From Bacteroidaceae bacterium (GTDB lineage Bacteria; Bacteroidota; Bacteroidia; Bacteroidales; Bacteroidaceae), in contig JAKSLM010000001.1 of assembly GCA_024401225.1 (NCBI GenBank), forward strand, positions 93,251-157,250: a stretch of 64,000 nucleotides of DNA, read 5' to 3'. Below, in pieces: positions 1 through 64,000 of this stretch. Each line of letters opens with the position of its first letter. Within the stretch, counting starts at the first letter, position 1. The position numbers were made by a program, and so were the translations under genes. Below the pieces are notes generated by a model that was given only the letters and a program-made list of their open reading frames with translations, was not told the DNA's origin and made no database searches.

Positions 1-104
1 TCTATCTCGTTATCCTAAAAACTGAATCCGTCCTTAAGTCAATAAATCAATCTTCTTATTGTAAAAAATGACGTTCTATGATCAGTTATTTCTTATTTCG
101 AGTG

Positions 105-112
105 CAAAGTTA
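105..112 (-). promoter_or_regulatory. Minus-strand -7 box for a gene left of the window
   Basis: Read on the minus strand this is TAACTTTG, a match to the Bacteroidetes -7 consensus TAnnTTTG, with a T-rich TTTTG stretch roughly 20 bases upstream. It points out of the window, so the gene it serves is not visible. Confidence 0.5.
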
Positions 113-127
113 CGGACTTTTTCCGAA

Positions 128-177
128 AAAAGCAAAAAAAGTGACTTTTATCGGCGTTGAGCACCGGTAAAAGTCAC
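128..177 (-). terminator. Rho-independent terminator of mnmA
   Basis: Bases 141-154 and 164-177 form a 14-bp stem (GTGACTTTTATCGG with CCGGTAAAAGTCAC, one G-U type pair) around a 9-base loop. On the minus strand the stem is followed by a T-rich tract. It lies 37 bases past the mnmA stop. Confidence 0.85.
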
Positions 178-213
178 AGTATTACCTATTCTATTGGCGA
201 ATATTCTTCGTTT

Positions 214-1311
214 TTAGTTGATTTCTCCGCTTCCGAAGCATAGATGATGATCCTCGTCGTACACCACGCAAAACTGTCCCGGAGCAACGCCATGAATCTT
301 TTTGTCTGCCTGGAGGAACCATGTTCCATCGTCCTTTCGCATCAGTTCGCCTTGCAGATATTCCGGCGTATGCCTGATCTTGAAGGTCACCTTGCGAGGG
401 ATGGAAACTTCCTCTGTTATGAAGTGGAAGTCGTTCATAGTAATATGGTCCTTGTACACCTTTTCAGGATCATACCCATGCGACACAAAGAGTATGTTAC
501 GTTTCAGGTTCTTCTTCACCACGAACCATGGACCGCCACCAAAACCAAGTCCTTTGCGCTGACCGATGGTGTAGAACCACAAGCCCTTGTGCTCCCCTAT
601 CTTTCGACCGGTCTCTATCTCACGCACATCACCCGGCTTTTCTCCCAGATGCGCCTTGATATAATCACGGAAATCGATATTGCCAAGGAAACAGATGCCT
701 TGCGAATCCTTTCGACCTGCATTCAGCAACTTTGCCCTATCGGCAAGTTCCCTTACCTCATGCTTCAGGAGATGTCCTATCGGAAACATAAGCTTGCTAA
801 CTTGCAGCGAACTGATCTGGCACAGAAAGTCGGTCTGATCCTTTACGGGGTCGGGTGATGTACTAAGCCACACTTTGCTCCCTTCGGTGCCACGCATCGA
901 AGCCGGTAATTCATTTCCCTGAGAGTCGGTAATGGTTGTAGTGCAATAATGTCCAGTGGCAGTAATGTCGAAGTCGCGTCCTGCCACATCCTCGAAACAT
1001 CCAAACTTGATCAGTTTGTTGCACATCACATCAGGATTAGGGGTGAGCCCCATGCGGGCTTTATCCATAGTGTAGCCGACCACCTTCTCCCAATACTCTT
1101 TGTGAAGGTCGATAACATCCAACTTAAGTCCATATCGCTTTGACAGCCACTGGCAGATCTCCACATCCTCCTCAGAGGTGCAGTTCCATTCTGTGTCCTT
1201 ATCTGGACCTATCTTAATATAAAAGAGGTGTGGATCAATACCCTGTTCCTTCAGCATGTGTACTGACAATGCAGAATCGACACCTCCACTTACAAGACAC
1301 GCTACGTTCAC
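214..1311 (-). CDS. mnmA: tRNA-specific 2-thiouridylase MnmA
   Basis: This enzyme puts sulfur on carbon 2 of the wobble uridine of Lys, Glu and Gln tRNAs, using ATP and persulfide relayed from a cysteine desulfurase. The PP-loop SGGVDS sits at residues 8-13. The two catalytic cysteines are visible: C97 in NPDVMCNK and C207 in DSQGICF. The GQRKGLGFGGGPW stretch and a C-terminal beta-barrel domain follow. Length (365 aa) is normal. It is the last gene of a long minus-strand run, 42 bases after nadA, and ends in a clear terminator. Identification is firm. Confidence 0.96.
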   Translation of the reverse strand: MNVACLVSGGVDSALSVHMLKEQGIDPHLFYIKIGPDKDTEWNCTSEEDVEICQWLSKRYGLKLDVIDLHKEYWEKVVGYTMDKARMGLTPNPDVMCNKLIKFGCFEDVAGRDFDITATGHYCTTTITDSQGNELPASMRGTEGSKVWLSTSPDPVKDQTDFLCQISSLQVSKLMFPIGHLLKHEVRELADRAKLLNAGRKDSQGICFLGNIDFRDYIKAHLGEKPGDVREIETGRKIGEHKGLWFYTIGQRKGLGFGGGPWFVVKKNLKRNILFVSHGYDPEKVYKDHITMNDFHFITEEVSIPRKVTFKIRHTPEYLQGELMRKDDGTWFLQADKKIHGVAPGQFCVVYDEDHHLCFGSGEIN

Positions 1312-1353
1312 GCAATATTGACTTTTGAATGATTAAACAGATACTTTACCGAC

Positions 1354-2370
1354 TTACTTGTTTGCCATTGGAGCTGTTAATGCCTTGCTTATCTCCAGCA
1401 TCTTGTCGATTGGCCTTACAGCCTTCTCTGCAATGTCCTTATCAACCTCGATTGTAGGCCATTCATACTTAAGAGTATTGTAAAGCTTTTCCAATGTGTT
1501 CAGTTTCATGTACGAGCATTCATTGCATGAACATCCTACGGTCTCCGAAGCCTCTGGAGGAGCAGGGATAAACAATTTATCAGGACAAGCCTTTGTCATC
1601 TCGTGCAGAATACCGCTTTCGGTAGCTACGATGAACTCTGTTGCTTCATCATTGATGGCGAACTTCAACAGGCCTGCAGTAGAACCGATGACATCAGCGA
1701 CCTTCTGTATTGGCGCTGGGCACTCTGGGTGCACAAGAATCTTTGCATTTGGATGCTCTGCCTTGATCTGAAGGATCTTCTCAAGCGAGAACTGTCCATG
1801 CACATGGCATCCTCCGTTCCAGAGCAGCATGCTGCGTCCAGTCACCGAATTGATATAGTTGCCAAGGTTCTTGTCTGGACCAAAGATGAGTTTCTCGTCC
1901 TTTGGGAATGAGTCAACGATAAGCTTTGCATTGCTTGAAGTTACTACGACATCAGTAAGTGCCTTGACCGCAGCTGTAGTATTCACATAGCTTACCACCT
2001 TATATCCTGGATGCTCAGCTATGTAAGCCTTGAGGTCGGCAGCGTTGCAACTGTCTGCCAACGAGCAACCGGCATTAAGGTCAAGCACAAGCACTTTCTT
2101 GTCCGGGCAGAGAATCTTGTTTGTTTCACCCATAAAGTGTACACCGCACATCACGATAATATCAGCATCAGTCTTTGCGCTCCACTGAGCAAGTGCCAAC
2201 GAGTCGCCCACGAAGTCTGCAATATCCTGCACGGCGCCGTCTGTATAGTAATGGGCAAGGATGACAGCATTCTTCTCCTTGCACATACGACGTATCTCTG
2301 CGTTGAGGTCAATGCCTTCAGGTATTGGCTCATCAACATATCCTTTTTCAGTCCAATTTTCCTTTACCAT
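1354..2370 (-). CDS. nadA: Quinolinate synthase NadA
   Basis: NadA condenses iminoaspartate with dihydroxyacetone phosphate to quinolinate, the precursor of NAD. The 338-aa protein shows the iron-sulfur cysteines of the family: in CGVHFMGET, in the C-terminal CSCNEC cluster, and near the HPECP motif that contacts substrate. Its start codon overlaps the end of ung by a few bases, so the two are probably translationally coupled. No nadB or nadC is present in the window; they must lie elsewhere if the de novo pathway is complete. Confidence 0.96.
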
Positions 2371-3029
2371 TCTATTTCCTTTTTATTATATTTACGTAAA
2401 TATGAGTTTGTCAATGAAAAATGATGATTACCGAAGAATCCTCTGTAGGCCGATAGAGGTGACGGATGAGCCGAACGTAGAATAAGATGCTTGCTTCCGT
2501 CAATCAACTGCGCCTTGCTTTGGGCGTAACTACCCCATAGGATAAACACAAGATGCTCCTTCTCCTGCGACAGGATGCGAATCACGGAATCAGTAAACTC
2601 TTCCCATCCGCGCTTCTGGTGCGAACCTGCCTGATGTGCCCTGACAGTAAGTGTGGCATTGAGAAGCAGCACACCCTGCGTTGCCCATCGTGTCAGGTTG
2701 CCTGATGTTGGAATCGGACGTCCCGTATCGCTGTTTATCTCCTTGAATATGTTCTGAAGCGATGGTGGGTACTGTATTCCATCCTGAACGGAGAAGCACA
2801 ATCCATGGGCTTGTCCCGGTTCATGGTATGGATCCTGACCGATAAGCACCACCTTGACATCGTCCAATGGACACTGGTTGAATGCATTGAAAATCAATCC
2901 TCCTGGAGGATAGCATGTAGTAGCAGCATACTCACTCCGTACAAAACCGATGAGTTGTTCAAAGTAAGGCTTATCAAACTCTGCTTGAAGCACAGCCTGC
3001 CACGATGGATGTATTTTGACCTTTGCCAC
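2364..3029 (-). CDS. ung: Uracil-DNA glycosylase
   Basis: Family 1 UDG, which removes uracil from DNA at the first step of base excision repair. The water-activating motif GQDPYH is at residues 64-69 (Asp66). The C-terminal [11 protein letters not shown] loop carries the catalytic His and the minor-groove intercalation loop. Length (221 aa) is typical. It follows the PqqD-like gene by 22 bases and overlaps nadA, so it sits inside a minus-strand operon of otherwise unrelated functions. Confidence 0.97.
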
Positions 3030-3051
3030 AGACGTATTCTGAATTAGATAA

Positions 3052-3318
3052 CTACTCGCAAATACCTACGTTTATCCACTCCTTGAGGAGCGATTCTGCA
3101 TCCTGTCTTGCTGTTGCTTCGTCGACCTCATAGTTGTCAGTAAGTACCTTTACCGCATCATCCAATGTGAATGTCTTACCGCTCATGGCATTCCAAATAT
3201 CCAACGCACTTTCATTGAGCGTAATGACCTTGGTAAAGTTGATGTTCTCCTTACCATGAGCTATGATGATGTTCTCACCGCAAATGGTGCGAACTTCAAA
3301 TCCTTTCTTTATTTCCAT
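3052..3318 (-). CDS. PqqD-like peptide-binding protein
   Basis: An 88-aa protein with the PqqD fold pattern: a beta-rich N-terminus (residues about 8-35), [12 protein letters not shown], then a helical segment ending in a hydrophobic strand. PqqD domains bind the leader peptide of ribosomally made peptides and hand it to a modifying enzyme. Here it overlaps the preceding S26-like peptidase gene by 10 bases and follows an HprK-like kinase gene. No radical SAM enzyme, no asparagine-synthetase-like cyclase and no precursor peptide were found nearby, so the substrate is unknown. Family assignment is by pattern only. Confidence 0.75.
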
Positions 3319-3788
3319 ATCTTTAATCTTGCTGGTAATGTGTGTAAAAATATAATATTATTCAGTGCCAATAGAACTCGTCGCATAGGTAGAAGTTTTG
3401 GCCACAAGTATGAATAGCATTTCCAGAAACGGCTTTTCCTTAGGTCCCAAGTCTTACCTTTGCGTTCCACATACAAAAGCATCGCTTTCACATCGCTCAG
3501 TCGGCAACTTTCGGTTCCAGAAATGTTGCCATCCCCCCGAAGGGTGACCGCTTCACCATTGATGCTTTCCACTCTATGGCACACATAATGACCTTCCGAT
3601 ATCTCTGCAAGAACCACATCTCCCACCTTCACATCATCAAAACGGCCGAACACCAAGTTGTCTCGGTCATGCTCTATGAAGGGACGCATGCTGTAGCCGC
3701 GTGCCTTGATGGTTACGGTCTTTCCTTCCTCTGTCAATGCTATGACATGCGGAAGGAATATGCTGTTTTGCATTAATATTCTTTCCAA
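3309..3788 (-). CDS. S24/S26-family signal-peptidase-like protein
   Basis: A 159-aa protein resembling type I signal peptidases. The nucleophile motif is GYSMRP (Ser33). The general-base region reads YVCHRVESING, with His71 where bacterial LepB has Lys, so it matches the Ser-His dyad of the SipW/Sec11 type. A GDGN motif follows. There is no N-terminal membrane anchor. A hydrophobic stretch near residues 137-150 may associate with the membrane. It overlaps the PqqD-like gene and follows the HprK-like gene by 26 bases. Met6 is an alternative start. It may process a peptide handled by the PqqD-like protein; that is inference. Confidence 0.75.
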   Translation of the reverse strand: MERILMQNSIFLPHVIALTEEGKTVTIKARGYSMRPFIEHDRDNLVFGRFDDVKVGDVVLAEISEGHYVCHRVESINGEAVTLRGDGNISGTESCRLSDVKAMLLYVERKGKTWDLRKSRFWKCYSYLWPKLLPMRRVLLALNNIIFLHTLPARLKIWK

Positions 3789-3814
3789 TGGAATCTAATT
3801 TTCTTCTATTTATT

Positions 3815-4729
3815 CTATTGCACAGTATCTATTTGCTTCAAATGCATAGCGGCGTACGACATTCGCACAGCATCCTCGTTTGGCAGATTCTCCATGAAGT
3901 AGGTAGGCACACGCTCCATGATGGCAGCTACGGTATCGCAAGTTCCAGTATAATCGCGTGCATCCCACTTCATTACAGAGCAAGAAGGAAGGAGTGAAGC
4001 AAAAGCCTCGATCGTTTCCTGGCGTCTGATTTTATTGAATGGTGCCTGCTTCAGCTGAAGGAATGCGCCTACCGGAGCCTCAACATTGCGATAGCACGGA
4101 GTCTTTCCGCTCCAAGGTGAACCAAACACACGCACTATGCCATCATCCGTGATTCGTACCACAGGATTGTCATCATTCATAAGGTCTGTACCCTCTATGT
4201 ACTTAAGCCAATTGCTTGTATGCGTACTCTTACCTGTTCCGCTCACACCAAGACACAGATACCCTACTCCATCCTTTCGCACCACACTGGCATGCATCAG
4301 CACCGTCTGCTTGTCGACTGTAGCAAAGGCATACATCATCATGAGCGAGTTGTTCAGTCCAAAATGGCGCATAAGGAAGTTGCCGTTCAATGTCACCGTA
4401 CCTTCCTTAAAGTCGGGAGTAGCCTGCAACAGAGAGCACTGGCGTTCTTCGACATCACTTACTAGTATCTGGTAGCTGCCATCCTCAAGCTGATACACAC
4501 CATGATTGTTGCCACCACAGTCGAATTGTCCTATCTCATCACCTTTCTTTGCTGGTCGCCATGCAGCATCAATCGTCAGGGTAAATGCCAACGGCTCTGT
4601 TCCATCTGGAACAAAACCTTCCGGCATGCGGAACGGCTCGCTTGAGTCGAGCAACGTTTCGTCGTTTACGTCGTCAGCAAAGCGGATCAGATACAAGTGC
4701 CGCGCTACCTTATAATATATTTCCTTCAT
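3815..4729 (-). CDS. HprK/PEP-carboxykinase-fold kinase-like protein
   Basis: A 304-aa protein with a C-terminal HPr-kinase-like nucleotide-binding core: LMHASVV (residues 144-150), the P-loop GVSGTGKST at 161-169, and the acidic NDDNPVV near 185-191. The segment GSPWSGKTPCYRN follows. The N-terminal 120 residues are beta-rich and not recognised. HprK-like proteins of this kind accompany lasso-peptide and other RiPP clusters, where some phosphorylate a serine in the precursor. It heads the trio with the S26-like and PqqD-like genes. It is not classical HprK: there is no HPr gene nearby and the N-terminal domain differs. Confidence 0.7.
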   Translation of the reverse strand: MKEIYYKVARHLYLIRFADDVNDETLLDSSEPFRMPEGFVPDGTEPLAFTLTIDAAWRPAKKGDEIGQFDCGGNNHGVYQLEDGSYQILVSDVEERQCSLLQATPDFKEGTVTLNGNFLMRHFGLNNSLMMMYAFATVDKQTVLMHASVVRKDGVGYLCLGVSGTGKSTHTSNWLKYIEGTDLMNDDNPVVRITDDGIVRVFGSPWSGKTPCYRNVEAPVGAFLQLKQAPFNKIRRQETIEAFASLLPSCSVMKWDARDYTGTCDTVAAIMERVPTYFMENLPNEDAVRMSYAAMHLKQIDTVQ

Positions 4730-4773
4730 TGCACTATAGTACTCGAGTTGTCAATTCACATCATGTAAGAAGC

Positions 4774-6066
4774 CTACAGCGCTCCCCACACTTTCTGTCC
4801 CCACACCGTACGCATGTATTGCTCAGCGTAATCAAATCCATAACGAGCATACTTACCCATCGGGACAAACATCGACATTCCACCAAATTCATCCTCCTTC
4901 ACACGGCGATGATCCGAATATCCGAACACGGTCCACCAATAGTCAGTATTGTACTTGGCTATTACAATCTTGTCTATCTCCTTATGGAATTGGGCCAGTT
5001 CTTCGTCCGACATCACTTCATTCATCAAGTACTGGATGTCGAAATAATCTGGGTATCTATTCCTATAATAGCCGTCGAACAAGAAATAGTCCATATGACT
5101 CTCATCTGCTACAACAGCAAGAAGAGCATCCTTATGAGCATCAACCACGGTCTTCATGTAGGCTGCAAATGGTTCAACCATACTTGTCTTGACGGTAGAC
5201 ATTATCGCTCCACACGTGCCAGAATGCTGACTGGTGCACAACTTACGCTCCAAGTATGTGTCCACATATCTCTTTGCTATGTCCTTCGCCGCTTCTTCAC
5301 CACTCTTGTAGAGGTAATCAACCAAGGTCGCGTAATCAGCTCCATATCCTGGTATCTCCGCAGGCGAAGCGATGATGTAATCTGCCACATCCTTCAGCAT
5401 ATAGTCCACTTCCACACATTGCATGAAGCACGCATCGAATAGGATGAAATCCATCTTCTTATACTGCTTCAGCACATTTGCCATATCTTCAATGGCCATC
5501 TCATCGCCATAATCGCTCAACTGGTTGTGTCCATTATCCAAACCAAACGAACGGTTCTTTGCCTTATTGCTGCCATTCTTTACCGGAGGCTCTATCCAAC
5601 CAGAAGCATGGGATGCAAAGACTGCTGAATATGTATCAGAAGGATGATGCTTGACCACATAGTCCATCACCGCCTTCAGCTGTTCTGGGCTTGCAGAGTT
5701 ACAATCCGTAGGGAATGTATATTCTGGTGTGAGAAGATTAACGGAAAGGTAAGACGAGTCCTTGTATGCTGTTGTAATGTTGTAAATACGTGGCGACTTG
5801 GTGTCGTCAACATAGAGGATGAAATTGTCATTAGGAGTCATGTTCTTTGAAGTCATCACTCCCATGAGCATCTCATTCATATCGTCACCGAGATAGAGCG
5901 CCGAACCCAATGAGTTCTCGGCCACTAAATACGCCAGAACTGTCTTCACGCTTGTTGTGTCGGTTTCTACTGGTGTTGGTGTTGGAATTTCCTTCTTCTC
6001 ACCGCATCCACTTAGGATTGTCATGGCAGACAGAAGAAGAGCGGGAATTATATTTCTCAATTTCAT
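4774..6066 (-). CDS. Clostripain-family (C11) cysteine peptidase lipoprotein
   Basis: A lipoprotein signal ends in ILSGC (Cys21), so the 430-aa protein is membrane-anchored outside the cytoplasm. The catalytic pair of family C11 is visible: His153 in FASHASGW and Cys213 in DACFMQC. The DFILFDACFM and ADYIIASPAEIPGYG stretches are typical of clostripain-related peptidases such as fragipain. It follows the gene for a small secreted protein by 3 bases and precedes the HprK-like gene by 44. Substrate unknown; such enzymes cut after basic residues and may activate other secreted proteins. Confidence 0.87.
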   Translation of the reverse strand: MKLRNIIPALLLSAMTILSGCGEKKEIPTPTPVETDTTSVKTVLAYLVAENSLGSALYLGDDMNEMLMGVMTSKNMTPNDNFILYVDDTKSPRIYNITTAYKDSSYLSVNLLTPEYTFPTDCNSASPEQLKAVMDYVVKHHPSDTYSAVFASHASGWIEPPVKNGSNKAKNRSFGLDNGHNQLSDYGDEMAIEDMANVLKQYKKMDFILFDACFMQCVEVDYMLKDVADYIIASPAEIPGYGADYATLVDYLYKSGEEAAKDIAKRYVDTYLERKLCTSQHSGTCGAIMSTVKTSMVEPFAAYMKTVVDAHKDALLAVVADESHMDYFLFDGYYRNRYPDYFDIQYLMNEVMSDEELAQFHKEIDKIVIAKYNTDYWWTVFGYSDHRRVKEDEFGGMSMFVPMGKYARYGFDYAEQYMRTVWGQKVWGAL

Positions 6067-6069
6067 CGA

Positions 6070-6573
6070 TTATTCAGCATTATAGGTCTCATCCAAAGGA
6101 TGAACAAACTTGAACTCATCCTCATTAATAACTTCTATACGGCGACCGTCCTTCTCCAAGTATCTCTTCTTGATTTTATAGAATTTCTTGGACAAGTCAG
6201 CACGCTTTGCGGCAAAGAACACGCACGAAGTCTGCATCACGCATCCCTTGCGACGCTCCAAATGGTTGCGAAACTGATCGCTGAAGTCGCTTCGATAAGG
6301 CAGGAATTTCGTTTTCTTATCTATATCAATGCTGTCCACTTTGCATATTGGCGAGAAGTACACTATGCTATCGCCAAACTGCTCCGAGAATCCAAATACG
6401 TACACCGAGCCAGAAGTCTTGCCCTGCGTTGTCACATCCGATTCAGCAGCTTTCTTTTTCTTATCTTTCTTTTCCTTCTTGTCCTTTGCCTGGCTATCAT
6501 TTACATTAGCCGCAGTAACGGTACCTGCAGTCAGCATTGTCAAGCAAAGCATTACAAATATATTCTTAACCAT
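6070..6573 (-). CDS. Secreted protein of unknown function
   Basis: A 167-aa protein with a signal peptide (residues 1-21, ending TVTAA), then a lysine-rich low-complexity run at about 29-41. A C-terminal globular part contains two cysteines (CVMQTSC region). No family was recognised with confidence. It lies 3 bases before the clostripain-like gene, which suggests co-expression, and its KDKKEKKDKKKK run would be a natural target for an Arg/Lys-specific C11 peptidase. That link is inference. Confidence 0.7.
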   Translation of the reverse strand: MVKNIFVMLCLTMLTAGTVTAANVNDSQAKDKKEKKDKKKKAAESDVTTQGKTSGSVYVFGFSEQFGDSIVYFSPICKVDSIDIDKKTKFLPYRSDFSDQFRNHLERRKGCVMQTSCVFFAAKRADLSKKFYKIKKRYLEKDGRRIEVINEDEFKFVHPLDETYNAE

Positions 6574-6605
6574 AAATGTATGTTACGTTGTTATAGTACT
6601 TTCAA

Positions 6606-6640
6606 AGAAAAAACGGAGGCTCACGAAGTGTGTGCCCCCG
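6606..6640 (-). terminator. Terminator of rpoD
   Basis: On the minus strand CGGGGGC (6634-6640) pairs with GCCTCCG (6614-6620), with a further CAC/GTG inside, followed by TTTTTTC. It lies just past the rpoD stop and separates it from the downstream minus-strand genes. Confidence 0.8.
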
Positions 6641-6657
6641 AGTAGATTCTATATTGC

Positions 6658-7518
6658 CTAACCAAGATAAGATTTAAGCAATTTGCTGCGTGAGTTAGCA
6701 CGCAAACGGCGGATAGCCTTCTCCTTAATCTGGCGAACACGTTCACGAGTGAGGTTGAATCGATCACCGATCTCCTCAAGCGTCTTCTCATTCTCACCGA
6801 TACCGAAGAACATTCGGATGATGTCCTTCTCCCTTGGCGAAAGAGTGTCGAGTGCGCGGTCGATCTCCTTTGCCAGACTCTCGTTTACCAGCGTATGGTC
6901 AGCCATAGGGCTGTCGTCGTTGGCAAGAACGTCAAGCAGCGTATTGTCTTCACCCTCTACGAATGGAGCATCAACTGAGATGTGACGTCCGCTGACCTTC
7001 ATTGTGTCAGCAACCTTGTCTACTGGGAGTGAAAGCTCTGCTGCCAATTCTTCTGGCGATGGACGGCGCTCGTTTTCCTGTTCGAACTTTGAGAATGCCT
7101 TTCCGATTTTGTTGAGCGAACCGACCTGGTTAAGTGGCAAGCGAACTATACGGCTTTGCTCTGCAAGAGCCTGAAGGATGCTCTGGCGAATCCACCACAC
7201 CGCATAACTGATAAACTTGAAACCACGCGTCTCATCAAATTTCTCGGCTGCCTTGATAAGGCCCAGATTTCCCTCATTGATGAGGTCAGGCAAAGTAAGC
7301 CCCTGATTCTGGTACTGTTTTGCTACAGAAACGACGAAACGGAGGTTTGCCTTGGTCAGTTTTTCCAATGCACGGCGGTCGCCCTTACGGATGCGTCCTG
7401 CGAGTTCTACCTCTTCCTCCACTGTAATCAAGTCCTCACGACCTATCTCCTGCAAATACTTGTCAAGTGATGCAGATTCACGGTTCGTGATACTCTTCGT
7501 AATCTTTAATTGTCTCAT
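6658..7518 (-). CDS. rpoD: Primary sigma factor RpoD (short Bacteroidetes type)
   Basis: A 286-aa sigma-70 protein: region 1.2 ([14 protein letters not shown]), region 2 with [15 protein letters not shown] for -10 recognition and melting, region 3, and region 4 with the helix-turn-helix ending [16 protein letters not shown]. It lacks the long acidic N-terminal region of group-1 factors from other phyla, as expected for the Bacteroidetes housekeeping sigma that reads TAnnTTTG promoters. The start at 7518 is preferred over an in-frame ATG at 7572, because a -7 box at 7540-7547 would put transcription initiation between the two. Confidence 0.95.
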
Positions 7519-7539
7519 ATATGATATATAAAAAGCGTG

Positions 7540-7547
7540 CAAAGATA
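7540..7547 (-). promoter_or_regulatory. -7 box of rpoD
   Basis: Minus-strand TATCTTTG, followed by about 20 bases of leader before the ATG at 7518. It decides the rpoD start, because the upstream ATG would not be transcribed from here. Confidence 0.65.
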
Positions 7548-7685
7548 CAATATTTTCCTCACATACGCACACTATGCAGCGAACTTTTAAATATTATTAT
7601 ACATTCGTTGCCGTTTAATGCCAGTATGCCATCCCTACTTTGCTTTACAGCAGGCAAAGGGACATAGCCTATGCCAAGAGTCCTC

Positions 7686-8729
7686 CTATTCTATCCAGAG
7701 CAAGGCACCCGATGCCACGTTGAAAGCAACCTTAGGTGCAGCGCCCTTATTGAACAGCGCATAGTTGAGCACATCGATCGTGCCAAACTGTGCTATTGGC
7801 ATTTCCTTTTGGTATAGTGTCTTTGTTGCAGAGAATATCTTCACGTCTGCCATGCTTGGCATGTTGTACACCACTCCTTGAATCTTACGTTTTGCATCAG
7901 GTGCAGGCATTTGGACTGTCTTCTGATCGCGAACCGAGATATAATATGGTTCACCACTCACGTCGTCAGCATCCACAAGCCCAAGCTTTGTCGAGAATCG
8001 GAAGAACACTTCCTTATCCAGTTCTGCAGATGGTATGCAGCTGTATGTCTTTGACGATACGATTGTGTCAGAATAGCCAACAAACAATTGCATCAATGCC
8101 GTTTCCTGTAGTTCCAACTCGTCGAGCATAATCTGCATCGTAGCTCCGTCCTTAGGCATTGATTCCACTTCGCCTCTCTTCAGAGCATTCTTGCTGTCGC
8201 GAATATCAAAAATCTCCTGCGCCGTAAGCTCTGCCATCTTTGCTGTCGACGAAGCATTGAGGATCTCGCCTGTCAGATATTTCTTCGAGTCGAGTCGATT
8301 GCTTGTTGATCGCTCTGCAATCTCAGCATGTGCTTCTTCCTTGTAAGGAGTGTTGATGCAAGCAAGGATGCCACTTTTAGTCAGCTGAACATTTGATGCA
8401 GATGATTTGTCTTTCATTTTAATAGTAAAACACTTATCCTTATCTGGTGTACCCTTTGGATAAACCTGCAGACGTTTGATCTCATGCTTCACATCCTCTT
8501 CCATTGCGACATTGGTAACATGAAGGAAACGTTCCGCATAACGGGCAAATTCGCCTGGAGTATACACTACTTTCTGCACCTCTACATCAACGTTTATGGT
8601 AGTCTTTGGAAGGTAGTAATTCACTCCCTCTGCCACTACGCCTGGGGTGAATTCTGTCACCTGAGTCTGTGCTCCTGCAGCCATTGAGAATGCAAGAAGC
8701 ATGCCGCTCAATATATGTTTTTTCTTCAT
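7686..8729 (-). CDS. DUF4831 family secreted protein
   Basis: A 347-aa protein with a cleavable signal peptide (MKKKHILSGMLLAFSMAAGAQ) and the overall pattern of DUF4831: an N-terminal GVNYYLPKT stretch, a central EILNASSTAKMAEL segment, and the C-terminal GVVYNMPSMADVKI. The family is common in Bacteroidales and has no known function. It lies 73 bases downstream of nnr on the same strand and may share its transcript. Confidence 0.82.
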   Translation of the reverse strand: MKKKHILSGMLLAFSMAAGAQTQVTEFTPGVVAEGVNYYLPKTTINVDVEVQKVVYTPGEFARYAERFLHVTNVAMEEDVKHEIKRLQVYPKGTPDKDKCFTIKMKDKSSASNVQLTKSGILACINTPYKEEAHAEIAERSTSNRLDSKKYLTGEILNASSTAKMAELTAQEIFDIRDSKNALKRGEVESMPKDGATMQIMLDELELQETALMQLFVGYSDTIVSSKTYSCIPSAELDKEVFFRFSTKLGLVDADDVSGEPYYISVRDQKTVQMPAPDAKRKIQGVVYNMPSMADVKIFSATKTLYQKEMPIAQFGTIDVLNYALFNKGAAPKVAFNVASGALLWIE

Positions 8730-8802
8730 TATTATTTATCCGTATTTTTACGTTCTTATTTATCAAATACTCATCCCCACGACTTCACGAACTCAAAGGG
8801 CT

Positions 8803-10317
8803 TCAACGCCTCAGTTCCTCGAATGCCAATGGAAGATAGTCCACCATGCTGCTAGCAGTCACGCCTTCATATCCGAGCACCTCGGCTGCCTTGTCGCCAG
8901 CCAAGCCATGCAGGTACACACCAAGTCGTGTTGCAACATCAGCAGGATAATCCTGCGCCAGGAGCGAGAGGATAATGCCCGTAAGCACATCGCCGCAACC
9001 AGCTGTTGCCATGCCTGGGTTGCCTGTCGTGTTGTAGAACACATCGCCCTTTGGAGTACATACTGCCGAGAACGCACCTTTTATTACTATATAAATCTGC
9101 TGGCGCACACAAAGTTGGCGTGTCACTTCAAGTTCTTCGTACGAGTTGCGAGTAGAACTAATGAGTCCAAACAGTTCCTTCTTGTGAGGAGTAAGAATCG
9201 TGTTGCGAGGCAACTGGTTCACCCATCCGCGATGCGATCCGAATATATTCAAGGCATCGGCATCAAGCACGAGGGCTTGGCGTGACAGACTTATCTGTTC
9301 TATCAGCGTCTGCACGGTAGCAGGTCGTGTGCCTATGCCTGGGCCGATAGCCACAGCATCGTATGGACTGACATCGAATGTATGAGCCCAGCATTGAATA
9401 TCACTATCGACGCTCAACACGGCCTCTGGCACCGCTACCTGCAATGCCATCACGTTATACTCTGGCGTCCTGACCGTCAGTTTCCCAACTCCAGCTCTGA
9501 TACAAGCACGTGCTGAAAGTATCGCTGCACCAGCCATGTGCTGTGTGCCTGCTACGAGGGCAGCATGCCCCATCGAGCCTTTGTGTGCAAACTTCGAACG
9601 GGTCTTGAGCAGCGGAGCCATGTCCTCCTTCTGGGTAATGTAATAAGGCGTTAATGCTTCATCCCCTTCCGGTTCTTTCAGTCCTATATCAAGCACATGC
9701 CATTGACCCACAATTTCCTCATTCTCCGGGAAGAGGAAACTAAGCTTTGGATATTGGAAAGTGAGTGTATAGTCTGCACGGATGATGTGATTCATCACGT
9801 TGAGCGTATTGTCCTCGCACATCAATCCGGATGGAACATCGATCGACACTACTGTGGCACTCGATGCGTTGATGTATTTTACTACCGATGCAAAACCTCC
9901 GTTAAGTGGATTACGCAATCCTGTGCCAAACAAACCGTCGACCACGACATCCGTTTCTGACAGTTCTGGTGGAGTAAACTGTGTCTCTACCACCGTGACA
10001 TGAACTGCCGGGCAAGCGCTTTGCAGTCTTTGAAGGTTTTGTTCGCAACATTTGCTTAGAGTCTTGTCGGCCTTAAACAGGAATGCCTCCACATCATAGC
10101 CTGCCTGCGACAGCATTCGTGCCACAGCCAGCGCATCACCGCCATTGTTTCCCGGACCTGCAAACACCTTTATGCCAGAACTTGGATTCCACTTCCCTAT
10201 TATCCAGTCGGACACAGACCTTGAAGCGCGCTCCATCAGTTCCAGCGGTGTGATTCTGTCCACCTCAATGGTATGGGCATCCACCGCTTTAATTTGATTA
10301 CCTGTAAGTATCTTCAT
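8803..10317 (-). CDS. nnr: Bifunctional NAD(P)H-hydrate epimerase / dehydratase
   Basis: A metabolite-repair enzyme that restores damaged NADHX and NADPHX. The N-terminal half (about 1-215) is the YjeF_N epimerase with GPGNNGGDALAVARML and the IDVPSGL motif. The C-terminal half (about 225-504) is the ADP-dependent dehydratase with GPGIGTRP, LVLDADALN and GNPGMATAGCGDVLTG. Length (504 aa) is normal for the fusion. It has its own promoter at 10388-10418, divergent from hpt. Confidence 0.95.
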   Translation of the reverse strand: MKILTGNQIKAVDAHTIEVDRITPLELMERASRSVSDWIIGKWNPSSGIKVFAGPGNNGGDALAVARMLSQAGYDVEAFLFKADKTLSKCCEQNLQRLQSACPAVHVTVVETQFTPPELSETDVVVDGLFGTGLRNPLNGGFASVVKYINASSATVVSIDVPSGLMCEDNTLNVMNHIIRADYTLTFQYPKLSFLFPENEEIVGQWHVLDIGLKEPEGDEALTPYYITQKEDMAPLLKTRSKFAHKGSMGHAALVAGTQHMAGAAILSARACIRAGVGKLTVRTPEYNVMALQVAVPEAVLSVDSDIQCWAHTFDVSPYDAVAIGPGIGTRPATVQTLIEQISLSRQALVLDADALNIFGSHRGWVNQLPRNTILTPHKKELFGLISSTRNSYEELEVTRQLCVRQQIYIVIKGAFSAVCTPKGDVFYNTTGNPGMATAGCGDVLTGIILSLLAQDYPADVATRLGVYLHGLAGDKAAEVLGYEGVTASSMVDYLPLAFEELRR

Positions 10318-10387
10318 ATTACAAAAGTTGATCAGAAATTTGTACTTTGAAGTAGCTAAAAAAGAAAGAATTCTTGTCTTTAATGTG

Positions 10388-10418
10388 CAAAGATAGTGAT
10401 GTTTTTCATTTTTTTCAA
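10388..10418 (-). promoter_or_regulatory. Promoter of nnr
   Basis: On the minus strand, TTG (10416-10418), a 20-base spacer and TATCTTTG (10388-10395) match the Bacteroidetes -33/-7 pattern, about 70 bases before the nnr start. Confidence 0.65.
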
Positions 10419-10449
10419 GAAAAAAGCCACAAAATCCATATATTTATCA

Positions 10450-10457
10450 TAAATTTG
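10450..10457 (+). promoter_or_regulatory. -7 box of the hpt-adk-obgE operon
   Basis: TAAATTTG, 19 bases upstream of the hpt ATG, divergent from the nnr promoter. No good -33 element was seen. Confidence 0.5.
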
Positions 10458-10476
10458 TCTCAAATTTGCATTTAAA

Positions 10477-11010
10477 ATGATAAAAGTAAAAGATTTGGAG
10501 TTTGAAATCTCCATAACAAGCGAAGACATAGAACATCGAATCGAATCGTTGGCAGAGCGTATCAATTTCGACTACGAAGGCAAATGTCCTATCATTATAG
10601 CCATACTCAACGGCTCATTCATATTTGCCGCCGACATCACACGACATTTCAACTTCGACCACGAGATTCACTTCGCAAAATACTCATCATACCAGGGTAC
10701 CCAATCCACCGGCAACGTGAAAAGCCTGCTCGGAATGCCTGCAGACATCACAGACCGCGACATCATCATCATTGAGGACATCGTCGACTCCGGAGTGACC
10801 ATGTCAGCCATCCTCTCCGAACTTGAATCCAAGGGACCTCGCTCAGTCGAGATTTGCACCTTGCTCATGAAGCCAGAGAACCTTAAGGTCGACATCAATG
10901 TCAAGTACTGCGCCTTCGAGATTCCAAACCTTTTCGTCGTTGGTTACGGACTCGACTACGACGGACTGGGCCGCAACTACCCTGACATTTATACAGTGTG
11001 TGACAACTAA
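10477..11010 (+). CDS. hpt: Hypoxanthine phosphoribosyltransferase
   Basis: A purine-salvage enzyme making IMP or GMP from hypoxanthine or guanine and PRPP. The PRPP-binding loop IIIIEDIVDSGVTMS lies near residues 96-110. The flexible-loop region KYSSYQGTQSTG and the C-terminal VGYGLDYDG purine-binding motif are present. Length is 177 aa. It is the first gene of an operon with adk (46-base gap) and obgE. Confidence 0.95.
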   Translation: MIKVKDLEFEISITSEDIEHRIESLAERINFDYEGKCPIIIAILNGSFIFAADITRHFNFDHEIHFAKYSSYQGTQSTGNVKSLLGMPADITDRDIIIIEDIVDSGVTMSAILSELESKGPRSVEICTLLMKPENLKVDINVKYCAFEIPNLFVVGYGLDYDGLGRNYPDIYTVCDN

Positions 11011-11056
11011 ACAATAAGTATAGACATAAACTAATTACTACACAAAACAAAAGAAA

Positions 11057-11629
11057 ATGAAGAATATCATCATCTTCGGTGCTCCTGGCTCAGGCAAGGG
11101 CACTTACAGCGACGAAATCGTTGCAAAGTACAACATGGGTCACATCTCTACTGGCGATGTGCTCCGCGGCGAAATCAAGAACGGCACAGAACTCGGTAAG
11201 ATTGCTAAGGGATACATTGACAATGGCCAGCTCATCCCAGACGAGCTCATGATCGACATCCTCGCAAAAACATACGACTCACTTCCAAAGGGACAGGGCG
11301 TCATCTTCGACGGTTTCCCACGCACCATCGCACAGGCAGAGGCACTCAAGAAGATGCTCTCAGAGCGCGGTGACGACATGGGTATGATGATTGAGCTCGT
11401 AGTAGACGAAGAAACTCTTCTCGCACGCCTCCTCAACCGTGCCATCGAACAGGGCCGTGCTGACGACAACGAGGTTACAATCAAGAAGCGCTTCGAGGTT
11501 TACCACAACCAGACTGCCCCACTCGCTGATTGGTTTGAGAAGGAAGGCATCCGCAACACATTCACATGGAATGGAACAAAGGAAGCCATGCTCGCCGACA
11601 TCTACGCATGCATTGACAAGAACAACTAA
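11057..11629 (+). CDS. adk: Adenylate kinase
   Basis: Interconverts AMP, ADP and ATP. The P-loop is GAPGSGKGT (residues 7-15), followed by Tyr-Ser where most family members have Gln-Ser. The AMP-binding ISTGDVLR and FDGFPRTIAQAE motifs follow. At 190 aa it is the short form without the zinc-type LID. It sits between hpt and obgE, so nucleotide salvage and ribosome assembly are co-transcribed. Confidence 0.96.
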   Translation: MKNIIIFGAPGSGKGTYSDEIVAKYNMGHISTGDVLRGEIKNGTELGKIAKGYIDNGQLIPDELMIDILAKTYDSLPKGQGVIFDGFPRTIAQAEALKKMLSERGDDMGMMIELVVDEETLLARLLNRAIEQGRADDNEVTIKKRFEVYHNQTAPLADWFEKEGIRNTFTWNGTKEAMLADIYACIDKNN

Positions 11630-11679
11630 TATAAATAAGGTAAAAGATTAGAGGTTAGAGACTTCTTTGGAGGAATTTG

Positions 11680-12867
11680 ATGGAATCCAACTTTATTGAC
11701 TACGTAAAAATCTACTGTCGCTCAGGACGAGGCGGACGAGGTTCCGCCCACCTTCACCGTGCAAAATACCAGCCAAAGGGCGGACCTGATGGAGGAAACG
11801 GCGGACGCGGAGGCCATGTCATACTGCGAGGCAACCGCAACTACTGGACTCTCCTTCACCTTCGCTACGACCGTCATATACGTGCCGGCCACGGAGGCAA
11901 TGGCTCAAAATGCAAGAGCACGGGACGAAAAGGCGAGGACCGCTACATCGACGTACCATGCGGCACAGTAGTCTACAATGCCGATACTGGAGCCTACATA
12001 TGCGACGTTACCGACCACGGGCAGGAAGTAATCCTCCTTCATGGAGGACGAGGCGGACTGGGCAACTTCAACTTTGCCACACCTACCAATCAGGCACCTC
12101 GCTATGCACAGCCAGGCGAACCAATGCAGGAATTGGCAGTCATCCTCGAACTCAAGCTGCTTGCTGATGTCGGACTCGTTGGATTCCCAAATGCAGGCAA
12201 GAGCACGCTCGTCAACGCCATGTCGTCTGCAAAACCAAAGATAGGCAACTATCCATTCACCACACTCGAACCGTCACTTGGCATCGTGCCATACCGCGAT
12301 GGCCGTTCATTCGTCATTGCCGACATTCCGGGCATCATAGAGGGAGCCAGCGAAGGTCGTGGACTCGGACTCCGCTTCCTGCGTCACATTGAGCGCAACT
12401 CACTGCTCCTCTTCATGGTTCCAGCCGATACTGACGACATCCGCAAGGAATACGAGATACTGCTCAACGAGCTCCGCCAGTTCAATCCTGAACTGCTCGA
12501 CAAGGGACGCATCCTCGCCATTACGAAGTGCGACCTCCTCGGCATGGACGACGAACTCATCGACATGCTCAAGGAGAATCTACCTACCGACCTTCCGGTG
12601 GTCTTCATTAGTGCAGTAGCCCAGCAAGGACTGCAGCAACTTAAGGACCTCCTCTGGCAGGAGATGAACAGCGAGAGCAACAAGATTGCCAGCATCAATA
12701 CCATCGACACCGTGGTACACCGCGACAAGGACTTCTCCCACCTTAGCGAATACATCGACGACGATGATGAAGGATGGGGCGATGACTACCCTGCCGACGA
12801 TGACGACATCGAGTACATCGACGAGGAAGATTTCGAAGACCTCGAGGACTTCGAGTACGAAGACTAA
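11680..12867 (+). CDS. obgE: GTPase ObgE/CgtA
   Basis: A ribosome-assembly and stress GTPase of 395 aa. The glycine-rich Obg domain (about 1-157) precedes a G domain with [23 protein letters not shown] and the G5 motif SAVA. The tail from about residue 355 is almost entirely Asp and Glu. The ATG at 11680 is chosen over the adjoining TTG at 11677; a purine-rich GGAGGA lies just upstream. The acidic tail is longer than in E. coli ObgE. Confidence 0.95.
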
Positions 12868-12898
12868 TCCCCCACCTTATTATATATTTAGAGAAACA

Positions 12899-12945
12899 GG
12901 TTCCCAACTATCACATTCGACAGTTGGGAATCTTTGTTTTTTTCT
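12899..12945 (+). terminator. Terminator of hpt-adk-obgE
   Basis: TTCCCAACT (12901-12909) and AGTTGGGAA (12922-12930) form a perfect 9-bp stem with a 12-base loop, followed by TCTTTGTTTTTTTC. Confidence 0.9.
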
Positions 12946-12970
12946 TCCTAGTTCTTCACTTGATAACATA

Positions 12971-13045
12971 ATGGATGAACAGCGCATGTACACCATGTCA
13001 CACTCTCAAGCAATAAAACATAGTGGATGTACAACGCATCTTCAC
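12971..13045. repeat. Degenerate direct repeat beside 22-bp array C
   Basis: ATGGATGAACAGCGCATGTA near 12971 and GTGGATGTACAACGCATCTT near 13023 are imperfect copies 52 bases apart. A third similar word, ATGGACGTTCAGCGTACTGA, lies near 63458 beside array D. Confidence 0.4.
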
Positions 13046-13069
13046 CCATCGTTACAATAATAGCGAAAC

Positions 13070-13130
13070 AAGATATACTATGTTATTTCGTAGGATAGTA
13101 TATCTTCCGAGATAATATAGTATATCTTAT
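13070..13130. repeat. 22-base-period array, family 2, locus C
   Basis: ATAGTATATCTT starts at 13095 and again at 13117, exactly 22 bases apart, and an inverted copy AAGATATACTAT lies at 13070-13081. The inverted copy and the first direct copy can form a 12-bp stem with a 13-base loop. The array lies between the convergent obgE and yitT-like genes. The same word recurs in 22-base steps at 63304-63356. Confidence 0.7.
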
Positions 13131-13149
13131 CGTTAAAGTGTTATAAGAG

Positions 13150-14364
13150 TTATCCTTTCTTCGTGAGGTGCGCTTTGACTTGTTCTATATCAGCGAATCG
13201 ATGGATGAAGCATTCGTCTTCGGAACCGGTGGAGACGATGTAGGAGAGGTGTCCCTGGGTATCGTGTTCGGTGACGAGGGTATCGAAGCCATAGTAGTTC
13301 TTGACATAGGCGGCTTTATCCTCGGCGGTGCCGGTGAGGATGTTGTCGTTCAATGGGCGATCAGTATCGATGCCTACTGCCTTGAGCGAGCGTACCTCGA
13401 AGGCTGGACCAATGAGCTGCTGCATGGAGAGTATGGCATCGGCATCGTCGGTGGCGAGTACCACTACCTGACGGCGTGGGACACGACGTGCATCCCTTAC
13501 TTTCATCACGTCGAAGCCTTCACCCCATACTCCTGTGACATTGCCCATGGTGACAAAGGCATAAGGATCGATGTTCTTGATCATGCGGAACATGCCTGCC
13601 TGTTCTCGTCTGCGGACCACACTGATGACAACCTTGCGATCGGACTTGGTAAAGTAGCCCATACCGTCGAGGATGGTGACTCCCCTACCCGTGCTGATGA
13701 TGGCATCGGCAATGGCTATAGGATTGCGCGAATAGATTTTGAATTCGACCGACTGGCGATAGCTGCGGATGAAGTAGTCGAGCGCCATGCTGGCAATGAT
13801 GAGGTAGACGTAACCGAAGATGACGAGCTGTACGTTGCGGAAGACGATGTAGCTGCAACTGATGATGACGAAGTCGAAGAGCATCATGACTGTGCCCAGC
13901 GACACGTTTCTATACTTGTTGATAACTGCAGCAATGATGTCAGTTCCTCCTGTTGATCCGCCTGCCATGAAGCAGATAGCAAGACCTACGCCCTCGGCTA
14001 TGGCGCCAATAACGGTTGCCATGAATAGTTCGTCGCCTACGAGCATAGGGCTGCCCAAGTACTCATGCAGACGCTGCAACAACCACAGCACCAATGTGAT
14101 GACATTGGTGGCATAGATGGTCTTTGCAAGGAATTTCCATCCCAACGTTTTCAATGCCATAAGAAGCAAAGCGGCATTGATGATGAAATAGGAGTACTGA
14201 ACCTCGAAGCCTGTGGCATAGTAGATCAGCGAACCGATACCTGTGACACCGCCTGAGGTCAGCTTGTAGGGAAGGAAGAAGAAGGTAACGGCAGCAGCAT
14301 AAATGGTTACGCCGACTGTGATCGACAAGTAATCCAGAATCTCTGAACGTAGTCTTCCTGTCAT
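13150..14364 (-). CDS. YitT/DUF2179 membrane protein with degenerate HAM1-like C-terminus
   Basis: A 404-aa protein. Residues 12-200 hold the YitT membrane domain with about five helices and the signature GGSTGGTDIIA. Residues 205-290 are the cytoplasmic DUF2179 domain. From residue 298 it continues for 107 residues that align by eye to the N-terminal half of HAM1/RdgB dITP/XTP pyrophosphatases: VVLATDD, FEVRSLKAVGID, NILTGTAEDKAAYVKNYYG. The catalytic residues are lost: TNN-x-x-K reads TDDADA, and the ADD-x-GLEV region reads VTEHDT. The extension may be a regulatory nucleotide-binding remnant. Function unknown. Confidence 0.85.
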   Translation of the reverse strand: MTGRLRSEILDYLSITVGVTIYAAAVTFFFLPYKLTSGGVTGIGSLIYYATGFEVQYSYFIINAALLLMALKTLGWKFLAKTIYATNVITLVLWLLQRLHEYLGSPMLVGDELFMATVIGAIAEGVGLAICFMAGGSTGGTDIIAAVINKYRNVSLGTVMMLFDFVIISCSYIVFRNVQLVIFGYVYLIIASMALDYFIRSYRQSVEFKIYSRNPIAIADAIISTGRGVTILDGMGYFTKSDRKVVISVVRRREQAGMFRMIKNIDPYAFVTMGNVTGVWGEGFDVMKVRDARRVPRRQVVVLATDDADAILSMQQLIGPAFEVRSLKAVGIDTDRPLNDNILTGTAEDKAAYVKNYYGFDTLVTEHDTQGHLSYIVSTGSEDECFIHRFADIEQVKAHLTKKG

Positions 14365-14376
14365 AAAACGAAGTGC

Positions 14377-15441
14377 TTACTCTGCTGAGAATTCCTTGAT
14401 GCGTTGCTCTTCCTCAAGCTTGCAGATGAGGAGGGTGTTGTCCTTCTCTGCTACAATGTAGCCGTCGAGTCCCTGGATGACAACCTTCTTCTCCTGTGTA
14501 GTGTGAACCACACAGTTCTTGCTCTCGTAGAAGTTGATGTTAGAACCTATGGCGTTGTTGGAATGTTCATCATGGATGGCAAGAGTGTGGAGGGAACCCC
14601 ATGTACCAACATCGCTCCAACCGAAGCTTGCTGGGAACACGAAGATCTCGTCAGCCTTCTCCATCACAGCATAGTCGATGGAGATGTTAGGGCACTTAGG
14701 GAACTGCTCGTTGATGGTCTGCTGTTCCTTATCGGTGCCATAGATTGGGAGAAGAGGTTCGAAAATGTCATTGATCTCTGGCTGATAGACACGGAGAGCA
14801 TTGACTATGGTGTTAACGTTCCACACGAAGATACCTGAGTTCCAATAGAATTCGGAACTGGTGATGTATTCCTTCGCAGTCTTGAGGTCAGGCTTCTCAC
14901 GGAAGCTGTCGACACGGTAGATTTCGCTGTTGCGGAGCGAAGGTTCGTTGAGGTCGGCGCGGATATATCCGTAGCCTGTCTCAGGGCGTGTAGGACGCAT
15001 ACCAAGGGTAACGATGGCATCAGTCTCGGATGTGAACTGGAGAGCGCTGCCTATGACGCGCTGAAACTCTATGACATCGGTAACGAGGTGGTCGCTTGGA
15101 GTGATCACGAGGTTTGCCTTAGGGTTGCGCGACTTGATACGCCAAGACACATAGGCAATGCAAGGAGCAGTGTTGCGTCGGCATGGTTCAAGGAGGATGT
15201 TGCTCTGTGGGATCTCCGGCAACTGTTCCTTAACGATGTCGGCATACTTTTCGCTGGTAACCACCCATACGTTATCAGGATCGACCAATCCCTTGAAGCG
15301 GTCGAAGGTCATCTGAATGAAGGTACGTCCTGTACCGAATACGTCAATAAACTGCTTAGGGCACTCAGGAGTACTCATTGGCCAGAAACGGCTTCCTACT
15401 CCACCCGCCATGATGACGAGATTATTGTCTGCTTTGCTCAT
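14377..15441 (-). CDS. manC: Mannose-1-phosphate guanylyltransferase
   Basis: Makes GDP-mannose from mannose-1-phosphate and GTP for glycan synthesis. The nucleotidyltransferase signature AGGVGSRFWPMS and the PKQF lysine lie near the N-terminus. VITPSDH (metal and nucleotide contact), ETGYGYI and the FWNSGIFVW region follow. At 354 aa it has the transferase domain only, with no phosphomannose isomerase half. The ATG at 15441 is chosen because an in-frame ATG at 15483 would overlap the -7 box at 15481-15488. Confidence 0.93.
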   Translation of the reverse strand: MSKADNNLVIMAGGVGSRFWPMSTPECPKQFIDVFGTGRTFIQMTFDRFKGLVDPDNVWVVTSEKYADIVKEQLPEIPQSNILLEPCRRNTAPCIAYVSWRIKSRNPKANLVITPSDHLVTDVIEFQRVIGSALQFTSETDAIVTLGMRPTRPETGYGYIRADLNEPSLRNSEIYRVDSFREKPDLKTAKEYITSSEFYWNSGIFVWNVNTIVNALRVYQPEINDIFEPLLPIYGTDKEQQTINEQFPKCPNISIDYAVMEKADEIFVFPASFGWSDVGTWGSLHTLAIHDEHSNNAIGSNINFYESKNCVVHTTQEKKVVIQGLDGYIVAEKDNTLLICKLEEEQRIKEFSAE

Positions 15442-15480
15442 AGAATAAAAAATAAAACTAATCGTTACCTTAATATTCGG

Positions 15481-15488
15481 CAAATATA
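15481..15488 (-). promoter_or_regulatory. -7 box of manC
   Basis: Minus-strand TATATTTG, 40 bases upstream of the chosen ATG. It rules out the longer reading frame. Confidence 0.6.
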
Positions 15489-15563
15489 ACTACTTTTTGC
15501 ATTTATTTGTATGAAGATAAGCAACTTTTTTTTGTTTTTGAATGAAATTTCGGTATTATTCCT

Positions 15564-15571
15564 TATTTTTG
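15564..15571 (+). promoter_or_regulatory. -7 box of the BadF-type kinase gene
   Basis: TATTTTTG, 32 bases upstream of the ATG at 15603. TTTG words lie upstream but at a longer-than-usual spacing. Confidence 0.45.
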
Positions 15572-15602
15572 TAATAAAAATGAATGTAGAGAACTAATAA
15601 TC

Positions 15603-16439
15603 ATGATACTCATAGCAGATAGCGGATCGACAAAGACCGACTGGGCCTTGAAGGACAGAAAGCAAGGACTGGTAGGCAGATACTCAACCCAAGGCATAAA
15701 CCCATACCAACTGACACAGGAAGCAATCATGGATATCCTAAGGGACGAGCTTGCCCCTGCCCTTCCAGAAGGAGTGGCTATAGAGGAGGTGTGGTTCTAT
15801 GGAGCTGGATGCACAAAGGAGAAGGCACCGATGGTGGCCGAAGCAATAGGTCTGACCGTGGCTCCCGATGCAGCGATAAGCGTGGAAAGCGACATGCTCG
15901 GTGCTGCAAGGGCTCTGTGTGGCAAAGAGCGTGGCATAGTGTGCATCCTGGGCACGGGAAGCAACTCATGCCTATACGACGGCGAGAAGATGGTGGCAAA
16001 TGTATCGCCTCTTGGATTCATTCTCGGTGATGAGGGTTCGGGTGCCTACATAGGCAAGCGACTGGTAGGCGATGTATTGAAGCATCAATTGTCGGAAGAG
16101 ATGTGCCGCAGCTTCCACGAGGAGACTGGCGAAACGGCAGCATCCATCATTCAGAAGACTTATCGCGAACCAATGCCTAACCGCTTCTTGGCTGGTCTGT
16201 CACGTTTCTGTGCCAATCATAAGGAAGATGAGGGCATCCAGGAATTGCTGAAGGATTGCTTCCGTCAGTTTTTCGTACGCAACATTCGCGCTTACGGCGA
16301 GGGCGAGGTAGTGAATTTCGTGGGTAGCATAGCTCACTATTACCATGATGAGATTGCATCTGTAGCAGCGTCATTAGGCTACAAGATGGGGAAGGTGCTA
16401 CGCGCCCCTATCGATGGTCTCGTGGAGTACCATGTTTGA
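15603..16439 (+). CDS. BadF/BcrA-type ATPase, probable N-acetylglucosamine kinase
   Basis: A 278-aa protein of the ASKHA fold. Phosphate 1 motif is ADSGSTKTDW at residues 4-13. Phosphate 2 is CILGTGSNSCLYDG, followed by GFILGDEGSGAYIGKRLV. The C-terminal VNFVGSIAHYY is the adenosine motif. This pattern matches the GlcNAc-kinase-like branch rather than the benzoyl-CoA reductase activases, which carry a cluster-binding cysteine not seen here. It probably phosphorylates an amino sugar. It is a single-gene unit with its own promoter and a shared terminator. Confidence 0.82.
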   Translation: MILIADSGSTKTDWALKDRKQGLVGRYSTQGINPYQLTQEAIMDILRDELAPALPEGVAIEEVWFYGAGCTKEKAPMVAEAIGLTVAPDAAISVESDMLGAARALCGKERGIVCILGTGSNSCLYDGEKMVANVSPLGFILGDEGSGAYIGKRLVGDVLKHQLSEEMCRSFHEETGETAASIIQKTYREPMPNRFLAGLSRFCANHKEDEGIQELLKDCFRQFFVRNIRAYGEGEVVNFVGSIAHYYHDEIASVAASLGYKMGKVLRAPIDGLVEYHV

Positions 16440-16473
16440 TAGATGTGGAAGCATGAACTTTACAAATTAATAC

Positions 16474-16520
16474 TAAAAAAAGAAGGACCTCACGGTGATG
16501 TGAGATCCTTCTTTCTTATA
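16474..16520. terminator. Bidirectional terminator between the BadF-type and GH57 genes
   Basis: AGAAGGACCTCAC (16481-16493) pairs with GTGAGATCCTTCT (16500-16512), with one C/A mismatch on the plus strand that is a G-U pair on the minus strand. A run of A on the left and T-rich bases on the right allow use in both directions. Confidence 0.85.
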
Positions 16521-16533
16521 TAGAGCCTTACTA

Positions 16534-18093
16534 TTACTTCTTTGCAGGAGTCTTCTTTGCAGGAGCCTTCTTTGCTGGTTCTTCCTTTGGTGCAGCGGCT
16601 TTCTTTGCAGATGCCTTAGCAGCCTTTGGAGCAGCTGGTTTCTCTGCCTTTGGAGCAGCCTTCTTTGCAGGAGCTTTCTTAGCAGGTTCTGCCTTTGGTG
16701 CAGCAGCCTTCTTTGCTGGTGCCTTCTTTGCAGCCTTTGGAGCAGCAGGCTTTTCTTCCTTTACCGATACAGCCTTTACCTCAGCAGGAGCCTCAGTTGG
16801 GTTGTACTTCTCAAGTGCAGCCTGAAGACGTGCAATCTCCTTGTCCTTAGCAGCGAGTTCCTCATCCTGGTTGTGGATAGTAGTGAGGAGGCTTTCAAGC
16901 TCTTCGTTCTCAATGTCACCATAGAGAGTGTTGACACGATTGATGAAGTCGCCAAGGATGTTCATATAGTTAGTGAATGCATCGTATGGGCCATCGTAGA
17001 TACCACGGTTCATGCCTACTGAGTTCTGCTTTGTAGTCATGAAGCGGAAGTTGTTGGATGCCTGGAGATAATCCCAGTCCTGCTTCAAGCGGCGGTCGTT
17101 AGAGATGCGTACGCGATCAGCAACGCTGTAGAGCTTGCTGAATGCTTCCTGCTGCATCTGGTTACCAAGCCAGCAGCTTGTGTCGCGCTCCTCATCCACC
17201 CATGAGATGTTGTAAGGAACATCGAGGCTACCTACTGATGGCTCTGACTCACAGAGTTCAGATGGAGTAGCGAAGCTGATGCCCTTTGCCTTTGCCAATG
17301 CTGGGAGAGCCTTGAGGAACTCAAGGATGTTGGATGAGAGTGGTTGGAAGATACCAAGCGCACAAAGCTCCATGAAGATGTTGATGACCTTCTCCTCTTC
17401 TGGAAGCTGAGCAATCCAGTCGATGTATGTCTCTGCGAAGAGTGGGTACTCACTCCACTCTGTGTTGCTGAAGCGAAGAGAGAGGTCGTCCGAAAGCTTG
17501 TAGTCGCGGAGGAGGAGCTTGAGGTTTGGATTGAGCGCATTGTTGTAGACGAAGTGTGGAGACTTCCATCCGAGCACATGCTTTGCACCTTCAGTGAGCA
17601 TACCCTTGAAGCCCATCTCTGCAACCTTGGCACCAATGTCGTCAGAATAGATGAGTGAAGAGTTGCGGAACACCTTAGGAGTCTGGCCGAAGAGTTCCTT
17701 GATCTTAGCAGAAAGGCGCTTGCACTCGTCCTCGAACGAATCCTCATTGCCGATAGATGCAAGACCGTGGCTGTAAGGTTCGCAGAGGAATTCAACTGCA
17801 CCAGTATTGTTGAGTTCGACGAGAAGATCAACAACCTGTGGAGCATGGAACTCAAGCTGCTCAAGTCCTACACCCGAGAGCGAAAGTGCAACCTTGAAGT
17901 AGCCAGGGTTTTCCTTTGCCATCTGGATGAGTGTCTGAAGTGCAGGTACATAGCTGCGCTCTGCAATGTCTGAGATGCTACGCTCATTCTCATAGTCATC
18001 GTAGTAGTAGTGGTCGCGACCGATATCGAAGAAACGGTAGCGCTTGAGATGTATAATCTGGTGTATCTCGAAATAAAGACAAATCTTTTTCAT
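16534..18093 (-). CDS. GH57 family alpha-glucan enzyme with histone-H1-like tail
   Basis: Residues 1-400 form a GH57 catalytic domain, starting KKICLYFEIHQ and with substrate-pocket motifs typical of alpha-amylase / 4-alpha-glucanotransferase-like members (GVGLEQLE, EFLCEPYSHGL, FRNSSLIYSDDI). A short coiled coil near 405-435 follows. The last roughly 80 residues (about 441-519) are Lys/Ala/Pro-rich AKKAPAKKAAAPK repeats like histone H1 tails. It is the third gene of the alpha-glucan operon, 15 bases after the GT4 gene. The tail stays in frame to the stop and is strongly cationic. Confidence 0.9.
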   Translation of the reverse strand: MKKICLYFEIHQIIHLKRYRFFDIGRDHYYYDDYENERSISDIAERSYVPALQTLIQMAKENPGYFKVALSLSGVGLEQLEFHAPQVVDLLVELNNTGAVEFLCEPYSHGLASIGNEDSFEDECKRLSAKIKELFGQTPKVFRNSSLIYSDDIGAKVAEMGFKGMLTEGAKHVLGWKSPHFVYNNALNPNLKLLLRDYKLSDDLSLRFSNTEWSEYPLFAETYIDWIAQLPEEEKVINIFMELCALGIFQPLSSNILEFLKALPALAKAKGISFATPSELCESEPSVGSLDVPYNISWVDEERDTSCWLGNQMQQEAFSKLYSVADRVRISNDRRLKQDWDYLQASNNFRFMTTKQNSVGMNRGIYDGPYDAFTNYMNILGDFINRVNTLYGDIENEELESLLTTIHNQDEELAAKDKEIARLQAALEKYNPTEAPAEVKAVSVKEEKPAAPKAAKKAPAKKAAAPKAEPAKKAPAKKAAPKAEKPAAPKAAKASAKKAAAPKEEPAKKAPAKKTPAKK

Positions 18094-18108
18094 GATAAAA
18101 AATGTTTT

Positions 18109-19386
18109 TTAGTGAATGAATCCTCCGTTATATATGCACTCGTCATAAAGCTTACGGATGCGATGGCCAACCTTTACCCATGTGATCTCGGCAACCTCCT
18201 TGAGACCTTCGTCGCGCAAGTAGTTGTAGAGACCTTCGTTGGTACAGAGTGAATAGATGGCATCGGCCATAGCCTGGATGTCCCAGTAGTCGACCTTGAT
18301 GACTTTGTCAAGAATCTCACCGCAACCTGACTGCTTAGAGATGATAGAAGGCGTACCGCATTGCATAGCCTCGAGAGGTGCAATACCGAATGGCTCGGAT
18401 ACGGATGGCATTACGAACACATCACTATCCTTATAGCACTCGTACACCTGCTTGCCACGCTGGAATCCAGGGAAGTGGCAACGGTCAGCAATACCCTTGG
18501 CAGCTGCGAGTTCGACCATCTCCTCATACTTATCGCCCGAACCGGCAAAACAGAAGCGGATGTTCTTAGTACGCTTGCATACAAGGTCAGCAGCCTCGAT
18601 GAAGTACTCTGGGCCCTTCTGCATTGTGATACGGCCAAGGAAGGTAACGACCTTCTCCTTGCCATGATTCTTGCGAGGGATATCGAGATACTCCTGTGAG
18701 AGTGGATAAACGGCATTGTGCATTGCGAAGCACTTGCGTGGATCCTGATGATACTCCTTGATGACTGTCTGGCGAGTAAGCTCAGACACACACATGATGC
18801 AGTCTGCATGGTCCATACCGTTCTTCTCGATCGAGTAAACTGTAGGATTGACCTTACCACGCGAACGGTCGAAGTCGGTAGCGTGAACGTGGATGCAGAG
18901 TGGCTTGCCACTTACCATCTTGGCATGTACACCTGCTGGGTATGTGAGCCAGTCGTGAGCGTGGATGATGTCAAACTCTTCTGAACGTGCCAACACTCCG
19001 GCAATGATGGAGAAGTTGTTGATCTCATCATGAAGATTCTGAGGATAACCTCCTGCAAACTCCATACATCCCATGTGGTTGACATGCATATACGAGAAGT
19101 CTGCATAGATATTATCACGCCAGTGATAGTAATCTTCAGGAGTCATGTAGCTTGGGATGTTGTTCTTTACGTATTCGTAATCGTGGTCACGATACACTAC
19201 TGGCACCTGGTTCATACCGATGATGCGCAGGAACTTCTCTTCTTCGCCACATGGCTTTGGGAGGCAGAACGTAATTTCAGCGTCAGGCTGTCCTTCTGTC
19301 ATACCTTTAGTAATACCGTATGAAGCAACAGCAAGACCACCATAGATCTTAGGTGGGAACTCCCAACCGAACATTAAAACTTTCAT
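18109..19386 (-). CDS. GT4 glycosyltransferase, glycogen-synthase-like
   Basis: A 425-aa GT-B glycosyltransferase. The N-terminus MFGWEFPPKIYGGLAVAS matches the glycogen/starch synthase-like opening with its glycine-rich donor loop. The C-terminal domain has FLGRITMQKGPEYFIEAA and the nucleotide-sugar motif SEPFGIAPLEAMQCG. It lies between the debranching enzyme and GH57 genes with gaps of 20 and 15 bases, so it probably builds or extends storage alpha-glucan. It could also be another nucleotide-sugar glucosyltransferase; context favours glycogen. Confidence 0.88.
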   Translation of the reverse strand: MKVLMFGWEFPPKIYGGLAVASYGITKGMTEGQPDAEITFCLPKPCGEEEKFLRIIGMNQVPVVYRDHDYEYVKNNIPSYMTPEDYYHWRDNIYADFSYMHVNHMGCMEFAGGYPQNLHDEINNFSIIAGVLARSEEFDIIHAHDWLTYPAGVHAKMVSGKPLCIHVHATDFDRSRGKVNPTVYSIEKNGMDHADCIMCVSELTRQTVIKEYHQDPRKCFAMHNAVYPLSQEYLDIPRKNHGKEKVVTFLGRITMQKGPEYFIEAADLVCKRTKNIRFCFAGSGDKYEEMVELAAAKGIADRCHFPGFQRGKQVYECYKDSDVFVMPSVSEPFGIAPLEAMQCGTPSIISKQSGCGEILDKVIKVDYWDIQAMADAIYSLCTNEGLYNYLRDEGLKEVAEITWVKVGHRIRKLYDECIYNGGFIH

Positions 19387-19406
19387 ATTGTATTCTTTCC
19401 TCCTTA

Positions 19407-21350
19407 TTAATAATTATAGAATTTTTCAAGTACTTTATTGACACGAAGCACAGCTGCCACATTCATAGCGAACGAGAGTGCTCCACGTCCATGGAATGGC
19501 GGATTGCCATCGAAGAGCTCAGGAAGAGTTCCGATGCAATGATAGTTCATCTCCTCCTCAAGGCCTACGAAGTGACGATCAACCCACGAGAGTGCGCTGC
19601 GCTTGTAGACACGGAGGCAAGTCTCGAGATAGAAGCCCGAGAGCCATGGCCATACTGTACCCTGATGGTAAGCTGCATCGCGCTGTGCCTGACCTCCCTC
19701 ATAGATTGGGTTGTAGCCACCACTCTTTGGAGAGAGCGAACGGATACCCTTAGGAGTAAGGAGTTCCTTGGTACAGATGTCGAAGATGCGCTTACGCTCT
19801 GGAGTAGAGAGCGGACTGTATTCGAGCGACGATGCGATGAGCATGTTAGGACGTACGCTCCATGAGATATAACCACCATCGACATAGTCGAGAAGGTAGC
19901 CATGATGATTGACGAATACCTGCTTGAACGATGGACCTGTGATGTCAGCAAGCTGTGTGAACTCAACAGCATCGCTTGCACGACCTACGGCAGTAAGAAG
20001 CTCAGCATTGAACATGAGAGCATTGTACCAGAGTGCATTGATCTCAACAATGTAGCCCGAACGAGGAACCACAGGACGTCCATTGACCTCACTGTTCATC
20101 CAAGTTACTGCATGCTCATGACCATCGGTAGAGAGGAGACCATTGTCGTTGAGGAAGAGGTTGCTATGACCACCAGCCTTGATGTAACGAACGATCTTGT
20201 CGACCAAGTCGCCGTACTTCTTTGCTGCAGCCTCAACGCTTACGAGACTTGCGTACTGCTGGATACACCATACAGCCCAAAGAAGTACGTCAGGCTTCTC
20301 CATCTCATAGATCTTGATGGAAGTAGTTCCTTTGTCGATGAACTCACGGATAGCCTTCTCGGCAGTAACCATAGCGCGCTCGTAGTACTCAACCTCGTCG
20401 ATAGCAAGGGTGAGGCCAGGAAGCGATACGAACATGTCGCGTGCACGGCACTTGAACCAAGGGTAGCCGGCGATGATGTAGTTCTCGCCATCCTTCTCGT
20501 AATGGAACTGATGAGCAGCATTGACGAGACATGACTGGAAGTCGGTACGAGGCACGTGAACATTGTATTCGTAATCGAAGATGGAAGCCAACTCCTCAGA
20601 CTTGAGTTCGTTGACACCAGCAGCAAACACTACACTCTCGCCCTTCTCGATGCTGAGTTCGAAGTAACCAGGAACATAGAGGTCCTCGCTATAGTCATAG
20701 CCAAGTTCCTGCTCCTTCTGGTACTCAATGCCACGGTACCAGTTTGGTTCGAAGACAAATTCAGTCTTCTTGCTGCACTGCATGATAAGTTCAGGGTAGC
20801 CAGGATACATGCGGGTCTTAATACCGTTGTCGACCTCATGATATTCGCGCGAAGCGATAGAGTTTTCATGAGTACACTCCCCTACACTACGGAATGCAAG
20901 GAATGGACGCAAACGGAGTGTTGTAGCCGAGTGAGCATCGACAAGCGTATAGCGAATGAGGATGCGATTCTCGAAATGCTGGAACACTTTCTCCTTCTTG
21001 AGGATGACACCACCTACACGGTACAATGTGGTTGGAAGCTTGTCCCACGAGAACTCACGAACGTACTTGTGTCCATTAGGGCTATACACGTTGCCCTGAT
21101 ACTTATGGAGACCAAGATTGAACTGAGCGCCATGCTGAATGACAGTCTCGTCGAGCGATGAGAGCAAGACATGATTACTGTCATCCAGTTCTGGAACTGG
21201 AACGACCAACAAACCGTGGTATTTACGCGTATTGCAATCTACGATGGACGAGCATGAATACGCTCCTGACTTATTGGTGCGAAGGATCTCCTTTGGCAGA
21301 GACTCCTGCAAGTTTGTAGTCAGAGTTTTATCAAAACGTAAATAACTCAT
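19407..21350 (-). CDS. Glycogen debranching enzyme (GH133)
   Basis: An amylo-alpha-1,6-glucosidase-type enzyme of 647 aa. The N-terminal all-beta GDE_N domain (about 1-230, with NTRKYHGLLVVP) is followed by an (alpha/alpha)6 barrel with GYPWFKCRARDMF, NSEVNGRPVVPRSGY and the C-terminal GTVWPWLSGFYLE. It removes alpha-1,6 branches from glycogen. It is the first gene of the three-gene alpha-glucan operon. A promoter could not be assigned in the AT-rich sequence upstream. Confidence 0.92.
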   Translation of the reverse strand: MSYLRFDKTLTTNLQESLPKEILRTNKSGAYSCSSIVDCNTRKYHGLLVVPVPELDDSNHVLLSSLDETVIQHGAQFNLGLHKYQGNVYSPNGHKYVREFSWDKLPTTLYRVGGVILKKEKVFQHFENRILIRYTLVDAHSATTLRLRPFLAFRSVGECTHENSIASREYHEVDNGIKTRMYPGYPELIMQCSKKTEFVFEPNWYRGIEYQKEQELGYDYSEDLYVPGYFELSIEKGESVVFAAGVNELKSEELASIFDYEYNVHVPRTDFQSCLVNAAHQFHYEKDGENYIIAGYPWFKCRARDMFVSLPGLTLAIDEVEYYERAMVTAEKAIREFIDKGTTSIKIYEMEKPDVLLWAVWCIQQYASLVSVEAAAKKYGDLVDKIVRYIKAGGHSNLFLNDNGLLSTDGHEHAVTWMNSEVNGRPVVPRSGYIVEINALWYNALMFNAELLTAVGRASDAVEFTQLADITGPSFKQVFVNHHGYLLDYVDGGYISWSVRPNMLIASSLEYSPLSTPERKRIFDICTKELLTPKGIRSLSPKSGGYNPIYEGGQAQRDAAYHQGTVWPWLSGFYLETCLRVYKRSALSWVDRHFVGLEEEMNYHCIGTLPELFDGNPPFHGRGALSFAMNVAAVLRVNKVLEKFYNY

Positions 21351-21598
21351 AGTTGTATTTTAAGGTTTATATTATTTTTGATGATTTTAATTATATTCTA
21401 AGGTTTGACATGAAGGATGGCTTCAAAAACAAGGTACCAAAGCACAAAGTGTCGGCACACCCTACTTAATCACTCACAAAATTACATACTTTTTTTATAA
21501 CTGCAAACAAATTATTAAATAATTTATAGTTTTTTGTATCATATTCTTGTTTGAAAGGTCAAAAACATGTTTTACAACATAATTTTCGAGAGTTTTTC
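21351..21598. other. AT-rich intergenic region between divergent GH133 and crp-type genes
   Basis: No gene, tRNA or strong hairpin was seen. The region must hold the minus-strand promoter of the glycogen operon, but no TAnnTTTG match was found. A weak, A/T-only inverted repeat (AAATTATTAAATAATTTAT, about 21509-21527) is the only symmetry noticed and could be a regulator site. Confidence 0.4.
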
Positions 21599-21629
21599 TT
21601 GCTTATGTTTGCAATTCTGCTTACCTTTG
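21599..21629 (+). promoter_or_regulatory. Promoter of the Crp/Fnr gene
   Basis: TTG (21599-21601), a 20-base spacer, then TACCTTTG (21622-21629). The leader to the ATG at 21701 is about 65 bases. Confidence 0.6.
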
Positions 21630-21700
21630 CAACGAATTACTACCAGAGCAATAAGTAAACAATTACTACACATTCATTACGCGATTTTTATTAAGGTAAA

Positions 21701-22405
21701 ATGACAAGGAAAGAATCCACTTTGCTTCACGAAATGCTGATGGACCTGAACTCCATAGCTAGTCTTCTCACGGAAGATCAGCTTGAGGAGCTCAAGGACA
21801 ATGTGTTCATCGAGCGATTCAAGAAGAACGACATCATATACCGTGATGGCGAAGTGCCTCAGTACCTCCATTGTCTGATGACTGGAAAAGTCAAGATATA
21901 CAAAGACGGCGTGGGCGGAAGGTCGCAGATACTTCGCGTAATAAAGCCTGTGGAATACTTTGGTTACAGAGCGTACTTTGCAAATGAGAACTTCGTAACT
22001 GGTGCGGCAGCATTCGAGAACTGCGTGATATGCATGATACCGCTGGAGCTTATTGAAAAATGGATGAACGAGAACGTGAAGATTGCCATCTACTTTGTCA
22101 ATCATTTGGCAAAGGAACTGGGCATCTCCGACAGCCGAATAGTAAGTCTCACACAGAAGCACATTCGCGGCCGACTGGCAGAGGCGCTGCTCTTCCTCGT
22201 ACATAATTACGGATTTGAGGAAGACGGCATCACCATCGACATGAATATTGCTCGCGAGGACCTTGCAAACCTTTCAAACATGACTACTTCAAATGCCATT
22301 CGCACTCTATCGGCATTTGCTCAAGAAAACATCATCGAGATCGACGGCAAGAAGATCAGTATATTGGACATCAATACACTTTCAAAGATCAGCCAGATAG
22401 GATGA
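21701..22405 (+). CDS. Crp/Fnr family transcriptional regulator
   Basis: A 234-aa regulator with an N-terminal cyclic-nucleotide-binding-like beta barrel (residues 20-130) and a C-terminal winged helix-turn-helix with REDLANLSNMTTSNAIRTL. The usual Arg of cAMP-binding Crp phosphate cassettes is not evident, and there is no Fnr-type N-terminal cysteine cluster, so the effector is unknown. Divergence from the glycogen operon suggests, but does not show, a regulatory link. Confidence 0.9.
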   Translation: MTRKESTLLHEMLMDLNSIASLLTEDQLEELKDNVFIERFKKNDIIYRDGEVPQYLHCLMTGKVKIYKDGVGGRSQILRVIKPVEYFGYRAYFANENFVTGAAAFENCVICMIPLELIEKWMNENVKIAIYFVNHLAKELGISDSRIVSLTQKHIRGRLAEALLFLVHNYGFEEDGITIDMNIAREDLANLSNMTTSNAIRTLSAFAQENIIEIDGKKISILDINTLSKISQIG

Positions 22406-22411
22406 TGCAAG

Positions 22412-22445
22412 GAGTAAGTTATAAGTTATAGATTATAAGTTATGG
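22412..22445. repeat. Seven-base tandem repeat after the Crp/Fnr gene
   Basis: Four degenerate copies of a heptamer (AAGTTAT, AAGTTAT, AGATTAT, AAGTTAT) lie between the convergent regulator and lipid-kinase genes. Confidence 0.6.
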
Positions 22446-22472
22446 GGTGTGATACATCAACACCAATACCCT

Positions 22473-23408
22473 TTACTCATAGTTTACAATAAAGTTGATG
22501 AATTCCCTTCGAATGGTTACCTTGATAGGGGTGATAGTGTTATGTTCGGGAAGTTCACAGCTATCCAGAGTCACCAATGCCTTTCCTGTTTCCTCAATCT
22601 TTACCACCTGAGCGCGGTAAGGATGTACATTCCTATAATTAAGGAAACGGCCCTTGCCAAGAAGCCAAAAGCCCTCGAACAGTTGCCACCACAATGGACG
22701 CGTAATAGCAGAAATGTCAATCATTCCGTTGTAAGGCACACCATTAGGAGTCTGACCATAGCCCAAGCAGTTACTTATACATACCGACATGTACTGGCGA
22801 TCCACCGATTCTGTATCAATCTGCATCTTCAGGTCAAACGACTTACGTTCAAAAATCTGGCGCAGAGCAATAGGAATCATCGACAAGCGCTTGCTGCCAA
22901 TGATGCGATGAGCATCGTTGCTTATCTTCACAAGACGAGCACCGTAGCCAATGTTTATGCAATTAAGGAAATAGCGCTTCTTCTCTTCGCCTGCATCGCA
23001 ATAGGTGCATTCGCCCACATCAACCTTTCTCGTACGGCGTTGTATGAGGCAATCGACCGCCTTGCGATAATCATCGACCGACAATCCCCAGAAACGTGCA
23101 AAGTCGTTCCCAACCCCATCTGGTACCACACCAAGAGCAAAGTCGGATGGCAACTGGTCATGTTTCTGCATGATAGCATTGATGGCCTGATTGAGCGCAC
23201 CATCATTGCCGACAATGATGATGGTATGATAACCATTGTCGCACAGCATATTCACCAATCGTTCGACTGATGATGCATTTTCGCTCTGCACGAAATCATA
23301 CTGTACGCCCTTCTGGTCTATATATTTGCGTATGGTGTTCCAACGCTTATTACCAAAGGTGACAGACGGAGCATTATATATCACTCCCCAGCGACTTTCC
23401 TCAACCAT
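22473..23408 (-). CDS. Diacylglycerol/lipid kinase family protein
   Basis: A 311-aa protein of the DAGK_cat/YegS fold. The usual nucleotide-binding GGDGT motif reads GNDGA (in IIIVGNDGALNQ). PDGVGNDFARFWG, the second signature, is intact. The C-terminal beta-rich domain and NCINIGYGARLVK support the family. The start at 23408 (MVEESRW) is chosen; the longer frame upstream lies inside miaA coding sequence. It overlaps miaA by 28 bases. Substrate unknown: diacylglycerol, another lipid, or a sphingoid base are possible in this phylum. Confidence 0.85.
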   Translation of the reverse strand: MVEESRWGVIYNAPSVTFGNKRWNTIRKYIDQKGVQYDFVQSENASSVERLVNMLCDNGYHTIIIVGNDGALNQAINAIMQKHDQLPSDFALGVVPDGVGNDFARFWGLSVDDYRKAVDCLIQRRTRKVDVGECTYCDAGEEKKRYFLNCINIGYGARLVKISNDAHRIIGSKRLSMIPIALRQIFERKSFDLKMQIDTESVDRQYMSVCISNCLGYGQTPNGVPYNGMIDISAITRPLWWQLFEGFWLLGKGRFLNYRNVHPYRAQVVKIEETGKALVTLDSCELPEHNTITPIKVTIRREFINFIVNYE

Positions 23409-24136
23409 AATTCTCTGACTATTTTTATACGTTCTTCGATAGGCGTCTCGATGTCGAGCCATGTGATAGGAATGCCACGGCGCTCTTCCATGCCACGGAA
23501 CCATGTCATCTGACGCTTGGCAAACTGATGGATAGCTATCTCAAGCAGATTGACCATCTCCTCATACTGCAGTTCACCAATAATATATAAGGTTACATAC
23601 TTGTATTCCAATCCGTATCGCAACAAACGCTCCACAGGAACGCCGTTGTCAATCAGCCCACGTATCTCATCAACCATTCCTTCGTCCAAGCGGGCACGCA
23701 AACGACTCGAGATTTTGGCACGTCGCAGTTCACGGTCTATCTTCAATCCGATATTCAAGCTATCAAAAGGCGGAAGCGTACGTCCATCAAACTCATATCC
23801 CTTTATCACGCTTTCGATATAGAGGCCCGTTCCACCACACAATATAGGAGTCTTGCCACGAGCCACGACATCATCGTAGGCTGTACAGAAGTCACGCTGA
23901 AACTCATAGACATTATACCTCTCGCCAGCATCAGCAATATCGATTAGATGGTAAGGCACATGCTTGCCATCTATATCATAGTCGCACAGATCCTTACCCG
24001 TACCTATATCCATGCCACGATACACCTGGCGACTATCGGCACTCATGATCTCGCCATCGAGTGCTAATGCCAGATGAGCAGCAAATGTAGTCTTGCCGCA
24101 TGCTGTAGGGCCAAGTATGGTCAGTAGTTTATTCAT
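23381..24136 (-). CDS. miaA: Short MiaA-like isopentenyltransferase
   Basis: MiaA adds a dimethylallyl group to A37 of tRNAs reading UNN codons. The P-loop GPTACGKTT, the SADSRQVYRGMDIGTGK substrate motif and VARGKTPILCGGTGLYIESV are clear, and the C-terminal AKRQMTWFRG is present. The protein is only 251 aa. After VIKGYEF it jumps almost directly to the final helices (LRARLDEGMVDEIRGL), skipping about 60-70 residues that in E. coli MiaA include IHPNDPQR and RALE and belong to the tRNA-contacting insertion. It overlaps the lipid-kinase gene. It could be a divergent paralogue with another substrate. Confidence 0.85.
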   Translation of the reverse strand: MNKLLTILGPTACGKTTFAAHLALALDGEIMSADSRQVYRGMDIGTGKDLCDYDIDGKHVPYHLIDIADAGERYNVYEFQRDFCTAYDDVVARGKTPILCGGTGLYIESVIKGYEFDGRTLPPFDSLNIGLKIDRELRRAKISSRLRARLDEGMVDEIRGLIDNGVPVERLLRYGLEYKYVTLYIIGELQYEEMVNLLEIAIHQFAKRQMTWFRGMEERRGIPITWLDIETPIEERIKIVRELWLRKVAGE

Positions 24137-24176
24137 CTATCGCGGTGGGGATACGTTTATTAATTTTTTAGTTTAC

Positions 24177-25559
24177 TTAGTGCGTCATCCAGAACACAAG
24201 AAGGCCTGCTGCCCATGCAACGACTACTCGCCATGTGTAGTGCTTGATGTACCAAGAGAATTTCAGACCTTCAACCTGAAGAACTGCCTGCCCTGCAAGC
24301 GTGCCGATGAAGAGCAGCGAACCGCCCATAGCACAGCAGTATGAGAGCATCTGCCAGTACACACCATTCTGTACAAAGTTGGATGTTGAGCCTTGGATAG
24401 TATCGACCGAGAACAGGTTCATACCTGTCATGATGATTGGCACATTATCAATCACGCTGCTTACCAATCCTGTTGCAATACCATAGATGTAGATGTTGCC
24501 TACGTATTCCTCCATGATCTCAGCAACATAATCCAACGCGCCACACTCATTCAAGGCACCAACGCCAAGCGAGATACCAATGAAGTAAAGGATGATGCGC
24601 ATACCAATAAACTCTGTGTTGCGGAAGTAGTTGCGCTGCACGAACATGGCAATAAGGTTGCGCTTGATGTTACAGATACCTTCAAATACCCATATCAAGG
24701 CCAATACACAAAGGGCTCCAAGGAAAGGAGGAAGCTTCGTGTAGTACGAGAAGGAAGGAATGCTCCACAAACCTACGATTCCAATGATAAGCATTACCAC
24801 CTTCTGCCATGCCTTAAGTGTTGAGTCGTCACCATCGTATTTGTCAAGGAACGACACAACCTCAACCTTGCCCTTCAGCAATGTGCTCGCAAGGATGTTG
24901 AACACACAGAGACTGGTAAGCACGGCAGGAGCCAAGCCAAGAGTAAAGTCGGTAGGAGTCACAGCTCCCCTAACCCAAAGCATAAGGCTTGTCATGTCGC
25001 CAATCACGGTAAAGCAACCGCCAAGGCTTGCACTTATCATTATCACGCAGGCGTAAATAACCTTCTGATAATAAGAGCGAACGATAAGGCGAAGTAAAGC
25101 AAGCATCAAGACCACCGTGGTAAGGTTGTCCACATTGAATGAGATAATGAACGTCAGCGCCGACAGCAACCATAGGAACCTACGGCTGTTGCGCATACGA
25201 AGCCAACGTACAAGGGAGTCAAACACGCCATTGTTGTTCATCACCTCAAGGATAGTGTTTGTAGCGATGAGGAAAAGAATAACCGAACATGCTTCGGAAA
25301 TGTAGCCGTTGAGGATGTGGTTTGCAACGAAGTCCTTGACGGTATCGGTAGTGGACGCTACCCCTCCGAGATACCGCATGTACTCATCGTAGTGCACCAG
25401 ATTGATGTACGATCCGGCACGAAGCATGTACACGACCCATACTATCACACCGGTGAACATCGCCACAGCGGCACGATTGATATGATTTACCTGTTCTGTA
25501 CTCATCAGCGCAAAACCGACAAACAGAATGGCAACGATAACCAATGTTACTATCAGCAT
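24177..25559 (-). CDS. nhaD: NhaD-type sodium/proton antiporter
   Basis: A 460-aa membrane protein with about 12 helices of the ion-transporter (ArsB/NhaD) superfamily. NVDNLTTVVLMLAL and the mirrored VSSVIDNVPIIM carry the paired Asp-Asn of the inverted-repeat NhaD core. The start at 25559 (MLIVTLVIVA) is chosen because the open frame upstream runs through the tRNA-Gly gene. It follows that tRNA by 23 bases and is probably processed from the same transcript. Confidence 0.88.
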   Translation of the reverse strand: MLIVTLVIVAILFVGFALMSTEQVNHINRAAVAMFTGVIVWVVYMLRAGSYINLVHYDEYMRYLGGVASTTDTVKDFVANHILNGYISEACSVILFLIATNTILEVMNNNGVFDSLVRWLRMRNSRRFLWLLSALTFIISFNVDNLTTVVLMLALLRLIVRSYYQKVIYACVIMISASLGGCFTVIGDMTSLMLWVRGAVTPTDFTLGLAPAVLTSLCVFNILASTLLKGKVEVVSFLDKYDGDDSTLKAWQKVVMLIIGIVGLWSIPSFSYYTKLPPFLGALCVLALIWVFEGICNIKRNLIAMFVQRNYFRNTEFIGMRIILYFIGISLGVGALNECGALDYVAEIMEEYVGNIYIYGIATGLVSSVIDNVPIIMTGMNLFSVDTIQGSTSNFVQNGVYWQMLSYCCAMGGSLLFIGTLAGQAVLQVEGLKFSWYIKHYTWRVVVAWAAGLLVFWMTH

Positions 25560-25582
25560 ATATTTAAATAGGAGTTTAACTG

Positions 25583-25655
25583 AGCGATAGACGGGACTCG
25601 AACCCGCGACCCCAAGCGTGGGAGGCTTGTGCTCTACCAACTGAGCTACTATCGC
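25583..25655 (-). tRNA. tRNA-Gly (anticodon CCC)
   Basis: A complete cloverleaf read on the minus strand: acceptor GCGATAG/CTATCGC, D arm GCTC-AGTTGGTA-GAGC, anticodon stem CAAGC/GCTTG with loop CTCCCAC giving anticodon CCC, T arm GCGGG-TTCGAGT-CCCGT, discriminator T. The CCA end is not encoded. It decodes GGG. Confidence 0.95.
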
Positions 25656-25710
25656 ATAATGGTTTCAACAGAGGGACGGAGGAATGCATGCCACAGCCCA
25701 CAATTTTTTG

Positions 25711-25718
25711 CAAAATTA
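25711..25718 (-). promoter_or_regulatory. -7 box of tRNA-Gly / nhaD
   Basis: Minus-strand TAATTTTG about 55 bases before the mature tRNA 5' end. No clear -33 element. Confidence 0.45.
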
Positions 25719-25814
25719 TAAATAATATATGAACTGAGAAAATAATAATGAAACTTTTTATCCTACATGTAACAAGTTTTTAGGTTTTTATTTTCAATTA
25801 TCAGTTTTATTCTC

Positions 25815-25822
25815 TATCTTTG
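25815..25822 (+). promoter_or_regulatory. -7 box immediately before recF
   Basis: TATCTTTG ends only four bases before the recF ATG at 25827. Initiation at the usual distance would fall at or next to the start codon, implying a leaderless or nearly leaderless mRNA. Confidence 0.55.
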
Positions 25823-25826
25823 CATT

Positions 25827-26927
25827 ATGATTCTTCAGAAACTTACCATACTCAATTATCGCAACATAGCCGAAGCGGATATGCTTCTCTCGCCCAATGT
25901 AAACTGCTTTGTAGGTTCGAACGGCGAGGGCAAGACGAATGTGCTCGATGCCATATTCTTCCTGTCGTTCACTAAGAGCACAGCCAACAACATCGACTCG
26001 CTCAACATACGCCATGGAGAGGACCTGATGATGGTACAGGGCATATACGACCTTGAAGGAATGCAGGAAGAGATTTCAATTGGACTGAAGAACCATCAGA
26101 AGAAATCCGTGAAGCGAAACAAGAAGCCATACAAGAAGATGTCGGAACACATCGGCTTGCTGCCTCTCATACTCGTATCGCCAGGCGACTCGGAACTGAT
26201 AGCAAGCGGAAGCGACGAACGCCGCCGCTTTATGGACCTCGTCATCTCGCAGTTCAACCCCGACTACATGGCATCGCTCTCTGCCTACAACAAGGCTCTG
26301 CAACAGCGAAATGCAATGCTGAAGACAGAAGAAGAACCGAACCTTGACATCATGGCTGCCTACGAGGAGATGATGGCTATGTACGGCGAACGCGTATATG
26401 CAGAGCGCCAGCGATTCATAGAGGAGTTCATTCCCGTGTTCCAGCAATTGTATAGCGAGATTTCGGGCGGCAACGAGCAAGTCAGCCTGCGCTACATAAG
26501 CCACTGCCAGCGAGGGCCGCTGCTCGATGTCATACAGCGCGACCGCTACAAGGACCGCGCCATAGGCTACTCATTGCATGGCATTCACAAGGACGACCTG
26601 GAAATGCTGCTGAGCGGTTTCCCAATAAAGCGAGAAGGTTCGCAAGGACAGAACAAGACTTATCTCATTGCTCTGAAGCTTGCACAGTTCGATTTTCTGA
26701 AGAAGACTGGTTCACGCACTACACCTCTTTTATTATTAGACGACATTTTCGACAAGCTCGATGCCAAGCGTGTGGGCAACATCGTCAATCTGGTGTCGAG
26801 CGACAGGTTCGGCCAGATCTTCATCACCGATACAAACAGGGAGAACCTCGATAAGATCCTTGAGAAGTCGAATGGCGACTACCGCATATTCCAAGTCAAC
26901 GGCGGAGTGATAACCTACAACCCATAA
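25827..26927 (+). CDS. recF: DNA replication/repair protein RecF
   Basis: An SMC-like ATPase that loads RecA at single-strand gaps with RecO and RecR. The N-terminus MILQKLTILNYRNI is the family's canonical opening, so the start is secure. Walker A is GSNGEGKT (30-37). The signature region QGQNKTYLIALKLAQ and Walker B LLLDDIFDKLD are intact. Length is 366 aa. It is followed after 30 bases by a DciA-like gene. Confidence 0.95.
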   Translation: MILQKLTILNYRNIAEADMLLSPNVNCFVGSNGEGKTNVLDAIFFLSFTKSTANNIDSLNIRHGEDLMMVQGIYDLEGMQEEISIGLKNHQKKSVKRNKKPYKKMSEHIGLLPLILVSPGDSELIASGSDERRRFMDLVISQFNPDYMASLSAYNKALQQRNAMLKTEEEPNLDIMAAYEEMMAMYGERVYAERQRFIEEFIPVFQQLYSEISGGNEQVSLRYISHCQRGPLLDVIQRDRYKDRAIGYSLHGIHKDDLEMLLSGFPIKREGSQGQNKTYLIALKLAQFDFLKKTGSRTTPLLLLDDIFDKLDAKRVGNIVNLVSSDRFGQIFITDTNRENLDKILEKSNGDYRIFQVNGGVITYNP

Positions 26928-26957
26928 CCCCTACCCTATAACAAACATCCATCACCA

Positions 26958-27248
26958 GTGAGAAAATGTGAAGCATCGCCTATCGGCAACCTGATTCGTG
27001 AGGCACTCCGCAACGAAGGATTGGAGACTCCCCTCAACCAGTACCGTCTCATTCATTCATGGGAGGAAGTGATGGGTATGGGTATAGCCCGATACACAGG
27101 CAACATGTACATCCGCAATCAGACTCTTTACATTCAGATCACGTCGCCAGCCTTGCGGAATGAACTTTCGATGAACCGAAAATCAATCACACAGCGCCTC
27201 AATGCAAAAATAGAAGCAAACGTCATCACAGACATTCACTTCTATTAG
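26958..27248 (+). CDS. DUF721 / DciA-like protein
   Basis: A 96-aa protein starting at GTG. It carries the DUF721 pattern: a helix, then YRLIHSWEEVMG, then a KH-like beta segment with LYIQITSPALRNELSMNR. DciA proteins load or support the replicative helicase where DnaC is absent. The position directly behind recF fits a replication role. This short form is common in Bacteroidetes. It ends 17 bases before the 22-base-period array that forms its terminator. Confidence 0.85.
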   Translation: MRKCEASPIGNLIREALRNEGLETPLNQYRLIHSWEEVMGMGIARYTGNMYIRNQTLYIQITSPALRNELSMNRKSITQRLNAKIEANVITDIHFY

Positions 27249-27265
27249 TTACATATCGAAAAACG

Positions 27266-27341
27266 CCTTGCAAGGACATCGCAAACTCCTTGCAATGTGT
27301 AAGGCAACTCCTTGCAAGGAATCGGTCGAATCCTTGCAAGG
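27266..27341. repeat. 22-base-period palindrome array, family 1, locus A
   Basis: CCTTGCAAGG, a perfect 10-base palindrome, starts at 27266, 27310 and 27332, with a degenerate copy (CCTTGCAATG) at 27288. Every step is exactly 22 bases with 12-base spacers of differing sequence. The same organisation recurs at 45455-45530. Confidence 0.85.
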
Positions 27342-27349
27342 AGTTTTTT
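27306..27349 (+). terminator. Terminator built from repeat units 3 and 4 of locus A
   Basis: AACTCCTTGCAAGGA (27306-27320) pairs perfectly with TCCTTGCAAGGAGTT (27331-27345) over 15 bp with a 10-base loop, followed by a T-run. It would end recF-dciA transcription and is convergent with the histidine kinase gene. Confidence 0.8.
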
Positions 27350-27353
27350 CGCG

Positions 27354-30300
27354 TTATTTCTCCTTTCTCAATTCAGCCTTTACGAAGATGCTGATACGCG
27401 AGCCGAATCCTTCCTTACTCTCCAGTACGATACGGCATCCAAGTCCTTCGGCAAGGCGGCGTGAGATGTTAAGACCGATACCGAGTCCAGGAACAAACTC
27501 GTCATCTTTCCAGAAGAGATCAAACACCGCTTGCTGTTTCTCAAGTGGTATGCCGACGCCTGTATCCGACACCATGATCTCCACTTCGTTTGAGTTGTAA
27601 TGATAGACTGGCGAAAGAACGATTGTACCTTCGTTAGTGAACTTGATTGCATTCGATATGAAGTGATCAAGGATATACTTCAATCGAGTACGGTCCGAAT
27701 CCACATAGATGTAGTGGCGGAATGAGGTTACGATGAAGTTTACGCCATCACGCATGCGTGGCGTCCAATCCTTCTGCAGTTCATCAATCAGATCGGATAC
27801 GTTGAACTCTGAGTTGACATATTGCAGACGACCGCTCTCTATACGAGAGAACATGAGGATATCCTCAATCATGCTGGCAAGGCGAGCATTGTTTTCTGAT
27901 ATATGGTCGGCAATCTCAGCAAGTTCATCATCCGACAAGCATCCCTCTGGCAATGATGCTACGACATCAGAGAATCCTACTACGGCATTGAGCGGAGTAC
28001 GGATCTCATGACTGATGGTTGTGAGGAAGTTCTCCTTCTGCTGCGCTTCCTCCGCAAGGCGAAGAGCAGTCTGGAGGTCTTGCTCGTACTGCTTGTTTTC
28101 ATCTATATTGATGATGAGACCATCGAAATGCTTGCGTCCGCCTGTAAAGAGGACTACGAAGCGAAGCTGCCACCAATGGTATATTCCATCACCATCCACA
28201 TCGGCATAGAGTTCGAATCCGTGCGAGCCTTCGTTGGCCAATGCTGCCTTGATGGCAAGTACGTCCTCATTTTTATTAGGATGTACGCGCGCGAGGATGC
28301 CTTTGAGTTCTTCCTCCGAACGGAGCGAACGGCTATCGGCACCACGCACAGCCAGCGAACGGTTTTCCGCATTCTGTTTTACTTGAGCAAGCAAATCCTC
28401 CTCTCCTCGTTCACGAAGCCATAGGATAAGTCCACCCCAGATGACAAACACAAGGACATAGAAGAGTACGAGCAATATACGATGTATCCACCACTGGAAT
28501 GGCTTTGCATATCGTTCAGGAGCATTTACAATATGGAAGCGACCTGCATAGTCATGATACTTCAGGCCAAGGCGCTCCATAGCATGATAATCCATATAGT
28601 AAGCTTTCTCGTGCTGACGACCATTAAGTTCTGCAGTCGGTGTATTATGAAGCTTACGGGCTCCGGCATGTGCAATATCAGTACCAACTGTACGATAGTC
28701 GGCAAAATAACCTGCAAGGAATGATGCCTTAGCATTTGCGAATCCGGCCTTAACTGCTGTAAACTGAGGACGTCCGGACGCATTTACAATGAGCGTGCTG
28801 TAGGTATCATACTTAAAGGATATCTGAGGAAACTGGTTGGAGTACATGAGTACTTTGCGGCTATTGCTCAACTTCACCTCACGAGTATCGGTCTCCAAGC
28901 CGTTGCTTGCTGGTGACGCCATGCTGAATGTGGTGACCACGACGCTGTCGTCCCACGCCGTATGAGTCTCCTCTGCATCTGGAGACCTGAACAGGTGATA
29001 GTCGGTATTGTCCACATAAGGAGGACGCGAGATGGCCTGTCGAAGTTCCTGACGGATGAGGCTGTCCTGGCTAAAGTAGTCCAGCTCAGCCTCAACGGAG
29101 GTTTTATGACCAAGCTCTACTGCAAGATCAATATTAGTGGTGTAGTCTATAGGATCATAGAATGCCACCGCATTAGGGAAATCGCGCAATCGCTCCCAAT
29201 CTGGATGGTGAAGAGCTCCAAAGATGATTGGTATGGTATCACCAGATGCGAAATAGTTGGAGAGCGGGTGGTTCATAAGCTCATTGTATGGGCGGTCGCC
29301 TTCCACAAGAACAAGGTCTGGATACCAACCAATGCGATTGAGCGAATCAGCTATAGTCTTCATGCGATCCAAGCCTGAGTCCTGGGTGGAGTTAATGCCC
29401 AGATATACATTGCAAATATCGGGAGCAATGCCGTTTGCAAACAATGTTTCGTTAATGGCATTATCGAATGCACGGTAGTGCGTGATTCCCTGATCATAAC
29501 CATGGATGACCATCACACGGCTCATCTTGCGGTTACCTCCATCGTTGATCTGGCACGACTGGAACGTACCTGCAGTAAAGGCAAAGCTGAGCACGAGAAG
29601 AAGCATCTGAACATAGCGCTTGAGATGGAAGAAGAAACGGGAACCCTTGCCCAAGGTACTTGACACACCAATGGTACCGTCCTGCTTCTCGATGATCGTC
29701 TTGGAGATGTTGAGTCCAAGACCTGTACCACAATCGGTCTCGTTCTCCTTGACATAGCGATCGAAGACGTGCTGCTGGTGTGTCTCATCTATACCAATGC
29801 CAGTATCAGCAACATATATCTCAACCACATCGTCAAGTACATGTTGCCAGCCTATGGTAACGGAACCGGCTGCTGTAAACTTGAACGAATTGCTGAGGAA
29901 ATTGTTAATCACCTGAATGGTTCGTACACGGTCTATGTTCACCTCCACATCATCAACATCCTGGAACTCCAGGAAGGAAAGGTGCTTTGGAGCAATAACC
30001 TTGTTTGTCATGTATGCTTCATGAACAAGTTCGCGAACTGAGACAGGCTTCTGTATGAGTTGGAAGTCGTCCGACTCTACCGTTGCCTTTTCTACCACGC
30101 TATCAATCATTCGGAGAATCATTTCTGTATTCTGGCGAATGATAGCTCCGTACTCTTGGCGCTCACCAGGCTCGAACGACATATCCTTATTGGTAAGCAG
30201 CATCGAGAAACCTGTAATGGCATTGAGCGGAGTACGAAGGTCGTGAGAGATGTTTGCAAGGAAGTTCTCCTTGAGCGAAACCTCACTGGCACGATGCTGT

Positions 30301-31913
30301 GCCTTGAGAAGAGTCTGCTCTATCTCCTGCATCTCATCTACATTGAGAAGGATGCCATGGATCTCATCGCGCATAGCGGTCTCATCGGTAGCGAAGTATG
30401 TGAGCTCTGCCCATATCCAGTTGCGGCCTTGGCTGGCAGTCATCTTGATGCGGAAACGCTGGCGTCCGCGATACTTCTTGAAGTCGCGCAGGATGTAGTA
30501 GCTCGACATGGTGTCTGGATGCACCATGGATTTCAATTGTTCGAATGTAATTACATTAGTCGGCATATTGTAGGCTTGCGCAAACTGAGCACTCACCTGA
30601 ATGTTGCCATGGGATATGGTCCAAAGTGTGTTGTGAGGATCGGTAAAGAGAAGGTTATGCATCTTCTCCTCATAAAGGAGATCGTTGATGACACCCTGAG
30701 TTCCTGTAAGGTTCCATCGGCGCAGCAGGATGATGATACCCCAAGAAACGAGCGCACCAATGAGCACTATGGACAACAGAATCAGCGAACGCTCCCAAGG
30801 ATGCGAGATGGAAGAAGGGACATTGGCTATGTCAAAGCGCTTACGCAGCTCCTCACATCGATCAGCGATTCCCATTCTCACCATTGCTTTATAATCGAGG
30901 TTGTAAGTTGGAGCATGGCGCACTATGCCAAGCTGATCAGGACGCGCTCCACGCAGGATGCGAGCAGCATACGCCACTTGATCGTTGATCTGAGTCTCGA
31001 GTGTGGTGAAGAAGCCGCCAAGGAAGAGCGGGTTGTCAGAACCCATATTATATTGTTCGCGGATGCATGTGAATTGTGGTTCTCGTGCAGAATTGATGAG
31101 CGAGTTGGCATAGGAGTCAAACTTCACCTGAAGATGAGTGACCTGAGTGGTCGTATGCATAATCTTCGAAAGCACCTGCTCCGCCTCTTCCTCGGTCTCG
31201 CCAGGCAAGGCATTGAGCATCGGATCGGCAACGGACGCAAAGTTGATGATACGGCGGCGTGGGTAATGCCTCTGAAGATAGTCGGCTTCAAGATTGCGCA
31301 GAGCACCCGTATTGATATAGAAACGTGATGAGTCCGCAAGCTGACTGAAGAGGCTGATGCGGAGTGAGTCCTGATAGCCATTGGAGTCGAGCTGGATAGT
31401 AATCGAAGTCTTATCGTCAAACTCATTGCAAATGTCGATGTTGCGGACAAGGTCGATGGCATCTTCGTATCCTGTGATGCGAGGATAGTTTGCCATGGAA
31501 TCAATATAAACCACATTTACACCGGCGAAAACAATAGGAAGCGAAGTGAATACCGAATCATAAAGAAAACGGTTAAGTGTCATGTAATAGGCAGGATCGT
31601 CGTTGCAAAGCACAACCTCAGGCTTTGCCGAAGCTATGGAGTCGGTCAATGAAGCTTTGAATGCTTCAAAGTTGTGACGATAGTCCTCGTGAGGAGCTTT
31701 AAGATAGAAATGATGGATGCGAGCATTTATGCCTTCCTTGGTAAATGCTTCTGTCATCAGTTCATTAAATACATCCTCTCGTTCCACTATGCTATCCCAC
31801 GAATGGATGACAAGTACCGAGCGCTCCACCCCAGAGGATTGTCGGGTGCCACAGGAGTGGATGACTATCATCAGGAGCATCAGTAATATTAGGTATAGCG
31901 GTCGGCGTCTCAT
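27354..31913 (-). CDS. Tandem double sensor histidine kinase
   Basis: A 1519-aa protein holding two complete sensor kinases in one frame. Half 1: lipoprotein-like signal (Cys21), periplasmic sensor to about residue 370, a membrane helix, a PAS-like region, HisKA with His557 in SHDLRTPLN, and HATPase with GTGLGLNISK. At about residue 770 a second signal-like helix starts (MLLLVLSFAFTAGTF, Cys787), followed by a second periplasmic sensor, a membrane helix, HisKA with His1302 in SHEIRTPLN and HATPase with GLGIGLNISR. The two sensors resemble each other, so this looks like a tandem duplication fused by loss of a stop codon. No receiver domain and no regulator gene nearby. Confidence 0.9.
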   Translation of the reverse strand: MRRRPLYLILLMLLMIVIHSCGTRQSSGVERSVLVIHSWDSIVEREDVFNELMTEAFTKEGINARIHHFYLKAPHEDYRHNFEAFKASLTDSIASAKPEVVLCNDDPAYYMTLNRFLYDSVFTSLPIVFAGVNVVYIDSMANYPRITGYEDAIDLVRNIDICNEFDDKTSITIQLDSNGYQDSLRISLFSQLADSSRFYINTGALRNLEADYLQRHYPRRRIINFASVADPMLNALPGETEEEAEQVLSKIMHTTTQVTHLQVKFDSYANSLINSAREPQFTCIREQYNMGSDNPLFLGGFFTTLETQINDQVAYAARILRGARPDQLGIVRHAPTYNLDYKAMVRMGIADRCEELRKRFDIANVPSSISHPWERSLILLSIVLIGALVSWGIIILLRRWNLTGTQGVINDLLYEEKMHNLLFTDPHNTLWTISHGNIQVSAQFAQAYNMPTNVITFEQLKSMVHPDTMSSYYILRDFKKYRGRQRFRIKMTASQGRNWIWAELTYFATDETAMRDEIHGILLNVDEMQEIEQTLLKAQHRASEVSLKENFLANISHDLRTPLNAITGFSMLLTNKDMSFEPGERQEYGAIIRQNTEMILRMIDSVVEKATVESDDFQLIQKPVSVRELVHEAYMTNKVIAPKHLSFLEFQDVDDVEVNIDRVRTIQVINNFLSNSFKFTAAGSVTIGWQHVLDDVVEIYVADTGIGIDETHQQHVFDRYVKENETDCGTGLGLNISKTIIEKQDGTIGVSSTLGKGSRFFFHLKRYVQMLLLVLSFAFTAGTFQSCQINDGGNRKMSRVMVIHGYDQGITHYRAFDNAINETLFANGIAPDICNVYLGINSTQDSGLDRMKTIADSLNRIGWYPDLVLVEGDRPYNELMNHPLSNYFASGDTIPIIFGALHHPDWERLRDFPNAVAFYDPIDYTTNIDLAVELGHKTSVEAELDYFSQDSLIRQELRQAISRPPYVDNTDYHLFRSPDAEETHTAWDDSVVVTTFSMASPASNGLETDTREVKLSNSRKVLMYSNQFPQISFKYDTYSTLIVNASGRPQFTAVKAGFANAKASFLAGYFADYRTVGTDIAHAGARKLHNTPTAELNGRQHEKAYYMDYHAMERLGLKYHDYAGRFHIVNAPERYAKPFQWWIHRILLVLFYVLVFVIWGGLILWLRERGEEDLLAQVKQNAENRSLAVRGADSRSLRSEEELKGILARVHPNKNEDVLAIKAALANEGSHGFELYADVDGDGIYHWWQLRFVVLFTGGRKHFDGLIINIDENKQYEQDLQTALRLAEEAQQKENFLTTISHEIRTPLNAVVGFSDVVASLPEGCLSDDELAEIADHISENNARLASMIEDILMFSRIESGRLQYVNSEFNVSDLIDELQKDWTPRMRDGVNFIVTSFRHYIYVDSDRTRLKYILDHFISNAIKFTNEGTIVLSPVYHYNSNEVEIMVSDTGVGIPLEKQQAVFDLFWKDDEFVPGLGIGLNISRRLAEGLGCRIVLESKEGFGSRISIFVKAELRKEK

Positions 31914-31974
31914 ATTGATCAGGTATTTATAAGTTAAGATTCCGGATTAGGATTAGGTCTCTATATAAGGTTAG

Positions 31975-32886
31975 TTAGTTTTGTTCTGTGTTAGATAGTA
32001 TGTCGGTAAATACTTGTGGGTAGCCAGTCTCGAACTTGAGATGTTCGCCTGTGATAGGATGTGTAAACTCAAGTCGGAAAGCATGAAGGCATATGCGGCC
32101 AGCAGGGTCAGTCTGAGCGCCATACTTATGGTCGCCTGCAATGGAATGGTGAAGGTCCTGCATGTGAACACGAATCTGGTTCTTGCGACCTGTGTCGAGT
32201 TTCAGTTCGACGAGCGAATATCCATTGGCACGGCGTATGGTGCGATAGTTGGTCACAGCACGCTTTCCACCATTGTCCTGCATCGAACTGTACACCACGT
32301 ACATCTTATTTTCCAAGAGCCAGGAAGTGATGCTGCCGTTATCTTTCTCCATATCGCCTTCACACACAGCGATGTAACGGCGATCGGTCACAATTTCCTT
32401 CCAATGGTCGGTAAACATCTGCTGCACATCGCGGCGCTTTGCGAAGAGCAGAAGGCCTGATGTCTCACGGTCCAATCTATGAACGGTGTGAACCGAGAAG
32501 GTGCGTGAAGTGCGCTTTACGTACTCATCGAGAATATCCTTGACCGTCTGTGAACGACTGCCAGGCTGAGCATTGGTAAGGATGCCCTGAGCCTTCTCCA
32601 CGACGATGATGAAAGCATCTTCATACACAATCTTCACCCATCGGTTGCGGAAGTCGTGCTTATGGCGCTTGTTGGCTATCTGCACAAGCTGGCCTGGTCG
32701 GAGTGGTGCATTAAACTGAGTGGTAATCACCTTATCGACATAGACCATGCGCTGCGAGAGCAGTTCCTTGATGCGTGTTCTTGAGCCTCCCACATTCTTA
32801 AGCAGGAAAGCCATCAGTTCACTTTCTTCACGTACTTTATAGTCAACGAATTTTGTTGCAGCTTTTTTATCGAAATAATCACTCAT
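31975..32886 (-). CDS. RluA-family RNA pseudouridine synthase
   Basis: Converts uridine to pseudouridine in rRNA or tRNA. The catalytic motif HRLDRETSGLL carries Asp139 counted from the chosen start. An S4-like RNA-binding segment precedes it, and the KNQIRVHMQDLHHSIAGDHKYG block follows. The start at 32886 (MSDYFDKK) is preferred over an upstream in-frame ATG at 32934 that lies inside rlmD. RluA, RluC and RluD members share this architecture and the target site cannot be told from sequence alone. Confidence 0.92.
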   Translation of the reverse strand: MSDYFDKKAATKFVDYKVREESELMAFLLKNVGGSRTRIKELLSQRMVYVDKVITTQFNAPLRPGQLVQIANKRHKHDFRNRWVKIVYEDAFIIVVEKAQGILTNAQPGSRSQTVKDILDEYVKRTSRTFSVHTVHRLDRETSGLLLFAKRRDVQQMFTDHWKEIVTDRRYIAVCEGDMEKDNGSITSWLLENKMYVVYSSMQDNGGKRAVTNYRTIRRANGYSLVELKLDTGRKNQIRVHMQDLHHSIAGDHKYGAQTDPAGRICLHAFRLEFTHPITGEHLKFETGYPQVFTDILSNTEQN

Positions 32887-32899
32887 AAGGTCTTCTTTA

Positions 32900-34315
32900 T
32901 TATCTTCTTTCCAGGAGAACGACATTCTCCACATGCTGTGTGTGAGGGAACATATCTACAGGCTGTACCTTTGTCACCTTGTAATCAACGTCAAGCAACT
33001 GAAGGTCGCGAGCCTGAGTAGCAGGATTGCAACTTACATATACGATACGCTGCGGTGCAGCAAAAAGTATGGTATCGATGACATCCTGATGCATTCCGGC
33101 ACGTGGAGGGTCGGTGATGATGACATCCGGACGTCCGTACTGAGCAATGAACTCCTTGTTGAGGATGTCCTTCATGTCGCCTGCGAAGAACAGGGTGTTG
33201 TCCACACCATTCACCTCCGAGTTGACCTTTGCATCCTCAATAGCCTCAGGCACGTATTCGATGCCTATCACTTTGCGAGCATGCTTTGCCACAAAGTTTG
33301 CTATCGTACCAGTACCGGTATAGAGGTCGTAAACCAATTCGTCGCCTGTCAGGCCAGCAAAACTGCGTGCTACGCTGTAGAGTTCGTAAGCCTGATCAGT
33401 ATTGGTCTGGTAGAACGACTTTGGACCCACCTTGAAGCGAAGGTCCTCCATCGTCTCGTAGATATATTCTGTACCCTTGAAACAATGCACTTCCTGATCG
33501 CCAAAGGTATCGTTAGCTTTGTGATTGTCCACATAGAGAAGCGATGTGATCTCAGGGAAGGTATCAGCAAGATGCTGGAGCAGATCCATTGCTTGCTTTT
33601 GCTCGTCTTGATTATCAATACGGAACTGCATGAGGAGCATAAACTCCCCGGTGTTGCTGTTACGCAACATCATGGAACGGAGCAGTCCCTTGTTCTCACG
33701 AAGGTTGTAGAACACCAGGCTGTGAGCCAAAGCATATTCGCGTATGTCGTTTCGAATGCGATTCTGCAGGTCATCCATCAGACGGCACTCCTGAATGTCA
33801 AGAATCTTGTCGAACGCCCCTGTGATATGGAATCCAACAGCATCCATCACGTCATACTTCACATCCTGCTTTATCTCATCCTCTGTAAGCCAGCGCTTGT
33901 CAGAGAATCCATACTCAAGCTTGTTGCGGTATTCGCAAATCTTCTTGCTGCCGAGGATAGGCATAAACTCTGGCAATTCAATCTTACCTATGCGAGTCAA
34001 GTTGTCGTACACCTGCTGTTGCTTTGCCTTCAACTGTTCTTCGTACTTCAAGCATTGCCACTTGCATCCACCACAGATGCCGTAGTGCTTGCAGAACGGA
34101 GTGTCGCGCAACGGCGAGTACTCATGTATCTTGGTTGCCACGGCTTCCATGTAGCTCGATTTCTTCTTCTTCACCTGAAGGTCAACCACATCACCTGGTA
34201 CGACAAACGGTACAAACACCACCTTGTCATCGATTCGAGTCAACGATTTGCCTTCAGCAGCAACAGCCGTGATGGTCACGTTCTCAAAGTATGGGAGTTT
34301 CTTCTTATTTCTCAT
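32900..34315 (-). CDS. rlmD: 23S rRNA (uracil-5-)-methyltransferase RlmD/RumA type
   Basis: A 471-aa SAM-dependent methyltransferase. The N-terminal TRAM domain is followed by iron-sulfur ligands Cys75, Cys81 and Cys84 (CKHYGICGGC) and a later Cys in DIQECRLMD. The catalytic part has YDLYTGTGTIANFVA, TDPPRAGM and VYVSCNPAT with the nucleophilic Cys. It is the middle gene of a tight minus-strand operon (gaps of 5 and 13 bases). TrmA-family paralogues in Bacteroidetes differ in target, so rRNA position 1939 is likely but not shown. Confidence 0.92.
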   Translation of the reverse strand: MRNKKKLPYFENVTITAVAAEGKSLTRIDDKVVFVPFVVPGDVVDLQVKKKKSSYMEAVATKIHEYSPLRDTPFCKHYGICGGCKWQCLKYEEQLKAKQQQVYDNLTRIGKIELPEFMPILGSKKICEYRNKLEYGFSDKRWLTEDEIKQDVKYDVMDAVGFHITGAFDKILDIQECRLMDDLQNRIRNDIREYALAHSLVFYNLRENKGLLRSMMLRNSNTGEFMLLMQFRIDNQDEQKQAMDLLQHLADTFPEITSLLYVDNHKANDTFGDQEVHCFKGTEYIYETMEDLRFKVGPKSFYQTNTDQAYELYSVARSFAGLTGDELVYDLYTGTGTIANFVAKHARKVIGIEYVPEAIEDAKVNSEVNGVDNTLFFAGDMKDILNKEFIAQYGRPDVIITDPPRAGMHQDVIDTILFAAPQRIVYVSCNPATQARDLQLLDVDYKVTKVQPVDMFPHTQHVENVVLLERR

Positions 34316-34320
34316 TTCAA

Positions 34321-35313
34321 TTATTTTTCTTTGTTTAAGATATTAACCAGATTCATCTTCACCTCTTCTTCCACAAGTTTCTCATCGCTCTTCATTGAGG
34401 CATAGAGATAGTTGAACGGCATTATGGAAATCCAGAATATGAAACTGGCAAGATACTGTGTAATGATCAGGATTATGATAAACCACAATCCAAAATTGCG
34501 TGGCAAGTCAATCACATCGCCTTGCAGAGCAGAGGTTGTGGCGCTGAAGTTGGCTGCAGCCATTACAACAGCGGGGCAGATCAGGATGGCAAGAAGCAAC
34601 CACTCGATGATGCCTATCACGATGCTCATGCCAAACAATTTGCTCCACATCTTCATGCCTCGCTTATAACCGTATGTTGCTGCAGGCACCAAGCGCTTCT
34701 TCTCGAAATAGATTGATGGCAAAACCATGTAGAGAGGAACGCATGCTACGACAAGACCTATAAAAAGGAACATGCTGACAGCTATCTTACCTGCGCCAAG
34801 CATCATTCCTTCTGTAGGAACCATCAGAGGTGCAACACATAGTGCGCCACCTATCATTCCAACCACAGCTGTACAGCAAACGTAAACCAGATATTTTACC
34901 GAGTAGCGAAGCGACGACTTCCATAGAGGCAACAGTTTCTTTGTCTTTACCTCGAGTCCTTTTGAATGGATGTGAGTGAGGCGGAAAATGAATCCGACAT
35001 ACAGCACACATGCTGCTAAAAGAAGCAAGAGGAACAACCCAACCCCAGCAAAAAGTCCTGGCGACTGGACAGTCCTTGTCAGCATGGAAATCTCCGCCAA
35101 CTGTATGGTTCGAGCATCACTAAGCAGGTAGATCAGAGTCGATGCTACCAAAGTGTAGAATATTGCATAAGGAAGCGTAGCCTTTAGGATGAATGTAAAG
35201 TTGTCGGTCACAAAACTGATACCTGCCGACAGAGCCTTTGCTATGCCACGGTAACTATAAAACTGAAGGTTCTTTTCTTCGATCTTCTCCTCCATTTCAT
35301 CTATTTTATCCAT
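34321..35313 (-). CDS. Polytopic membrane protein of unknown function
   Basis: A 330-aa protein with about seven hydrophobic segments spread from roughly residue 40 to the C-terminus, a charged N-terminus (DEMEEKIEEKN) and an acidic cytoplasmic tail. No family was recognised; the spacing resembles the DUF975/glycerophosphodiester-phosphodiesterase membrane-domain type, but not convincingly. The start at 35313 (MDKIDEM) is chosen because the -7 box at 35344-35351 lies between it and an upstream ATG. It heads the rlmD-rluA operon. Confidence 0.75.
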   Translation of the reverse strand: MDKIDEMEEKIEEKNLQFYSYRGIAKALSAGISFVTDNFTFILKATLPYAIFYTLVASTLIYLLSDARTIQLAEISMLTRTVQSPGLFAGVGLFLLLLLAACVLYVGFIFRLTHIHSKGLEVKTKKLLPLWKSSLRYSVKYLVYVCCTAVVGMIGGALCVAPLMVPTEGMMLGAGKIAVSMFLFIGLVVACVPLYMVLPSIYFEKKRLVPAATYGYKRGMKMWSKLFGMSIVIGIIEWLLLAILICPAVVMAAANFSATTSALQGDVIDLPRNFGLWFIIILIITQYLASFIFWISIMPFNYLYASMKSDEKLVEEEVKMNLVNILNKEK

Positions 35314-35343
35314 AACAAAATATTTTATTACATTTTTATTTTG

Positions 35344-35371
35344 CAAAAATAAGGAAAATGTCTTACATTTG
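35344..35371. promoter_or_regulatory. Divergent promoter pair
   Basis: Minus-strand TATTTTTG (35344-35351) serves the membrane-protein operon. Plus-strand TACATTTG (35364-35371) serves the Gfo/Idh gene. The two -7 boxes lie back to back, 12 bases apart. Confidence 0.6.
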
Positions 35372-35408
35372 CAAATAAAATCAATCATTTTTGACGAATA
35401 CACACCAA

Positions 35409-36404
35409 ATGAGCAATAATACTACCATAAAATGGGGTTTTATCGGTTGCGGAGAAGTAACTGAGAAGAAGAGTGGCCCTGCATTTCAAAAGGTCGAAGG
35501 TTCTGAAATCGTAGCCGTGATGAGCCGTGATCCACTAAAAGTGAAGTCGTACGCAGCACGCCACGGCATAAGAAAGTATTACACCGATCCTCAGTCGCTC
35601 ATTGACGACCCAGAGGTCAATGCTGTCTACATTGCCACCCCACCCTCATCCCATGCCACCTATGCCATCATGTCGATGCGAGCAGGCAAGCCATGCTATG
35701 TCGAAAAACCATTGGCAGCAAGCTATGAGGAATGCCAGCGCGTGAATCGTATCAGCGAACTGACAGGAGTGCCTTGCTTCGTCGCATACTACCGCCGTTA
35801 CCTTCCATATTTCCAGAAGGTGAAGGAACTTGCATATTCCGGACAAATAGGACAATTATTGACAGTACAGATTCAGCTTCACGTACCTCCTCGCGAACTC
35901 GACACAGCAAGTGGAAAAGAGCTCCCTTGGCGTCTGCAACCTGAGGTTGCTGGAGGTGGTGGATATTTCTACGACCTTGCCTCCCATCAGCTTGATATGC
36001 TGCAATATATGTTTGGTGACATCATTGAGGCAGAGGGGTTCTGCAGTAATCGTGGCCACCTATACAAAGTGCAAGACACATTCAATGCTTGTTTCCGTTT
36101 TGCCAACCAGTTGCAAGGCTCAGCATCGTGGTGCTTCGTTGCGCACGAATTGGCCAGAAAGGACAGAATACTCATCGTAGGCGACAAGGGTACAATAACC
36201 TTCTCCGTATTCGACTATAAGCCTATCAAACTTTACAACGAAAACGGCATCGAATACTTCGACGTTCCTAACCCCGAGCATGTTCAGATGCCACTCATCC
36301 AGCAGATAGTTGACCATCTCAGCGGAAAGGGCAAATGTGATTGCGACTGCCTCTCTGCAACGCCTGTCAATTGGGTCATGGATAAGATTTTGGGCAAATT
36401 TTAA
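35409..36404 (+). CDS. Gfo/Idh/MocA family oxidoreductase
   Basis: A 331-aa NAD(P)-dependent oxidoreductase. The Rossmann motif is WGFIGCGEVTEKKSGPAF. YVEKPLA carries the catalytic Lys of the family. The C-terminal sheet domain contains the GGGYFYDLASHQLDML motif. The ATG at 35409 (MSNNTT) is chosen over a TTG at 35391. Substrate unknown; sugars, inositols or bile-acid-like compounds are all used by relatives. Confidence 0.9.
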   Translation: MSNNTTIKWGFIGCGEVTEKKSGPAFQKVEGSEIVAVMSRDPLKVKSYAARHGIRKYYTDPQSLIDDPEVNAVYIATPPSSHATYAIMSMRAGKPCYVEKPLAASYEECQRVNRISELTGVPCFVAYYRRYLPYFQKVKELAYSGQIGQLLTVQIQLHVPPRELDTASGKELPWRLQPEVAGGGGYFYDLASHQLDMLQYMFGDIIEAEGFCSNRGHLYKVQDTFNACFRFANQLQGSASWCFVAHELARKDRILIVGDKGTITFSVFDYKPIKLYNENGIEYFDVPNPEHVQMPLIQQIVDHLSGKGKCDCDCLSATPVNWVMDKILGKF

Positions 36405-36446
36405 TATTTTCTGCAATTATTGTATTATAATTCCAATAGTTTTTTG

Positions 36447-36454
36447 TACCTTTG
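36447..36454 (+). promoter_or_regulatory. -7 box of serS
   Basis: TACCTTTG with a T-rich stretch before it, about 60 bases upstream of the serS ATG. Confidence 0.55.
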
Positions 36455-36514
36455 TGCCGTTTTACGCGTACGCGATAACAAAAGGTAAGATATTAACGCA
36501 AACTACACATCATA

Positions 36515-37831
36515 ATGTTAACATTAAAACAGATTACAGAAGAGACCGAACGCGTCATCGCAGGTCTTGAAAAGAAGCACTTCAAAGGTGCTAAGGAAGC
36601 TGTTGAGCAGGCCATGGCTATCGATAAGCAGCGCCGTGATGCTCAGACACAGCTTGATGCTACTCTTGCCGAAAGCAAGAAATATGCTGCAGAAATCGGA
36701 AAACTCATGAAGGCTGGCCAGAAGGACGAGGCTGAAGCTGCAAAGGCTGAGGTTGCAAAGCTCAAGGCTACCGCTGCAGAACTTGAATCCACAAAGGTTG
36801 AGGCAGAGAAGGCACTTACTGCTCACCTCTGCACTATCCCTAACATACCTTACGATGAGGTTCCTGAAGGCTCATGCGCTGAGGACAACTGGGTAGTAAA
36901 GTCAAACCTCAAGGAATGCGTTGAAGGCAAGGATACTGTAGGCAACTGGGATTGCAACCCAACCAATGGTGAAGCTAAACTCCCACACTGGGAACTCGCA
37001 AAGAAATACAACCTCATCGACTTCGACCTCGGTGTAAAGATCACTGGTGCCGGATTCCCTGTATATACAGGTAAGGGTGCACAGCTTCAGCGTGCCCTTA
37101 TCAACTTCTTCCTCGCTGAAGCAAACAAGGCTGGCTACACAGAAATCATGCCTCCTACAGTTGTTAATGCAGCATCAGGCTATGGCACAGGTCAGCTTCC
37201 TGACAAGGAGGGCCAGATGTACCACTGCGAGATCGACGACCTCTACCTCATCCCTACTGCCGAGGTTCCTGTGACAAACATCTATCGCGATGTAATCCTT
37301 GACGAGAAGCAGTTCCCAATCAAGAACTGTGCTTACACTCAGTGCTTCCGTCGTGAGGCAGGATCGTACGGAAAGGACGTTCGCGGCCTCAACCGTCTGC
37401 ACGAGTTCTCTAAGATTGAGATTGTACGCATCGACACTCCTGAGCACTCAGCCGAGAGCCACAAGGAGATGCTCGCTCACGTAGAGGGCTTGCTCCAGAA
37501 GCTTGAACTCCCATACCGCATCCTCCGCCTTTGCGGTGGCGATCAGAGTTTCACTTCTGCCATCTGCTACGACTTTGAGGTTTATTCAGAGGCTCAGGGC
37601 CGCTGGCTTGAGGTTTCATCAGTATCCAACTTCGATACTTACCAGGCCAACCGCCTCAAGTGCCGCTACCGCAATGCTGACAAGAAGGTACAGCTCTGCC
37701 ACACTCTCAACGGCTCTGCTCTTGCACTCCCACGCATCGTGGCATCAATTCTCGAGAACTTCCAGACCGAGAAGGGCATCCGCATGCCTAAGGCACTCAT
37801 CCCTTACACAGGATTCGAATACATCGACTAA
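36515..37831 (+). CDS. serS: Seryl-tRNA synthetase
   Basis: A class II synthetase of 438 aa. The N-terminal long antiparallel coiled coil (about residues 25-110) grips the tRNA variable arm. Motif 2 lies in CFRREAGSYGKDVRGLNRLH and motif 3 in NGSALALPRIVASILE. It is followed after 44 bases by the Nfn-like gene, probably on the same transcript. Confidence 0.96.
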   Translation: MLTLKQITEETERVIAGLEKKHFKGAKEAVEQAMAIDKQRRDAQTQLDATLAESKKYAAEIGKLMKAGQKDEAEAAKAEVAKLKATAAELESTKVEAEKALTAHLCTIPNIPYDEVPEGSCAEDNWVVKSNLKECVEGKDTVGNWDCNPTNGEAKLPHWELAKKYNLIDFDLGVKITGAGFPVYTGKGAQLQRALINFFLAEANKAGYTEIMPPTVVNAASGYGTGQLPDKEGQMYHCEIDDLYLIPTAEVPVTNIYRDVILDEKQFPIKNCAYTQCFRREAGSYGKDVRGLNRLHEFSKIEIVRIDTPEHSAESHKEMLAHVEGLLQKLELPYRILRLCGGDQSFTSAICYDFEVYSEAQGRWLEVSSVSNFDTYQANRLKCRYRNADKKVQLCHTLNGSALALPRIVASILENFQTEKGIRMPKALIPYTGFEYID

Positions 37832-37875
37832 TATAAAGAAAAATCACAGACCAAACATATTCATTGTATTAATTT

Positions 37876-40224
37876 ATGAACAAGATTGTTTCTAAAGAGC
37901 AGTTCTCTGAGAAGGTCTTCAAGCTTGTAGTTGAAGCGCCTCTCATTGCAAAGTCTCGCAAAGCAGGCCATTTCGTAATCGTTCGCGTTGGCGAACAGGG
38001 CGAACGTATGCCACTCACCATTGCTGATGCTGACACAGAGGCTGGTACTATCACCCTCGTAGTTCAGACAGTAGGTTACTCATCAACTAAGCTCTGCAGC
38101 CTCAATGCAGGCGACTACATCACAGACGTAGTAGGTCCACTCGGCCAGGCTACTCACATCGACAACTTCGGTACTGTAGTATGTGCCGGTGGTGGTGTAG
38201 GTGTAGCTCCAATGCTCCCTATCATCAAGTCGCTCAAGGCAGCAGGCAACCGCGTCATCTCCGTGCTCGCAGGTCGTAGCAAGGAACTCATCATCCTCGA
38301 GGATGAGGTTCGCAAGCATTCGGACGAGGTTATCATTATGACCGACGATGGCTCATACGGAAAGCAGGGTGTCGTAACTGTAGGTATTGAGGAGGTTATC
38401 CAGCGTGAGAAGGTCGACAAGTGCTTCGCTATCGGTCCTGCTATCATGATGAAGTTCTGCTGTCTCCTCACTAAGAAATATGAGATTCCAACAGACGTAT
38501 CGCTCAACACTATCATGGTCGATGGTACTGGTATGTGCGGTGCTTGCCGTATCACAGTAGGTGGTTCGACTAAGTTCGTATGTGTCGATGGTCCTGAGTT
38601 TGATGGCCACGCAGTTGACTTCGATGAGATGTTCAAGCGTATGGGCGCATTCAAGCCTGTTGAGATCGAGGAAATGAAGAAGCTCACTGAGCACGTAGAG
38701 GGTATCAAGGTTTGCAAGAAGGAAGCTGAGGCAGTTGCTGCACCAGTAGCTGGCGACGGCGAGACTCCACTTGCAGAACTCACTGACCGCTCATCTGCAT
38801 GGCGCAAGGAGATTCAGGGCTCTATGAAGGCTAAGGATCGCGGCGACATCGAGCGTTGCGTTATGGGCGAGCTCGATCCAGTTTACCGTGCTACTACTCG
38901 CGTTGAAGAGGTTAACACAGGTCTTACTGTAGAGCAGGCTCTTACAGAGGCTAAGCGTTGTCTTGACTGTGCTAACCCAACTTGTATGCAGGGTTGTCCA
39001 GTATCAATCAATATCCCATCATTTGTCAAGAGCATCGAGCGTGGACACTTCCTCGATGCTGCCAAGGTACTCAAGTCTACATCTGCTCTCCCAGCAGTAT
39101 GTGGTCGTGTATGTCCTCAGGAGAAGCAGTGCGAAAGCAAGTGTATGCACCTCAAGCTCGGTCACAAGGCCGTTGCTATCGGTAACCTCGAACGCTTCGC
39201 TGCCGACTACGAGCGCAACTCGGGCAAGATGGCTCTTCCTGAGTGTGCACCAAAGAATGGCATCAAGGTTGCTATCGTAGGTTCGGGTCCTGCAGGTCTC
39301 TCATGCGCAGGCGACATGGCTAAGGCTGGTTTCGACGTTACGGTATTCGAGGCTCTTCACGAGATTGGTGGTGTGCTCAAGTACGGTATTCCAGAGTTCC
39401 GTCTTCCAAACGCTATCGTTGACGTTGAGATCGAGAACCTTTCTAAGATTGGCGTTAACTTTGTAAAGGACTGCATCGTAGGTAAGACTATCACAATGCA
39501 GGATCTCGAGGCTGAAGGCTACAAGGCAATCTTCGTTGCTTCAGGTGCCGGTCTGCCAAACTTCATGAACATCCCAGGCGAGAACTCAGTAGGTATCATG
39601 TCATCAAACGAGTACCTCACTCGTGTGAACCTCATGGATGCTTCCAACCCTGCAACTGACACTCCTATCGTCAAGGCTAAGAACGTGATGGTAGTCGGCG
39701 GTGGTAACACAGCTATGGACTCATGCCGTACAGCTAAGCGTCTCGGTGCTGAGAAGGTATGGATCGTATATCGTCGTTCAGAGGCAGAGATGCCAGCTCG
39801 TCTTGAGGAGGTTAAGCATGCAAAGGAAGAAGGCATCGAGTTCCTCACTCTCCACAACCCTATCGAGTACATCGCTGACGAGAAGGGTAACCTCACTCAG
39901 GTTAAGCTTCAGGTTATGGAACTCGGCGAGCCAGATGCTTCAGGCCGTCGTTCTCCAGTGCCAGTAGAGGGCAAGATTGAGACTCTCGACATCGACCAGG
40001 CTATCGTAGCTGTTGGTGTATCTCCAAACCCACTCGTTCCTAAGTCTGTTGAAGGACTCGAGCTCGGTCGCAAGAACACTATCGCTGTCAACGAGAGCAT
40101 GCAGTCATCTATCCCAACCATCTTCGCAGGTGGCGACATCGTTCGTGGTGGTGCTACAGTTATCCTCGCAATGGGTGACGGTCGCAAGGCTGCTGCAAGC
40201 ATGATTGAGATGCTAAGCAAGTAA
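37876..40224 (+). CDS. Fused Nfn-type ferredoxin-NADP oxidoreductase
   Basis: A 782-aa fusion. Residues 1-280 are the NfnA/PyrK-like FAD- and NAD-binding subunit ending in the 2Fe-2S cluster region DGTGMCGAC. From about 300 comes the NfnB/GltD-like subunit: CLDCANPTCMQGCPV and CGRVCPQEKQCESKC for two 4Fe-4S clusters, GSGPAGLSCAG for FAD, VVGGGNTAMDSC for NADPH and the C-terminal FAGGDIVRGG. In separate-subunit organisms NfnAB couples NADH, NADPH and ferredoxin by electron bifurcation. Fusions like this are widespread in Bacteroidales. The role here is redox balancing. Confidence 0.93.
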   Translation: MNKIVSKEQFSEKVFKLVVEAPLIAKSRKAGHFVIVRVGEQGERMPLTIADADTEAGTITLVVQTVGYSSTKLCSLNAGDYITDVVGPLGQATHIDNFGTVVCAGGGVGVAPMLPIIKSLKAAGNRVISVLAGRSKELIILEDEVRKHSDEVIIMTDDGSYGKQGVVTVGIEEVIQREKVDKCFAIGPAIMMKFCCLLTKKYEIPTDVSLNTIMVDGTGMCGACRITVGGSTKFVCVDGPEFDGHAVDFDEMFKRMGAFKPVEIEEMKKLTEHVEGIKVCKKEAEAVAAPVAGDGETPLAELTDRSSAWRKEIQGSMKAKDRGDIERCVMGELDPVYRATTRVEEVNTGLTVEQALTEAKRCLDCANPTCMQGCPVSINIPSFVKSIERGHFLDAAKVLKSTSALPAVCGRVCPQEKQCESKCMHLKLGHKAVAIGNLERFAADYERNSGKMALPECAPKNGIKVAIVGSGPAGLSCAGDMAKAGFDVTVFEALHEIGGVLKYGIPEFRLPNAIVDVEIENLSKIGVNFVKDCIVGKTITMQDLEAEGYKAIFVASGAGLPNFMNIPGENSVGIMSSNEYLTRVNLMDASNPATDTPIVKAKNVMVVGGGNTAMDSCRTAKRLGAEKVWIVYRRSEAEMPARLEEVKHAKEEGIEFLTLHNPIEYIADEKGNLTQVKLQVMELGEPDASGRRSPVPVEGKIETLDIDQAIVAVGVSPNPLVPKSVEGLELGRKNTIAVNESMQSSIPTIFAGGDIVRGGATVILAMGDGRKAAASMIEMLSK

Positions 40225-40257
40225 GTTTAGCTCGATTTTTATCGACTTACACAATAA

Positions 40258-40315
40258 AAGGACAAATGCCTACGTTTGTATAATATGTACAACAGGCATT
40301 TGTCCTTATTATATA
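40258..40315 (+). terminator. Terminator of serS-nfn
   Basis: AAGGACAAATGCCT (40258-40271) pairs perfectly with AGGCATTTGTCCTT (40294-40307) over 14 bp. The 22-base loop can fold further (TTGTA...TACAA). Confidence 0.8.
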
Positions 40316-40329
40316 TATAACCATTAACG

Positions 40330-41766
40330 ATGCGACTCATACTCCAATACATACTGATGCTCTCCCTCATTGCATCGCTTGCAAGCTGTAATGACGAAGA
40401 GGTGTTCAACCTCAGCAGTAAAGCTGTGCTGACCTTCTCATCCGACACGATCAGCTTCGACACCGTATTCTCTACCATAGGCACCAGCACCAAGAACTTC
40501 CAGGTCTACAACCGCAACAACGAGAACCTGCGTCTCAGCAGCGTACGCCTTGCAAGCGGAGGCACATCGGGGTTCCGCATCAATGTCGATGGGCAGTACG
40601 GCGTATCGCATAGTGATGTCGACATACTTCGCAATGACAGCATCTTCATCTTCGTGGAGGTAACCGTCCATCCACAGGAGGCCGACTCCCCTATCCTTGT
40701 TGAGGATTCCATCATCTTCACTACGGCAAGCGGACTGCGCCAGCAAGTCATGCTGAGAGCTTATGGGCAGGACATTATCGTATTGAAGGGAATGATCATC
40801 GATAGTGACACAACGCTTTGTTCGCCACGTCCTTACGTCATCTACGACAGTCTTGTGGTAAACGAAGGGGCAACCCTTCATATTGGTGCAGGCTCAACTC
40901 TATGCTTTCATCCAGAGGCAGGCCTGACCGTACGCGGCACACTTGACATTCAAGGCACCTATGAGCAGCCTGTCACCCTGCGCGGCGACCGCACAGACAA
41001 GATGTTCCCATACCTGCCTTACGACCGTCTCGCATCGCAATGGCAAGGAGTACGTTTCACATCTTCCAGCACAGGCAACACAATCAACTGTGCCGACATT
41101 CATAGCGGAACATTCGGCATCCGATGCGACGCTACAGCCGACAGCATTCGTCAGCTCACGCTTACCAATAGCACAATACACAACGTGGCTGGCTACGGAC
41201 TCGCAGCGGTCAATAGCAACATATACGTGGCAAACTGTCAGATAAGCAACTCAATGCTCGACTGCATCAGCCTGCTCGGCGGAACATACGATTTCTACCA
41301 CTGCACCATAGCACAGTTCTACCCATGGAAGGCAGACCGCGGCAATGCGGTGGTATGCAGCAATGCAGATGGCCGACAAGCGTTCCCATTGCACAGAATG
41401 CACTTTTTCAATAGTATCATTACTGGTTACGCTACCGATGAGATATTCGCCACACGGATGCAGGACACAGACTCCACCCATCTGGCAGACTCCGAGTTTA
41501 ACCTTCTATTTGATTATTGCTTAGTGAATACCGACACCACTGGCGCCTCGCAGTATTTCACCAACTGCCTCATCGACCATAAGGATTCGCTCATCAACCG
41601 TGCCGGCAACTTCAAGACCATCGACACCGATATCTATCTCTACGACTTCTCGCTCGATAGTCTGTCGCGTGCACGAAGTGCCGCCTCACCATCCTACACA
41701 TCTCTCTTCCCTCTCAACAAGAATGGACAAAAGCGTGAAGAGAAGAGCGATATGGGATGCTACTGA
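40330..41766 (+). CDS. Right-handed beta-helix lipoprotein
   Basis: A 478-aa surface or periplasmic lipoprotein (Cys20 after LIASLAS). Residues 30-150 form a beta-rich domain with FDTVFSTIGTSTK. From about 170 to 400 come short repeats ending in Asn/Ser/Gly turns (LTLTNSTIHNVAGYGL, NCQISNSMLDCISL) typical of a parallel beta-helix. Relatives include polysaccharide lyases, but no catalytic motif was seen, so binding or structure is as likely as catalysis. Its stop lies one base from that of the convergent transglycosylase gene. Confidence 0.87.
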   Translation: MRLILQYILMLSLIASLASCNDEEVFNLSSKAVLTFSSDTISFDTVFSTIGTSTKNFQVYNRNNENLRLSSVRLASGGTSGFRINVDGQYGVSHSDVDILRNDSIFIFVEVTVHPQEADSPILVEDSIIFTTASGLRQQVMLRAYGQDIIVLKGMIIDSDTTLCSPRPYVIYDSLVVNEGATLHIGAGSTLCFHPEAGLTVRGTLDIQGTYEQPVTLRGDRTDKMFPYLPYDRLASQWQGVRFTSSSTGNTINCADIHSGTFGIRCDATADSIRQLTLTNSTIHNVAGYGLAAVNSNIYVANCQISNSMLDCISLLGGTYDFYHCTIAQFYPWKADRGNAVVCSNADGRQAFPLHRMHFFNSIITGYATDEIFATRMQDTDSTHLADSEFNLLFDYCLVNTDTTGASQYFTNCLIDHKDSLINRAGNFKTIDTDIYLYDFSLDSLSRARSAASPSYTSLFPLNKNGQKREEKSDMGCY

Positions 41767-41767
41767 T

Positions 41768-42946
41768 TCATCTCACCTTTCTCTTATATTCATCCCACCT
41801 GCTGCGAATCTTCTCCACATAGTCGAAGGTCTCGCTGCCGCGGAAATAACCATGCTTAACCTCTGGCTGATTATAGAATTCCGACTTAGCCATGTTAAGC
41901 ACATATTCATCGACATTTGCATGCCATACGTTTGGATTCTTGCCATACTTTCTGGCAAGTGTACGGGCATCGTCCACATGACCTGGGCCTGCATTGTAGG
42001 CTGCCAGAATGAAGTTGATGCGTTCCTGCGGATTGCTGATGGCAGAATAGTGGGTGTTAAGCTTGGAAATCAACCGTGTAGCGCCGCGTATGTTGCTCTC
42101 AGCATTGAACACCTCCGACTGGCTGACACCCACATCGGCAGCTGTGCGAGGCATGAGCTGCATCAGTCCCATAGCACCCATGAACGACACTGCCTGAGGG
42201 TCGAAGCCAGACTCCTGGAATGCTTGTGCAGCCAGCAGTCGCCAGTCCCATCCACACTGTCGGCCATACTGCTTGAAGTAGGCATCGTACTCAGATATGA
42301 TGCCCTTTGCCTGGTCGAGCATAGGACTCTTCACCTTGCGGCGTGGAGCGTATGTCTTTCCTCCCTTGCCTTTCACGTGGATAGTTGTGTAGTCGAAGAA
42401 GTCTGCCTCGTTGGCTGCAAGCCATTCGCTGAGCGACGACGCAAGCAGAGGAGCATCCTGGCGCACAGCCCAGGCGATATTGCCTCCCGAACGTAGTGTA
42501 GTATCTCTGCGCACCACGCTCAAGCTATCCATGAAGTGCGACAACTGTTCCTTACCGCAGAATGAAAGGCGGTCGGTCAGCGTGTCGGTTACCGTCATGC
42601 CATAAGCGATGATATCACCTTCGCCATCAACGAGTTTGCGGACCAGTTCATTCCTGTCCCTTGCCACCTCTACGCGGACGCTCGTACCGATGCTCTTGGC
42701 ATACTGGCGAGCAAGCATATACTGCGTACCAAACTCTTCTCCGCGAAACTCAAAGTAGCTTACATCACCAAACAGTGTAAGCACTATGAGTTCGCCGCCC
42801 GACTGAATGTCAGGCAGGTCAAAAAAGTCACTCCCAACCTTTGATGGCTGGGAGTCACTTGTAGTCTTCTTGGCATCACCGTCTGCACCTTTGCATGAAG
42901 CAAACAGCAGCGTTGCTGCCATGATGATGTAAAATAGTCTGTTCAC
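41768..42946 (-). CDS. MltF-like membrane-bound lytic transglycosylase
   Basis: A lipoprotein (Cys18 in LLFASC) of 392 aa with two parts. An N-terminal substrate-binding-protein-like domain (about 45-200, with ELIVLTLFG) is followed by a C-terminal SLT domain with catalytic Glu245 in AQAFQESGFDP, GAMGLMQLMPRTA and AAYNAGPGHV. It cleaves peptidoglycan with anhydromuramic acid formation. It is the last gene of a three-gene run with a small basic protein and an AICAR transformylase. Confidence 0.93.
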   Translation of the reverse strand: MNRLFYIIMAATLLFASCKGADGDAKKTTSDSQPSKVGSDFFDLPDIQSGGELIVLTLFGDVSYFEFRGEEFGTQYMLARQYAKSIGTSVRVEVARDRNELVRKLVDGEGDIIAYGMTVTDTLTDRLSFCGKEQLSHFMDSLSVVRRDTTLRSGGNIAWAVRQDAPLLASSLSEWLAANEADFFDYTTIHVKGKGGKTYAPRRKVKSPMLDQAKGIISEYDAYFKQYGRQCGWDWRLLAAQAFQESGFDPQAVSFMGAMGLMQLMPRTAADVGVSQSEVFNAESNIRGATRLISKLNTHYSAISNPQERINFILAAYNAGPGHVDDARTLARKYGKNPNVWHANVDEYVLNMAKSEFYNQPEVKHGYFRGSETFDYVEKIRSRWDEYKRKVR

Positions 42947-42955
42947 GCCTATTGT

Positions 42956-43171
42956 CTATGCCTTGTTCCTGCGCTGTGAGGCACGAGCCTTCACCTTTGC
43001 CTTGATCTCGGCCTTGTGCTTAGCTGCACCCGAGCCGTGAGCGCCAGTGTGGTACTTCTTGCCTTTAGCCTTGGTCTTGACCTTGTTGGGATCTTCCTTC
43101 TTCTCCTTCTTGGCACCGCCGAAGTGAATGCCATTCATCATGGCATAGAGGATTTCATTGTCTGAAGCCAT
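42956..43171 (-). CDS. Small highly basic protein
   Basis: A 71-aa protein: a short helical N-terminus (DNEILYAMMNGIHFGG), then a Lys/Ala-rich, almost certainly unstructured tail ending RASQRRNKA. No family recognised. Tight spacing to both neighbours (12 and 9 bases) supports expression. The composition suggests nucleic-acid or ribosome binding. Confidence 0.7.
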   Translation of the reverse strand: MASDNEILYAMMNGIHFGGAKKEKKEDPNKVKTKAKGKKYHTGAHGSGAAKHKAEIKAKVKARASQRRNKA

Positions 43172-43183
43172 GTATTATATTTA

Positions 43184-44371
43184 TTAATGATGGAAAAGAC
43201 GGATACCAGTGAATGCCATTGCGATGTCGTACTTGTCGCAAGTCTCGATAACATGGTCATCACGTACCGAACCACCTGCCTGAGCTATGTACTCTACACC
43301 ACTCTTGTGAGCACGCTCGATGTTGTCGCCGAATGGGAAGAACGCATCCGAACCAAGGCTTACCTTTGTGTTCTGTGCAAGCCAAGCCTTCTTCTCCTCC
43401 ATTGTGAGCGGAGCTGGCTGCTCAGTGAAGAACTGCTGCCATGCGCCGTCGCGAAGCACGTCCTCATACTCATCGCCAATGTAGATATCGATAGTGTTGT
43501 CGCGATCAGCACGGCGGATGCCCTCCTTGAATGGGAGATTCATGACCTTAGGGCACTGGCGAAGCCACCAGATGTCAGCCTTATTGCCTGCGAGACGAGT
43601 ACAGTGGATACGGCTCTGCTGTCCGGCACCGATACCGATAGCCTGACCATCCTTCACGTAGCATACAGAGTTGGACTGAGTGTACTTCAGGGTGATGAGT
43701 GCAATCTTGAGGTCGCGCTTAGCTTCCTCAGGGAAGTTCTTGTTGGCTGTAGGGATGTTCTCAAACAGGTTGTCGCCTGTGAGGTCGATCTCGTTGCGTC
43801 CCTGTTCGAAAGTTACGCCAAACACTTGCTTGCGCTCTATTGGAGCTGGAGTATAGTTAGGATCAATCTTGATCACATTGTAAGTTCCCTTGCGCTTGTC
43901 CTTGAGAATCTCGAGTGCCTCAGGAGTGTAGTCAGGAGCGATGACACCGTCGCTCACCTCACGCTTGATGATAAGAGCTGTAGGTACGTCGCAAGTATCC
44001 GAGAGTGCGATGAAGTCACCATACGATGACATACGGTCAGCACCACGTGCTCTTGCATAAGCAGTAGCAATAGGCGACAGTGGGCACTTAGCATCAATGT
44101 CGTCCACGAAATAGATCTTCTTCAGCGTGTCGCTCATTGGAGCACCCACAGCAGCACCAGCAGGACTGACATGCTTGAAGCTTGCAGCCGAAGGCATGCC
44201 AGTAGCGGCCTTCAGTTCCTTAACCAACTGCCAGCTGTTGAACGCGTCGAGAAGATTGATGTAGCCAGGGCGGCCGTTCAGTACCTCGATAGGAAGTTCG
44301 CCTTCCTCCATGTAAACTCGTGATGGCTTCTGATTAGGATTGCAGCCATACTTCAATGGTAATTCTTTCAT
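43184..44371 (-). CDS. Stand-alone AICAR transformylase (PurH C-terminal type)
   Basis: A 395-aa protein equal to the transformylase half of PurH, which formylates AICAR with 10-formyl-THF. FKHVSPAGAAVG carries the catalytic Lys-His pair. SDTCDVPTALIIKREVSDGVIAPDYT and QPRIHCTR-like QQSRIHCTRLAG are conserved. The IMP cyclohydrolase (MGS-like) half is absent and the N-terminus starts right at the transformylase fold. A full PurH may be encoded elsewhere. It heads the operon with the basic protein and the transglycosylase. Confidence 0.9.
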   Translation of the reverse strand: MKELPLKYGCNPNQKPSRVYMEEGELPIEVLNGRPGYINLLDAFNSWQLVKELKAATGMPSAASFKHVSPAGAAVGAPMSDTLKKIYFVDDIDAKCPLSPIATAYARARGADRMSSYGDFIALSDTCDVPTALIIKREVSDGVIAPDYTPEALEILKDKRKGTYNVIKIDPNYTPAPIERKQVFGVTFEQGRNEIDLTGDNLFENIPTANKNFPEEAKRDLKIALITLKYTQSNSVCYVKDGQAIGIGAGQQSRIHCTRLAGNKADIWWLRQCPKVMNLPFKEGIRRADRDNTIDIYIGDEYEDVLRDGAWQQFFTEQPAPLTMEEKKAWLAQNTKVSLGSDAFFPFGDNIERAHKSGVEYIAQAGGSVRDDHVIETCDKYDIAMAFTGIRLFHH

Positions 44372-44414
44372 TTACTATATATTTATATTTGTTATTTTCG
44401 ACATCTTGAAAGTG

Positions 44415-44422
44415 CAAAGATA
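44415..44422 (-). promoter_or_regulatory. -7 box of the AICAR transformylase operon
   Basis: Minus-strand TATCTTTG, 44 bases upstream of the ATG at 44371. Confidence 0.55.
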
Positions 44423-44485
44423 CGACTTTTTTCCGTTATTACACGATTTTTTCATAAGAAATAACACGTATAATACAAAAAGGTA

Positions 44486-44516
44486 TTGACTCGTATAGAT
44501 AAAAATACTAAATTTG
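44486..44516 (+). promoter_or_regulatory. Promoter of the acidic-tailed protein gene
   Basis: TTG (44486-44488), a 20-base spacer, TAAATTTG (44509-44516), then about 30 bases to the ATG at 44546. Confidence 0.65.
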
Positions 44517-44545
44517 CACCCGATTTTAACAAACAGGATAAAATA

Positions 44546-45427
44546 ATGAAGATTAAGAAATCGACAAATCTCACTCTTGACGACCTCAACAAGGGCAACA
44601 TCTGGAGCATCACAGAGAGCGAACTCTACCAGATGATACTTGAAGCGAAGAAGGAAGATGACTATGCTGACTACGAGCGTCACTACATGAACATCATCCG
44701 CACGGTGTTCGACATACAATATCTGAACCGTGATGAAGAGCGCAAGGTAGCACAACTCGAAAGCATGCACTATCAGGTATTCTCAGCACCAAGCGAGGGC
44801 AACATCAACGCCATCGCCATCCGCAAGCATCAACTCAAGAAGGTGACCGACCTCACCATGGAGAACGTGTGGCACCTTGAGCCATACGAGTTGCTCGAAC
44901 TCATCAACAACAACCTCGGAACAGGTTGGAAGGGACTCCCACTCGCCATCCAGGACATTATAGAGTCGGCATTCTTCGTAGACTGCAGCGTGCTCCCAGC
45001 CAGCACCATGCATCGTGCAGGAGGTATCATCGATCGCCGCAAGGAGGATGGATACGAGGTACTTGAAATTCAGCGCGGCACATGGATCGAAGGCGTGTTC
45101 GTAAAGAGCAAGCCAAAGATTGAGAAGGTACACATCGACTACGGTCTCGATGACTTTGATGATGACGAGAAGCCACGCAAGCGCGGCCGTAAGAAGCGCA
45201 TCGCTGAGGACGATGACGACGATGACGACTTCGACGACATCCCAGACGAGGAGCCAGAAGATGATGACGACGATGACGATGAGGATGTAGAGATCGACGA
45301 TCGCGACGATGAGGACAAGGAGTTTGACGACGACCCATCGCTCGATGACTATGCCCCATCGGACGAGGAACTCGGCAAAGGCGGCAACATCGAAGACCTC
45401 GACATCGCTGACGACGACGACGAATAA
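44546..45427 (+). CDS. Protein of unknown function with long acidic tail
   Basis: A 293-aa protein. Residues 1-185 look globular and mostly helical (TNLTLDDLNKGNIW, IQDIIESAFFVDC). A short basic patch (PRKRGRKKR) follows, then about 90 residues dominated by Asp and Glu. No family recognised. The start at 44546 is chosen because the -7 box at 44509-44516 lies between it and an earlier in-frame start. The acidic tail may mimic nucleic acid or bind basic proteins; that is speculative. Confidence 0.75.
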   Translation: MKIKKSTNLTLDDLNKGNIWSITESELYQMILEAKKEDDYADYERHYMNIIRTVFDIQYLNRDEERKVAQLESMHYQVFSAPSEGNINAIAIRKHQLKKVTDLTMENVWHLEPYELLELINNNLGTGWKGLPLAIQDIIESAFFVDCSVLPASTMHRAGGIIDRRKEDGYEVLEIQRGTWIEGVFVKSKPKIEKVHIDYGLDDFDDDEKPRKRGRKKRIAEDDDDDDDFDDIPDEEPEDDDDDDDEDVEIDDRDDEDKEFDDDPSLDDYAPSDEELGKGGNIEDLDIADDDDE

Positions 45428-45454
45428 ACATCCCTATTCACATACCAAACGATG

Positions 45455-45530
45455 CCTTGCAAGGACATTGCTTACTCCTTGCAAGGATTCGACCAACTCC
45501 TTGCAAGGACTTTGCTATTTCCTTGCAAGG
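45455..45530. repeat. 22-base-period palindrome array, family 1, locus B
   Basis: Four perfect CCTTGCAAGG palindromes start at 45455, 45477, 45499 and 45521, each step exactly 22 bases, with 12-base spacers. It begins 27 bases after the stop of the acidic-tailed protein gene, like locus A after its upstream gene. Confidence 0.9.
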
Positions 45531-45537
45531 AGTTTTT
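45495..45537 (+). terminator. Terminator built from repeat units 3 and 4 of locus B
   Basis: AACTCCTTGCAAGGA (45495-45509) pairs with TCCTTGCAAGGAGTT (45520-45534) over 15 bp with a 10-base loop, followed by TTT. The stem is identical to that of locus A while the loop differs. Confidence 0.8.
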
Positions 45538-45640
45538 GGTGTTATTATAGGACTCGAATCATGCAAAGGCGGTCTATGCTTATGGCAATACGAGAGCACG
45601 GGCAAGTTTCATATAATTCCTTTAAAAAAGCCTTAAATCT

Positions 45641-45671
45641 TTTGTCATTTGAAATAAAACATTTAACTTTG
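45641..45671 (+). promoter_or_regulatory. Promoter of the DUF4419 gene
   Basis: TTTG (45641-45644), a 19-base spacer and TAACTTTG (45664-45671): a full Bacteroidetes consensus. The leader to the ATG is about 25 bases. Confidence 0.75.
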
Positions 45672-45702
45672 CCCCGAAAAACAAAATCATAAAAGTAATT
45701 AT

Positions 45703-47097
45703 ATGAAAACAGCACTGATCATAATCTGTTGCCTATTCGCCTTAACAAGTGCGAATGCGCAAGTGACAAGAAACGAGAAGGGAGTGACATTCGTGGTTGA
45801 CGAAAACCTGCCAACTCCGGAAGAGTACGATAAGTATGCTTATTATAGCGGCGTGAATGTAGCCAGATACTGGATTAGTGAGAGCAGCGCCTCGATTAAT
45901 TCACATAAATGTATAGCTTCGAGTTTTGCCAACGACTCACTTCTCATATCCGGACGCGATGTAATGTTCAGATGTATCGAGAAAGCGTACGCTGAGCACC
46001 GCCCTCTGGTACTCTCGCCCGACATGGTCTGGCTCGCTATCTGCCAGGGATTCGGACACTTTGTGAACGAGAATGCCGAGAAGCTTCGCGACCTGTTCGT
46101 GGAGCATGACGGAATGGTGAGCCTTGTGGTGGAAAGCAAGGAGGACTTGAAAGAAGGCAAGCCTGACTGGGAGAGCATTATCAAAGACTTTAATGCTCAA
46201 ATCCAAGAGAACACAAAGGGTGATATTGCCAAAGTGATGGTAGCCGACTTCAGCACTACCGGCACCACGGAGAGGATAGCTTCAGGCATCACGATGATGG
46301 ACGCGATGAAGTCGTACTTCGAGTATGTCGTGATTCGAGTGTCATGCGGCATCCCTAACATAACACTCACAGGCACTCCTGCCGACTGGGAAAGTGTGCT
46401 GTCGAGGACCATGGCGCTCGAGAAGTATGGCTTAGGCTGGTGGACAAAGGATCTTCGCCCTATCCTCGAGGAGTTTGTAAAAGCATCGAAGGGCAAACCT
46501 GACCAGCATTTCTGGAAGTGCATCGTGATGCAGGATCGCCCTGACCGTATACGTGGTGGCGGATGTGGACCTAGTGAACCGACGACGTTCGATGGATGGT
46601 TCCTGAAGCTGTTCCCTTATGATAAGGATGGCAAGCGTGTGAATGTGGTGCGATCGACGACTGAGATGATGCCGGAGATGGTACGTGTGGATTTCAAGTA
46701 TATCGTTATTGATGACAATAGTACCAAGACTATCCCTATGGAGCTGTGGGCTGGTTTTGTCGGTATTGAAGAGGACAAGACTACTCATGCGCTCATGCCT
46801 AAGATTGGATGGATGGTACGTGAAGCAGACTCAGAACAGGATGTATTGAATCAGATGACAGCTAACAGCAAAGAATTCAATATCCTGAGGCTCAGAGTCA
46901 AGGAGGTACCTGAGATCATTAAGAATATTACCTCCCTTGACAGAATCGAACTTATATTCACGGACAAGGTCGTTCTACCAGAGTGGCTGAAAGACGTGAA
47001 CATCAAGTCCATTGTTGTCAGAGGAGAGATAAGCAAAGAGGAGGCTGAAGCATACAAAGAGGCATTCCCGAATGTAAAGTTCCCCCGTTTCCCATAA
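45703..47097 (+). CDS. DUF4419 secreted protein
   Basis: A 464-aa protein with a signal peptide (ALTSANAQ) and the DUF4419 pattern: HRPLVLSPDMVWLAICQGFGHFVNENAE, ASGITMMDAMKSYFEY, SCGIPNITLTGTPADWESV, and the GGCGPSEPTTFDGWFLKLFPYD block. The family occurs in bacteria and fungi without a known activity. Here it is exported. It has its own promoter and a shared downstream terminator. The C-terminus (about 385-464) is a separate small alpha/beta module. Confidence 0.88.
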   Translation: MKTALIIICCLFALTSANAQVTRNEKGVTFVVDENLPTPEEYDKYAYYSGVNVARYWISESSASINSHKCIASSFANDSLLISGRDVMFRCIEKAYAEHRPLVLSPDMVWLAICQGFGHFVNENAEKLRDLFVEHDGMVSLVVESKEDLKEGKPDWESIIKDFNAQIQENTKGDIAKVMVADFSTTGTTERIASGITMMDAMKSYFEYVVIRVSCGIPNITLTGTPADWESVLSRTMALEKYGLGWWTKDLRPILEEFVKASKGKPDQHFWKCIVMQDRPDRIRGGGCGPSEPTTFDGWFLKLFPYDKDGKRVNVVRSTTEMMPEMVRVDFKYIVIDDNSTKTIPMELWAGFVGIEEDKTTHALMPKIGWMVREADSEQDVLNQMTANSKEFNILRLRVKEVPEIIKNITSLDRIELIFTDKVVLPEWLKDVNIKSIVVRGEISKEEAEAYKEAFPNVKFPRFP

Positions 47098-47114
47098 ACA
47101 CCAATATATAAAAC

Positions 47115-47146
47115 AAAGTGACGCCCTCTGCTGAGAGCTTCACTTT
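47115..47146. terminator. Bidirectional terminator between DUF4419 and DUF1573 genes
   Basis: AAAGTGA (47115-47121) pairs with TCACTTT (47140-47146), with an inner GCTCTC-type stem (CTCT/AGAG). A and T runs flank it, allowing use by both convergent genes. Confidence 0.7.
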
Positions 47147-47154
47147 ATTCTTCT

Positions 47155-47568
47155 TTATTCCTTTTCTATCTTCTTGCTGACTGGTACATCGGTCATCTCG
47201 CCTTGTATGAAGATGCGGGAGATGTCGGACTTGCAGTTGGAGAACACCTGAATGTTCTTCTTGAACTTACCTGGCATCTTGCCCGTTCCATCGTAGGTTA
47301 CGGTGATGACACCTGTACCGCCCGGAGCAATAGGATCCTTTGTAAACTCTGCTACTGTGCATCCGCATGAAGCATGAACATAGTTGATGATGAGCTTTGC
47401 CTTGCCTGTGTTGGTAAACTTGAACACGCACTTCTGTACAGGTTCGTCCATCGAGAAGGTGCCGAAGTCGTAAGTGGTCTGTTCAAACTTGATGACTGGA
47501 TATTTCTTGGCACTCATGCCCAGGGTAAAGCAGAGCGCAAGGAGAAGGGAAAAGAGTTTCAGTTTCAT
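47155..47568 (-). CDS. DUF1573 secreted protein
   Basis: A 137-aa protein with a signal peptide (MKLKLFSLLLALCFTLGMSA) and one immunoglobulin-like DUF1573/HYDIN-type domain: TTYDFGTFSMDEPVQKCVFKFTN, HASCGCTVAEF and PIAPGGTGVITVTYD. The start at 47568 fits the signal peptide; the upstream in-frame ATG would add a non-hydrophobic segment. Function unknown. Confidence 0.88.
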   Translation of the reverse strand: MKLKLFSLLLALCFTLGMSAKKYPVIKFEQTTYDFGTFSMDEPVQKCVFKFTNTGKAKLIINYVHASCGCTVAEFTKDPIAPGGTGVITVTYDGTGKMPGKFKKNIQVFSNCKSDISRIFIQGEMTDVPVSKKIEKE

Positions 47569-47664
47569 AATTTGTCTGTTTTGATTGATAACATGGTGAC
47601 ACGTTGTCAGTAATTGCATGTCACATACCGACTGCGTTTAACCATCATTTTTCGTAAATCGACA

Positions 47665-47734
47665 CAAAAGTACTGCATTTTTTTAATATTACGAAAGGAA
47701 CGACATAGAATTTGAGTTTTTTTTCGTAAATTTG
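47665..47734. promoter_or_regulatory. Divergent promoters of DUF1573 and yidC
   Basis: Minus-strand TACTTTTG at 47665-47672 for the DUF1573 gene and plus-strand TAAATTTG at 47727-47734 for yidC. Neither has a textbook -33 element. Confidence 0.5.
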
Positions 47735-47774
47735 CACGAAATTTGCATATAATTACAGAAAACAATTATTAATT

Positions 47775-49697
47775 ATGAATATAGATAAGAATACCATCAT
47801 CGGCTGGGTGCTCATGATCCTTGTGCTTTTCGGATTCATGGCATACAACCAGTACACCGCTCCAACACAGGAGGAACTTGCAATCATGCAGGCTAAGGCC
47901 GACAGCATCAAGGCTGTCGAGGCAAAGGCAGAAGCTGACAAGGAGGCACAGGCCATCAAGGCCTACACAGAGCAGGCAACCGACTCGCTCAACCCTCTCT
48001 TCATGGCAAGCCAAAAGAACCCTGGCACCACAGTCATCAAGAACAATCTGCTCGCCATCACTATCAACAACCAGGGCGGTCAGATCTGCAAGGCAGAGAT
48101 TCTTGACAAGGCATACAAGAATCAGCAAGGCGGCAACGTAGTGCTCTTCGATGGCGATGACAATCTGTTCAATATCAACATCGACGGCAAGCAGGCCAAC
48201 ATCAAGACTGCCGACCTCTACTTCAAACCAACAAGCAAGAAGGACAACAGCGTTGTGATGACCGTTCCTGTAGCAGGAGGTGCCATCAATATCAGTTACA
48301 CGCTGCTTCCTGAGAGCTACATCGTCAACATGGACGTACAGGCTCAGGGACTCGAAGGTTTCTTCCCTTCAAAGACCAACAGCTTCAACATCGAATGGAC
48401 ACAGAAGATGGTGCAGCAGGAGAAGGGCTACGACTTCGAGACTCGCTACAGCACCATCACCTACCGCGATGCTGATGAGGACACTCACGAACTCTCATCA
48501 ATGGGCGGCGACGCTAACGAGGACGACTTCGACGAGAAGAGCATGTGGGTATGCTTCAAGACTCAGTTCTTCAGCCAGGTGCTCCTTGCCGACAACAATC
48601 TCGACATCAAAAGCATGTCGTCAGAGAAGATGGAGAAGGGCTCAGGCTACCTCAAGACTCTCAAGGCTGACATGAACGCCGACTTCGACCCATCGGGCCG
48701 CAAGCCTACCACATTCAGCATGTACCTCGGTCCTAACAAGTTCTCTACACTTGGCGACAACCAGGAATTGCTCAACAGCAGCAAGGACATTGACCTTCGC
48801 TCGCTCGTATACCTCGGATGGCCTATCGTACGTTGGATCAACCGTTTCTGCATCCTATACCTCTTCGACTGGATGACAGGTTGGGGCCTGAACATGGGTA
48901 TCGTACTCCTTATTCTTACCATCCTCATCAAGTTTATCGTATTCCCATTGATGAAGAAGTCATATCTCTCAAGCGCTCGTATGCGCGTGCTCAAACCTAA
49001 GATTGAAGAGGTAACAAAGAAGTACAACAAGCCTGAGGATGCCATGCTCAAGCAGCAGGAGACCATGAAGCTCTACTCCGAGTACGGCGTAAGTCCAATG
49101 GGTGGATGCTTGCCAATGCTCATTCAGATGCCAATCTGGATTGCGCTCTTCAACTTCATCCCTAACGCCATCGAGCTTCGCGGACAGTCGTTCCTCTGGG
49201 CACAGGACCTCTCAACCTACGATGACATCATCAACTGGGGCTTCAACATCTGGGGCATCGGCGACCACCTGTCACTCTTCTGTGTACTGTGGTGCGTATC
49301 GACAGTAGCCAGCAGCTGGTTCTCGATGCGCCAGCAGCAGGACACTATGACTCCTGAGCAGGCACAGCAGATGGGTATGATGAAGTGGATGATGTACCTC
49401 ATGCCTCTCATCTTCTTCTTCTCATTCAACAGCTATTCATCAGGTCTTAACTACTACTACTTCATATCTTCGCTCACCAGCGTACTGCTCATGTGGTATC
49501 TGCGCAAGAGCACCGACGATGCCAAGCTGCTCGCTCAGCTTGAGGAGCGTCACAAGATTCGCAAGCAGGAGGTAGCATCGGGCAAGCGACAGTCATCGAT
49601 GATGGAGCGTCTGCAAGCCATGCAGGAGAAACAGATGGAGATTCTGAAGCAGCAGCAGGAAGCGCAGCGACAGAGGGACCTCAATGCAAAGAAATAA
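47775..49697 (+). CDS. yidC: Membrane protein insertase YidC
   Basis: A 640-aa insertase. The N-terminal anchor (WVLMILVLFGFMAYN) is followed by a large periplasmic domain (about 30-350). The conserved five-helix core includes the FVFPLMKKSYLSSARM region, SPMGGCLPMLIQMPIWIALF and FFFSFNSYSSGLNYYYF. The tail is charged and Gln-rich (LQAMQEKQMEILKQQQEA). It inserts membrane proteins alone or with SecYEG. Confidence 0.96.
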   Translation: MNIDKNTIIGWVLMILVLFGFMAYNQYTAPTQEELAIMQAKADSIKAVEAKAEADKEAQAIKAYTEQATDSLNPLFMASQKNPGTTVIKNNLLAITINNQGGQICKAEILDKAYKNQQGGNVVLFDGDDNLFNINIDGKQANIKTADLYFKPTSKKDNSVVMTVPVAGGAINISYTLLPESYIVNMDVQAQGLEGFFPSKTNSFNIEWTQKMVQQEKGYDFETRYSTITYRDADEDTHELSSMGGDANEDDFDEKSMWVCFKTQFFSQVLLADNNLDIKSMSSEKMEKGSGYLKTLKADMNADFDPSGRKPTTFSMYLGPNKFSTLGDNQELLNSSKDIDLRSLVYLGWPIVRWINRFCILYLFDWMTGWGLNMGIVLLILTILIKFIVFPLMKKSYLSSARMRVLKPKIEEVTKKYNKPEDAMLKQQETMKLYSEYGVSPMGGCLPMLIQMPIWIALFNFIPNAIELRGQSFLWAQDLSTYDDIINWGFNIWGIGDHLSLFCVLWCVSTVASSWFSMRQQQDTMTPEQAQQMGMMKWMMYLMPLIFFFSFNSYSSGLNYYYFISSLTSVLLMWYLRKSTDDAKLLAQLEERHKIRKQEVASGKRQSSMMERLQAMQEKQMEILKQQQEAQRQRDLNAKK

Positions 49698-49714
49698 CAT
49701 TAACCTTATACAAC

Positions 49715-49750
49715 AGGGCGGACTAATGACGGTTCGCCCTTAACTCTTTT
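49715..49750 (+). terminator. Terminator between yidC and the DPP5-like gene
   Basis: AGGGCG (49715-49720) pairs with CGCCCT (49735-49740), extended by a G-U and two more pairs, followed by TAACTCTTTTT. It ends only about 10 bases before the next ATG, so it could also act as an attenuator. Confidence 0.7.
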
Positions 49751-49751
49751 T

Positions 49752-51917
49752 ATGAATAAATCAATCATGACACTTTTTGCGGCTACTGCCCTCGCTATAC
49801 AGACAGCAGAAGCGCAGCCAAAGACGTTCATCGGACGTACTCAGCCAAAGATAGAAAACCGCACACTCACACCTGAGCTCCTCTGGGCTATGGGACGCGT
49901 AGGAGCGGCATCAGTTGCTCCCGATGCAAAGACCATCGCATACAATGTGAGCTACTACAGCGTATCGGAAAACAAGAGCCACACCGTAATTTACACTCAG
50001 AACATAGACGGCACGGGCGAGAAGCTCCTCACTACTGCCAACTCATCGGAGGTGTCGCCTCAGTATATTGCTGGCGGCAGCAAGATTGCCTACCTCGGAC
50101 TTGATGCCGACGGCAACATGCAGGTGTGGAGCATGAATCCTGATGGATCGGACCGCAAGCAGCTCAGTCATGAGAAGGAGGGTGTGGACGACTTCAAGTT
50201 CTCACCCGACGAGAAGAGAGTGATCCTCATCAAGACCATCAAGTACGGTAAACGCACCAATGACCTCTACCCTGATCTCAACAAGGCTTCGGGCCGTGTG
50301 ATAGGTGACCTCATGCATCGCCATTGGGACGAATGGGTGGAGAGCATTCCTCACTCGTATGTAGCGACCTTCAACGGATCTGAAATCAAGAATGCTGTCG
50401 ACATACTTAACTGCGCTCCATATGAATGTCCTATGAAGCCATTTGGCGGTATTGAGCAGTTGAACTGGAGCCCAGACTCAAAGACTATCGCATACAATTG
50501 TCGCCAACTCGAAGGTAAAGACTATGCTTGTTCGACCGATGCCGACATCTTCCTTTACAATGTGGAGACAGGTATGTCAAAGAACATCTGCAAGGGAGCA
50601 GACTACAAGCGTCCAGCAGTTGACTATACAGAGTCGCTTAAAGATCAGAAGGTGAACGACCGCAACTATCCAGGAAACGTAGTATCAGGATTCCTCCTTT
50701 CTGGTTACGACACAAACCCTTCATTCTCGCCTGACGGTAAGTACATTGCATGGCAGAGCATGGAGCGTGACGGATATGAATCAGATATCAATCGTCTGCT
50801 TGTCATGGACCTCAAGACTGGCAAGATCATTCAGCTTGCAGCTTCGCTCGACACTCCAGTCGACAGCTACACATGGTCTGCCGACAGCAAGAACATCTAT
50901 TTCGTTGCAGTATGGCATGGAACGACACAAGTCTACTCTGTCAACATGAAGGATGACGTGAAGAAGATTACCGATGGTCAGTACGATTACTCGTCGGTTC
51001 AGCTTCTTGGCAAGAACCTCCTCTGTGGCCGTCACAGCATGAGCCAGAGTCATGAGCTCTATTCCGTCGACATAAATAGCGGCAATGCAACAGCCGTAAC
51101 ACACGAAAACCAGTATTTCTACGACAATATCGACTGGGGAACAGTTGAGCCTCGTTGGACAAAGACTGTCGACGGCAAGGATCTCCTCTCATGGATCATC
51201 CTTCCTCCTAACTTCGACAAAACCAAGAAGTACCCTACTCTCCTCTTCTGCGAAGGTGGTCCTCAGAGTCCTGTGAGCCAGTTCTGGTCGTACCGCTGGA
51301 ACATGATGATAATGGCAGCCAACGGCTATGTAGTGGTTGCACCAAACCGTCGTGGTCTCCCAGGCTTCGGCAAGGCTTGGCTTGAGGAAATCAGCGAGGA
51401 CTACGGAGGTCATTGCATGGACGACTACTTCTCTGCCATCGATGATGCAGCAAAGAACCTCCCATACGTTGACAAGGACCGCCTCGGTTGTGTAGGCGCA
51501 AGCTTCGGTGGCTATTCAGTCTATTGGCTTGCAGGTCATCACAACAAGCGTTTCAAGGCATTCATCGCTCACGATGGTATATTCAACATCGAGCAGCAGT
51601 ACCTTGAGACAGAAGAGATGTGGTTTGCCAACTGGGATATGGGTGGTGCATACTGGAATGGTCACGACAAGACATTCAAGAACTCTCCACACCGCTTCGT
51701 TGACAAGTGGGACACTCCTATCCTCTGCATCCAGGGCGAGAAGGACTACCGCATTGTGACTTCACAGGCTATGTCGGCATTCAACGCTGCTCAGCTTCGT
51801 GGCATCCCATCCGAGTTCCTCTGCTTCCCAGACGAGAACCATTGGGTACTCAAACCACAGAATGGTATCCTCTGGCAGCGTCGCTTCTTCAACTGGCTTG
51901 ATAAATATGTAAAGTAA
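49752..51917 (+). CDS. S9 family peptidase, DPP5-like
   Basis: A 721-aa secreted peptidase with a signal peptide (ending TAEAQ), a beta-propeller (about 50-420) and an alpha/beta-hydrolase domain. The catalytic triad is Ser584 in GASFGGYS, Asp665 in GEKDYRIV and His697 in DENHWVL. The overall pattern matches dipeptidyl-peptidase 5 of Porphyromonas and relatives, which removes dipeptides with a hydrophobic second residue. It precedes one MFS and two POT transporter genes, which fits release and uptake of small peptides. Confidence 0.92.
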   Translation: MNKSIMTLFAATALAIQTAEAQPKTFIGRTQPKIENRTLTPELLWAMGRVGAASVAPDAKTIAYNVSYYSVSENKSHTVIYTQNIDGTGEKLLTTANSSEVSPQYIAGGSKIAYLGLDADGNMQVWSMNPDGSDRKQLSHEKEGVDDFKFSPDEKRVILIKTIKYGKRTNDLYPDLNKASGRVIGDLMHRHWDEWVESIPHSYVATFNGSEIKNAVDILNCAPYECPMKPFGGIEQLNWSPDSKTIAYNCRQLEGKDYACSTDADIFLYNVETGMSKNICKGADYKRPAVDYTESLKDQKVNDRNYPGNVVSGFLLSGYDTNPSFSPDGKYIAWQSMERDGYESDINRLLVMDLKTGKIIQLAASLDTPVDSYTWSADSKNIYFVAVWHGTTQVYSVNMKDDVKKITDGQYDYSSVQLLGKNLLCGRHSMSQSHELYSVDINSGNATAVTHENQYFYDNIDWGTVEPRWTKTVDGKDLLSWIILPPNFDKTKKYPTLLFCEGGPQSPVSQFWSYRWNMMIMAANGYVVVAPNRRGLPGFGKAWLEEISEDYGGHCMDDYFSAIDDAAKNLPYVDKDRLGCVGASFGGYSVYWLAGHHNKRFKAFIAHDGIFNIEQQYLETEEMWFANWDMGGAYWNGHDKTFKNSPHRFVDKWDTPILCIQGEKDYRIVTSQAMSAFNAAQLRGIPSEFLCFPDENHWVLKPQNGILWQRRFFNWLDKYVK

Positions 51918-51951
51918 TCAATAGGAGCAAGGAATAAAAGCATTACTATAA

Positions 51952-52015
51952 GAGCCAGAACTTCTAGAACATCTAGAGCTTCCATAATATCTGGAGCTTC
52001 TAAATACCTATAAAT
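51952..52015. repeat. 18-base-period degenerate array after the DPP5-like gene
   Basis: Three units of the form rGArCTTCtAnAAnATCT follow each other with the GCTTC/ACTTC core spaced 18 bases apart (near 51961, 51979 and 51997). Confidence 0.55.
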
Positions 52016-52036
52016 GACAACTAAAAAACTACTAAT

Positions 52037-53383
52037 ATGACTCAAAACATTCAAAACAAACTCAGTGACTCAGCAGCACTTCGCTGGTTGGCACTATTTA
52101 TCGTAGCCGTAACAATGATGTTTGGCTACTTCTTCACAGACGTTATGTCACCGCTCGAGCCACTGCTCACAGCAGCAAAGGAAGATGGCGGATTAGGTTG
52201 GACAAGTGATGAATACGGATTCTTCTCCGGTTCATACGGATTCTTCAATGTATTCCTTCTCTTGCTGTTCTTCGGAGGTATCATCCTCGACAAGTTCGGC
52301 ATCCGTTTCACTGGTATCCTCTCTACTGTGCTCATGTTTGTTGGAGCACTCATCAAGTGGTACGCTGTAGGTCATGAGTTTGAAGGCGAGATGTTTGGTT
52401 ACCAGACTCAGGTTATATATGCCTGCTTAGGTTTTGCCACATATGGAGTAGGATGCGAGATTTGTGGTATCACCGTCAGCAAGGTACTTGTAAAGTGGTT
52501 CACAGGTCACGAACTTGCTCTCGCCATGGGTGTACAGGTAGCTCTGGCACGTCTTGGTACAGCAGCAGCACTCAGCTTCGCTCTGCCATTCGCACAGTCT
52601 ATGGGTAGCGCAGCAGCCAGCGTTGGTCTTGGCGCAGCACTCCTCTGTGCAGGTATCGTTATCTATCTCGTATATTGCGTCATGGATAAGAAGGAAGATA
52701 AGGCAGCTGCAGCAGTTGCTTCGGAACCAGAACCAGGATTCCAGTTTGCCGATCTCAAGCTTCTCTTCACCAACAAGGGCTTCTGGTACATCACCCTTCT
52801 CTGCCTCATGTTCTATGCTGGCGTGTTCCCATTCCTCAAGTTTGCCACAAAGCTCATGGTCATCAAGTATGGTGTTGACCCTGTTACTGCAGGTAAAATT
52901 CCTGCCATGCTTCCTTACGGAACAATCGTTCTCACCCCACTCTTCGGATTCGTATACGACAAGATTGGTAAGGGCGCAACTCTCATGATCATCGGTTCAA
53001 TCCTTCTCACTTTCGTACATGTAGTATTCGCATTGCCTATCAACTCAGTCTTTGTGGCTATCGGTCTGATGCTCGTGCTTGGTGTGGCATTCGGTCTTGT
53101 ACCATCGGCTATGTGGCCTTCAGTTCCAAAGATCATTCCAATGCAGTTGCTCGGTACGGCCTATGCACTTATCTTCTACATTCAGAACATTGGACTCTCT
53201 ATGGTGCCAATCCTCATCGGTAAGGTCAATCAGGCTAATACAAATGCAGAGGGCATCATCGACTACACTCAGACAATGTCTATCTTCGCTTTCTTCGGTG
53301 CCATCGCCATCGTCATCGCATTCCTCCTTCTCATTGAGGACAAGAAGAAAGGCTATGGTCTGCAGAAGCCAAACGTGAAATAA
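52037..53383 (+). CDS. MFS transporter
   Basis: A 448-aa major facilitator protein with about 12 membrane helices. FGGIILDKFGIRFTGIL is the loop 2-3 signature, and FGFVYDKIGKGATLM is its counterpart in the second half. Central loop about 215-245. Substrate cannot be told from sequence. Position between the DPP5-like peptidase gene and two POT genes suggests amino-acid, peptide or organic-acid transport. Confidence 0.87.
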   Translation: MTQNIQNKLSDSAALRWLALFIVAVTMMFGYFFTDVMSPLEPLLTAAKEDGGLGWTSDEYGFFSGSYGFFNVFLLLLFFGGIILDKFGIRFTGILSTVLMFVGALIKWYAVGHEFEGEMFGYQTQVIYACLGFATYGVGCEICGITVSKVLVKWFTGHELALAMGVQVALARLGTAAALSFALPFAQSMGSAAASVGLGAALLCAGIVIYLVYCVMDKKEDKAAAAVASEPEPGFQFADLKLLFTNKGFWYITLLCLMFYAGVFPFLKFATKLMVIKYGVDPVTAGKIPAMLPYGTIVLTPLFGFVYDKIGKGATLMIIGSILLTFVHVVFALPINSVFVAIGLMLVLGVAFGLVPSAMWPSVPKIIPMQLLGTAYALIFYIQNIGLSMVPILIGKVNQANTNAEGIIDYTQTMSIFAFFGAIAIVIAFLLLIEDKKKGYGLQKPNVK

Positions 53384-53400
53384 GCAAAGCTTCCCTCCAT

Positions 53401-53440
53401 CATCGAACTACCCGAATCATCGATTAATCGAATTCTCGAA
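53401..53440. repeat. 8-base-period CGAA array
   Basis: The word CGAA (once CGAT) starts at 53404, 53413, 53421, 53429 and 53437, in 8- to 9-base steps, between the MFS and first POT genes. Confidence 0.55.
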
Positions 53441-53465
53441 AAAAAACTAAACCCCCAAAAAAACT

Positions 53466-55052
53466 ATGTTCAATACAATTTCAACTCCTTGGATAGTAGC
53501 ATGCTTCGTGCTTTGGTTCTACTTCCTCCTCAACTCTTACAAGGGACAGCCAAAGGGACTTTGGACGCTCGCCCTTGCCAACACAGGTGAACGCTTCGGT
53601 TACTACACTATGCTTGCCGTGTTCACACTCTTCCTTCAGGCAAACTTCGGTTTCTCTGAGAAAGTGACCAGTACCATCTTCTCAAGCTTCCTCATGCTTG
53701 TGTACTTCCTCCCACTCTTCGGAGGTATGCTTGCCGACAAGTTCGGATATAGCAAGATGGTGACTATCGGAATCTTCATCATGTTTGCAGGCTACGTACT
53801 GCTTTCTGTGCCACTCGGTTCCAATGCTATCGCTATGATTGCAATGGGTGGAGCACTCCTCCTCGTCAGCGTGGGTACAGGTCTCTTCAAGGGTAACCTC
53901 CAGGTTATGGTGGGCGACCTCTACAACGATCCACAGTATGCAGACAAGCGTGATGCTGGTTTCTCACTCTTCTATATGGCAATCAACGTTGGTGCCCTTT
54001 TTGCTCCAACAGCAGCCATCAAGATCATGGAATGGGCACAGACATCAATGGGCGTAAGCGAGGCTGACTCGTACCACTTCGCATTCGGTGTGGCATTCGC
54101 ATCACTCATCATCTCAATCCTCATCTACTTCCTCGGCAAGTCAACATTTGCACAGGTCATCACTTCTACAAAGAAGGAAGCGAAGAAGGTGGCAGAGGAG
54201 ATTGCTGACGAGCTCACACCTGCTGAGACCAAGGAGCGCATCATCTGTCTCTGTCTCGTATTTGCTGTGGTTATCTTCTTCTGGATGGCATTCCACCAGA
54301 ACGGTCTCACACTCACATTCTTCGCTCGTGACTATACAGCTACATCATCTACAGGCATTGAGTCTATGATGTTCGACGTGCGCAACCTTCTTGCTTGCAT
54401 CTTCATCGTTTACGGTCTCTTCGGTATCTTCCAGCAGAAGGGTACCCTCCGTATCGTAGCAGGTGCACTCATCGCAGCAGGCGTAGCATACCTCATTGGT
54501 ATGGTTCCTGGTGCAGGCGAGAATGTTAAGGTTGATGCACCTATCTTCCAGCAGTTCAACGCTTGCTTCGTGGTAATGCTCACTCCAGTCAGCATCGCTC
54601 TGTTCAGTTCGCTTGCTAAGGTTGGCAAGGAGCCAAAGGCACCAGTTAAGATTGGTCTCGGTATGCTCGTAGCAGCAGGTGCTTATCTCCTCATGACAGT
54701 AGGTTCGCTTGGTCTTCCAGTTCCTGGTTATGACGAAGCTGGCACTAACCTCCACATGGCTGACGCATCTCCAAACCTCCTCGTATCTACTTACCTCATC
54801 CTTACATTCGCCGAGTTGCTTCTCTCTCCTATCGGTATCTCATTCGTTACCAAGGTAGCACCTCCAAAGTACAAGGGTATGATGATGGGTGGATGGTTTG
54901 TATCTACAGCCCTCGGCAACTTCCTCGTACAGATTCCTGGTTACCTCTGGGGCAACGACCTCTATGTTGTTTGGGGCACACTCATGGCAATCTGTCTTGT
55001 TGCAGCACTCTTCATATTCTCAATCATCAAGAAACTGAACAAAGTAGCATAA
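53466..55052 (+). CDS. POT-family peptide transporter 1
   Basis: A proton-coupled di/tripeptide transporter of 528 aa. The family signatures are ANTGERFGYYTMLAVFTLFL (ExxER-like motif) and the PTR2 motif FSLFYMAINVGALFAP. There are about 14 hydrophobic segments. It is followed by a second POT gene after a stem-loop. With the upstream peptidase this forms a peptide-use cluster. Confidence 0.93.
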   Translation: MFNTISTPWIVACFVLWFYFLLNSYKGQPKGLWTLALANTGERFGYYTMLAVFTLFLQANFGFSEKVTSTIFSSFLMLVYFLPLFGGMLADKFGYSKMVTIGIFIMFAGYVLLSVPLGSNAIAMIAMGGALLLVSVGTGLFKGNLQVMVGDLYNDPQYADKRDAGFSLFYMAINVGALFAPTAAIKIMEWAQTSMGVSEADSYHFAFGVAFASLIISILIYFLGKSTFAQVITSTKKEAKKVAEEIADELTPAETKERIICLCLVFAVVIFFWMAFHQNGLTLTFFARDYTATSSTGIESMMFDVRNLLACIFIVYGLFGIFQQKGTLRIVAGALIAAGVAYLIGMVPGAGENVKVDAPIFQQFNACFVVMLTPVSIALFSSLAKVGKEPKAPVKIGLGMLVAAGAYLLMTVGSLGLPVPGYDEAGTNLHMADASPNLLVSTYLILTFAELLLSPIGISFVTKVAPPKYKGMMMGGWFVSTALGNFLVQIPGYLWGNDLYVVWGTLMAICLVAALFIFSIIKKLNKVA

Positions 55053-55064
55053 GAAACAAAAAAA

Positions 55065-55103
55065 CATTTACCATGTGCCAGTCAAAGTGGTACATGGTAA
55101 ATG
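55065..55103. other. 15-bp stem-loop between the two POT genes
   Basis: CATTTACCATGTGCC (55065-55079) pairs with GGTACATGGTAAATG (55089-55103), with one G-U pair. A T-run follows only on the minus strand, so on the plus strand it is more likely a processing, stability or translation-control element. It covers an ATG at 55101. Confidence 0.7.
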
Positions 55104-55124
55104 CTTAAATGGATAATAAAGATT

Positions 55125-56519
55125 ATGTCCCATCCAAAAGGACTCTATCTCCTTTTTGTAACTGAAATGTCGGAGCGCTTCTCATATTATGGTATGAGAG
55201 CGCTCTTGACGCTTTATATGGTGTCGGCCCTGTTCAGCATGGACGGGGCATCGCAGGTGTATGGCACCTTCACAAGTCTCGTGTATCTCACCCCACTCAT
55301 TGGCGGCTACATTGCCGACCGCTACTGGGGCAACCGCCGAAGCATCCTCACTGGAGGCAGCTTCATGGCAATTGGTCAGTTGCTGCTCTTTTTCAGCGCT
55401 TGCGCCATCCATCCTTCCATCCATGAGGAGGGAGGAATGATTGATGCATCGGTCGACAATAGTCTATCCATCATCCTCATGATGTGTGGTTTAGGTTTGC
55501 TCATCATAGGCAACGGATTTTTCAAGCCCAACATCGTAACGATGGTAGGCGACCTCTACGAACCCAACGATCGCAGAAAGGACTCAGCGTTCACCATCTT
55601 CTATATGGGAGTGAACGTAGGTGCCCTGTTTGCTCCACTCGTATGCGGACTCTTCGAAGGCGACATTTTCGATCCAGGTCGATTCAAGTGGGGATTCCTC
55701 ATCGCCTGCATCGTCATCACCACATCTATGCTCATCTTCTATCTGTTCAAGAGTACCTACCTCGTCACTCCCGAAGGCAGGCAGATAGGTTTGGCACCTG
55801 TGACTACCAGTCAGAGTAAGGAGCAGGCAGACCATCAGCCACTGACTCGCAAGGACTACCGCCACATGCTGGTGATAGTGATACTCTCGCTCTTCGTCAT
55901 CTCTTTCTGGGCTGCGTACGAGCAGGCAGGAGTGTCGCTCACATTCTTTACCGACCAACAGACCGATCGCGTATTCTTCGGCTGGGAGATGCCTACCTCA
56001 TGGTTCCAGTCATTCCCGGCCTTCTTCTGCGTAGCGTTGGCACCAGTCATGAGTTGGATGTGGCCTAAACTCGGCAAGTACGAACCTCATCCGGTAAATA
56101 AGCTTGCCATCGGCCTTCTTCTCCTCTCCATCAGCTACTTCATCATTTCGATGGGTGTAAAGGACGTACCTGTAGGCGTACGTGTCAGCTTCCTCTGGAT
56201 CACCAGTCTGTATTTCATCCAGACGGTAGGCGAACTTGCACTCTCCCCTATCGGTCTGTCGCTTGTCAACAAGCTCGCGCCTCGCCGTTTTGCATCGCTC
56301 ATGATGGGCATCTGGTACCTCTCCACCTCCGTAAGCAACTATCTTGCCGGACAGCTTTCCACCCTCTATCCTGATGGTTCATCGGCTCCGAAGTCGATAC
56401 TTGGATATGAGATCACCACCCTCAATGAGTTCTTCTTCCTCTTTGTCATCATGTCGGGCATTGCATCGCTCTTGCTCTTTGCTCTCAGCCCTGTGATCAA
56501 GAAGATGATGGAAGACTGA
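55125..56519 (+). CDS. POT-family peptide transporter 2
   Basis: A 464-aa proton-coupled peptide transporter with VTEMSERFSYYGMRALL at the N-terminus and FTIFYMGVNVGALFAP as the PTR2 signature. The ATG at 55125 (MSHPKGL) is chosen because the alternative at 55101 is buried in the upstream hairpin and adds nothing conserved. Sequence is clearly different from the first POT gene, so the two probably differ in peptide preference. Confidence 0.92.
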   Translation: MSHPKGLYLLFVTEMSERFSYYGMRALLTLYMVSALFSMDGASQVYGTFTSLVYLTPLIGGYIADRYWGNRRSILTGGSFMAIGQLLLFFSACAIHPSIHEEGGMIDASVDNSLSIILMMCGLGLLIIGNGFFKPNIVTMVGDLYEPNDRRKDSAFTIFYMGVNVGALFAPLVCGLFEGDIFDPGRFKWGFLIACIVITTSMLIFYLFKSTYLVTPEGRQIGLAPVTTSQSKEQADHQPLTRKDYRHMLVIVILSLFVISFWAAYEQAGVSLTFFTDQQTDRVFFGWEMPTSWFQSFPAFFCVALAPVMSWMWPKLGKYEPHPVNKLAIGLLLLSISYFIISMGVKDVPVGVRVSFLWITSLYFIQTVGELALSPIGLSLVNKLAPRRFASLMMGIWYLSTSVSNYLAGQLSTLYPDGSSAPKSILGYEITTLNEFFFLFVIMSGIASLLLFALSPVIKKMMED

Positions 56520-56578
56520 CAAATCTAGGCTACCAATAGAACACAAAAACACAAACACACGCCCCAAAACCCTTTAAA

Positions 56579-56594
56579 CCTTATATATATAAGG
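56579..56594. repeat. Perfect palindrome upstream of the receptor gene
   Basis: CCTTATATATATAAGG, 16 bases, 60 bases before the ATG of the outer-membrane receptor. Could be an operator or a cruciform-prone site; AT content makes chance possible. Confidence 0.4.
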
Positions 56595-56654
56595 AATGTC
56601 ATATTAATTCATGATTATAATTAACTATAACTAACACGACATACACCAAAACCG

Positions 56655-59555
56655 ATGATTTCAAGGCTAAAACTATCATTATTGTGCATGCTTGCATGCA
56701 TGACCATAACAGCGCAAACTAAGCACGAGATTAAAGGAACCATTATAGACCGACAGACAAACGATGTGGTAGAGGGAGCAACCGTACAGCTGCTCTCCCT
56801 GCCTGATAGTTCGTTTGTAAAAGGCAGCGTAGCCAATACGCTCGGTGCCTTCTCCCTCAAGGACATCAAGAAGGCGAAATATGCACTCAAGGTCTCATTC
56901 ATAGGCTACGTAACCCACTACGTCGACATCAACCTCGGCGACAAGAAAACGAAAGTGGTAGACCTCGGCACCATCGCCATCTCGGACGATGAACACATGC
57001 TCAAGGATGCCGTCGTGATGGGTACGGCATCGAAGGTACAGGTGAGCGGCGACTCGCTGGTGTTCAATGCATCTGCCTACCGCGTGCCTGAAGGATCAAC
57101 ACTCGAAGCACTCATCAAGCTCCTGCCTGGTGCCAAGGTTGATGAGAATGGCAAGATCACCATCAACGGCAAGGAAGTAACCAAGATCCTGCTCAACGGC
57201 AAGGAGTTCTTCCTCAACGACATGGAGACAGCGATGAAGAACATCCCTACCGACATGATTGAGAAGATCAAGTCGTACGAGCGCAAAAGCGACATGGCCC
57301 GCATTACCGGTATTGATGATGGTGAGGAGGAGACCGTGCTCGACCTTTCAGTCAAGAAGGACATGAACCAGGGATGGTTCGGCAACATCACCGGTGCTGG
57401 AGGTACTGCCAAGCGCTACAACTCACGTGCCATGATCAACCGTTTCAATGAGACCACAAAGGTATCGCTCGTAGGCAACGCCCGCAACACTCCTAACCGC
57501 TGGGGATGGAGTAACGGCCTACGTTCCGACAAGAGTATCGGTATCAACTTCACCGACAGTCGAAAGAAACTGGACTCCGAAGGTAGCGTGATGTACCGCT
57601 ACAATGGAAGCGACGTAGTCAACGAGTCATCGAGCGAGAATTTTGCAGCACAACGAGGCGCATTCAACGAGAGCAAGAACAACAACATATCAAGCAACAT
57701 CAACATCAATGCCAATGCAAAGCTTGAATGGAAGCCTGACACGATGACCAACATCCTGTTCCGCCCTAACTTTTCATATTCGCGCAACAGAGGTGCTGGT
57801 AACGGACGCTCAGGTTCGTACGATTCCGATCCAAACATCATCTCAAGCACCGTGCTCGACTACAACGAGGATGTGGCCGACTACAGCGTGCCAGGAGCAA
57901 TGGCACCTACCGACTCCACGCTCAAGAAGTTGCTTGACATCGTGGTCAACACCAATACCAACCGCAACCAGTCAGGTAGCCACAACACCGGCTTCGGAGG
58001 CGAATTGCAGTACAACCGCAAGTTCAACAACAAGGGACGCAACCTCACCTTCCGTGTGACAGGCAACTACAACGAGGGCAACAGCGAGCAGATATCGGCT
58101 GCCAATATCACGTACAACACGCTTGGCACCATGCAGCGCAACAACCGCTACTACAAGACACCTTCGGTCAACTCCAACATCGCTGGTCAGGTGACCTACA
58201 ACGAACCTATCGCCGACCGCACATACCTCCAGTTCAGCTACCGCTACCAGTACAGTTACAGCAAGAACGACCGCCAGGCATACATATATGATTCCGAGGC
58301 ATACCGCGACCTCAGCGAGAGCCTTCAAGCCAACCGATACGACATCGGTGCCGTGCTCCGCTTCATGGAGGAGTCGAACCACATGCTGCGCGACACGCTG
58401 ACTCTCAACCGATACTCGGAGTATCGCAACTACAACCAGACCATCAGCGCTCAGTTCCGCCGCGTTCGCGAGAACTACAACGTCAGCTTCGGTTTCGATG
58501 CCTATCCACAGCACACAGCGCTCGACTATCGTTACATGAACCATGAGTTTCCTGAGGTGAAGCGTACCGTGTTCAACTGGGCTCCACGCACCAACCTGCG
58601 CTGGAACTTCGACAAGCGTACCAACCTCCAGCTCCGCTACCAGGGACGCACATCGCAACCTTCGATGACCAACCTGCTTGACATCACGGACGACTCCAAC
58701 CCTCTCTATATCTCGAAGGGTAACCCAAACCTAAAGCCATCGTTCTCCCACAGCGTGAACTTCAATTTCAATATGTACAAGCCTGAGCCACAGTTCGGTG
58801 CATGGGTATGGGCAAACTTCAATGCCACAAACAACAGCATCAGCAACAAGACCACCTACGACCCTAACACAGGTGTGCGCACTACAATGCCTATGAACAT
58901 CAATGGCAACTGGAGCACAGGTGGAGGTGGAGGTATGAATACCGGTATAGGCGAGAAGAAACTCTTCACCGCAGGTGCAAATGCCGGTATGGGCTACAGC
59001 CACAACGTGGGATTCTACAACAACGTTGTAGCAGGACAAGTGGACAATGCAGAGATTCGTTCCATCACCGGCAACACATGGGTCAATGGAGGTGTCAACG
59101 CAGCCTTCCGCAACGAGTGGATCAACATCGAGCTCAGCGGCGACATCAACTACGGCCATATCCGCAACAATGTCAACACTCAGGGCAATCAGGACACATA
59201 CAACTTCTCATACGGAGGCAACATTCAGTGGACCATGCCTTGGGGCACACAGCTTGCAACCGACATGCGCATGAGCAGCCGCCGAGGCTACTCGACTGCG
59301 AGCATGAACACCAACGAGCTCCTCTGGAACGCATCACTCTCCCACTCCTTCCTTCAGGGCAAGGCACTCACCCTCAAGGCTGAGATGTTCGACATTCTTC
59401 ATCAGCAGACCAACATCAGCCGTTCGGTCAATGCATTCACACGCAGCGACTCACGCAACAATACCATCTATCAGTACGCCATGTTCAGCGCCATCTTCCG
59501 CTTCAGCATCTATGGAGGCAAAAACACTATGGGCACAGACAAGGAGAAGAAGTAA
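56655..59555 (+). CDS. TonB-dependent-receptor-like outer-membrane beta-barrel protein
   Basis: A 966-aa protein. A signal peptide (residues 1-21) and a carboxypeptidase-regulatory-like domain (about 24-110, with IIDRQTNDVVEGATVQLL and VSFIGY) come first. A plug-like segment (GSTLEALIKLLPGAKVDENGKITINGK) follows. The rest is a barrel rich in aromatic-Asn strands, ending in FRFSIYGGKNTMG. It matches the OMP_b-brl_3 family rather than SusC. Substrate unknown. The remnant of an esterase gene follows its stop in the same frame. Confidence 0.9.
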   Translation: MISRLKLSLLCMLACMTITAQTKHEIKGTIIDRQTNDVVEGATVQLLSLPDSSFVKGSVANTLGAFSLKDIKKAKYALKVSFIGYVTHYVDINLGDKKTKVVDLGTIAISDDEHMLKDAVVMGTASKVQVSGDSLVFNASAYRVPEGSTLEALIKLLPGAKVDENGKITINGKEVTKILLNGKEFFLNDMETAMKNIPTDMIEKIKSYERKSDMARITGIDDGEEETVLDLSVKKDMNQGWFGNITGAGGTAKRYNSRAMINRFNETTKVSLVGNARNTPNRWGWSNGLRSDKSIGINFTDSRKKLDSEGSVMYRYNGSDVVNESSSENFAAQRGAFNESKNNNISSNININANAKLEWKPDTMTNILFRPNFSYSRNRGAGNGRSGSYDSDPNIISSTVLDYNEDVADYSVPGAMAPTDSTLKKLLDIVVNTNTNRNQSGSHNTGFGGELQYNRKFNNKGRNLTFRVTGNYNEGNSEQISAANITYNTLGTMQRNNRYYKTPSVNSNIAGQVTYNEPIADRTYLQFSYRYQYSYSKNDRQAYIYDSEAYRDLSESLQANRYDIGAVLRFMEESNHMLRDTLTLNRYSEYRNYNQTISAQFRRVRENYNVSFGFDAYPQHTALDYRYMNHEFPEVKRTVFNWAPRTNLRWNFDKRTNLQLRYQGRTSQPSMTNLLDITDDSNPLYISKGNPNLKPSFSHSVNFNFNMYKPEPQFGAWVWANFNATNNSISNKTTYDPNTGVRTTMPMNINGNWSTGGGGGMNTGIGEKKLFTAGANAGMGYSHNVGFYNNVVAGQVDNAEIRSITGNTWVNGGVNAAFRNEWINIELSGDINYGHIRNNVNTQGNQDTYNFSYGGNIQWTMPWGTQLATDMRMSSRRGYSTASMNTNELLWNASLSHSFLQGKALTLKAEMFDILHQQTNISRSVNAFTRSDSRNNTIYQYAMFSAIFRFSIYGGKNTMGTDKEKK

Positions 59556-59840
59556 ACTCATCACAAATTCCAACATAACTACTCAGGTATCGAAAAGGCA
59601 TGCCTTAGCAGCGTGAGCGATCAGGTAGCAAAGGACCTCAAGAAGATGTTTGCCAACAAGCCTGTCCTCTACTGGATTGTCATCGGCAAGACCGACTTCC
59701 TCTTCAAGCAGAACGAGGGCTATCGCAAGTATCTCGACAAGATGCAGTACCCATACAAGTACCGTGAAACAGAAGGCGGACACATCTGGAAAAACTGGCG
59801 CATCTACCTTACCGAGTTTGCACAGATGATTTTCAAATAG
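59556..59840 (+). pseudogene. C-terminal remnant of an esterase gene
   Basis: Directly after the receptor's TAA, and in the same frame, reads about 94 codons. The last 85 match the C-terminus of alpha/beta-hydrolase esterases: YSGIEKACLSS, YWIVIGKTDFLF (acid residue), EGGHIWKNWRIYLTEFAQM (catalytic His). The nucleophile domain is missing and there is no proper start; a GTG at 59613 would give only 75 residues. It resembles the C-terminus of the intact esterase at 61946-63082 in layout but is a different paralogue. A deletion probably removed the rest. Confidence 0.8.
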
Positions 59841-59900
59841 TTCGATTATTCCACATTGCTGTTCCAAAAGTAGTAGTGAAGAAAAAAAGGGACATATGGT

Positions 59901-59931
59901 TTTGCTGGCAACATGATTTTTCGTACATTTG
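59901..59931 (+). promoter_or_regulatory. Promoter of a candidate small RNA
   Basis: TTTG (59901-59904), a 19-base spacer and TACATTTG (59924-59931): a full consensus promoter with no coding sequence behind it. Confidence 0.75.
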
Positions 59932-59937
59932 CACATA

Positions 59938-60078
59938 TCGATGCACACCATCGAAGAATTTTCCACCAGCAAACAAACACATTTATATACATTCCCCCCG
60001 GTAAATGATGTGCTGTGCAGTACGCATTTACCACCCTAATAGGCACTAATGGTATCCGCCATGGTGCCTATTCTTTTT
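59938..60078 (+). ncRNA. Candidate small RNA of about 140 nt
   Basis: The transcript starting about 59938 has no convincing ORF. It contains one hairpin (GGTAAATG 60000-60007 with CATTTACC 60025-60032) and ends in a strong terminator (60038-60078). The next gene has its own promoter at 60096-60127, so this is an independent unit. It does not match tmRNA, RNase P, SRP RNA or 6S RNA by eye. Confidence 0.65.
60038..60078 (+). terminator. Terminator of the candidate small RNA
   Basis: AATAGGCAC (60038-60046) pairs with GTGCCTATT (60064-60072), extended inward by ATGG/CCAT, followed by CTTTTT. Confidence 0.88.
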
Positions 60079-60095
60079 GAAGAAACGTTAATTAA

Positions 60096-60127
60096 TTTGC
60101 AGATGTCATGGAAAATGCTTACTTTTG
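60096..60127 (+). promoter_or_regulatory. Promoter of the DUF4491 gene
   Basis: TTTG (60096-60099), a 20-base spacer and TACTTTTG (60120-60127), about 65 bases before the ATG at 60194. Confidence 0.7.
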
Positions 60128-60193
60128 CAGCCTATTTTGCAACGTGTAAGGAAATGCAATCATAACAATCCTTGCCACAAGACCATAAAGACA

Positions 60194-60490
60194 ATGAACT
60201 ATATAGGACTATTAATCGCCATAGCAACCTTCCTGATCATCGGCATCTTCCACCCTATCGTCATCAAGAGCGAATACCACTTTGGTGTCAAGTGCTGGTG
60301 GGGGTTCCTCATAGCAGGACTGTGCTTTATCGGAGCCTCGCTCTTCGTCGAGGGCCACATCGCCAGTCCGCTGCTTGGAGTCATAGGATGTTCATGCCTA
60401 TGGAGCATACTCGAAATCTTCGAGCAGAGGCAGAGAGTGAAGAAAGGATGGTTTCCTATGAACCCAAAGCGTAAAGACGACTACAAATAA
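60194..60490 (+). CDS. DUF4491 membrane protein
   Basis: A 98-aa protein with three hydrophobic helices (about 3-20, 34-54, 60-78) and the family C-terminus VKKGWFPMNPKR. The pattern IFHPIVIKSEYHFG followed by CWWGFLIAG is typical of DUF4491. The ATG at 60194 is chosen; an earlier in-frame TTG lies inside the -7 box. Function unknown. It ends eight bases before the fold-back element. Confidence 0.87.
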   Translation: MNYIGLLIAIATFLIIGIFHPIVIKSEYHFGVKCWWGFLIAGLCFIGASLFVEGHIASPLLGVIGCSCLWSILEIFEQRQRVKKGWFPMNPKRKDDYK

Positions 60491-60498
60491 GCAAACAA

Positions 60499-60686
60499 AT
60501 AAGTAGGTGATCAAAATTAGTTTTATAATAGATATGCTCTATTTTATGCATATTACTATCTTCAGATGAAGGAGCTATGCGGGCATAGTGACTGAGGATG
60601 AAGTAGTAAGATGCGCAAAAGAGAGTATAGATATTAAGGACACACCTACGAATACGAATATAAAATAATTTTGATTACCTACTTAT
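60499..60686. mobile_element. Fold-back (MITE-like) element
   Basis: Terminal inverted repeats of about 26 bases (60499-60524 and 60660-60686, both beginning ATAAGTAGGT read inward, one mismatch and one gap) enclose further imperfect pairing (about 60528-60572 with 60601-60636) and a tip stem CTATGC/GCATAG. Total 188 bases without coding potential. It exactly fills the gap between the DUF4491 gene and the ATG at 60687. Each end holds an outward-reading TAATTTTG that could serve as a -7 box. Confidence 0.6.
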
Positions 60687-61751
60687 ATGCCACGACACAT
60701 AAAGCAAGCCCTCTGCCTGCTGGCAGGACTGGTCATTGGCCACACGAGTGCAAGCGCCCAGAAGCTCATCCCCGTGCAGCGAGCTGCCGACTGGACCATA
60801 AAGGTACACAAGCAGCAGCGACTGGACAAATGGGGCATCCCTGCAGCCAACTACAGCGGCATCACCCTCCTCGGCGACGGTCGCTATGCAGTGGTCAGCG
60901 ATGAGGAGAGCAAGGACGGCTTCTACATCATGGACCTCGAGCTCGACTCCATCAAGGGCACGGTAAGCCATGCAAGCATCAACGACATGGTGGCGAGTCC
61001 TCAGGCTGGTGCCGACCGCGACTCCGAAGCCATCACCTACCTGCCATCGAGCAACACCCTCCTCATAGCAGGCGAGAACGATCAGCGCATCCTCGAGTAC
61101 AACATGGATGGCACTCGCACCCCTTTCGAGCTTCGCGTACCGCAGAGCATGGGCACCGAGGCCATCTATCCCAACTACGGATTCGAGGCACTCACCTACT
61201 CCCACTTCGACCATTTGATATGGGCCATGACCGAGCATACGCTCCGCGCCGATGGCAAGCCATCCGACCACACTCACCGCACAGGTTGCATGCTACGCCT
61301 CCAGCTCTTTGAGCCTACCGAGTACATGCCAGTATCCCAGTGCCTATACCAGACCGATGCACCTACAGTCAAGAAGCAAGGACGCAACTACGCCTTTGGA
61401 GTGTCAGGCATGGCAAGCCTCCCCGATGGCACACTCCTCATCATGGAGCGCGAATTCTACGTTGCCAGGAAGTACATGGGCAGCTTCGTAGCAGTCAAAC
61501 TCTACCGAGTCAATCCTCGTGAAGCGAAGAAGGACACCGTGCTCCCTAAGGAACTCATTGCCAGCTTCAAGACCCACATCAACCTCCTCCACCGCAACAT
61601 TGCCAACTACGAAGGTATATGCGTAGGCCAGCGCCTCCCATCGGGCAAGCTCCCCATCATCCTCCTTTCCGATTCGCAAGCCGGTGCAGGCAATAGTCTC
61701 TACCACATGAAGGACTACATCAAGGTCATCACCATCGACATGAATAAATAA
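60687..61751 (+). CDS. Esterase-like phytase-family protein
   Basis: A 354-aa exported protein (signal peptide ending ASAQ) of the 'esterase-like activity of phytase' family: NYSGITLLGDGRYAVVSDE, DSEAITYLPSSNTLLIAGEND, GFEALTY and NYEGICVGQ mark successive propeller blades. Relatives bind calcium and cleave phosphate esters or are uncharacterised. The ATG directly abuts the fold-back element, so its promoter and leader are unusual or supplied by that element. Confidence 0.88.
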   Translation: MPRHIKQALCLLAGLVIGHTSASAQKLIPVQRAADWTIKVHKQQRLDKWGIPAANYSGITLLGDGRYAVVSDEESKDGFYIMDLELDSIKGTVSHASINDMVASPQAGADRDSEAITYLPSSNTLLIAGENDQRILEYNMDGTRTPFELRVPQSMGTEAIYPNYGFEALTYSHFDHLIWAMTEHTLRADGKPSDHTHRTGCMLRLQLFEPTEYMPVSQCLYQTDAPTVKKQGRNYAFGVSGMASLPDGTLLIMEREFYVARKYMGSFVAVKLYRVNPREAKKDTVLPKELIASFKTHINLLHRNIANYEGICVGQRLPSGKLPIILLSDSQAGAGNSLYHMKDYIKVITIDMNK

Positions 61752-61895
61752 TAGTATTGCCTCCAAAGAAGAATCTATCGAGAAGCGGTTCTTTCTGAGA
61801 AAGCGCTAATGCGATGAGCAAGGCAAGAACAAAGAAACTATAAATCATAACTCACAAATCGATCTTCTTCCTCTTCGGATGCATAAGAAACAAAA

Positions 61896-61936
61896 ATGAG
61901 CAAAGAGTTGTGACTCTTTGCTCATCTTTGTTTTTA
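61896..61936. terminator. Bidirectional terminator
   Basis: ATGAGCAAAGAGT (61896-61908) and ACTCTTTGCTCAT (61913-61925) form a perfect 13-bp stem with a 4-base loop, flanked by A-rich and T-rich runs. It separates the phytase-like and esterase genes, which converge. Confidence 0.92.
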
Positions 61937-61945
61937 TCTTCTTTT

Positions 61946-63729
<1,784 letters not shown>

Positions 63730-63737
63730 TAACTTTG
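63730..63737 (+). promoter_or_regulatory. -7 box of the gene at the right edge
   Basis: TAACTTTG, giving a leader of about 160-180 bases. Confidence 0.55.
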
Positions 63738-63789
63738 CCCTCGATTTTGGATTTCGCAATCAATGGTGCTCGAAATTCTTCTCCTGATA

Positions 63790-63881
63790 CGTTCCCTAAT
63801 CAGAGAGGTTTGTAGCGCATTGCGGCAAACGTGAGGTTTGTCCGAACCTGATGGTTCATTATTCGTATTTCCGAGGGAATG
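63790..63881 (+). ncRNA. Structured 5' leader, candidate cis-regulatory RNA
   Basis: CGTTCCCT (63790-63797) pairs with AGGGAATG (63874-63881). Inside are a hairpin GTTTG...CAAAC (63808-63830) with an inner CGC/GCG stem, and a second hairpin AGGTT...AACCT (63834-63849). Together this makes a three-way-junction-like fold in the leader of the last gene. No known riboswitch class was matched convincingly. Confidence 0.45.
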
Positions 63882-63919
63882 AATTACTTTATCGAATAAT
63901 GGACAAAAAAACAATCATC

Positions 63920-64000
63920 ATGAACAAGAAACTTTCTTCAATGGCATTGGCGATTATGGTGGCGGGAAGCTGCTTTGCTGATGACGTTCCTGCGCTCAAG
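63920..64000 (+). CDS. Partial exported protein, cut by the window edge
   Basis: The visible 27 residues are a signal peptide (MNKKLSSMALAIMVAGSCFA) followed by DDVPALK. An in-frame ATG at 63899 would add MDKKTII in front. The rest lies outside the window and the product cannot be named. Confidence 0.7.
   Translation, partial: MNKKLSSMALAIMVAGSCFADDVPALK

Follow-up and report, generated by a model that had tools for sequence, protein, structure and literature searches.

An array of four short palindromes repeated at an exact period of 22 bases between two converging genes raises the question of whether such a structure serves as a transcription terminator, as a row of protein-binding sites on the DNA or as one copy of a spreading repeat. 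The array (hereafter array A) was found in a window of 64,000 nucleotides, the whole stretch of DNA analysed here, from a Bacteroidaceae bacterium. It occupies 76 of the 105 bp separating the stop of dciA (27246-27248) from the 3' end of a histidine kinase gene (27354). The unit positions, the 22-base steps and the single mismatch of the second unit given in a preliminary description of this DNA were confirmed in the sequence (Table 1), as was the perfect 15-bp stem of units 3 and 4 (AACTCCTTGCAAGGA / TCCTTGCAAGGAGTT) with its 10-base loop and T-run, which also appears in the predicted fold of the + strand. The design was said to recur 18 kb away with other spacers, and array B, whose spacers differ from those of array A, bears this out; it is located 27 nt downstream of a stop and 172 nt upstream of the next co-directional gene. 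When one mismatch is allowed, 12 matches to CCTTGCAAGG occur in the window against 1.82 expected, and none of 100 shuffles reached 12.

Table 1. Positions of the palindrome arrays, the associated hairpins and the genes flanking array A, numbered from the first letter of the window.
Feature	Positions	Strand	Remarks
dciA (PF05258)	26958..27248	+	stop 17 nt ahead of array A
Array A, opposite-strand reading	27259..27341	-	from the converging histidine kinase gene; ends CGTTTTT
Array A, unit 1, CCTTGCAAGG	27266..27275	none	read in sequence
Array A, unit 2, CCTTGCAATG	27288..27297	none	one mismatch; read in sequence
Array A, unit 3, CCTTGCAAGG	27310..27319	none	read in sequence
Array A, unit 4, CCTTGCAAGG	27332..27341	none	read in sequence
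Array A, terminator-like hairpin	27306..27349	+	units 3 and 4, 15-bp stem, 10-base loop, T-run; downstream of recF-dciA
Histidine kinase gene	27354..31913	-	3' end 12 nt past array A
Array B	45455..45530	none	four exact units, at 45455, 45477, 45499 and 45521
Array B, terminator-like hairpin	45495..45537	+	units 3 and 4, then T-run
Third array, ATATACTATC three times	63304..63357	none	22-base step; second family

The two arrays belong to a large family. Across the 3.0-Mb assembly of 105 contigs, listed as 84% complete, CCTTGCAAGG-N12-CCTTGCAAGG is present as 121 exact adjacent pairs, with none for the reversed-pattern control, and as 208 pairs when up to three mismatches are allowed (reversed control 1). 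The exact pairs fall in 59 arrays of 2-6 units each, which upholds the earlier suggestion of a repeat family rather than a single terminator and excludes the outcome that only two copies exist. The 58 stretches analysed (338 kb) together contain all 121 exact pairs, and in them the distances of up to 70 bp between exact units are 22 (121 cases), 44 (68), 66 (29) and 28 (1). The fixed 22-base period claimed for array A is thus a property of the family and does not vary freely, the only exact pair in the genome with a gap of 13-33 bases being the 28-base one, which has a T-run after it; gaps of 0-11 bases were covered in the 58 stretches. Counting degenerate units, a 23-base step is found in one array (L101) and a 33-base step in another (L135). 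Exact units make up 185 of 222, and 221 of the units have full flanks. The 12-base spacers are highly varied (140 distinct among 162) and the core and the step are not, so that core and spacing are conserved and spacers are not. Only the spacer ends are near-constant, position 1 being A in 153 and position 12 T in 154 of the 162, and the core can therefore be described as the 12-bp palindrome TCCTTGCAAGGA. The excess of G+T over A+C climbs from the first to the last spacer in 34 arrays, falls in 14 and is equal in four. At three loci (L095:5563, L117:2978 and L136:3045) the array is followed by a sequence of about 550 bp that is 88-90% identical, indicating that a larger duplicated segment travels with it there.

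The arrays are largely intergenic and associated with the 3' ends of genes. With genes called by a simple longest-ORF rule, 56 of the 59 arrays lie outside ORFs of at least 150 amino acids and three lie within one. Of the 72 gene 3' ends scored, 30 lie within 100 nt of an array, and of the 38 gene 5' ends scored only 4 do so (Fisher p 0.0009). The gaps holding arrays are convergent in 21 cases, divergent in five and co-directional in 25, while the control gaps of the same stretches, those of a stretch with two arrays (L095) being entered twice, number 10, 18 and 31, respectively; the convergent to divergent ratio of 21:5 at arrays thus differs from the 10:18 at control gaps (p 0.001).

A stable hairpin with a U-run after a gene, the feature of an intrinsic terminator, is present in both window arrays. 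Array A, between convergent genes, carries T-runs of at least five on both strands, and array B, between co-directional genes, carries one only on the side needed by the upstream gene, the longest T-run of the opposite strand being three. The predicted folds of both arrays lie far below shuffles on either strand (z -6.8 to -8.9); neighbouring units pair in those of the + strand and a nested arrangement is predicted for the - strand, where the minimum-energy fold of array A joins unit 4 with unit 1 and unit 3 with unit 2. A terminator scan of 26900-27700 (loop limit 8, stem loop 10) left the array A stem unreported, its single site being located within dciA on the - strand. Over the family, a T-run of at least four within 12 nt past the array is found at 26 of the 72 ends lying beyond a gene 3' end, compared with a rate of 3.3% at positions drawn at random from the stretches analysed, and at 15 of the 30 ends where a gene stops within 100 nt; NNTTTTT directly follows 18 unit ends (reversed control 0). 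The remaining 46 of the 72 ends have no T-run of four, and such a run also occurs at 10 of the 38 ends backing on a gene 5' end, so that near-3' and 5'-backing ends differ with a p of 0.075 only; since the latter exceed the background, the T-rich border is partly intrinsic to the element. The 3'-end position, the convergent bias, the T-runs and the predicted folds support the terminator role proposed earlier for part of the family.

We lean towards the view that the family is a dispersed, REP/BIME-like 3'-end element, a subset of whose copies would act as bidirectional intrinsic terminators. The element would comprise 2-6 copies of TCCTTGCAAGGA on a rigid 22-bp lattice between an A-rich left and a T-rich right border, often with a degenerate unit one step outside. 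When transcription from the adjacent gene enters the array, the units would pair in the RNA, either as neighbours in hairpins of 11 to 15 bp with loops of about 10 nt or as a nested fold-back, and a U-run after the paired units would bring about intrinsic termination. Self-complementary units would allow termination in both directions of transcription, a property well fitted to genes that converge. The proposal draws on the sequence, the number of copies, the lattice, the gene context, the excess of T-runs and the predicted folds, from which we infer the termination itself. Less in keeping with it are the ends without a T-run, the three arrays within ORFs, the nested folds predicted for the - strands in place of pairing between neighbours and the absence of a clear convergent bias in congener arrays (see below). 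Constant 12-nt spacers are not required by a terminator, and as termination leaves the strict spacing unexplained, an additional constraint beyond RNA pairing, probably of a protein-DNA nature, is envisaged, most likely a DNA-binding protein contacting neighbouring units. The array would then function like a BIME, kinship with BIMEs forming no part of the proposal. BIMEs are located at gene 3' ends and bind gyrase.

The pattern of conservation gives this second constraint more prominence. The preliminary description held that any two copies can pair, which is true of the units as such; pairing itself, however, is not what has been conserved. Compared with shuffles, complementarity beyond the core is reduced inside units (z -5.4) and inside spacers (z -7.1), whereas the facing outer flanks of neighbouring units are neutral (z 0.4). 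Of the 37 units that depart from the consensus, only one has stayed perfectly palindromic. Selection for longer hairpins was rejected on the grounds that flank and spacer complementarity fall below shuffles, and a fold-back of the whole array, each spacer pairing with its mirror spacer, is unsupported (3.84 of 10 positions against 4.12 for random spacers; 61 pairs). An invariant core with uncompensated changes and a rigid step is not the pattern expected from RNA pairing by itself and lends substantial weight to a DNA-bound reader. It is accordingly conceivable, though on balance unlikely, that the arrays are primarily protein-binding sites, with a dimer on each palindrome, contacts between neighbours about two helical turns apart and termination as a secondary effect; they might form a topological barrier or a site for gyrase or a nucleoid protein at gene 3' ends. 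The conserved sequence and the rigid lattice amid highly diverged spacers speak for such sites, as do the convergent gene bias, the second unit with a 22-bp step in the same genome (see below) and the occurrence of other cores on the 22-bp lattice among the 26 of the 59 arrays listed, namely TTATAA (L088), GTATAC/TATA (L103) and GATATACTAT (L106). Against them, T-runs are superfluous for protein reading alone, the candidate reader is hypothetical, and palindromes on the lattice outside the arrays are in weak excess, in the first shells alone. The placing of protein sites on one face of the DNA, suggested earlier from the spacing, is possible. Arrays of this kind provide a testable case in which, with changes of the spacing as a probe, termination at the RNA level could be told apart from the action of a protein bound to the DNA of REP-like repeats.

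The distribution of the family is narrow. An exact CCTTGCAAGG pair is absent from all 60 relatives searched (36 congeners and 24 others of the order), and no CCTTGCAAGG occurs in the 300 nt after dciA at 27 congener loci, one of which holds 141 nt and one none; one congener (G030) carries a 21-base array after dciA. A CCTNNNNAGG version was rejected for the congeners, with eight matches in six of 44 genomes against 13 in nine for the reversed control. Among named genomes, a scan that may omit records close to the window's own genome detected the family on two contigs (L041 and L051) of a Bacteroidaceae MAG from horse faeces, and the family is so far known from the window's species and this MAG. 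The presence of recF and dciA and the named MAGs sharing the repeat suggest a gut member of the Bacteroidales. The CCTTGCAAGG pair was also seen at two loci in viral contigs of 61-63% GC.

Other units occur with similar steps. A second family with the unrelated unit TATACTATC forms 22 pairs at 22 bp in the window's genome (contigs C1, C9, C12, C16, C84, C95 and others) and none in 44 congeners (control 0). Arrays of TGACTCACA with a 24-base step are present in 11 of the 44 congeners and absent from the window's genome (reversed control 0); the GGTGTGACTCACACC-like arrays of 24-base step in these 11 include those of G014, G022, G068 and G030, several copies sitting, terminator-like, between A-rich and T-rich borders. 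When 1.0 Mb sampled from 23 congener genomes was scanned for tandem arrays, periods 22 and 23 gave 9 and 18 rows, these 27 including some that overlap at one locus, compared with three rows in all at 19 (1), 20 (1), 25 (0), 26 (0), 28 (0) and 29 (1). Periods 16 and 17 gave 1 and 6 rows, and the multiples of three, 15, 18, 21 and 24, gave 18, 6, 13 and 10; as the latter may include coding repeats and period 17 has its six rows, emphasis is placed on 22 and 23 alone. Of 37 rows at periods 22-24, five lie in ORFs and the remainder merge into 27 arrays, 13 of which hold a near-palindrome (control 14.7%). These arrays are close to gene 3' ends, a gene lying within 100 nt on 15 of the 25 3' sides as against 6 of the 27 5' sides, and show no clear convergent bias (6 of 25 against 48 of 266 control gaps). 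Gene 3' ends in this genus often bear tandem arrays, in part palindromic, that differ in sequence from species to species and keep a step of 22-24 bp. A rather speculative extension, which we consider doubtful, is that the 22-bp lattice is itself functional: a hypothetical palindrome-recognising protein would bind cooperatively at 3' ends and convergent junctions, and the word that it reads would change quickly between species, and at times within a genome, on a constant 22-24-bp architecture, much as a rapidly evolving satellite and its reader co-evolve.

The array edges bear on whether the family was spread by a transposase as a MITE or REPIN-like element, neutral or nearly so. Such an origin would agree with the dispersed copies, the absence of the family from the relatives searched, border sequence of up to about 40 nt common between loci and an inverted edge motif, TAGTAAGA/TCTTACTA, which is variable and present at some of the 116 ends. 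The left border is rich in A (336 of 701) and the right border in T (288 of 708), and a degenerate edge unit often lies one lattice step beyond the array, reading TCTTACTA at some ends. The edges, however, are variable, their information content fades 22 nt past the terminal unit, no target duplication is apparent by eye at the 116 ends, and the strong 3'-end bias is a further argument against this origin. The transposase evidence, of the Y1_Tnp type only, also points away from it: the sole RAYT-like gene found in the 84%-complete assembly (L237:2725-3795, contig C11) is flanked by, and contains, GGATAATCAA...TTGATTATCC palindromes, the bordering form being GGATAATCAAGGGGTCTGACCCTTTGATTATCC, and the internal copy, at about 3111-3143, is in frame with the gene and is translated WIIKGSDPLIIH. 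An array with a single exact CCTTGCAAGG unit is located near this gene. The CCTTGCAAGG family as the repeat of this one RAYT, which has its own palindrome, was rejected, and we regard a mobile family as improbable. Least probable of all are functionless minisatellites with a period set by the mutational process of replication slippage, since adjacent spacers are hardly alike (4.88 of 10 positions identical against 4.16 for random spacers) and the arrays are hence not recent slippage products, and neutral divergence this deep should leave many length changes where core and step are intact, even though the genus is rich in arrays of period 22-24 whose units are unrelated.

The statement of the preliminary description that no described class has this layout is too strong, REP/BIME elements and BrickBuilt being near neighbours, while the exact layout was found in none of the available portions of the papers cited below. 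REP/BIME elements are extragenic palindromes with over 100 units per genome that stand in regularly spaced clusters and are reported as sites bound by protein (PMC2817692). The CCTTGCAAGG family resembles them in being extragenic, palindromic and of high copy number and differs in its unit of 10-12 bp and one fixed 22-bp step; unlike them, its self-complementary unit is without orientation. REPs are recognised by a stem of 20-40 bp with a GTAG or CGTC tag (PMC3733652); the unit falls short of such a stem, the unit and border consensus contain neither tag, and a cognate RAYT bordered by the repeat was not found in the 84%-complete assembly. BrickBuilt of Porphyromonas gingivalis, probably of the same order as the window's organism, likewise consists of tandem, intergenic repeats at many loci, of 23 nt, with predicted terminators and/or polyadenylation sites flanking 10 of 19 instances; like an IS, the element bears terminal inverted repeats, in addition to its leader and tail, and it can be as long as about 1 kb (PMC4596501). 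Its published brick consensus is unrelated, CCTTGCAAGG and the 22-base step differ from it, and the portion of that paper available describes no constant palindromic core separated by freely varying spacers. PINSR of Prevotella intermedia, which numbers 177 intergenic copies in one strain and 184 in another and is restricted to a handful of species within a single lineage, is a 188-bp repeat without terminal inverted repeats, and a 22-bp lattice goes unmentioned in the available part of its report (PMC4755523). Kinship with REP or BrickBuilt is not claimed, as tested features of both fail, nor is kinship with PINSR, which was compared by description. Intrinsic bidirectional terminators share the hairpin and T-run after stops, on both strands between convergent genes, whereas the CCTTGCAAGG arrays are near-identical units, often four, on a fixed lattice and many lack a T-run.

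TTGCAA-centred palindromes at similar steps were observed in Bacteroidales contigs of low GC and in numerous contigs of Rhodobacterales. At 43 GC-rich Rhodobacterales loci (L016-L067), 155 of 178 TTGCAA sites form the centre of a palindrome 16 bp or longer, 38 types of arm occur among these 155, and the steps are mainly 22 (78) and 23 (21), the 22-base step being partly a product of selection, as these loci were picked by the search pattern. They share the TTGCAA centre and the main 22-bp repeat with the CCTTGCAAGG arrays and differ in their long perfect palindromes, varying arms, steps of 21-23 and unrelated phylum. Among the literature matches listed for CCTTGCAAGG, no paper concerns such arrays by its title; a single palindrome is reported from a Paracoccus plasmid origin (PMC3832669).

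A search of Rfam with window positions 24000-48000 returned nothing but a tRNA, and neither array A against plasmids nor array B against phages gave a match. The histidine kinase gene next to array A forms a single frame of 1519 amino acids with two matching stretches each for HisKA and HATPase_c, as though two receptor histidine-kinase modules stood in tandem. The Bacteroidetes -7 promoter motif is TAnnTTTG; about 30 nt ahead of 45703, downstream of array B, lies TAACTTTG, which fits this motif.
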